From a virus, in IMG/VR virus record IMGVR_UViG_3300042860_004360, positions 1 to 25,816 of that record: a stretch of DNA of 25,816 bases; one strand, written 5' to 3'. Positions within the stretch are counted from its first letter, which is position 1; every line of letters begins with the position of its first letter. This document shows positions 1 to 25,816 of this stretch, one piece after another. The notes beneath the pieces were generated by a model that saw nothing but the letters and a program-made list of their open reading frames with translations, was not told the origin of the DNA and searched no databases. The translations under genes and the position numbers were made by a program.

Positions 1-323
1 GATAGTGTTTTCCTATTATTAGCAAATAGTAGAGTGTTAAGAAAATTATTATCTATTTGTTTATTTAGAATCGATGCTGCACTAGCGTATCTATCTAATG
101 ATTGCACATATAAAATACCATTAGTTTTTAATTTAGATTTGATATCTTTGACAAGTTGATCTTTTTGATTTGCTGGTACATTATCAATTAGATCCGCAAC
201 AAACAACTCATCTATATTTGGCGATTTGAATTTACTAAACTTACTAATAGAACAATATTCAAAACCCTTAATTGGATTTGAGGGTTCTGTTGTGTATAGA
301 AAATATTTTCTGATTTTTTTCAT
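1..323 (-). CDS. Methyltransferase-like protein, 3' part cut off by the window edge
   Basis: The reading frame opens with ATG at 323-321 and stays open to base 1, giving 107 codons without a stop. The ATG overlaps the TGA of the upstream gene (ATGA), as at most junctions here. The visible part contains VADLIDNVP, then a predicted helix and KTNGILYVQSLDRYA. This resembles the late Rossmann strand and loop of short SAM-dependent methyltransferase-like proteins that sit in phage glycosyltransferase clusters. The glycine-rich SAM-binding loop expected early in a full methyltransferase is not seen, so it may be a degenerate or minimal family member. The family call is inference from pattern; that the frame is a real gene is well supported. 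Confidence 0.55.
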   Translation of the reverse strand, partial: MKKIRKYFLYTTEPSNPIKGFEYCSISKFSKFKSPNIDELFVADLIDNVPANQKDQLVKDIKSKLKTNGILYVQSLDRYASAASILNKQIDNNFLNTLLFANNRKTL

Positions 324-787
324 GATTTTTTAATTTCTGGTTGTATTTTGATTTTTAAAAATTCTTTACTCATATTTTTAATAATATCTATTATATCTGA
401 TATATTACTATATGGAATAACTTTATTATGAATTCTATTCCATGAATTACATATATTTTCAGATACTGCAATTTGATATACTGGTTCGAACATATAATGA
501 TTGGGCACTTCTGATATATAATTTGGTTTTTCAACATGATCTATAATGATTAGTGGGCAATGTAAAAATAGTGCTAATTCTATACATTTATCTAAATTTA
601 TCATTCTATTATTGCAAACTACAAGATCTATATCATAAATACCATATAGAGTATCCTCCATATCTATAAGATTAATATTATCTTTTTCTATATGCTTTTC
701 AAAATTTTTATGATCAGTGTATGTCCATAATACATTTGGTGTGTTATTCATTAATAGAGTTTTATGTATAATTGATGATATACTCAT
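320..787 (-). CDS. Unknown protein of the glycosyltransferase cluster
   Basis: A 155-residue protein whose start ATG overlaps the TGA of the upstream glycosyltransferase (ATGA), so translation is probably coupled. The segment DLVVCNNRMINLDKCIELA followed by LHCPLIIIDHVEKP looks like alternating strand and helix of a GT-B-type Rossmann half. That would make it a partial glycosyltransferase-like fold without the donor-binding E-x7-E half. No catalytic motif is visible, and no signal peptide or membrane segment. It may be an accessory or acceptor-binding partner of the two neighbouring glycosyltransferases. The gene call is firm; the function is unknown. Confidence 0.75.
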   Translation of the reverse strand: MSISSIIHKTLLMNNTPNVLWTYTDHKNFEKHIEKDNINLIDMEDTLYGIYDIDLVVCNNRMINLDKCIELALFLHCPLIIIDHVEKPNYISEVPNHYMFEPVYQIAVSENICNSWNRIHNKVIPYSNISDIIDIIKNMSKEFLKIKIQPEIKKS

Positions 788-1890
788 ATAAACCCTTTAA
801 TATTATTGATAGAATAGCTTAGGACTTTATGGTTTTGTGATTCTATTCGCTCAGACTTTTCTGAAAGAGACTCACTTAAAGCTCGCTTCATTTGCATAAC
901 CAAACTATCAAGTTCCGGAACATAATATTTATGATGAAAAGAATTATATATCCAATATGGATGACTATTATCGTGAGCATTTTTAGGGGTTGATTCTACT
1001 CCATAGAATTTTGTACCCTTAACTATATCTGAAGAACCAGAATTCTTATTCACTATAATCTGATTATTAAAACACATAGCCTCTAATACTGGATATCCAA
1101 AACTTTCTCCGGACGATATATCTATATAACAATCGCAATTATTATGTATATATAGTATATTATCATATTTAGTTTCCCCTACTATAAGTGTTGGGTATGT
1201 TATATTTTTATCGATCTTAAAAGGTAATGAATCTATTATTTTATCTATTTCATAGGTCAATAAAGATGTTAAGTTACTACTATCATTATTTGTATTTTTA
1301 GTTTTAATCAGTAGTCCAGTATCTGGAAATTCTATAGCAATAATAAAGAATGCTAGAATCAAAGTTTGTAGATTTTTTTTATTAGTAAAATCTGATATGG
1401 TATAAAACATAAACTTGTTTTTTTTAGATTGTTTTATATTTTTCTGTTTATAATCATCTATAATTGATAAATCTATAAATTCTGGCACAACTTTTATTTT
1501 ATCAATATCTATGTTGCCATTAATAAGTTCTTCTCTAGCGTGTGTTGAACCAACCCAAATTTCATCCACGATATTCAGATATTCATAAATATCGTATCCA
1601 TAATGAGTTTTATCTAAAGAAACTATACCTATATTTTTATAGCCATTGATATGACAAAACTGGTGTGGATATGCATGTTGAATTATTGTATCATAATTGT
1701 CTAAATTATTCTTTTCACAACGAATAATAATATCTTCTAATTCTTGTTCTATAATAGGTTTTATAGTATTGAATAGTGGGCGACAGACAATATTGAATCC
1801 AGCGTCGCATAAAGCCTGTATATATTTTCTAGATGCATTACCTATTCCAGTAAATTCTCTATATGGTCCTATATATAGTATATTATTCAT
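784..1890 (-). CDS. Glycosyltransferase, GT4-like (GT-B fold)
   Basis: A 368-residue protein that probably transfers a sugar from a nucleotide-sugar donor in the cytoplasm; the acceptor is unknown. The N-terminus, NNILYIGPYREFTGIGNASR, is the first GT-B strand followed by a glycine-containing loop. The C-terminal half has ESFGYPVLEA, the E-x7-E donor-binding motif of GT4-like retaining enzymes, followed by a further strand and a Gly-Ser-Ser turn. The length fits a single-domain GT-B enzyme. The ATG overlaps the TGA of the upstream glycosyltransferase by ATGA. Likely targets are virion protein, phage DNA or a host surface glycan; nothing here decides between them. Confidence 0.85.
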   Translation of the reverse strand: MNNILYIGPYREFTGIGNASRKYIQALCDAGFNIVCRPLFNTIKPIIEQELEDIIIRCEKNNLDNYDTIIQHAYPHQFCHINGYKNIGIVSLDKTHYGYDIYEYLNIVDEIWVGSTHAREELINGNIDIDKIKVVPEFIDLSIIDDYKQKNIKQSKKNKFMFYTISDFTNKKNLQTLILAFFIIAIEFPDTGLLIKTKNTNNDSSNLTSLLTYEIDKIIDSLPFKIDKNITYPTLIVGETKYDNILYIHNNCDCYIDISSGESFGYPVLEAMCFNNQIIVNKNSGSSDIVKGTKFYGVESTPKNAHDNSHPYWIYNSFHHKYYVPELDSLVMQMKRALSESLSEKSERIESQNHKVLSYSINNIKGFI

Positions 1891-3491
1891 GATGACAAGA
1901 AATTATCATTTAGTTTGATTTTTCCTGATCTGACTTGTTCACAAAAGACTTTATTATTTAAGAATATCTCTAGTGCTTTGATAACCGCTTCTCTGGCTTG
2001 AATATTATTTTTATTTGATGTGATATCAATAGATTCATTGAGTGATTTTATTAGGTTTTGAGCAAAATAAGTTTTTAATAAATTAGGCTCACACATAATA
2101 TCACGGATAATAAATTCTACAAATTCTCTATTGGATAGATTATCTGGAACTGATAGTTTTGTATTGGCATTCATTGGAACAGACCATATGTCTTCATTTA
2201 TAGGCATATTATCAAAAACATCCATGATAGTTTTTGCTGTCATATCCCAACTATAATTTTGAACTAATAATTCTCTTGTTTTATGTGAAAATTTAAGCTT
2301 ATCTTTTGTTGTTTTTTGCATCCATTCCATGATCTCGTGCATTAAATGATCATTATCTGGTGTTGCCCTATCTGATCCGGTTTCCAACTCAGTAGCCAAT
2401 AAATAATTAATTTTAACGCCATCAACTTTAGATGTTATTTCTTCCATTCCGCTATAATTAACAGAAAAAATAGGTATACCACAAGAAGCAGCTTCTAGCT
2501 GAGGAATACCCAAGCCTTCACAAATAGCATACTGTACATATATATCAAATAAATTATATACATCATTAAGCTGATCGTTATTAATACCTAATTGCACATT
2601 AGGGAAGATGGATACTCCATCGTCACATGACGGAGATGGTATCTTTGAGCCTTTATATTTTGATACAAATATACTATTATCCTTAATAGAATAATATGTA
2701 AATAATACATTATTCTCCACCCCATGCTCTTGTAACAATTCGGGAATCGGCCAACCCTGTTTTTCTGGATAAGAAGTATGCAAATATAAAAATATATTAT
2801 GATTATTTGTCGTATCTATTAATTTTCTTAGAACTTTAAATAATTCAGCAATGAGTTTACGCTTTTGATTTCTCATTACTGATCCTATAATAATAGAATC
2901 GGCTGGTAAACCATATCTAGATTTATGATATGTTTTTGTACAGTGTACTGGTTGAAAAACTTCTGTGTCAACAGAATCTGTGATGCACGGACCAACATTA
3001 ATAGGTCTATTTAGAGACCTTAAATAGTCTCCAGCCCAATCGGTATGTGTTAATACCATATCTGCATTTTCAAACGTTGTTAACCATTCTGTTTTTTGTG
3101 GTATAGAATCTATGGTTGGGGCTATTATCCATTTATAGTATGGTCTTAAACATGAAAGTTCTTGGTAGGAGAACATCCAATAATCCCTTATATCAAAAAC
3201 TATATCAGGTTTAAAATCTAATAATACTTTTTCGAATCTCCATTGACCAAATTGATTAAGCTGATTAGATTCGTATGCTTCTATACTTTGTTTATCATCG
3301 TCTTTTGGTACGTTTGAGTATACTTTCCATGGTACGTTTGTTTTTGATCCATCTTTATGATAACAAGCCAATTCAGCAAGCTCATATTTATTACTTTTAC
3401 TTAGTCTGTATAGTATTTCCTTTGTGTATCTGCCGAATCCAGAATTTATATGATGCGCCTCTGCACACATCAATACTCGTTTTTTTCTCAT
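1887..3491 (-). CDS. Glycosyltransferase, GT4-like, long form
   Basis: A 534-residue protein and the first gene of the glycosyltransferase operon. The N-terminal motif RVLMCAEAHHINSGFGRYTK is typical of GT4 enzymes (strand, then a GxGRY-type loop). The donor-site motif EGLGIPQLEAASCGIPIF lies at about residues 325-342 and includes E-x7-E. About 100 residues after the GT-B core are not recognised and could be an acceptor-binding or oligomerisation tail. ATG at 3491 has no obvious Shine-Dalgarno sequence; its leader is the short A-rich stretch below the terminator hairpin. A strong promoter at 3546-3575 should drive it. The reaction class is confident, the sugar and acceptor unknown. Confidence 0.87.
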   Translation of the reverse strand: MRKKRVLMCAEAHHINSGFGRYTKEILYRLSKSNKYELAELACYHKDGSKTNVPWKVYSNVPKDDDKQSIEAYESNQLNQFGQWRFEKVLLDFKPDIVFDIRDYWMFSYQELSCLRPYYKWIIAPTIDSIPQKTEWLTTFENADMVLTHTDWAGDYLRSLNRPINVGPCITDSVDTEVFQPVHCTKTYHKSRYGLPADSIIIGSVMRNQKRKLIAELFKVLRKLIDTTNNHNIFLYLHTSYPEKQGWPIPELLQEHGVENNVLFTYYSIKDNSIFVSKYKGSKIPSPSCDDGVSIFPNVQLGINNDQLNDVYNLFDIYVQYAICEGLGIPQLEAASCGIPIFSVNYSGMEEITSKVDGVKINYLLATELETGSDRATPDNDHLMHEIMEWMQKTTKDKLKFSHKTRELLVQNYSWDMTAKTIMDVFDNMPINEDIWSVPMNANTKLSVPDNLSNREFVEFIIRDIMCEPNLLKTYFAQNLIKSLNESIDITSNKNNIQAREAVIKALEIFLNNKVFCEQVRSGKIKLNDNFLSS

Positions 3492-3521
3492 ATTATTACT
3501 GTTTCTTTTTGAGGTATATAA

Positions 3522-3548
3522 AATAAGGGGCGTGTGTCGCCCCCTATT
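3522..3548 (-). terminator. Hairpin terminator after ssb, overlapping the start site of the next promoter
   Basis: On the minus strand GGGGCG (3543-3538) and CGCCCC (3532-3527) form a perfect 6-bp G/C stem around a 5-base loop. Flanking AATA and TATT extend the stem after one A-C mismatch. The 3' arm is followed by TTATTTTATATA, a moderately T-rich tract. The hairpin lies 30 bases beyond the ssb stop codon, so it probably ends ssb transcripts. The upstream arm overlaps the predicted start site of the following promoter, so RNA begun there would lack most of the 5' arm and should escape termination. Confidence 0.6.
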
Positions 3549-3575
3549 ATATAGATCACATATATATTATGTCAA
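3546..3575 (-). promoter_or_regulatory. Sigma70-type promoter for the glycosyltransferase operon
   Basis: TTGACA at 3575-3570 matches the -35 consensus exactly and TATAAT at 3551-3546 matches the -10 consensus exactly, separated by 18 bases. It begins two bases after the ssb TGA. The predicted start is near 3540, inside the 5' arm of the terminator hairpin. It is read as the promoter of the glycosyltransferase and methyltransferase-like genes, and would use host RNA polymerase. Confidence 0.75.
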
Positions 3576-3577
3576 TC

Positions 3578-3949
3578 TCAGAAAGCTACTGATGATTCAG
3601 CAGTTACTGCATCTTTCTTATAGACTCTTGTTACTTTGGCAAAGTTATTAACTCTGACCTTTAATGTAGAGTGCTTGACTCCATCCTTTTCCCAAGAATC
3701 ATTCCTTAAACTACCTTCGATCATAACAAGATCACCCTTTTTGAAAGACGATCCGATGACTTCAGCACCGCTATCCCACGCTTCACATTGGATATATGAA
3801 ACAATCTTATCTTTTGTTCCATTAGCTCTTGTGAAATCCTTGGATACAGCAACCGTAAAAGAAACTACGGATGTTTGCTTTTCTCCGCTACTAACAACAC
3901 GTAGCTCTGGATCCCTAGTTAAATTACCTTTTAAAATTACAATATTCAT
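3578..3949 (-). CDS. ssb: Single-stranded DNA-binding protein
   Basis: A 123-residue OB-fold SSB that coats single-stranded DNA at the fork. The N-terminus NIVILKGNLTRDPELR is the canonical SSB opening strand, followed by FTVAVSKDF and the loop and strand YIQCEAWDSGAEVI; GDLVMIEGSL is the conserved late strand. Start choice: ATG at 3949 sits 7-8 bases after GGAG, whereas an in-frame TTG at 3955 is too close to that site. The usual acidic tip (DDDIPF) is missing: the protein ends AESSVAF with a terminal Phe but only one acidic residue nearby. It has its own extended -10 promoter just upstream, consistent with a need for high expression. Confidence 0.93.
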   Translation of the reverse strand: MNIVILKGNLTRDPELRVVSSGEKQTSVVSFTVAVSKDFTRANGTKDKIVSYIQCEAWDSGAEVIGSSFKKGDLVMIEGSLRNDSWEKDGVKHSTLKVRVNNFAKVTRVYKKDAVTAESSVAF

Positions 3950-3994
3950 AAGCAATCTCCTTTAAGTTAAAACAAAAATACAATCAACACTTAT

Positions 3995-4022
3995 ATTATA
4001 TCAGAATTCTAGCTCAAGTCAA
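3995..4022 (-). promoter_or_regulatory. Strong sigma70-type promoter for ssb
   Basis: TTGACT at 4022-4017, a 16-base spacer, then TATAAT at 4000-3995. TG one base before the hexamer also makes it an extended -10 (TGaTATAAT). It starts two bases after the TAG of the polymerase C-half gene. The predicted transcript begins near 3988, giving a leader of about 38 bases that contains GGAG before the ssb ATG. Confidence 0.78.
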
Positions 4023-4024
4023 GA

Positions 4025-5629
4025 CTATACCAAAAAACATTTTTTTGCGATAATTGAATTATTTTTTTGGTTCTTTTGTCCATTAAACATCAACACTCGG
4101 CCCTCTAGCAGTAATTCCTTATATTTAGAAAAATCATCAGGAAACATAACAACAGAATCCAGACTACCAGCACCATCTGATAATCTCAAAAAACACATTT
4201 CTTGTCCTGGTGTTTTTCCTCTTTTAGTTACAATAACACTCATATTTTCAATTTCAGCTATTAGAAAAAATTGTTTATTTTCAGGGAATGTCTTTATAGT
4301 TTTACAGTCAGTATTAGCGTATGACGAGTCATAGAAGTCCGTTTTAGCATACGATATCGATACGCCGAGTATGTCTCTTTCATTATTAGAAACCCACTCA
4401 GGATCGTCTGTTAAAGCATAAGAAGGATCCGATAACTGGTTAAGTATACTTAAAACTTTTGGATGTCTATTTTTAGATATTTTACTATTTGCTAGTAATA
4501 GCCTAACTATATCGCATGAATTATTAATTTTATTAGAATGTATAATTTCAAGACACTTACTAATTTCTTTATCTGTTAATTCCAATATCAAATTTAATTC
4601 GAATAGCATTTTATTTCTGGAAATTTTAAGATAGTCTAAAGCTCCAGATAAGATTATAGCTTTAGCAGATGACGAGTTGATATTTACCAAAATTCTTAAT
4701 AATGTATTTGGCCAATCTAATGATGCAACATCTAAATTTTCTGTTATTGATAATATTTTTTGATAAACAGAATCCCCTAATCCTTTGATGTTCGTTAATC
4801 CGAAATATATTTTTCCATCAATAATAGCAAAATCTTTATTCTTGTGTTTTAATTGTGGTCCAAAAACACTAATGCCCATATCCTTTGCATTACTAATTAA
4901 TTCTAACGTTTCTAATTGTGGATCAATTTTATCTTTAGCTAATCTAAGATATGATAAGAAAAAAATGGTTGGAAAGTGTGTTTTAGCATACGCTGATATA
5001 TAAGCATTGATTGCGTAACTCACAGCATGGCTTTTATTAAAAGAATATCTTTGACTTTTTTCTATCCATCCGAATATTTGTTCGGCCTCATCTGTTGATA
5101 CCTTAGCCATACTTCTAGTGCCATCTAAGAATTTGGTTTTAATCTTTGCCATTTCTTCTGGCTTTTTCTTTCCTATAGCCTTACGCAACATATCAGCTTC
5201 TTGCAAATTAAAGCCAGCTATATCTTTGGCTATTTCCATTGCTTGTTCTTGATATACCATTTCTCCATAAGTATTTTTCAAGATTGGCTCTAACGAACTA
5301 TGAAAATAGTCTATAGATTCGTTACCGTTTTTTCTATCAATATAATGATATGATACGCTTTTTCCATCTCTATATGCTTCCAAGCATCCTGGTCTTAAAA
5401 TACTAATCAAAGCGGATAATTCTTCTATATTAGTAGGCTTGAGTTTTTTACTCATTGCTTGCCCAAGGCGGCTCTCTAATTGAAAACATCCTTTGGTATT
5501 TCCTTCAGAGATTAAGTCCCAGGTTTTTTGACAACTAAAATTTATATTATGAATATCAAAATCGATAGATGTTTTTTGTTTATCCAAACTATCGGTTGGG
5601 AACTCACAACCGCACTCAAACTTTATCAT
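4025..5629 (-). CDS. dnaE: DNA polymerase III alpha, C-terminal half (fingers, HhH, OB)
   Basis: A 534-residue protein matching the part of bacterial DnaE that follows the palm. Landmarks in order are CFQLES (48-53), ILRPG (77-81), YGEMVYQEQAMEIA (121-134), ADMLRKAIGKKKPEEM (145-160), FNKSHAVSYA (197-206), an HhH-type region near 280-330, and an OB fold at about 430-534 (MSVIVTKRGK, then FLRLSDGAGSLDSVVMF). It supplies DNA and dNTP binding but contains none of the catalytic aspartates, which lie in the separate gene at 6477-8354. The first 45 residues carry Cys6, Cys8 and Cys33, a possible small metal site. No QADMF-type clamp-binding motif is visible after the HhH region. It overlaps the exonuclease gene by 14 bases. 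Confidence 0.9.
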   Translation of the reverse strand: MIKFECGCEFPTDSLDKQKTSIDFDIHNINFSCQKTWDLISEGNTKGCFQLESRLGQAMSKKLKPTNIEELSALISILRPGCLEAYRDGKSVSYHYIDRKNGNESIDYFHSSLEPILKNTYGEMVYQEQAMEIAKDIAGFNLQEADMLRKAIGKKKPEEMAKIKTKFLDGTRSMAKVSTDEAEQIFGWIEKSQRYSFNKSHAVSYAINAYISAYAKTHFPTIFFLSYLRLAKDKIDPQLETLELISNAKDMGISVFGPQLKHKNKDFAIIDGKIYFGLTNIKGLGDSVYQKILSITENLDVASLDWPNTLLRILVNINSSSAKAIILSGALDYLKISRNKMLFELNLILELTDKEISKCLEIIHSNKINNSCDIVRLLLANSKISKNRHPKVLSILNQLSDPSYALTDDPEWVSNNERDILGVSISYAKTDFYDSSYANTDCKTIKTFPENKQFFLIAEIENMSVIVTKRGKTPGQEMCFLRLSDGAGSLDSVVMFPDDFSKYKELLLEGRVLMFNGQKNQKNNSIIAKKCFLV

Positions 5630-6314
5630 TTAAAAAGGCGTCCTTAAATATAATCTTAGCAGATAAATTTCTATGTAGTCTCATAAATCTTAATAATATT
5701 TTGGCACAGTCTTTTACGTCTTTCAGAGCATCATGAGCACCATCTTTTGATATTCCCATATATTCTCTGATCGTATCTAAAGAATAATTTTTGATATTGA
5801 TATTTTCGAACCAATAGAATACCAAATTCATTATGTCGAGTACGTCTCTTGGATAAAATAAAGTGGTGATATTTTCTTTAGCATCAACATTTTTATATTT
5901 TTCGCTTAATCTTTGTATAATTTTCAGATCAAATCTATTTATATTATATCCAGCGGCAATAGGTGCGGAGAATATACTCTTTTTCTTATATCCAAAACAA
6001 TTATATTTCTCTAGATAACTGACAAAAGCTTTCCATGAAACTTCTTGGGATGGATATTCGTTCCAAGCGGCGTATATCGCTTCTTGAGAACAACCTCTAA
6101 CCTTTGAATGAAATTCGATTATATCAGTATCATACTTATAATCAGAATTATTCTCCATCGGTTCTGGTTTAAAAAAAGCATTAAATTCAGAATCTGGAAC
6201 AATCTCTAGTTTAACGGGATCTATTATAACAGCCGCTAATTGTACTGGACTACAAACCAGAGGATTTGATCCATCGGTTTCAAAGTCAAAAACACATATT
6301 TTTTTGGTCAGCAT
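5616..6314 (-). CDS. DnaQ-like 3'-5' proofreading exonuclease (DEDDh)
   Basis: A 232-residue exonuclease that probably removes misincorporated 3' nucleotides for the phage polymerase. All three motifs are visible: ExoI in VFDFETDG (D and E), ExoII in YNINRFDL, and ExoIII in AHDALKDVKD, with the His and Asp that define the DEDDh class. Length and motif order match the epsilon family. The gene lies between the two halves of DNA polymerase III alpha and overlaps the C-half by 14 bases, so a joint complex is likely by inference. The C-terminal tail after the last motif is short and carries no recognised clamp-binding motif. A separate role, such as RNA degradation, cannot be excluded. Confidence 0.9.
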   Translation of the reverse strand: MLTKKICVFDFETDGSNPLVCSPVQLAAVIIDPVKLEIVPDSEFNAFFKPEPMENNSDYKYDTDIIEFHSKVRGCSQEAIYAAWNEYPSQEVSWKAFVSYLEKYNCFGYKKKSIFSAPIAAGYNINRFDLKIIQRLSEKYKNVDAKENITTLFYPRDVLDIMNLVFYWFENINIKNYSLDTIREYMGISKDGAHDALKDVKDCAKILLRFMRLHRNLSAKIIFKDAFLNDKV

Positions 6315-6316
6315 AT

Positions 6317-6490
6317 TTATTGTACTTTTTCTACTTCATCCAACGGTTTTAGTACTGCCTTTTGTCCTGTGGTAAGAATCTGACAGTTATCTTTGATCTT
6401 GCAGCAACTGACCCTCATTTCTGGAGTCTTAATATACTCCTGATTATTGTGAATAAATTTTTCTCCAACCGCAACTTCATGAAATTTCAT
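6317..6490 (-). CDS. Small conserved-looking protein between the polymerase halves
   Basis: A 57-residue protein starting at ATG 6490, which lies 8 bases after a strong AAGGAG. A longer frame to 6562 is possible but would overlap the polymerase gene heavily and has no better ribosome site. The protein reads F-x-E-V-x-V-G-E-x-F at the N-terminus, then QEYIKTP and three closely spaced cysteines (CCKIKDNC). The pattern vGexFxxxxxxYxKT is familiar from short phage proteins of unknown function. It overlaps the end of the polymerase N-half by 14 bases and stops 2 bases before the exonuclease start. Its place suggests a replication accessory, but function is unknown. Confidence 0.78.
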   Translation of the reverse strand: MKFHEVAVGEKFIHNNQEYIKTPEMRVSCCKIKDNCQILTTGQKAVLKPLDEVEKVQ

Positions 6491-8354
6491 TTGAAACTCC
6501 TTTCTTGAGATATTCTGATATATACATGATTTTGTCCAACATAGCAACACCAAGGATATCAAATTTTACAATTCCGATACTTTCCAAATCTTCCATTTCC
6601 ATTCCGGCTATTCTAGTTTTTGTTTTAGTATCATACACCATGGGACATATGCTGGATAATTCGGTATCAGCAATAACGACGCCAGCCGCATGTTTAGATT
6701 GGTTCACTTTAGTTCCCTCTAATCTAATAGCCTGTTCAAATCTTTTGGCAAGCGGCCCCTGAAATTGTCCATTATTATCAATATGACACCATTCTTTTAG
6801 TTTGTCTGGCTGGTTCTCCAATGCCCAACGTATAATTGACGATTCACCTGTTTCGTCTTTCATTTCTTGAAGTTCGTCTGCTATTTTAGCTTCATCGGGT
6901 ATATTTTTAGTAATATTATTCATTTCTTCAAAACCAATATTACCATATACTCTTAATACGTCTTTAATAGCACCTCTACCTTTAATTGTATTGAATGTAA
7001 CCATCTGTGAAACCTGACTAGATCCATACTTCATTTTAATATAAGAAATAATATCTTCTCTCTTTTCAATGGGAACGTCAACATCAATATCCGGCATACT
7101 TACTCGATCACCAGTATTTCGTCCAGAGTTGTAGAATCTATCAAACAATAAACTATATCTTATCGGATCAATATTGGTTATACCAATTAAGTAGGATACT
7201 AGACACCCGGCAGCACTACCTCGACCCGGTCCTGGAAGCCATTTGTTGTCTCTAACATGATTGACAATATCTTGAACTATTAAAAAGTAACTACTAAGAC
7301 CAGCTCCTTGTAAAATATCTAATTCATATTTGATTCTATCAACATAAATACTCTGCTGTTCTTTTGGTATATTATTTTGTATTTTATCTTTCCATCCTTT
7401 TCTGCATAGTTCTCTTAAGAATTCATCTGGAGCATCGCAACCAAATGGTGGCAATCTAGGTTTGCTTTCAATTTCATAATTTTCGCACATATCAGATACT
7501 AATAGAGTATTATCTCTTTCTTCTTCTGTGTGCAGAGCGGCAATTTCTTCTTGAGATAAAATATGATAATTATCAGAAGTAAAGAAACACCCCATTGGTA
7601 TATCTTGATTTTGATTAATCTTTTTACTAATTTCTGGCATTGTGGTTTTTAGATTATTACACAATAGTATTCTTTGATCTGAAGCATCCTCTTTATTCGC
7701 ATAATGAGCGTCTGGAGTACATATAATTTTGGTTTTTGTAAATTGACCTAATGCCCTTACAACTTCTGTTAATTTCTTTTGTATGGGTAAATTTTCTTGA
7801 TCCATTAATTGGGCTTCCAAGAATAAATTTTCTGGACCAAATATATCTTTTAATTGATCTATCAATCTGGTTCCTATATTTTTCCAATCAGGAATAATTT
7901 GATCATTTTCCGTAATTTTATCGGCCAATAAAGAACCTAGATGGCCGCAAATACCTATTAGGTTGCCGTCACAGAATCTCTCCAGATTGTTTAAATCGAT
8001 CCTAGGCTTGTGATAATAAAAGTCTGGTCTGTTGGACTCTGATACCAGATTGATTAAATTCTGCCACCCGGTTTTATTTTTGGCCAATACAATAAAATGG
8101 CTAAGTTCTTTATTTGACTTATCTTTTATAGAAGCATCTTCTGATATATACAACTCACATCCTAGAATTGGTTTTATACCAGCTTTCTTCATAACCTTGT
8201 GAAATTTAATAGCACCAGCTATATTACCGTGGTCTGTTAAAGCACAAGCGGTAGATCCTATTTCTAAACATCTATCAGCTATTTGTTGAGGTTTAGATAA
8301 ACCGTCTAATAGACTATACATCGAGTGACAATGTAAAGGATTATAAAATTTCAT
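6477..8354 (-). CDS. dnaE: DNA polymerase III alpha, N-terminal half (PHP and palm)
   Basis: A 625-residue protein equal to the front half of bacterial DnaE. The PHP domain has HCHSMYSLLDG (8-18), TDHGN (40-44), GCE (65-67) and TPDAHY (213-218). The palm has PGPGRGSAAG (374-383) and the catalytic MPDIDVD (Asp422 and Asp424, matching E. coli D401 and D403). HAAGVV (555-560) and KFDILG with Asp599 (E. coli D555) follow. The chain ends about 26 residues after Asp599, before the FQLES fingers segment found in the gene at 4025-5629. The two proteins total 1159 residues, about the length of a complete DnaE. The ATG overlaps the upstream TGA. No intein motif is seen at the break. Confidence 0.92.
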   Translation of the reverse strand: MKFYNPLHCHSMYSLLDGLSKPQQIADRCLEIGSTACALTDHGNIAGAIKFHKVMKKAGIKPILGCELYISEDASIKDKSNKELSHFIVLAKNKTGWQNLINLVSESNRPDFYYHKPRIDLNNLERFCDGNLIGICGHLGSLLADKITENDQIIPDWKNIGTRLIDQLKDIFGPENLFLEAQLMDQENLPIQKKLTEVVRALGQFTKTKIICTPDAHYANKEDASDQRILLCNNLKTTMPEISKKINQNQDIPMGCFFTSDNYHILSQEEIAALHTEEERDNTLLVSDMCENYEIESKPRLPPFGCDAPDEFLRELCRKGWKDKIQNNIPKEQQSIYVDRIKYELDILQGAGLSSYFLIVQDIVNHVRDNKWLPGPGRGSAAGCLVSYLIGITNIDPIRYSLLFDRFYNSGRNTGDRVSMPDIDVDVPIEKREDIISYIKMKYGSSQVSQMVTFNTIKGRGAIKDVLRVYGNIGFEEMNNITKNIPDEAKIADELQEMKDETGESSIIRWALENQPDKLKEWCHIDNNGQFQGPLAKRFEQAIRLEGTKVNQSKHAAGVVIADTELSSICPMVYDTKTKTRIAGMEMEDLESIGIVKFDILGVAMLDKIMYISEYLKKGVSNEIS

Positions 8355-9397
8355 TCTACTGCACCAGGAGCTTTGTATTTACCAAAAGAATGTCCATCCT
8401 TTTTATATTCTGATACAACGGCGTCCATACCCTTAATCTCTATATCGTGTTTTATTTGTTCGCATTTTGTCATTGGATAGTTTGGATTACAAACTTGATT
8501 ATCTCTATATTCTATAATTGGTAATATCTTATTGTCGTTTTCAAAAGTTGTTTTACCAAAATGGCACAACTTATTACACATCCATGTTTTATGTAATCTA
8601 GGTTTTTTAGTTTTCTTGATCACCTCAAATTTAGACTGTAACATTTTTTCTGTTTTTGCAAGATCGCTTTTATCAAAAAGTATAGAGAATGGACCTCCAT
8701 CATTAATAAAATATATAGTCACAATCACATAATCATATTCTGGATATAAATGACTAACAGCATAATGATAAATCATCAATTGAGGATCATTCTGTAATTT
8801 TTCTGGAGTTTTTTCCTGTCCTGTTGCCCAATCAAGTCTTTTTCCAGTTTTCCAATCCACGATTTCTAATGTATTATCGCTCACTTTGGTGATCAAGTCA
8901 ATAGTTCCCTTAATAGCCAGATGTCCTTCTAGCTGACCTTCATCAGTAGAATATGAATATTTAGACCAAGGTTTTTTTATCTCTATATCAAAATGTTGCT
9001 CTGGACATACTATTTCTCTATTTCTCGGATCAAAAGCCCCACTATTAAATTCTATGGCTTTATAAACCCAGGTACGACAGTCTTTGAAGTCTTTGCTTTC
9101 CCAAACGTGATGGGAAAATTCACCAATATAGTAGTTATATACTTGTTCGATTAGAATATCTAAATCATATTTATTAATATTTATATTACCAACTATTTCA
9201 TCTTCTATAAATAATATTTTATCTTGTTGTGCTTTTTTGATAACAGCGAGCAATTCTAAAACTTTATGACAGATTGTTCCTTTATCTGCTTTTTTATTAG
9301 ATTGTCCACGCATACCCAAAACATATTCAATAAAATATTGTTGTTCGCACATACTATGAGTATTGTATGACGAACTCCGAAAATATGTAATTATAAT
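8351..9397 (-). CDS. Cas4/RecB-like PD-(D/E)XK nuclease with a likely ATT start
   Basis: A predicted DNA exonuclease of the RecB/Cas4 type, for end processing in replication or recombination. Motifs, numbered from the ATT start: GTICHKVLE (His44), GTIDLI (Asp167), EIVDWKTGK (Asp181, Lys183) and QLMIY (Gln206). Cys17 plus a C-terminal cluster (MCNKLC and two more Cys) could hold a Cas4-like Fe-S cluster. The first ATG (9352) gives MCEQQYF, but the frame extends upstream as TYFRSSSYNTHS. This is the usual family N-terminus (RxSSYNxxxxCxxQYF). No ATG, GTG or TTG lies between the in-frame TAA and 9352. AAAGGA lies 8 bases before ATT at 9397, which overlaps the kinase stop; ATA at 9394 is the alternative. 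I infer 348 residues. Confidence 0.85.
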   Translation of the reverse strand: MIITYFRSSSYNTHSMCEQQYFIEYVLGMRGQSNKKADKGTICHKVLELLAVIKKAQQDKILFIEDEIVGNININKYDLDILIEQVYNYYIGEFSHHVWESKDFKDCRTWVYKAIEFNSGAFDPRNREIVCPEQHFDIEIKKPWSKYSYSTDEGQLEGHLAIKGTIDLITKVSDNTLEIVDWKTGKRLDWATGQEKTPEKLQNDPQLMIYHYAVSHLYPEYDYVIVTIYFINDGGPFSILFDKSDLAKTEKMLQSKFEVIKKTKKPRLHKTWMCNKLCHFGKTTFENDNKILPIIEYRDNQVCNPNYPMTKCEQIKHDIEIKGMDAVVSEYKKDGHSFGKYKAPGAVE

Positions 9398-9987
9398 GGT
9401 AATATTCCTTTATTGGTTAGGAAATTAATAACAGTATCTATTTGCTCTCGTATAGACATACGATGATTATCAATGACTAAATCAAAATGAGAATAATCAT
9501 AATTATCAGGATCCAACGCAATCTCACTTTCGTGATCTGAATTGTATGGATTACGCATTAATTTTATAACTACGCCTCCAGCATCCTTAATTGAAGAAAC
9601 TTCGTTTGGAAATCTACAATCTGCAATTATTGCTATGTTAGGATTTTCAGTTTTAATTTTTGATATGGTGGCATCTGCCCATACATTATTTTGCATTTTT
9701 CTAAAAATATTTGTGCCAACAAATTGCATAACTTCTCTGGCTGTTAATTGATTATTATCCCAAAAGCAATTTACTAGTTCATTTTTTTGGTCATCAGAAC
9801 CGTAGCATTGATCATATGTTAATCCAAGTATATTCATGCAAATGTCTTTTTTGAGTGGATCAGCAAAATTATATATCTTGCCACTATTATAGGGGACTAT
9901 TGATCCATTCGCATATTTTAAAAGAGCTTCAGAGCAAGTTGTTTTCCCTGATTGTTTGCGACCAGCAAATGCAATAATTTGTGTCAT
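9391..9987 (-). CDS. Deoxynucleoside monophosphate kinase
   Basis: A 198-residue P-loop kinase, probably phosphorylating dNMPs (as T4 gp1 does) to feed dNTP pools. The Walker A motif is GRKQSGKTT (9-17), directly after the first strand IIAFA. IIADCRFPNE carries the DxR-type element typical of this family, with the basic lid-like KLMRNPYN further on. The ATG overlaps the primase TGA (ATGA). Its neighbours are the primase and the Cas4-like nuclease, and the class II reductase and dCMP deaminase elsewhere in the window supply the same pathway. Substrate range cannot be read from sequence. Confidence 0.87.
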   Translation of the reverse strand: MTQIIAFAGRKQSGKTTCSEALLKYANGSIVPYNSGKIYNFADPLKKDICMNILGLTYDQCYGSDDQKNELVNCFWDNNQLTAREVMQFVGTNIFRKMQNNVWADATISKIKTENPNIAIIADCRFPNEVSSIKDAGGVVIKLMRNPYNSDHESEIALDPDNYDYSHFDLVIDNHRMSIREQIDTVINFLTNKGILPL

Positions 9988-11123
9988 ATTTTACTCTTAA
10001 TTTCTGTGTCGATTTCTTCTATGGTCATTTCGGCAACATCTGGCTTATTGATACTTAGATTCACAATATTATAAGTATTTTTACATTTCGTATAAATTAT
10101 CTCAGCCGCTTTTTTACCAGCTAAATCATTATCCATAATAGTTATTATAGTCATAGCACCAGATCCATCCAATATGATTTTTTGTCTATCGCTTAATGAC
10201 GAGCCAAACATGGCTACGCTATTATGAATACCGGCTTGTTCTAATCTCCATACGTTACCAGGACTTTCTACAAGAATAACCTTTCCAGACTCTAGTATAG
10301 ATTTTTTAGCAAACCAGAAATTGTATAAATGATTTTGGCTTTTGAATTCATAATTATGTTTCCATTTAGGGAATTTCCAACCTTCTGATTCTGATGGACA
10401 ATTCTGATCATGGTAATATCCACATTTGTCACATTTGTCGAATATGCTTCTTCCTGTGCATCCTACTAAAAATTTGTAATCATTATCATAAATTGGTACA
10501 ACAGCCCTATTGTACATTTCTTTATTAGATTTATTACATAACCCAACATCGTATTTTTCTAAAATATCGTTACTGAAACCTCTATTAATAAAATAATTGC
10601 AAGGATATTCTAGAGACTTTCTAACTTGTTGTCTGGTTATTAGTTGTTTAGGAGACTCTGCTTTAGTAACGATATTATTAACGATATTAGTAAAATTAGT
10701 TTTCTCTATCTCGTGTTTTGATATTTTGATCTTGTGTACTTCTTGCTTTAGAAAGGCTTCTACAAACTCTATAGTTTCTTCAAAAGATGCAGTATCGTCA
10801 CCTTCTGTGACCCAGCCATAATTCTTATTCGACAGAACTCCCCTAATAAAGCCTATAATTGATCCTTTAAAAATTTTCTCGCATCCGTGCGTTCTGCATT
10901 TCCAGTTACCTCTATAAGATTCTCCTTCAGGATATAAATTAAAAGCAGATGGATTATCTCCATTGTGTATGGGACAACTACCCGATATCATTTTGCCGTT
11001 ATGTTTTAAATGACTTATAGATAATACTTGTATAAGATCATCTATACTATCGCACAACTTGTCGCAAATTACTTTAAGCTGTTTTTGATTATACAAACGG
11101 GATGTTTTCTTCTGTGTTATCAT
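9984..11123 (-). CDS. DnaG-type DNA primase
   Basis: A 379-residue primase that would make RNA primers with the adjacent DnaB helicase. The N-terminal zinc-binding (CHC2-like) domain shows Cys50-x2-His53, a PSAF element, then Cys76 and Cys81 in WKCRTHGC. A middle segment has CDKCGYYHDQNC (231-242), an extra possible zinc site. The Toprim domain has VILVESPGN with Glu286 and IMDNDLAG with Asp331 and Asp333. It is shorter than cellular DnaG (about 580 residues) and lacks an obvious C-terminal helicase-binding domain. Its first 35 bases lie inside the end of dnaB in another frame. Catalytic motifs appear intact. Confidence 0.88.
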   Translation of the reverse strand: MITQKKTSRLYNQKQLKVICDKLCDSIDDLIQVLSISHLKHNGKMISGSCPIHNGDNPSAFNLYPEGESYRGNWKCRTHGCEKIFKGSIIGFIRGVLSNKNYGWVTEGDDTASFEETIEFVEAFLKQEVHKIKISKHEIEKTNFTNIVNNIVTKAESPKQLITRQQVRKSLEYPCNYFINRGFSNDILEKYDVGLCNKSNKEMYNRAVVPIYDNDYKFLVGCTGRSIFDKCDKCGYYHDQNCPSESEGWKFPKWKHNYEFKSQNHLYNFWFAKKSILESGKVILVESPGNVWRLEQAGIHNSVAMFGSSLSDRQKIILDGSGAMTIITIMDNDLAGKKAAEIIYTKCKNTYNIVNLSINKPDVAEMTIEEIDTEIKSKI

Positions 11124-12561
11124 TTTCTAGTACAAATGTATTTTTGTTATTCTTTTTGGTTCCTGTATTATTAGAAATTTCTAATTTGGTTCTTCCTTCT
11201 GTGATTTTTGCACACCATCCTTTCATATGACAATTAATATAATCGTTATCATCTAATCCTCCGCCGTGACGGCTAATTAATGGAACCAATTTGCGATTAC
11301 CTTCTGACGGACCATCTTCGGCTATTTCTTCGTCGCTTTTGCGTTTAAATATACTGAAATTACTACATAGCCATATAATTCTATCTGATCCACTAGCCGT
11401 ATCTGTACTTTCTTTGGTGATACCATCTCTATTTAATTGAATAAAAGCCACAATTGGCACTTGATATCTAACAGCAAAATTATGAAGACTTGTCATCATA
11501 AATCCTAATAATTGATATTCTTTGAGGTCTTGACTAATACCAGAACTATCCATTAATTTTAGATAATCATAAAATATAACACACTCTTTTGCTGTACCAT
11601 CATCATTTAAACCAACCTCTTTAACTAACCATCTTCTCATGATGGCTAATTGATCTTCAAAGGGTTTTCCAGCTATGCTTTTATGGTATATTTTTAGAGA
11701 TTTTAATTCGTTAACAGCTTTTGCTATTTTATTCTTTTTATCCGGAGAATCAGCAAACTTTCCGGTTTCTATACTATTGATTTCGGTTTCGCTCATCATA
11801 GCAAGAATTCTATGAATATGATCTTGTTTATTCATTTCTGTATCCATATTTAATATGGGAATACCAAGATCAGCAATATTTTTTCCTATATTATCGGACA
11901 AAAGCGTTTTTCCTGTTTTGGGTCTGGCCGCTATAACATTTACTGTTCCTCTTCTTAATCCTCCGCCAATAGCCTGATCGTACACAGGAAATCCTGTTGG
12001 TATACCAACTTGATCTACTTTATTTTTTTCTAGATTTTCGATGTACTCATCAAGATTAGAACCTATTTGCTCCGGAGCAGAGTCAGTATCGTTAAGGAGC
12101 GACGTAAAATTAAAAACCGTATCCTCGGCTAGTCCTATAATCGAAGATATAGATTCGCTACCATTAATTTCTAATATTTTATCTTGTGCTTTTTCTAGTT
12201 GCTCCCTAAGTAATCTTGCAATTTCTAGCTTACGAATTTTAGCCGCAAACTTAGGTACATTTTCTTTATTAACAGGAAAATCTAAAACCGCCCTAAGATG
12301 TTGGGCCTCTTCTTTTTTGGATAAAATATGAGACACACCAACTTCTTGAGCCACAGAATATATAGATGCGAGATCTATACTATTAGGACTATTCTTTTCA
12401 CACAGATCTTTTAAGCACTTATATAGTATTTTATTACTATCAATGGTAAAAGAAGACTCTTGAAGTATATCTGCAATATCAAGATAAACTTCCTCGCCAT
12501 ACTTACATATTCCTGCGAGTACCGCTCTTTCAGCAGAAGGATCAGATAAAATTATTGGCAT
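11089..12561 (-). CDS. dnaB: Replicative DNA helicase, DnaB family
   Basis: A 490-residue hexameric-type helicase for unwinding at the fork. An N-terminal DnaB helical domain (SAERAVLAGICKYGE onward, roughly 5-110) and a linker precede the RecA-like domain. This has GFPVYDQAIGGGLRRGTVNV, Walker A ARPKTGKTL (212-220), NMDTEM, Walker B VIFYDYL (327-333) and VAFIQLNRDG. The ATG follows the upstream TAA directly. The tail is polar and ends TEENIPFV, which resembles the acidic SSB tip (DDDIPF) with one extra residue; that tip is encoded within the overlap with the primase gene. Confidence 0.93.
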   Translation of the reverse strand: MPIILSDPSAERAVLAGICKYGEEVYLDIADILQESSFTIDSNKILYKCLKDLCEKNSPNSIDLASIYSVAQEVGVSHILSKKEEAQHLRAVLDFPVNKENVPKFAAKIRKLEIARLLREQLEKAQDKILEINGSESISSIIGLAEDTVFNFTSLLNDTDSAPEQIGSNLDEYIENLEKNKVDQVGIPTGFPVYDQAIGGGLRRGTVNVIAARPKTGKTLLSDNIGKNIADLGIPILNMDTEMNKQDHIHRILAMMSETEINSIETGKFADSPDKKNKIAKAVNELKSLKIYHKSIAGKPFEDQLAIMRRWLVKEVGLNDDGTAKECVIFYDYLKLMDSSGISQDLKEYQLLGFMMTSLHNFAVRYQVPIVAFIQLNRDGITKESTDTASGSDRIIWLCSNFSIFKRKSDEEIAEDGPSEGNRKLVPLISRHGGGLDDNDYINCHMKGWCAKITEGRTKLEISNNTGTKKNNKNTFVLENDNTEENIPFV

Positions 12562-12948
12562 TTACTCACCAGCCATCGTAGAACACTTGTTGCATTTATA
12601 TCTATCGTTGGAATCCGGCAGAAGAACAGGATTGATTTTTTCGCTTTTCCCACAAGATCTACACTTTACATCTACAGCCTCAAATTGTCTTGTTCTTGGG
12701 CTTGGAGGATGAACAGACAACTTTTTATCTATTAAAGAATCACTTTTATGCATACCGGCTTCTGGCATATTATCAAATTTATTATAATGTTCTGATTTTA
12801 GTTTTCTTGTTTTTGTTTTTATATTATGATCTGGAAGAATTTCTTCTGTTCTCTCTTCTGCCTTTGGAGTATTTTCTTTCGGTAATAAATTTTGTAATGC
12901 ACTAATTAATTGCTTAATTTGCTCTGGATCACTAAAATTAAGTTCCAT
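12562..12948 (-). CDS. Small zinc-ribbon protein upstream of dnaB
   Basis: A 128-residue protein with an acidic, leucine-containing N-terminus (about 1-25, helical), a charged low-complexity middle, and a C-terminal zinc ribbon: Cys96-x2-Cys99 and Cys119-x2-Cys122. The ribbon form (CRSCGK, then YKCNKC) suggests nucleic-acid or protein binding. It ends directly against the dnaB ATG and overlaps the gene upstream by 11 bases. Its place suggests a replication accessory such as a helicase or primase partner, but that is inference. No named family is recognised. Confidence 0.8.
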   Translation of the reverse strand: MELNFSDPEQIKQLISALQNLLPKENTPKAEERTEEILPDHNIKTKTRKLKSEHYNKFDNMPEAGMHKSDSLIDKKLSVHPPSPRTRQFEAVDVKCRSCGKSEKINPVLLPDSNDRYKCNKCSTMAGE

Positions 12949-13444
12949 GATGTTTCACCTTTGTTTTTTGAATAGAAATCAATATATCTGATAGATTTTT
13001 TACAGAGGAGGCGATATAACTGAGTCTATCTGATCTTTGTTTGGCATATTTCTTAATTTTGTTTAATGCACTAGCTTTATCGTTGTGTTTGATGGCTTGT
13101 GCTGACTTTTCTATATAGCCATATCCCTTATAATTATTTATATCATCAGCAATAGTTTCTTTAATCGTATCTTCCGCCCAGTTTAATCTTGCGAGTTCTC
13201 TATTTAGTGATCTTTGTATATGAAAAGCAAATTGGGCCAACCTGTATGCTATTTGAGAACAATCTTCTGGCGTTAATTTTTCTATGCGATCTCTATCCAT
13301 GGTTAAATATTGATTGATCTCTTGTTCGCTAATAACCTCACTAATATAATTAGGTAGTCCGAGATTTTTCTCGTACTCATCTAAAATATTGTCCCAATAA
13401 CTAACTTGTTCAGTTGAACTTTTGTTGGTGGTAGTATTATTCAT
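12938..13444 (-). CDS. Unknown helical protein of the replication cluster
   Basis: A 168-residue, mostly helical and charged protein with no recognised motif, membrane segment or cysteines. It has a Thr/Ser-rich start, an acidic region near 20-60 and a basic C-terminal third (KIKKYAKQRSDRLSY and onward). The ATG overlaps the end of the upstream nuclease by 8 bases. A structural or loader role in replication or recombination would fit its place between the nuclease and the zinc-ribbon/DnaB pair, but nothing in the sequence shows it. Confidence 0.75.
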   Translation of the reverse strand: MNNTTTNKSSTEQVSYWDNILDEYEKNLGLPNYISEVISEQEINQYLTMDRDRIEKLTPEDCSQIAYRLAQFAFHIQRSLNRELARLNWAEDTIKETIADDINNYKGYGYIEKSAQAIKHNDKASALNKIKKYAKQRSDRLSYIASSVKNLSDILISIQKTKVKHHGT

Positions 13445-13844
13445 TTTTTATTCTGCTTTTCCATTTGTCTATATCTTCATTAAACGGTAATTCTATATAT
13501 TCAATCCCATTGATACTGCACCATTCAGCTTTTTCTTGATCTCTTTTTTTGTGCCTCATGAATCCTAACAAGTTGTGATGATAAAATCTGCTAAATGTAT
13601 AATGTTGTTCTCCATGTACTTCTATACATTTCTTGTTCAATGGCAAGTAAAAATCCAAATACAGAGTTTCTGATCTCCTAACTTGAACTGGTACTTCTTC
13701 TAGAACCTGAAGTGTTGGAAAACATTCATGAATTAACTCTCTGGCTTTTAGATGTAGGCTTGATTTGTTCTTGAGCGACCCATGAGATATTCCACCAATT
13801 AATTGCCAATGACAAAAATTATTGTCCAAATCTTTTACTTGCAT
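13437..13844 (-). CDS. PD-(D/E)XK-like (Vsr-type) endonuclease
   Basis: A 135-residue nuclease-like protein. The core reads LDFYLPLNKKCIEVHGEQHY: Asp64, then Glu75-Val-His, fitting the restriction-endonuclease-like D-(x)n-E-x-H/K pattern seen in Vsr-type and related phage enzymes. A basic stretch HKKRDQEK (98-105) and the strand IEYIELPFNED complete the fold. It overlaps recA by 10 bases and the next gene by 8. Possible roles are branch or mismatch cleavage in recombination, junction resolution, or a free-standing homing-type nuclease. The nuclease fold is likely; the substrate is unknown. Confidence 0.75.
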   Translation of the reverse strand: MQVKDLDNNFCHWQLIGGISHGSLKNKSSLHLKARELIHECFPTLQVLEEVPVQVRRSETLYLDFYLPLNKKCIEVHGEQHYTFSRFYHHNLLGFMRHKKRDQEKAEWCSINGIEYIELPFNEDIDKWKSRIKNE

Positions 13845-14854
13845 TTGATACCCATTGTTTCATAGACTTTTTCCAAAAGATCATTATATGTTTTCGGATT
13901 ATCAACAAGATACTGTCTGGCTTTTTCTAAACCTTGAAATTTTGGCTTATCTTCAACAGTAGTAATTGTATACCAAGCACCACCCTTATTGATTAAGCCA
14001 AGATCCACGGCTAAATTTAAAAGCTCCATGTGTTTATCAATACCTGTTCCGTATCTTATATAACTAGTAATTGAGCCGCCCGGTGGTCCTAATGCCGAAC
14101 ATAGTACTTCCCATTCTACTTCTTGTCCGATTTGTGGACTATCATCGGATAGATTCCACTTCTTAAAAAACTTGGCTTTAAGCTTTATATCAGTTTGATA
14201 TGCAATGGCCTGACCGCTCTTCTCTTTCCATTCAGCATTTCCATATCCGGGATTACCCATTAGATGAGTAATACCAATAACTATATTTTTGTTAACAGGA
14301 ATAACATTAGCTACTTTACGACAAAACTTAGCTAATAATTTTGCTCCGTCTGCTCTTTGCATTTTATTCATATCGCTAGTGATCTCGGCCTCGGTGCATA
14401 ATGCTGAATATGAATCAATAATAACTATTGATCCTGGTAATTCATTAATAATGCGTTCGCCTATTTGTAGATATTCTTCTGCGTGTAAAATTTTACCTTC
14501 TTGAGATCCTACAATATGAAATTTATCAAGATTTAATCCTGGTATTCCTTCTAAGTCTCTTTTTTTCAATCTACCTTCAATGTTCAGGTAATACACTTCT
14601 CGGCCATCTTTAAAAGATCCATATGCGTATTCTGGTTTTTGTGCAGTAGCACAGAAATCTAGGGATGTTGTTGTTTTTCCGCACTTGGGTTGTCCTGTTA
14701 AAATAACAAAACTACCCTCTGGAATACCACCATTTAATACAATATCTAACGATGGACTAACTGGTATTGTGAGCAGTTTTTTGTCCATGACAGAACTTGC
14801 TGTAATTAGAATATTATCTCCGAAGTTCTTTTTTACATCCTCTTTTAAGCTCAT
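13835..14854 (-). CDS. RecA/UvsX-like recombinase
   Basis: A 339-residue strand-exchange ATPase for recombination and fork repair. The N-terminus is followed by a RecA core with GGIPEGSFVILTG, Walker A GQPKCGKTT (54-62), the Walker B strand SIVIIDSYSAL (142-152) and a conserved IVIGITHLMG strand. ITSDMNKMQRADGAKLLAKF resembles the segment before loop 1. A C-terminal helical domain spans about 300-339. It overlaps genes on both sides. I cannot tell whether it is closer to cellular RecA or to T4 UvsX. Confidence 0.9.
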   Translation of the reverse strand: MSLKEDVKKNFGDNILITASSVMDKKLLTIPVSPSLDIVLNGGIPEGSFVILTGQPKCGKTTTSLDFCATAQKPEYAYGSFKDGREVYYLNIEGRLKKRDLEGIPGLNLDKFHIVGSQEGKILHAEEYLQIGERIINELPGSIVIIDSYSALCTEAEITSDMNKMQRADGAKLLAKFCRKVANVIPVNKNIVIGITHLMGNPGYGNAEWKEKSGQAIAYQTDIKLKAKFFKKWNLSDDSPQIGQEVEWEVLCSALGPPGGSITSYIRYGTGIDKHMELLNLAVDLGLINKGGAWYTITTVEDKPKFQGLEKARQYLVDNPKTYNDLLEKVYETMGIKCK

Positions 14855-15258
14855 TCTAATTCCTTTAATCTTGACAGAGTATTTTTTTGTTTAGATGATT
14901 TGTGGTATGTCTTTTGAGTATTTCTATCAAATTCCATAGACAATTTATTATTTTGTGCTTGTATGATAGCCTCGTGTTCTTCTATGATAGGAATCAAGTG
15001 CGGTGCTCGCAATGAAAAAATTTTCTTGGCTCTATCGTCTTTGATGGCTTCTATAATGGCTTGGCTAGAATATTTTTCAATTAATTTATTAGCTGTGGCT
15101 ATCTGATTTCTATAAAATAAAGACCACTCCTTGTTTGTCCAAAATCTAAAATGCAAATCCTTTTTTTCCTTTAATGCCTTGTGTTCGCAAATCAGCTCAG
15201 TAATATATTGCTGTGCTGTTACAAATTTATCATTGGAATATTTGGAGATATATTTCAT
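14851..15258 (-). CDS. Unknown charged helical protein upstream of recA
   Basis: A 135-residue protein, ATGA-coupled on both sides. It opens with YISKYSNDKFVTAQQYITEL, then has a Trp-containing stretch (FRFWTNKEWSLFYRNQ) and a long run that ends basic (about 110-130, Lys/Ser-rich). The N-terminal half could bind DNA or a protein partner. No known family is recognised. The close link to recA hints at a recombination role, with no direct support. Confidence 0.75.
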   Translation of the reverse strand: MKYISKYSNDKFVTAQQYITELICEHKALKEKKDLHFRFWTNKEWSLFYRNQIATANKLIEKYSSQAIIEAIKDDRAKKIFSLRAPHLIPIIEEHEAIIQAQNNKLSMEFDRNTQKTYHKSSKQKNTLSRLKELE

Positions 15259-15581
15259 TTATTTTTATCTGGTCGAAAAATAGATACTTTGCCACTACGA
15301 GATACTGTGGATTTGATTTTTTTCTTGAAATCGTCATTTACTTCTGATGCTGCTTTTGTCATAATAGCCACAGAATTGATCTTCTTATTGTTGGTTTGTG
15401 TAATCATAAGATCTTTACTATTAACCTTCGAAGAAGTTGTTTTTATTTTAGTATTATTGCTAGATTGTTTGGTTGCTTTTTTGATATCTGAAATATCTAC
15501 TTTGAGTTCTTTGGATATTTGTTCATCAGATTTCCCTATACTATTTAGGTACAATATTGCGTACTTTGTTTCTTTGTTCAT
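15255..15581 (-). CDS. Small basic protein with an HTH-like N-terminus
   Basis: A 108-residue protein. The first 40 residues (YAILYLNSIGKSDEQISKEL, then a Val-Asp-Ile-Ser-Asp-Ile turn) look like a helix-turn-helix of the sigma-region-4 or resolvase type. The rest is a Lys/Ser/Thr/Asn-rich linker and a basic tail ending SVSRSGKVSIFRPDKNK-like. It is ATGA-coupled to both neighbours. It may be a DNA-binding or transcription factor of the phage; that is inference from pattern. Confidence 0.72.
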   Translation of the reverse strand: MNKETKYAILYLNSIGKSDEQISKELKVDISDIKKATKQSSNNTKIKTTSSKVNSKDLMITQTNNKKINSVAIMTKAASEVNDDFKKKIKSTVSRSGKVSIFRPDKNK

Positions 15582-15964
15582 GTTAGTTCCCTTTCTGCAT
15601 TATTTAACCATGCGACATTTTTTGTTCTTAAAAAATTTACATACATATCAAAAACCTTTTGATTAACTCTGGTGAAACTGAATTCATTTTTACCTACTTT
15701 TGATAAGAATTTATTAGCTTTGCCTTCTGAATATAGTCCTATTGGATTAAATATCTTACCATATAATCCAACCTTTACAAAATATTGAGTATCGCTATCG
15801 TTGTTGATTTTGGAATAAGCGTAAGCATTTTTTTCATTTTTGGTTCGCGGATTGTTGTTTTCATCCAAGAAATCGTGTTTTCCTAAAACAGTATAATAAT
15901 TCCTATCCGAAACTGGATCTATTTTGGAAGGATTGATTTGGAATATATTAGAATAATGATTCAT
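15578..15964 (-). CDS. Unknown protein
   Basis: A 128-residue protein with no recognised family. It is soluble and mixed alpha/beta. It contains YFVKVGLYGKIFNPIGLY and a C-terminal stretch with VFDMYVNFLRTKNVAWLN that looks helical. It overlaps the FmdB-like gene upstream by ATGA and the HTH-like gene downstream by ATGA. Gene reality rests on the coupled overlaps and the lack of any competing frame. Confidence 0.75.
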   Translation of the reverse strand: MNHYSNIFQINPSKIDPVSDRNYYTVLGKHDFLDENNNPRTKNEKNAYAYSKINNDSDTQYFVKVGLYGKIFNPIGLYSEGKANKFLSKVGKNEFSFTRVNQKVFDMYVNFLRTKNVAWLNNAERELT

Positions 15965-16338
15965 TTTTTACCTCGTTTAGTTTTGCCTTTGGATCCTGGC
16001 CATTTGATTTTTTCTGGTTTTTTGATTCTGCTCATGCCTGTTGGTAATGTCTTAGTACTTTCATCAAATTTATATTCGTTATGTTTATGATATAAATGAG
16101 TTTTTTCATCCTCGCTCATTCTGTCACTATTACGTTTAGCTAAATCGCCTAATGTTTTTAATTCTGTATCAGACTTACGAACACTTGTGCTTTGTGTTAT
16201 CACATCATCAACATATCTTCTGTGGGTTTGTTTACTGTGGCATTTTTCACATTTGGGATGATCTATATAGTCTTTGATATAAAAAAATAATTCAAATCTA
16301 TTTTGACATTTTTCGCACTGATATGAGTATGTTGGCAT
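15961..16338 (-). CDS. FmdB-like zinc-ribbon protein
   Basis: A 125-residue protein whose N-terminus MPTYSYQCEKCQNRFE is the signature of the FmdB-type regulatory zinc ribbon. The second cysteine pair is at 30 and 33 (CEKC), so the metal site is Cys8, 11, 30 and 33. Start choice: the longer frame reaches 16371, but ATG at 16338 overlaps the HNH stop as TAATG and gives the family's normal MPTY start. The tail is basic (KGKTKRGKK) and may bind nucleic acid. The function of phage FmdB-like proteins is not established. Confidence 0.85.
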   Translation of the reverse strand: MPTYSYQCEKCQNRFELFFYIKDYIDHPKCEKCHSKQTHRRYVDDVITQSTSVRKSDTELKTLGDLAKRNSDRMSEDEKTHLYHKHNEYKFDESTKTLPTGMSRIKKPEKIKWPGSKGKTKRGKK

Positions 16339-16913
16339 TATAGATAAGATTCCGGCAGATATGTCTTCCATTCTTCTGGTAGATCATCTTTTATCTTAAG
16401 AAGATGTTCGGCAATAGGCAAGAATTTCATATTTTTATTTGGTTTTATTGGTAATTTAATCAAGGGCATATTAGCTTGTTTGGGTGTTTTATTACCCTTT
16501 TTACGATTACAGTATGTACACGCCGTGACTATATTTGTCCAACTAGTTGGTGATGATGGTCCTGTCCATTTAGATTTTGGTATAACATGATCATATGTTA
16601 GACTACTCATTTCATATTGTTTATGGCAATATTGACAAGTATAATTATCTCTGATAAAAATATTTTTACGAGAGAATATAACATCCTGATTATTGATTCT
16701 AAAAAATCTTTGCGTTTTGGTTACTGCTGGAATAGGATATTTTTTATCTACTCCATTGATGTGATCGTTTTTATAGAAATCTATTATTTCAATACCGTAT
16801 CTAGGATTATTTTCAAATCTTATAGACCATATAATAGCCTTTTGCCAGGATATTATACTTAATGGACTATAATCAGCATTCAATAATAGACATTGTTTAT
16901 GTTTTTGTTCCAT
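16338..16913 (-). CDS. HNH endonuclease
   Basis: A 191-residue HNH nuclease. The core shows CQYC (93-96), the first catalytic His in YDHVIPKSKW (Asp108-His109), Asn127 in TSWTNIV, and CTYCNRKKGNKTP (132-144), which closes the treble-clef site. The N-terminal part (LNADYSPLSIISWQKAI) is the usual leader of this HNH family. ATG at 16913 is preferred over an in-frame TTG two codons earlier; neither has a clear Shine-Dalgarno. It overlaps the end of phoH by 17 bases. Phage HNH enzymes may serve packaging, homing or host DNA attack; the sequence alone does not choose. Confidence 0.88.
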   Translation of the reverse strand: MEQKHKQCLLLNADYSPLSIISWQKAIIWSIRFENNPRYGIEIIDFYKNDHINGVDKKYPIPAVTKTQRFFRINNQDVIFSRKNIFIRDNYTCQYCHKQYEMSSLTYDHVIPKSKWTGPSSPTSWTNIVTACTYCNRKKGNKTPKQANMPLIKLPIKPNKNMKFLPIAEHLLKIKDDLPEEWKTYLPESYL

Positions 16914-17616
16914 TTTCAAAATTATCTAATCTTGCTAAAATTTTTGCTATTATTGGATTTCTCACTATGTCTGATGATTCTAATTTACAATTCCCGATAC
17001 CTTCTATTCCATCTAGAGCATTGATCATATGAATAAATCCACCCTGTAAGTGTCTACTAAGATCGGATTGTCCAATATCGCCAGTTAGTATTAATTTACT
17101 CTCGTGACCAACTCTTGTCAATAACATTTTTAATTGTTCGTATGATGCGTTTTGGCACTCGTCAGCAACAATGAAACAGTTGTGAAAATTACGACCTCTC
17201 ATTAAACCTAAAGGTACTACTTCTATCTTATTATTTAGTTTTAATGAAGCATACTGGGCCATACTAATAAAATGATTAATTTCATCAATAATAGGCAATA
17301 AATAAGGATGTAATTTTTCTTCCGCCGTTCCTGGTAGATATCCTATTTTTTCACCAGCCTCTATAACTGGCCTTGTGATAACAATTCTATTAACCTTTTG
17401 GTCTAATAAATACTCTAGTGCCATACCAATTGCTATGTGGGTTTTACCTGATCCGGCTAACCCTTGACAAAAAGTTATAGTATTTTCAGCAACAGTTCTT
17501 ATATATTCTTTTTGATTTTCGCTCCTGGGTTTTAATCTATTTCTATAGATAGGACCAGATTGTTCAATATCATTAGTGAGATCAACAGCTTTTTTCTTTT
17601 TATTATTTTTTCTCAA
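16897..17616 (-). CDS. phoH: PhoH-like ATPase
   Basis: A 239-residue PhoH-family P-loop ATPase with Walker A GLAGSGKTH (52-60), the conserved ITRPVIEAGEKIGYLPG segment, Walker B FIVADECQN (148-156) and ILTGDIGQSD. The start is a TTG at 17616, 7 bases after AAAGGG; no ATG lies nearby, and the preceding gap to nrdJ is only 24 bases. A basic N-terminal stretch (KNNKKKKA) is present. PhoH is common in large phages and may act in RNA metabolism; the cellular role is not settled. Confidence 0.9.
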   Translation of the reverse strand: MRKNNKKKKAVDLTNDIEQSGPIYRNRLKPRSENQKEYIRTVAENTITFCQGLAGSGKTHIAIGMALEYLLDQKVNRIVITRPVIEAGEKIGYLPGTAEEKLHPYLLPIIDEINHFISMAQYASLKLNNKIEVVPLGLMRGRNFHNCFIVADECQNASYEQLKMLLTRVGHESKLILTGDIGQSDLSRHLQGGFIHMINALDGIEGIGNCKLESSDIVRNPIIAKILARLDNFENGTKT

Positions 17617-17640
17617 TGTTTACCCTTTGCGAATAGTGGA

Positions 17641-19833
17641 TTAAATTAGACATGCACCGCCAGCGCAACTAATTTCCTCTATTCCCACGGTATTGTCCTC
17701 TGTTTCAGATAGTTGCGTATAATCAACCTTTTTGAAACTATTATATAGATCACAATAGATTTTCCAATTATAAACGTCTTTCATGCAATATGTTAAACGT
17801 TTGATATCACCATCAAAATATTTACCAGCAAAGTTTTTCATTTTCGTAACAAATAATAACTTATCTTGAGCATCGTCTGTCTTTGCTTGATTCATACTAA
17901 CGTAATCGCAAGCGGCCCAAAGATTGTTATCGAATGCGTTAAGAGATAACTCGATTAGACCAGAACACCACAATGCAGCATCACCATACTCTTTAACAAT
18001 TTCACGACTAGTATAAACTGTGGTAAATGGTGCTTGTGGATAGTCTTTATCGCCACTCTGAGGAATCAAACTAATACCGGCAAAATATTTACGATTATCA
18101 TAAATAAATTTGGTTACGTCTTCCCATTCGTCAGGCTTAACCGTAACAGTATTACTAACATTATGGCTCAAATATTCTTGAGTACATAAGCCTTTATTTT
18201 TTCCTGATTGTACCCAATGCTTTTGAGTATCTTTTACTATTGATAACATTTCAACGGCTGGTAATTGATTCTTTAATTTTGCACCATCAGGTACTTCTAT
18301 AGGAAATTTAATAACTTCATCAGTATTATTGGCCGACCAAGATGATTTTTCGCAGGCTTGCGGGTTTAATTTTTTGAAGTGTTGGTATGGTGCTTCTAAA
18401 ATGTTCGCCTGTACATGACGTATATATCGTTTGGCGTGATGTGGATGTATACCAGAACTAGTACCCAACATACTACTGCTGGTACCTTCTGGTTTTAAGC
18501 ATGTGACTCTAGCCGCTTGATTAATACCTATCTTTTTTGCTAATTCTTTATTTGTTTCGACCGCTATTTTAGCGCCTTTGGTCAAAACCTTTTCTGTCAA
18601 GACCAGATCGTGCTTTTCCATTGTGCCAGTTAATGACACGCCTAATAGGGCTTCCCTGTCAAAAATCCTTTCACTAGTTTCTCCCAAATAATCCAATTTA
18701 GTAAAACCAGCTTGAAGAGTACCAATAATGGAAGCTGCTTTGCACCTTTCATAAAAATCCTCCTCGTCGGTTACACTAGAACAATTAATGGTAGAAAGAT
18801 TGCAACCCTGCCATCCGCTCTTACCATTTTCTTCATCGACAGGCCACATACCAATTTCTACACATGGATTAAAAATCATTTCTGTAGACTCGCTCCAAAT
18901 AAATCCTGGTTCTCCGAATTCTTTCACAGATTGCATAAGAGTATCAAATTCCTCAAAAGTAGTTTCATTCTTTAGTAGGAGTGCGGAATTGTTACTTCTT
19001 GCTCTCTGTGGATTGTCAATAAACCAATTACCGGTTTTAGCTTTTGCCATTTCTTCGTCATCGGGACTAAATAGCGCTAAACTAGCCGAACGCCTTACTC
19101 CTCCACTTAAAACAGCATCGCTACTATGCATCACTATATCATAAGCGTCGATAGGACGTAATTTTTTTTGTCCATTTGCTATACAACGATCTAATAAAGA
19201 TCTGATTTTTTCAAGGCCATTTGCTAATGGCTCATAACCGGGTGCTTTACCCACGCCGGATGCCAAAGACGATCCTTTTGGTCTAATATTAGTATAATCA
19301 AAAACTATATGACAATTTTTATATTGTTTGAATTCTTCTACTGGTTTACTAAAATAAGAACTAAGTAAAACACCTAAAGCATCGGCCCAACCTTCTATGC
19401 TATCGTCAATAACATATTTAGTTCCAACATCTTCTACGGGGGCGTGCTCTAGTGTTGGTAATTTAGAAACATGGTGTTTTTGTACACTAAATCCGGTTCC
19501 ACTTCCGCACAATAATAACCAGAAACATTCTTGGAAAAAACGTAATCTATCACAGTAAGAACTGGTACAGTTATAGATTTTTGCGTGTCTTTTAAGAATA
19601 GGATCGCCACCAAATTGGAGTGCTCTTTGAGAACCAAGAACCTTTTTCTTATACATTATATCATAAGCCCAATCAATATCGTCTTTGATTCCAAACTCAT
19701 CATACTTCGTGTGCATCATGTCACGGACTCTATCAACCGCTTCTTTCCATGTTTCACGGCGATTCTTATCCTCAATCCAACGAGCGTATTTACTAACGAA
19801 TGTATAATTTTGCAGTTCTTGGAGCGCCGACAT
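17641..19833 (-). CDS. nrdJ: Class II (B12-dependent) ribonucleotide reductase, monomeric type
   Basis: A 730-residue enzyme that would reduce ribonucleoside triphosphates to deoxy forms using adenosylcobalamin. Length and layout match the Lactobacillus leichmannii monomeric class. The active site holds Cys89 (YNCTSSYC), NPCVEIGM with the thiyl Cys324 and Glu326, and Cys344 in GCNLSTIN. The C-terminus CAGGACLI supplies the swinging cysteine pair Cys723 and Cys728. It has an excellent ribosome site, AGGAGATAATATG, which lies within the end of the tiny ORF upstream. No thioredoxin gene or B12 riboswitch is seen nearby, so it would rely on host B12 and reductant. With dCMP deaminase and dNMP kinase it makes the nucleotide set. 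Confidence 0.92.
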   Translation of the reverse strand: MSALQELQNYTFVSKYARWIEDKNRRETWKEAVDRVRDMMHTKYDEFGIKDDIDWAYDIMYKKKVLGSQRALQFGGDPILKRHAKIYNCTSSYCDRLRFFQECFWLLLCGSGTGFSVQKHHVSKLPTLEHAPVEDVGTKYVIDDSIEGWADALGVLLSSYFSKPVEEFKQYKNCHIVFDYTNIRPKGSSLASGVGKAPGYEPLANGLEKIRSLLDRCIANGQKKLRPIDAYDIVMHSSDAVLSGGVRRSASLALFSPDDEEMAKAKTGNWFIDNPQRARSNNSALLLKNETTFEEFDTLMQSVKEFGEPGFIWSESTEMIFNPCVEIGMWPVDEENGKSGWQGCNLSTINCSSVTDEEDFYERCKAASIIGTLQAGFTKLDYLGETSERIFDREALLGVSLTGTMEKHDLVLTEKVLTKGAKIAVETNKELAKKIGINQAARVTCLKPEGTSSSMLGTSSGIHPHHAKRYIRHVQANILEAPYQHFKKLNPQACEKSSWSANNTDEVIKFPIEVPDGAKLKNQLPAVEMLSIVKDTQKHWVQSGKNKGLCTQEYLSHNVSNTVTVKPDEWEDVTKFIYDNRKYFAGISLIPQSGDKDYPQAPFTTVYTSREIVKEYGDAALWCSGLIELSLNAFDNNLWAACDYVSMNQAKTDDAQDKLLFVTKMKNFAGKYFDGDIKRLTYCMKDVYNWKIYCDLYNSFKKVDYTQLSETEDNTVGIEEISCAGGACLI

Positions 19834-19834
19834 A

Positions 19835-19972
19835 TTATCTCCTATATAAAATTGCTGAAATGCCCAGTAATACTGTGAGTTGAAAAGAAGTTAAACACAT
19901 TTCTGTATTACCGGTAAACTTATGATATAAAAAAATAAAAATACTAATATAGAATAATACTGTTGTATTCAT
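19835..19972 (-). CDS. Tiny two-helix membrane protein between dCMP deaminase and nrdJ
   Basis: A 45-codon frame from ATG 19972 to TAA 19837-19835. The ATG overlaps the TGA of the dCMP deaminase gene as ATGA, the pattern used throughout this genome. Two hydrophobic stretches, TTVLFYISIFIFLY and FQLTVLLGISAILY, flank a short polar loop; the end is Arg-Arg. The ribosome site upstream is weak (GGTGGTG). It fills almost the whole gap before nrdJ. No family is recognised. The coupling argues that it is translated; protein evidence is lacking. Confidence 0.55.
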   Translation of the reverse strand: MNTTVLFYISIFIFLYHKFTGNTEMCLTSFQLTVLLGISAILYRR

Positions 19973-20436
19973 AATACACCACCGAGTTCTTTCAGCCAAG
20001 AAAGATTTGGTTCTATATAAATAATTTCTATTCCGCTCATTGAGACAAATTTTCTAAAAATATTTTGGGCTTCTTCATTGAATAAATGTGTACCATGATT
20101 ATTTGACATAACTACTTTTCTTATACCTTCTTGCCATAAAGCCATAATACAGTCATTACAACTTTGACCAGTAACATACGCTATACCATTATCTGGTCTA
20201 ACAACACAGTTAGATAGCGCATTTCTTTCGGCATGAATCATCCATGGATATTTTTCTGGCCGTGTTCTAGGTAATAAATCATCATCAAGTCCACGAGGAA
20301 AGCCATTATATCCTACGCCTAGAATTCTATCCCTAGAATCTGTGATAACGCAGCCGTGCTGTGTTTGCATATCGTGACTACGTTGAGAAACAACTTTAGC
20401 CAAACCTAAAAAATAATCTGTCCACGATGGTCTCAT
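19969..20436 (-). CDS. dCMP deaminase (ComEB-type)
   Basis: A 155-residue zinc-dependent deaminase that would convert dCMP to dUMP toward dTTP. It starts with the conserved RPSWTDYFLGLAKVVSQRS, so the ATG at 20436 is secure. The zinc site is HAERNAL (His68, Glu70) and QSCNDC (Cys93, Cys96), but the usual Pro before the first Cys is Ser92. A near-consensus promoter ends 6 bases before the ATG, which predicts a leaderless mRNA. It is coupled by ATGA to the tiny membrane ORF and so to nrdJ. No thymidylate synthase is in the window. Confidence 0.9.
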   Translation of the reverse strand: MRPSWTDYFLGLAKVVSQRSHDMQTQHGCVITDSRDRILGVGYNGFPRGLDDDLLPRTRPEKYPWMIHAERNALSNCVVRPDNGIAYVTGQSCNDCIMALWQEGIRKVVMSNNHGTHLFNEEAQNIFRKFVSMSGIEIIYIEPNLSWLKELGGVL

Positions 20437-20442
20437 GGAAGT

Positions 20443-20470
20443 ATTATAGCAAACCTACGCGTCTGGTCAA
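20443..20470 (-). promoter_or_regulatory. Sigma70-type promoter predicting a leaderless dCMP deaminase mRNA
   Basis: TTGACC at 20470-20465, a 16-base spacer, then TATAAT at 20448-20443. The TGA stop of the upstream GlsB-like gene lies inside the -35 box. With the -10 hexamer at -12 to -7, position +1 is 20436, the A of the deaminase ATG. It would start the nucleotide-metabolism operon. Confidence 0.7.
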
Positions 20471-20721
20471 GATTTATTTGTTGTGAGTTTGTTATACAGA
20501 ACCAATGATAATACTGCACCAGCAACACCCATAACAACACCGGCAGGAGATACAGCATCGTAGTTTCCTAATAAATACAGGATTGCTCCGCCCATATAAG
20601 AGCCAGCAACACCCAATGCTACTGTTTTAACAAAACCAAAATTTTCTTCTCCGGGTACTATACTTTTAGCAATAGAACCAACAAATAAACCATATACGCA
20701 CCATACTAAAATGTTAAACAT
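20467..20721 (-). CDS. GlsB/YeaQ/YmgE-like small membrane protein
   Basis: An 84-residue protein with three predicted transmembrane segments (about 2-20, 32-51 and 59-76). The G-x2-A-K-x3-PG loop, the GxxGxxxGG-like second helix (LGVAGSYMGG) and the third glycine-rich helix fit the transglycosylase-associated GlsB/YeaQ/YmgE family. Family function is unknown. It shares VPxEENFGxV with the next upstream protein and overlaps that gene by 8 bases. Its stop lies in the -35 box of the following promoter. A role in membrane stress or lysis would be inference. Confidence 0.83.
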   Translation of the reverse strand: MFNILVWCVYGLFVGSIAKSIVPGEENFGFVKTVALGVAGSYMGGAILYLLGNYDAVSPAGVVMGVAGAVLSLVLYNKLTTNKS

Positions 20722-21109
20722 TTGCTGCCTCCACTAAGGTTATGACTTCATCATCCTTGAGATCTGCTCCTGTATCTAAAATAGCGTTCAATAGTTGAAT
20801 ACCATATTTAGCATATTGTTCTTTTGGTAACTCTCTTCTTAATATTCTTTTAATTCTCATCTGTGTGAACAGACCACGACGAGCACTATATTCTTTAATT
20901 TCTGATCCGTAAAGATTGTATTTATCTTGAGAGGTATAGTTTCCAGATAATTTATTTTTATTACATTCTTGTAATACTCTAATAACTGTTAGAATAATAC
21001 TAATCATCATAAGAATAGCAATAACGCTACCAAAATTTTCTTCTTGTGGTACTCCGGCTTTATTTAAAACCTTTGCGGCTATTGCTTTTAACTGTTCATC
21101 ATTATTCAT
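20714..21109 (-). CDS. Single-span membrane protein with a shared EENFG motif
   Basis: A 131-residue protein with one clear membrane helix (about 28-46, SVIAILMMISIILTVIRV) after a short acidic N-terminus and the motif VPQEENFG. The C-terminal 85 residues are soluble with a basic patch (RIKRILRRELPKEQYAKYG). It is ATGA-coupled to the zinc-motif gene upstream and overlaps the GlsB-like gene by 8 bases. No family is recognised. The motif just before the helix recurs in the downstream GlsB-like protein, which suggests a common partner or a duplicated exchange segment. Confidence 0.75.
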   Translation of the reverse strand: MNNDEQLKAIAAKVLNKAGVPQEENFGSVIAILMMISIILTVIRVLQECNKNKLSGNYTSQDKYNLYGSEIKEYSARRGLFTQMRIKRILRRELPKEQYAKYGIQLLNAILDTGADLKDDEVITLVEAANV

Positions 21110-21444
21110 TTTTTGATTATCCTACATCCATTAGGTCCACATGATATAGTTGTTGAACCACTTTTAGTTACACCACTCTTAGATGGTTGTGTGAGTGTTT
21201 GTGTGCCTGTTTCTGGCTCACAATATCCACAATCAACCATTTTGATACCGTCACCACTCAAATATTTACCCGTACCCTTACATACTGGACAATTTTTCCT
21301 TTTGTATTTTGTATCAGGCATTTCAATATGTGTAGACTTAATAATGCCGCCAGCCAGAACAACAGATGCCGTAGTGGATCCTTTGTATTGAGATGATCCA
21401 AATAATATAGTTGCTACTAATACTAGCCCTAATAATTTATTCAT
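21106..21444 (-). CDS. Secreted protein with a DnaJ-type zinc knuckle
   Basis: A 112-residue protein with an N-terminal signal-like stretch (KLLGLVLVATILFG, about 3-16). It then has CPVCKGTGKYLSGDGIKMVDCGYC: Cys52-x2-Cys55-x-G-x-G and Cys72-x2-Cys75, the pattern of a DnaJ central zinc-finger half. The tail has a Cys-Gly-Pro-x-Gly-Cys turn near 102-107. There is no lipobox Cys near the signal. Being exported, it is unlikely to work as a DnaJ co-chaperone. It overlaps the 55-residue gene upstream by 8 bases. Function unknown; it belongs to the membrane and lysis-candidate island. Confidence 0.75.
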   Translation of the reverse strand: MNKLLGLVLVATILFGSSQYKGSTTASVVLAGGIIKSTHIEMPDTKYKRKNCPVCKGTGKYLSGDGIKMVDCGYCEPETGTQTLTQPSKSGVTKSGSTTISCGPNGCRIIKK

Positions 21445-21604
21445 TTTTTACTCTTGGAAAGATTCTTTTTCTTTTTGGTTTAGGATTATCAATATTATCA
21501 TCCGCTTCTGTTTTTTGCGGTACTATTAATTTAAGTACCGCCAAGATAAAAGTTAATAGCATACTAATTAGTCGTTGCAAAGCAATTTTATCTATTAGTC
21601 TCAT
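21437..21604 (-). CDS. Small basic-tailed membrane protein
   Basis: A 55-residue protein with start ATG 21604. AAGGTG lies 8 bases upstream, a good ribosome site, and the gap to the peptidase gene is 11 bases. One hydrophobic segment (about 12-29, LISMLLTFILAVLKLIV) is followed by an acidic stretch (TEADDNIDN) and a Lys/Arg-rich tail (PKPKRKRIFPRVK). It ends 8 bases into the next gene (ATGAATAA). Size and layout fit a spanin-like, pinholin-like or regulatory membrane peptide, but no family is recognised. Confidence 0.65.
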   Translation of the reverse strand: MRLIDKIALQRLISMLLTFILAVLKLIVPQKTEADDNIDNPKPKRKRIFPRVKNE

Positions 21605-21615
21605 TATTATACACC

Positions 21616-22539
21616 TTATAAGTAATCGAACCCATAATCTGGTAATTTTTGTACAGGAAATCCATTAAAATTACTAAAGGCATAAGTTCCATTTTGTTTA
21701 ATCATGCCTTCTGCTACGTCACTATGGATTAGGAATGAGCCGTCTGGAATTGGACCCCACTCTGGATGATCACCATCATTCCATTTACCCCAGCTATTTT
21801 GTACCAAAAACGATGTATCCCCATTGGTATCATCACACGCTATCCAAGCCATACAATGAGCCCAACTACCACTAGTTCTAGCAAATCCTTTACTATCTCT
21901 TTTATTACTAAAACCATAATTAGAACAGACTGCTAATCCATAGCCATTTGCTAATGCGTCTCGTGCTTCTTCAACACTTTTAATAAGTGATGTAGTTCTA
22001 ATTTGATGATCATTAGCTAAATCTAATACTTTATCCGGAACACCGCGACCACCCCATCCGGCACCAAGCATTCCGTCATATTTGCTAAGATCAACAACGC
22101 CCTTATAATTTTTACGAACAAGGACACCACCAATTTTATTAACAAATTCAGCGGCCTTGCTACCTGTCATACCTTGACCACTCCAACCTCTAGCGCCATA
22201 AATGGCTTCGGTTGCTCCTCTTGCTACCCAGCTTTCTTTTTCGCCCAATATATCTATTTCTACCGCTCTACTAATATCACATGCGTTTCTTGTACCATGA
22301 CTTACGCAATCGCCAGTAACTTGTCGTTCTTCATAAGGCTTTTTATCAAACTTCAAGACGCTTTTGTATGGAGTTGATAGTTTACCTTTACCACTATTTG
22401 TAATTCTAGAACTAGCATCACCAAAGTATGGATATTTTAAAATTTCCATTAAGTGATCAAATTCTAGTTGATTCCAAATGGCTCCTTGAAAGCCTTGTCT
22501 ATAGTTATTATAAAGATCAATTGGTGATAGTCGAGCCAT
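21616..22539 (-). CDS. Papain-like (C1) cysteine peptidase
   Basis: A 307-residue protein with a full papain-type triad. Cys78 lies in QVTGDCVSHG, with Gln73 as the oxyanion Gln. His228 lies in GSWAHCMAW and Asn248 in LVQNSWGKWND, the classic QNSWG. The Trp after the catalytic Cys of papain is replaced by Val. The first 70 residues could be a propeptide or targeting region. No signal peptide or membrane helix is seen. It is followed and preceded by small membrane genes, so a role in lysis (cleaving cell-wall peptides or membrane proteins) is a fair inference; proteolysis of virion or host proteins is the alternative. Confidence 0.88.
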   Translation of the reverse strand: MARLSPIDLYNNYRQGFQGAIWNQLEFDHLMEILKYPYFGDASSRITNSGKGKLSTPYKSVLKFDKKPYEERQVTGDCVSHGTRNACDISRAVEIDILGEKESWVARGATEAIYGARGWSGQGMTGSKAAEFVNKIGGVLVRKNYKGVVDLSKYDGMLGAGWGGRGVPDKVLDLANDHQIRTTSLIKSVEEARDALANGYGLAVCSNYGFSNKRDSKGFARTSGSWAHCMAWIACDDTNGDTSFLVQNSWGKWNDGDHPEWGPIPDGSFLIHSDVAEGMIKQNGTYAFSNFNGFPVQKLPDYGFDYL

Positions 22540-23037
22540 TTATTTTGCTCCTTGTGAACAAGCCCACGCCAATGCTTTAAAACCCTCAGCAGCCTGAATG
22601 CGGGATTCTCTATTTAATGCTACACTATCATCGCCAATAGCCTCAACTATTACAGCCTTACAAGCTTCTGCTAATTTAGGATATTTATTTTTAATATCCA
22701 GTTTGAGCATAGTTCCCGCTAATTTGTTGGCTTGTCTAATTTCTTCTGTATTTTTAATAACCTCATCATCACCATCTAAGGTTACAAGAGTTGCTAAATC
22801 TACATATAAACTAGATAATCTTTTGCCATCAGTTTTACGATCAGGATCACCGTCTTTTAAAACCCTAACAACCTCATCAGCTTTAGCTTTTAAGCCTTCT
22901 CTAACCGGTGCAGATAATTCTGCAATATCAACAACAACAGGTTGTGGACGATCTACCAATGATCCAAGATCAGGTTTGAATAATCCAATTCCTATTAGTA
23001 TAAAAGCTAATGCTAATAATAATGTTTTAGTATTCAT
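22540..23037 (-). CDS. Anchored periplasmic-type protein
   Basis: A 165-residue protein with an N-terminal membrane anchor or signal (about 4-20, KTLLLALAFILIGIGLF) and a soluble, Lys/Asp-rich helical remainder. The stretch VVRVLKDGDPDRKTDGKRLS has a Gly-Asp-Pro-Asp turn. It ends directly against the ATG of the peptidase gene. No family or catalytic site is recognised. Its position before the peptidase suggests a partner, for example a membrane tether or inhibitor, but that is inference. Confidence 0.78.
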   Translation of the reverse strand: MNTKTLLLALAFILIGIGLFKPDLGSLVDRPQPVVVDIAELSAPVREGLKAKADEVVRVLKDGDPDRKTDGKRLSSLYVDLATLVTLDGDDEVIKNTEEIRQANKLAGTMLKLDIKNKYPKLAEACKAVIVEAIGDDSVALNRESRIQAAEGFKALAWACSQGAK

Positions 23038-23411
23038 GTTGACTCCTTATCTCCACAAACTACAGGACTTAAGTATGGAAACATTTGATCAGCAACTTCT
23101 ACGGCCTTAACACATCCGCACTCGGCAGCTAAATCTCGCGTTTGTTTCCAGCTTACAATCAGTTTAAAAAATATATCCTCTTTAGTTGTAACAACCGGCT
23201 TGACCGACGGAACAACAACAGCAACAGGAGTTACTGGTTTAAGTGGAGATGCGTTTTTAAATTTTTCCACTAATCCACCTAATAGTGTTTGCACAGGGCT
23301 TAGTTTATCCTTAAATAATACCCATAGTATTAAGCCGACACCAGCGTATAGGGCCAAATCCATTGGTCCAACTTTACTAGCAAATTCTTCAAAAGTTTCT
23401 GTGTAATTCAT
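23034..23411 (-). CDS. Single-span membrane protein with Pro/Val linker
   Basis: A 125-residue protein with one predicted membrane segment near 17-33 (MDLALYAGVGLILWVLF). A short basic region and a Pro/Val-rich linker (LKPVTPVAVVVPSVKPVV) follow, then a soluble end containing Cys residues (ECGCVK). The layout, with anchor, Pro-rich spacer and distal domain, suits spanning part of the periplasm. It is tightly coupled to both neighbours. No family is recognised. Confidence 0.75.
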   Translation of the reverse strand: MNYTETFEEFASKVGPMDLALYAGVGLILWVLFKDKLSPVQTLLGGLVEKFKNASPLKPVTPVAVVVPSVKPVVTTKEDIFFKLIVSWKQTRDLAAECGCVKAVEVADQMFPYLSPVVCGDKEST

Positions 23412-23794
23412 AATCCAGCCTCTCTTTTAATAAAAACGCCCGTATTTCTAAAAATGGTAACCGTAGCATCAATAGTGGCACTCACCATTATCATGAGCAT
23501 ATTTTTGATGTACTTATGTATAATAGGCTCAACAAGATTGGGAACAAATGGAACATCTATCACTAAAAAGATTTTATCATAAAAACTATTCAAAAGATCC
23601 ATTGCCAAAGCTTTTTTATCAGGATTGCTTAAATCGTTACCAATAGCTTCTATAATTTGTACAACACTAGCTGTTGTGAGCTGTAATAGTTTCCACGCTT
23701 CACCAAGAGCAAAACGCTTAACTTCATTTACTTTTTCTTTTGTGTTGACTATTAGTTTTTCTACTTCTGCTCTTATTAGTTCTTGGCTTGACAT
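23408..23794 (-). CDS. Unknown amphipathic protein of the membrane island
   Basis: A 128-residue protein with charged N-terminal helices (residues 1-35) and a hydrophobic, amphipathic C-terminal half (VIDVPFVPNLVEPIIHKYIK and a following Met/Ile-rich run). No clean transmembrane span can be assigned. AGAGGT lies 8 bases before the ATG at 23794, which supports this start. It begins 71 bases inside the upstream holin-like gene in another frame. Peripheral membrane binding is plausible; function unknown. Confidence 0.75.
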   Translation of the reverse strand: MSSQELIRAEVEKLIVNTKEKVNEVKRFALGEAWKLLQLTTASVVQIIEAIGNDLSNPDKKALAMDLLNSFYDKIFLVIDVPFVPNLVEPIIHKYIKNMLMIMVSATIDATVTIFRNTGVFIKREAGL

Positions 23795-24068
23795 CTTTTT
23801 TTACCTCTGGTTGTTCTATTAACTTATTTGACTCATTTTGATTAGTCCACCAAATTTTCTTAATCTCATTGCGGCCTTTTACATATCGAAATAACACCGT
23901 TAGCTGACCAATAATCAATATTAATGCTTCTAAACCTCGACTAGTTTCTGCAATCAAATCCTCTTTTTGAGAATGATCATTTAGTATACCCAATAAATAT
24001 AGTCCACTAAATAAGAAGCTTACTAGTGTGAACCAGAACTCACTGGTTTTGTATCCTGGTTTGATCAT
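23724..24068 (-). CDS. Two-span holin-like membrane protein
   Basis: A 114-residue protein with two predicted membrane segments (about 10-29 and 46-63) joined by a short acidic loop, then a long, very basic C-terminal tail (RTNKSRSRKTNSQHKRKSK). The opening KPGYKTSEFWFTLVSFLFSG is typical of small holin-like phage proteins. The size, two spans and charged tail fit a class II holin, a pore-former for lysis, and the peptidase lies four genes on. Holin function is inference. The basic tail is encoded in the 71-base overlap with the next gene. Confidence 0.72.
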   Translation of the reverse strand: MIKPGYKTSEFWFTLVSFLFSGLYLLGILNDHSQKEDLIAETSRGLEALILIIGQLTVLFRYVKGRNEIKKIWWTNQNESNKLIEQPEVKKDVKPRTNKSRSRKTNSQHKRKSK

Positions 24069-24094
24069 AAATTATAACCTACTTTTAGAAAAGT

Positions 24095-24409
24095 TTACTT
24101 TATAACAGGAGGCGCTGGTGGAAGGAATAACCCTTCTAATACTTTAGCTGGTTCACTACCTAATAGTTCCAAAACCTTAGCTTCAACTTGGGCTTGAGTA
24201 TAATCGCCAATAGCATCATAATCATTGTTTGTCCATAAAAGTAGAGAATAGGGGCAGGGGCGAATGCGAACTTCGCATCTCTTCCTTTTGTTATTGTCGA
24301 TTAGGGTTATGTCCAATTCAGATAAAGTGATAGGCTTTTGAACACGTACCTCTCCGGTGGATCGAGTAATGGTTGGTGGTTGAATAGTAACTGGCTGTGA
24401 AAGATTCAT
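24095..24409 (-). CDS. Unknown small protein after the tail genes
   Basis: A 104-residue soluble protein. It has a Thr/Pro-rich N-terminus (VTIQPPTITRSTGEVRV), a middle with VRIRPCPYSLLLWTNNDYD, and a C-terminus ending PPAPPVIK. No family is recognised. It begins two bases after the repeat-protein stop. It sits at the border between tail-fibre genes and the membrane island, so a minor virion or tail-fibre assembly role is possible but unsupported. Confidence 0.72.
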   Translation of the reverse strand: MNLSQPVTIQPPTITRSTGEVRVQKPITLSELDITLIDNNKRKRCEVRIRPCPYSLLLWTNNDYDAIGDYTQAQVEAKVLELLGSEPAKVLEGLFLPPAPPVIK

Positions 24410-24411
24410 AG

Positions 24412-25572
24412 TTATATAACTCCTAGAATGGAAGAACCGTTGATGCCGCGAGGGATCGGAAACGGCGTGCGATTGGCGTAGGTTTCAGTGCCATTCACAA
24501 CGCCAGTGCTTCCGTTGTACGAACTGTCATTGAAAGTCGCGTCTCCGGTGACGGTGCCGCTGTTGTACGAACTGCCGTTGAACGTCGCGTTGCCACTGAC
24601 GCCGCCGTCGTTGTACGCATTGTTGTTGAACGTGGCGTCTCCGATAACAATGCCGCCGCCGCTGTTATATGAACTGTCGTTGAACGTGGCGTCTCCGGGG
24701 ACGGTGCCTTCGTTGTTGTACGAACTGTCGTTGAACGTCGCGTCTACGCCGAGCGTGCCGTTGTAGTTGTACGAACTGTCGTTGAATGTCGCGTCTCCGG
24801 TGAAGGTGCCGTAGTTGTTGTACGAATTGTCGTTGAACGTCGCATCGCCGTTGACGGTGCCTTCGTTGATGTATGAATAATCATTAAACGTGGCGTCTCC
24901 GGTGACGGTGCCGCCGGAGTTGTTGTATGAATAATCATTAAAAGTAGCATGTTGATTGATAGTATTAGAATTATCAGCACCTCCATAAAATATAGCATTT
25001 CCATTTACGTATCCGTAGTTAATCATATCGATAAATGTAGCATTATTTCCGATATATCCCTCGTTTACCGACGATGCTTCAAAAATTGCGTTACCATTTA
25101 CGGAGCCGCTTCCGTTATTATATCCACCAGCACCAAAGGTAGCATTTCCATTGATAGTACCATTGTTATAACCAAGAGAATTAAATAATACACTACCATT
25201 AATAATACCATTATTATTTCCGCTATAAGAGGCTCCAGTTAAATAAACCTTGTGTGCGGTTAGTGTGCCTGTTAAGAAGGCATCTATTATAATTGCAATA
25301 GTATAATATTCCGAAACTTGAATAGCCGTAATATTTATGCCAAGCGTTGCAGTACCGCCGCTCACACTGCCATTAGATGGACCACCATCAAAAGTAAGAG
25401 TGTTAACTATAGCACCACTACCGCTATTAGTTAAACAATCAGCAATCATTATAACATCGTCAGCACTACTAGGTAAAGATGTGGCAGGAACGGAGTATAC
25501 ATTATCGCTCCACCAGTTGCCGAGCGTGTTCCAGTTGCTGTCGACCGCGCCGTTGAAATACAGAGTTGCCAT
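24412..25572 (-). CDS. Repeat-rich beta-solenoid-type surface or tail protein
   Basis: A 386-residue protein. The N-terminal part, with FNGAVDSNWNTLGNWWSDN, resembles the opening of some phage and bacterial repeat proteins. From about residue 124 to 365 there are about 14 tandem units of 15-18 residues, core GDATFNDSSYNxGTV. The regular G, F, N and Y positions are typical of right-handed beta-solenoids. AAAGGT precedes the ATG. It follows a tail-fibre-like gene, so a tail-fibre, host-binding or decoy role is likely by inference. Base composition is mixed: a GC-rich block in the C-terminal half and another at the very start, within an AT-rich gene. Confidence 0.82.
   Translation of the reverse strand: MATLYFNGAVDSNWNTLGNWWSDNVYSVPATSLPSSADDVIMIADCLTNSGSGAIVNTLTFDGGPSNGSVSGGTATLGINITAIQVSEYYTIAIIIDAFLTGTLTAHKVYLTGASYSGNNNGIINGSVLFNSLGYNNGTINGNATFGAGGYNNGSGSVNGNAIFEASSVNEGYIGNNATFIDMINYGYVNGNAIFYGGADNSNTINQHATFNDYSYNNSGGTVTGDATFNDYSYINEGTVNGDATFNDNSYNNYGTFTGDATFNDSSYNYNGTLGVDATFNDSSYNNEGTVPGDATFNDSSYNSGGGIVIGDATFNNNAYNDGGVSGNATFNGSSYNSGTVTGDATFNDSSYNGSTGVVNGTETYANRTPFPIPRGINGSSILGVI
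24478..25203 (-). repeat. Tandem protein-coding repeats, about 14 units of 45-54 bases
   Basis: These are imperfect tandem copies that encode GDATFNDSSYN-like units of 15-18 residues. In the GC-rich part the copies are close in DNA (GTTGAACGTCGCGTCTCCGG recurs with small changes). In the AT-rich part the same residues use AT-rich codons and copies are more diverged. Such arrays can gain or lose units by recombination or slippage. Confidence 0.85.
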
Positions 25573-25589
25573 AACATTTTACCTTTCTG

Positions 25590-25816
25590 TTAATAACCCG
25601 GTACAAAAGCTATAATGTCCCACTTGTTTCTGCTACTATCATAAGTAGCACCAAGAATATCCATATTTCCGCTAGTTGAACTAAGAGGTAGTGGACTTGT
25701 GGCACTACTAGGAATTTTAAATTGGTTACCAAAATTAAGAGTTAAACTATTAGCGTTGTGAGAGATTCTCCAGCGTAAACTTTGACCATCTGTGGGATTA
25801 GTTGGATTAGATAAAG
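25590..25816 (-). CDS. Tail-fibre-like structural protein, C-terminal end only
   Basis: An open frame enters at the window edge and ends with TAA at 25592-25590, giving 75 codons. It reads NPTDGQSLRWRISHNANSL, then LNFGNQFKIPS, and later MDILGATYDSSRNKWDIIAF before a short VPGY end. This is the C-terminal pattern of tail-fibre or receptor-binding proteins seen in many phages (TDGQxLRWRI, late Trp-containing strand, terminal G-Y). The 5' part is outside the window. It overlaps nothing and is followed after 17 bases by the repeat protein. Confidence 0.7.
   Translation of the reverse strand, partial: LSNPTNPTDGQSLRWRISHNANSLTLNFGNQFKIPSSATSPLPLSSTSGNMDILGATYDSSRNKWDIIAFVPGY

What the first reader, a model, noticed from the sequence alone, without database searches (positions are those of the whole stretch)
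4025..8354. DNA polymerase III alpha split into two genes around a proofreading exonuclease
The PHP/palm half (625 residues, Asp422, Asp424 and Asp599) and the fingers/HhH/OB half (534 residues) together equal one DnaE. The break falls between KFDxLG and FQLES. Between them lie a 57-residue gene and a DEDDh exonuclease. Known cyanobacterial DnaE splits use an intein at the FNKSHS motif; here that motif is intact in the C-half and no intein motifs are seen, so the halves would have to assemble without splicing. In PolC the exonuclease is inserted in the same chain; here the same activities are arranged as separate genes. A polymerase assembled from several chains would be unusual.
Basis: partly seen in the sequence, partly recalled or inferred. 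Interest (0 to 1): 0.78.

Follow-up and report, generated by a model that had tools for sequence, protein, structure and literature searches.

The report
Phage DNA polymerase in two genes
A large, mostly uncultured group of phages makes its only detected DNA polymerase as two separate proteins, cut between the part that holds the catalytic metals and the part that grips the incoming nucleotide, with no intein at the cut, so the enzyme most likely works as an assembled pair.

Summary
The window (IMG/VR phage fragment, 33% GC) encodes a PHP/palm half (8354-6477), a 57-aa gene, a DEDDh exonuclease and a fingers/HhH/OB half (5629-4025), with nothing of the DnaE core missing. It is not an artefact: 109 distinct relatives from the viral contigs have the same two halves with the exonuclease between them, 94 of them with the small gene too. 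Both halves are under strong purifying selection. In 14 large relatives no other A-, B- or C-family polymerase was found. No intein, Rfam intron or read-through candidate lies at the joint. Best reading: a constitutively two-chain C-family replicase whose active site forms across a protein interface. More distant relatives broken at the same joint carry RNase HII, dUTPase + thymidine kinase, or nothing between the halves, and one relative (L147) has the joint intact with the exonuclease elsewhere. Split PolIII-alpha in phages has precedents (a minimal jumbo-phage version, PMC7824862; cultured phage phiT1, same joint), so this is a new, well-supported variant of a known kind. Assembly and activity are inferred, not shown.

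The parts
6477..8354 (-). DnaE N-half, 625 aa: PHP domain plus palm/thumb, with all three catalytic Asp (422, 424, 599); ends ...KFDILGVAMLDKIMYISEYLKKGVSNEIS
   Evidence: Pfam PHP and DNA_pol3_alpha; Asp invariant in 51 relatives; matches E. coli/Taq/Mtb alpha N part
6317..6490 (-). 57-aa gene (s57), overlaps the N-half by 14 nt; predicted small beta barrel, invariant F12 C29 C30; function unknown
   Evidence: model pLDDT 95.7; only weak EF-P/KOW-like fold matches; no PDB sequence match
5616..6314 (-). DEDDh 3'-5' exonuclease, 232 aa; D10, E12, D129, H194, D199 invariant
   Evidence: RNase_T, phrog_192 polymerase exonuclease subunit, invariant residues
4025..5629 (-). DnaE C-half, 534 aa: fingers, HhH, OB; begins with an extra ~20-aa segment MIKFECGCEFP... 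carrying C6 and C8; C33 follows in the fingers part
   Evidence: Pfam finger and HHH_6; model pLDDT 85.6 matching DnaE structures at Foldseek E 4e-23; C6, C8, C33 invariant in 52 aligned relatives
3578..3955 (-). SSB just downstream; conserved neighbour
   Evidence: Pfam SSB; also next to the C-half in L107-L112
8351..9352 (-). PD-(D/E)XK nuclease just upstream; conserved neighbour
   Evidence: Pfam PDDEXK_1; upstream of the N-half in L107-L112 and in remote L116

Best explanation
This is the replicative C-family DNA polymerase of an uncultured phage group, made constitutively as two polypeptides from two adjacent genes. The break lies in the linker after the last palm motif (KFDxLG, third catalytic Asp) and before the fingers. 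Chain 1 carries the PHP domain and the catalytic aspartates; chain 2 carries the fingers that bind the incoming nucleotide, the HhH and the OB domain. The chains are translated separately and dock non-covalently into a normal DnaE fold, so the active site is built across a chain interface. The DEDDh exonuclease acts as a separate proofreading protein, like DnaQ. The gap between the halves is a permissive slot holding different DNA-metabolism genes in different lineages. Fission by a homing element at this linker is a plausible origin. SHOWN: anatomy, conservation of the split, purifying selection, absence of other detected polymerases, variable cargo, no intein at the joint. INFERRED: docking, activity, proofreading partnership, origin.
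For: Complete, non-overlapping coverage of DnaE by the halves. The same split in 109 distinct loci with the exonuclease, plus L114/L116, L123, L142 and L125 without it and phage phiT1. N ends and C starts are sharply conserved. dN/dS 0.03-0.11 for both halves where synonymous sites are not saturated. All catalytic Asp, DEDDh residues and 9 positions aligned with the M. tuberculosis PHP metal ligands are conserved. One PF07733 and one PF17657 protein set and no PF00136 or PF00476 in 14 relatives of 69-233 kb. C-half predicted to fold as DnaE fingers-to-OB on its own. No intein in the window halves and no Rfam match in the window. Synteny DnaB-primase-kinase-nuclease-N-[slot]-C-glycosyltransferases kept in remote L116 with different cargo.
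Against: No interface model could be computed (single-chain predictor only) and no biochemistry exists. L147 shows the joint can be intact in a near relative, so splitting is not required. None of the 14 large contigs is rated complete, so another polymerase could lie outside them; the host polymerase could in principle do the replication. No phage beta clamp was detected.
Confidence: 0.8

Rival explanations
1. The halves are joined into one chain after all, by trans-splicing, an undescribed intron, or programmed frameshift/bypass across the intervening genes.
For: Inteins do sit in the same polymerase in relatives (L029 contiguous, L014/L078 split), so splicing is available to this lineage at other sites.
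Against: No intein domain in the window halves and none of the splice-junction sequence seen in relatives at this joint; no Rfam intron. The intervening ORFs are conserved under purifying selection and differ between lineages. The C-half has its own start, SD-like sequence and usually an added N-terminal segment that would disrupt a join.
Confidence: 0.05
2. Exonuclease and 57-aa protein are integral, obligatory subunits that hold the two halves together (one four-chain enzyme encoded by an ordered cassette, the first reader's idea).
For: The order N/s57/exo/C is kept in 94 distinct loci; each of 14 large relatives carries one RNase_T protein, at this locus.
Against: s57 is missing from the slot in 15 exonuclease-bearing loci. 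Other cargo sits in the slot in L116, L123 and L142, and none in L125. L147 has the joint intact and the exonuclease several genes downstream.
Confidence: 0.12
3. The split polymerase is inactive or has another job (repair, or interference with host PolIII); the host polymerase replicates the phage.
For: No phage beta clamp detected; replicative function is inferred from family membership only.
Against: Catalytic residues invariant, strong purifying selection, and placement beside DnaB helicase, primase and SSB.
Confidence: 0.06
4. Sequencing or assembly artefact.
For: A few relatives do look frameshifted (L109, L048).
Against: Over 100 distinct loci from many samples with the same boundaries.
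Confidence: 0.005

Closest known systems
Minimal split PolIII-alpha of group 2.2 jumbo phages (Iyer et al. 2021, PMC7824862)
   Same: C-family polymerase in two phage proteins, proposed to reconstitute without splicing
   Different: There it is a minimal core lacking other PolIII domains, in distantly located genes, alongside a family B polymerase; here it is full length with PHP, HhH and OB, in neighbouring genes, with no other polymerase detected
Rossellomorea phage phiT1 gp20/gp19/gp18 (PV767480)
   Same: DnaE broken at the same joint (N ends ...KFDLLGLKTLKVIQNSVDQINQGVAV; C starts MFDILDIPLDDAKTYKLL) with a small gene between
   Different: About 30-33% identity, groups outside the window's clade in the tree, different small gene, no exonuclease in the slot, no CGC segment; I found no paper discussing it
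Cyanobacterial split-intein DnaE
   Same: DnaE encoded by two genes
   Different: That break is at the FNK/SHS site and is healed by protein trans-splicing (my knowledge); here the break is between palm and fingers and has no intein
Fractured genes with split inteins and free-standing endonucleases (Dassa et al. 2009, known to me; cited in PMC6892783)
   Same: Seen in relatives L014 and L078 at GPGRG|SAAG with an endonuclease-like ORF between; a plausible route to fission
   Different: The window's own joint has no intein or endonuclease
Bacillus phage vB_BauM_KLEB27-3 (OM634661)
   Same: DnaE in two ORFs
   Different: Broken slightly further downstream (...LFQIELI) by an annotated HNH endonuclease gene, which looks like a recent insertion

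Membership tests
C-family (DnaE-type) DNA polymerase | PHP + palm with three catalytic Asp + fingers + HhH + OB | tested here: met
   Pfam/PHROG/PDB profile matches split over two ORFs; D422/D424/D599 invariant
C-family (DnaE-type) DNA polymerase | one polypeptide | tested here: not met
   two ORFs in the window and its relatives
C-family (DnaE-type) DNA polymerase | DNA synthesis activity | not testable with these tools
   needs biochemistry
Cyanobacterial split-intein DnaE | IntN at the end of the N-half and IntC at the start of the C-half | tested here: not met
   no intein/Hint domain in the window halves; conserved ends carry none
PolC | exonuclease inserted within the chain | tested here: not met
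   exonuclease is a separate ORF between the halves; best PDB matches are DnaE, PolC far weaker
Jumbo-phage minimal split PolIII-alpha (PMC7824862) | minimal core only, distantly located genes, coexisting family B polymerase | tested here: not met
   PHP, HhH and OB present, neighbouring genes, no PF00136 in 14 large relatives
DEDDh proofreading exonuclease (DnaQ-like) | D-E-D-H-D active-site residues | tested here: met
   D10, E12, D129, H194, D199 invariant in 30 relatives
DEDDh proofreading exonuclease (DnaQ-like) | binding to the polymerase | not testable with these tools
   no complex prediction available

The most novel reading that the evidence does not exclude
An old, stably inherited, intein-free two-chain full-length DnaE replicase whose active site is built across an inter-chain interface (in some relatives, L151 and similar, apparently three chains), with the gap used as a slot for changing DNA-metabolism genes and at least one lineage (L147) possibly re-fused.
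Probability: 0.7. Interest if true: 0.72.

Novelty: new variant of a known kind. Interest (0 to 1): 0.6.

Why it matters
If the halves assemble, a replicative polymerase tolerates having its catalytic metals and its nucleotide-binding fingers on different molecules over long evolutionary times. That would give a natural split-polymerase scaffold, a test of how multi-chain replicases arise by gene fission, and a view of how homing elements reshape essential phage genes. The mixture of fused, cargo-free split and cargo-bearing split relatives makes the question directly testable.

Tried and rejected
Rfam on the window and on the second-break loci: no intron. Intein domains at the joint: none. 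A universal C-x-C...C metal site as the glue: C6, C8 and C33 are invariant in the first 52 aligned loci and in L116, but L143, L192, L185 and L190 lack C-x-C, and L125, L123, L142 and phiT1 show no such motif, so it is not obligatory. s57 fold: only a weak EF-P/KOW-like barrel match, no function claimed. s57 in annotated phages: no match. Host by genome contigs: only 28-32% distant hits. DUF1559 host clue: present in only 1 of 14 large relatives, so the host is left open. Papers: none found that describes this arrangement. Dassa 2009 is not held.

Full report
Observation. The window is a 25.8-kb phage fragment (33% GC) with its main genes on the minus strand. Neighbouring ORFs overlap by 14 nt at two junctions. 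The halves tile a full phage DnaE profile (phrog_405 43-616 and 617-1067) and E. coli alpha about 6-573 and 584-1056. Compared with fused DnaE, nothing of the core is lost; the C-half gains about 20 residues with C-x-C, followed by a Cys just before the TW motif.

Not an artefact. Searches of viral contigs gave, after removing repeated C-half sequences, 109 loci with N-half, exonuclease and C-half in this order, 94 of them also with s57 (8 of these have a second break in the N-half). N ends fall at profile position 611-625, and most C starts at 1-5. dN/dS against close relatives is 0.03-0.11 for all four genes where synonymous sites are not saturated. Catalytic Asp, DEDDh residues and the PHP positions aligned with the nine metal ligands of M. 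tuberculosis DnaE1 (ligand list from my knowledge; Cys158 replaced by H138) are conserved.

Sole detected polymerase. In 14 relatives of 69-233 kb the split halves are the only PF07733 and PF17657 proteins; no family A or B polymerase is found, nor a beta clamp. None of these records is rated complete.

The slot between the halves. In remote L114/L116 (C 30%, N 33% identity; same synteny DnaB-primase-kinase-nuclease-N-[slot]-C-glycosyltransferases) the slot holds a 111-aa ORF, RNase HII and a zinc-ribbon protein. L142 has dUTPase, a 165-aa ORF, a zinc-ribbon-like ORF and thymidine kinase; L138 has uracil-DNA glycosylase plus a 111-aa ORF plus the exonuclease; L125 has none, the ORFs overlapping by 27 nt; L146 has an 823-aa ORF between s57 and exonuclease. 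In L147 the joint is intact and the exonuclease lies downstream. So exonuclease and s57 are one of several fillings, not a required bridge.

Tree. In a 30-row mixture-model tree the window's clade (24 rows, 100/100) contains the split lineages plus fused L127 and L147; phiT1 falls outside, suggesting a separate fission at the same joint. Parsimony needs 4 changes in all. L147 (placement support 80/76) keeps the C33-type Cys (PLDC) seen in its split relatives, which fits re-fusion but does not prove it. Long branches (L120) make the deep order unsure.

Homing elements. Relatives carry a split intein at GPGRG|SAAG (L014, L078), a contiguous HNH intein at RPG|CLEA (L029), and a second N-half break beside a LAGLIDADG ORF just before the PDIDVD motif (L147, L151, L156 and similar). 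Together with KLEB27-3, where an HNH gene separates the halves, this makes homing-driven fission a plausible origin; it is inference.

Mechanism. The simplest reading is separate translation and non-covalent docking of palm and fingers chains, with the exonuclease as a separate proofreader. Docking and activity were not testable here: only single chains can be modelled, and I used the two jobs on the C-half (pLDDT 85.6, matches DnaE structures) and s57 (pLDDT 95.7, small barrel).

Known precedents. A minimal split PolIII-alpha in group 2.2 jumbo phages (PMC7824862), cultured phiT1 at the same joint, a split-intein PolB in MIJ3 (PMC6892783) and split DNA polymerases in OM43 phages (PMC10580990). 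New here are the full-length, PHP-bearing form, its wide conservation as the only detected polymerase, and the variable slot.

Noticed in passing
L045 3981-7111 and L078 4032-7136: Split intein in the N-half at GPGRG|SAAG with a ~264-aa endonuclease-like ORF (weak Phage_endo_I / TnsA-like matches) between IntN and IntC.
   Followed up: partly
L029 4145-6481: Contiguous intein with HNH_2 domain in the C-half at RPG|CLEA.
   Followed up: partly
L151 2979-6050; L147 4101-8590: Second break of the N-half just before the PDIDVD motif with a LAGLIDADG ORF between; the downstream piece has a conserved ~90-aa N-terminal extension; no Rfam intron, no intein seen by eye. L151-type polymerases would be three chains.
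   Followed up: partly
L147 2098-4119 and L151 1069-3060: The upstream PD-(D/E)XK nuclease gene carries what looks like a large in-frame intein (ends ...PTHN before TG[KR]R).
   Followed up: no
L050 2124-2810 (same insert in L051): A 229-aa ORF, HNH-like by eye but not confirmed by Pfam, inserted between N-half and s57.
   Followed up: partly
L069 5359-7820 and L070 4343-7832: 2.6-3.6 kb of cargo between exonuclease and C-half including a DUF1559 pilin-like protein (PF07596 8.5e-43) and a ThyX-like ORF; a possible hint at Planctomycetota hosts.
   Followed up: partly
L146 3817-6285: 823-aa ORF with RCC1-like repeats and structural-protein look between s57 and exonuclease (similar gap in L174, L176).
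   Followed up: no
window 24412-25572: 386-aa protein of degenerate ~16-aa repeats (GDATFNDSSYN...), no PHROG match; likely a repetitive structural or adhesin-like protein.
   Followed up: no
window 784-3491: Two glycosyltransferases next to the replication genes, also beside the split polymerase in remote L116.
   Followed up: partly
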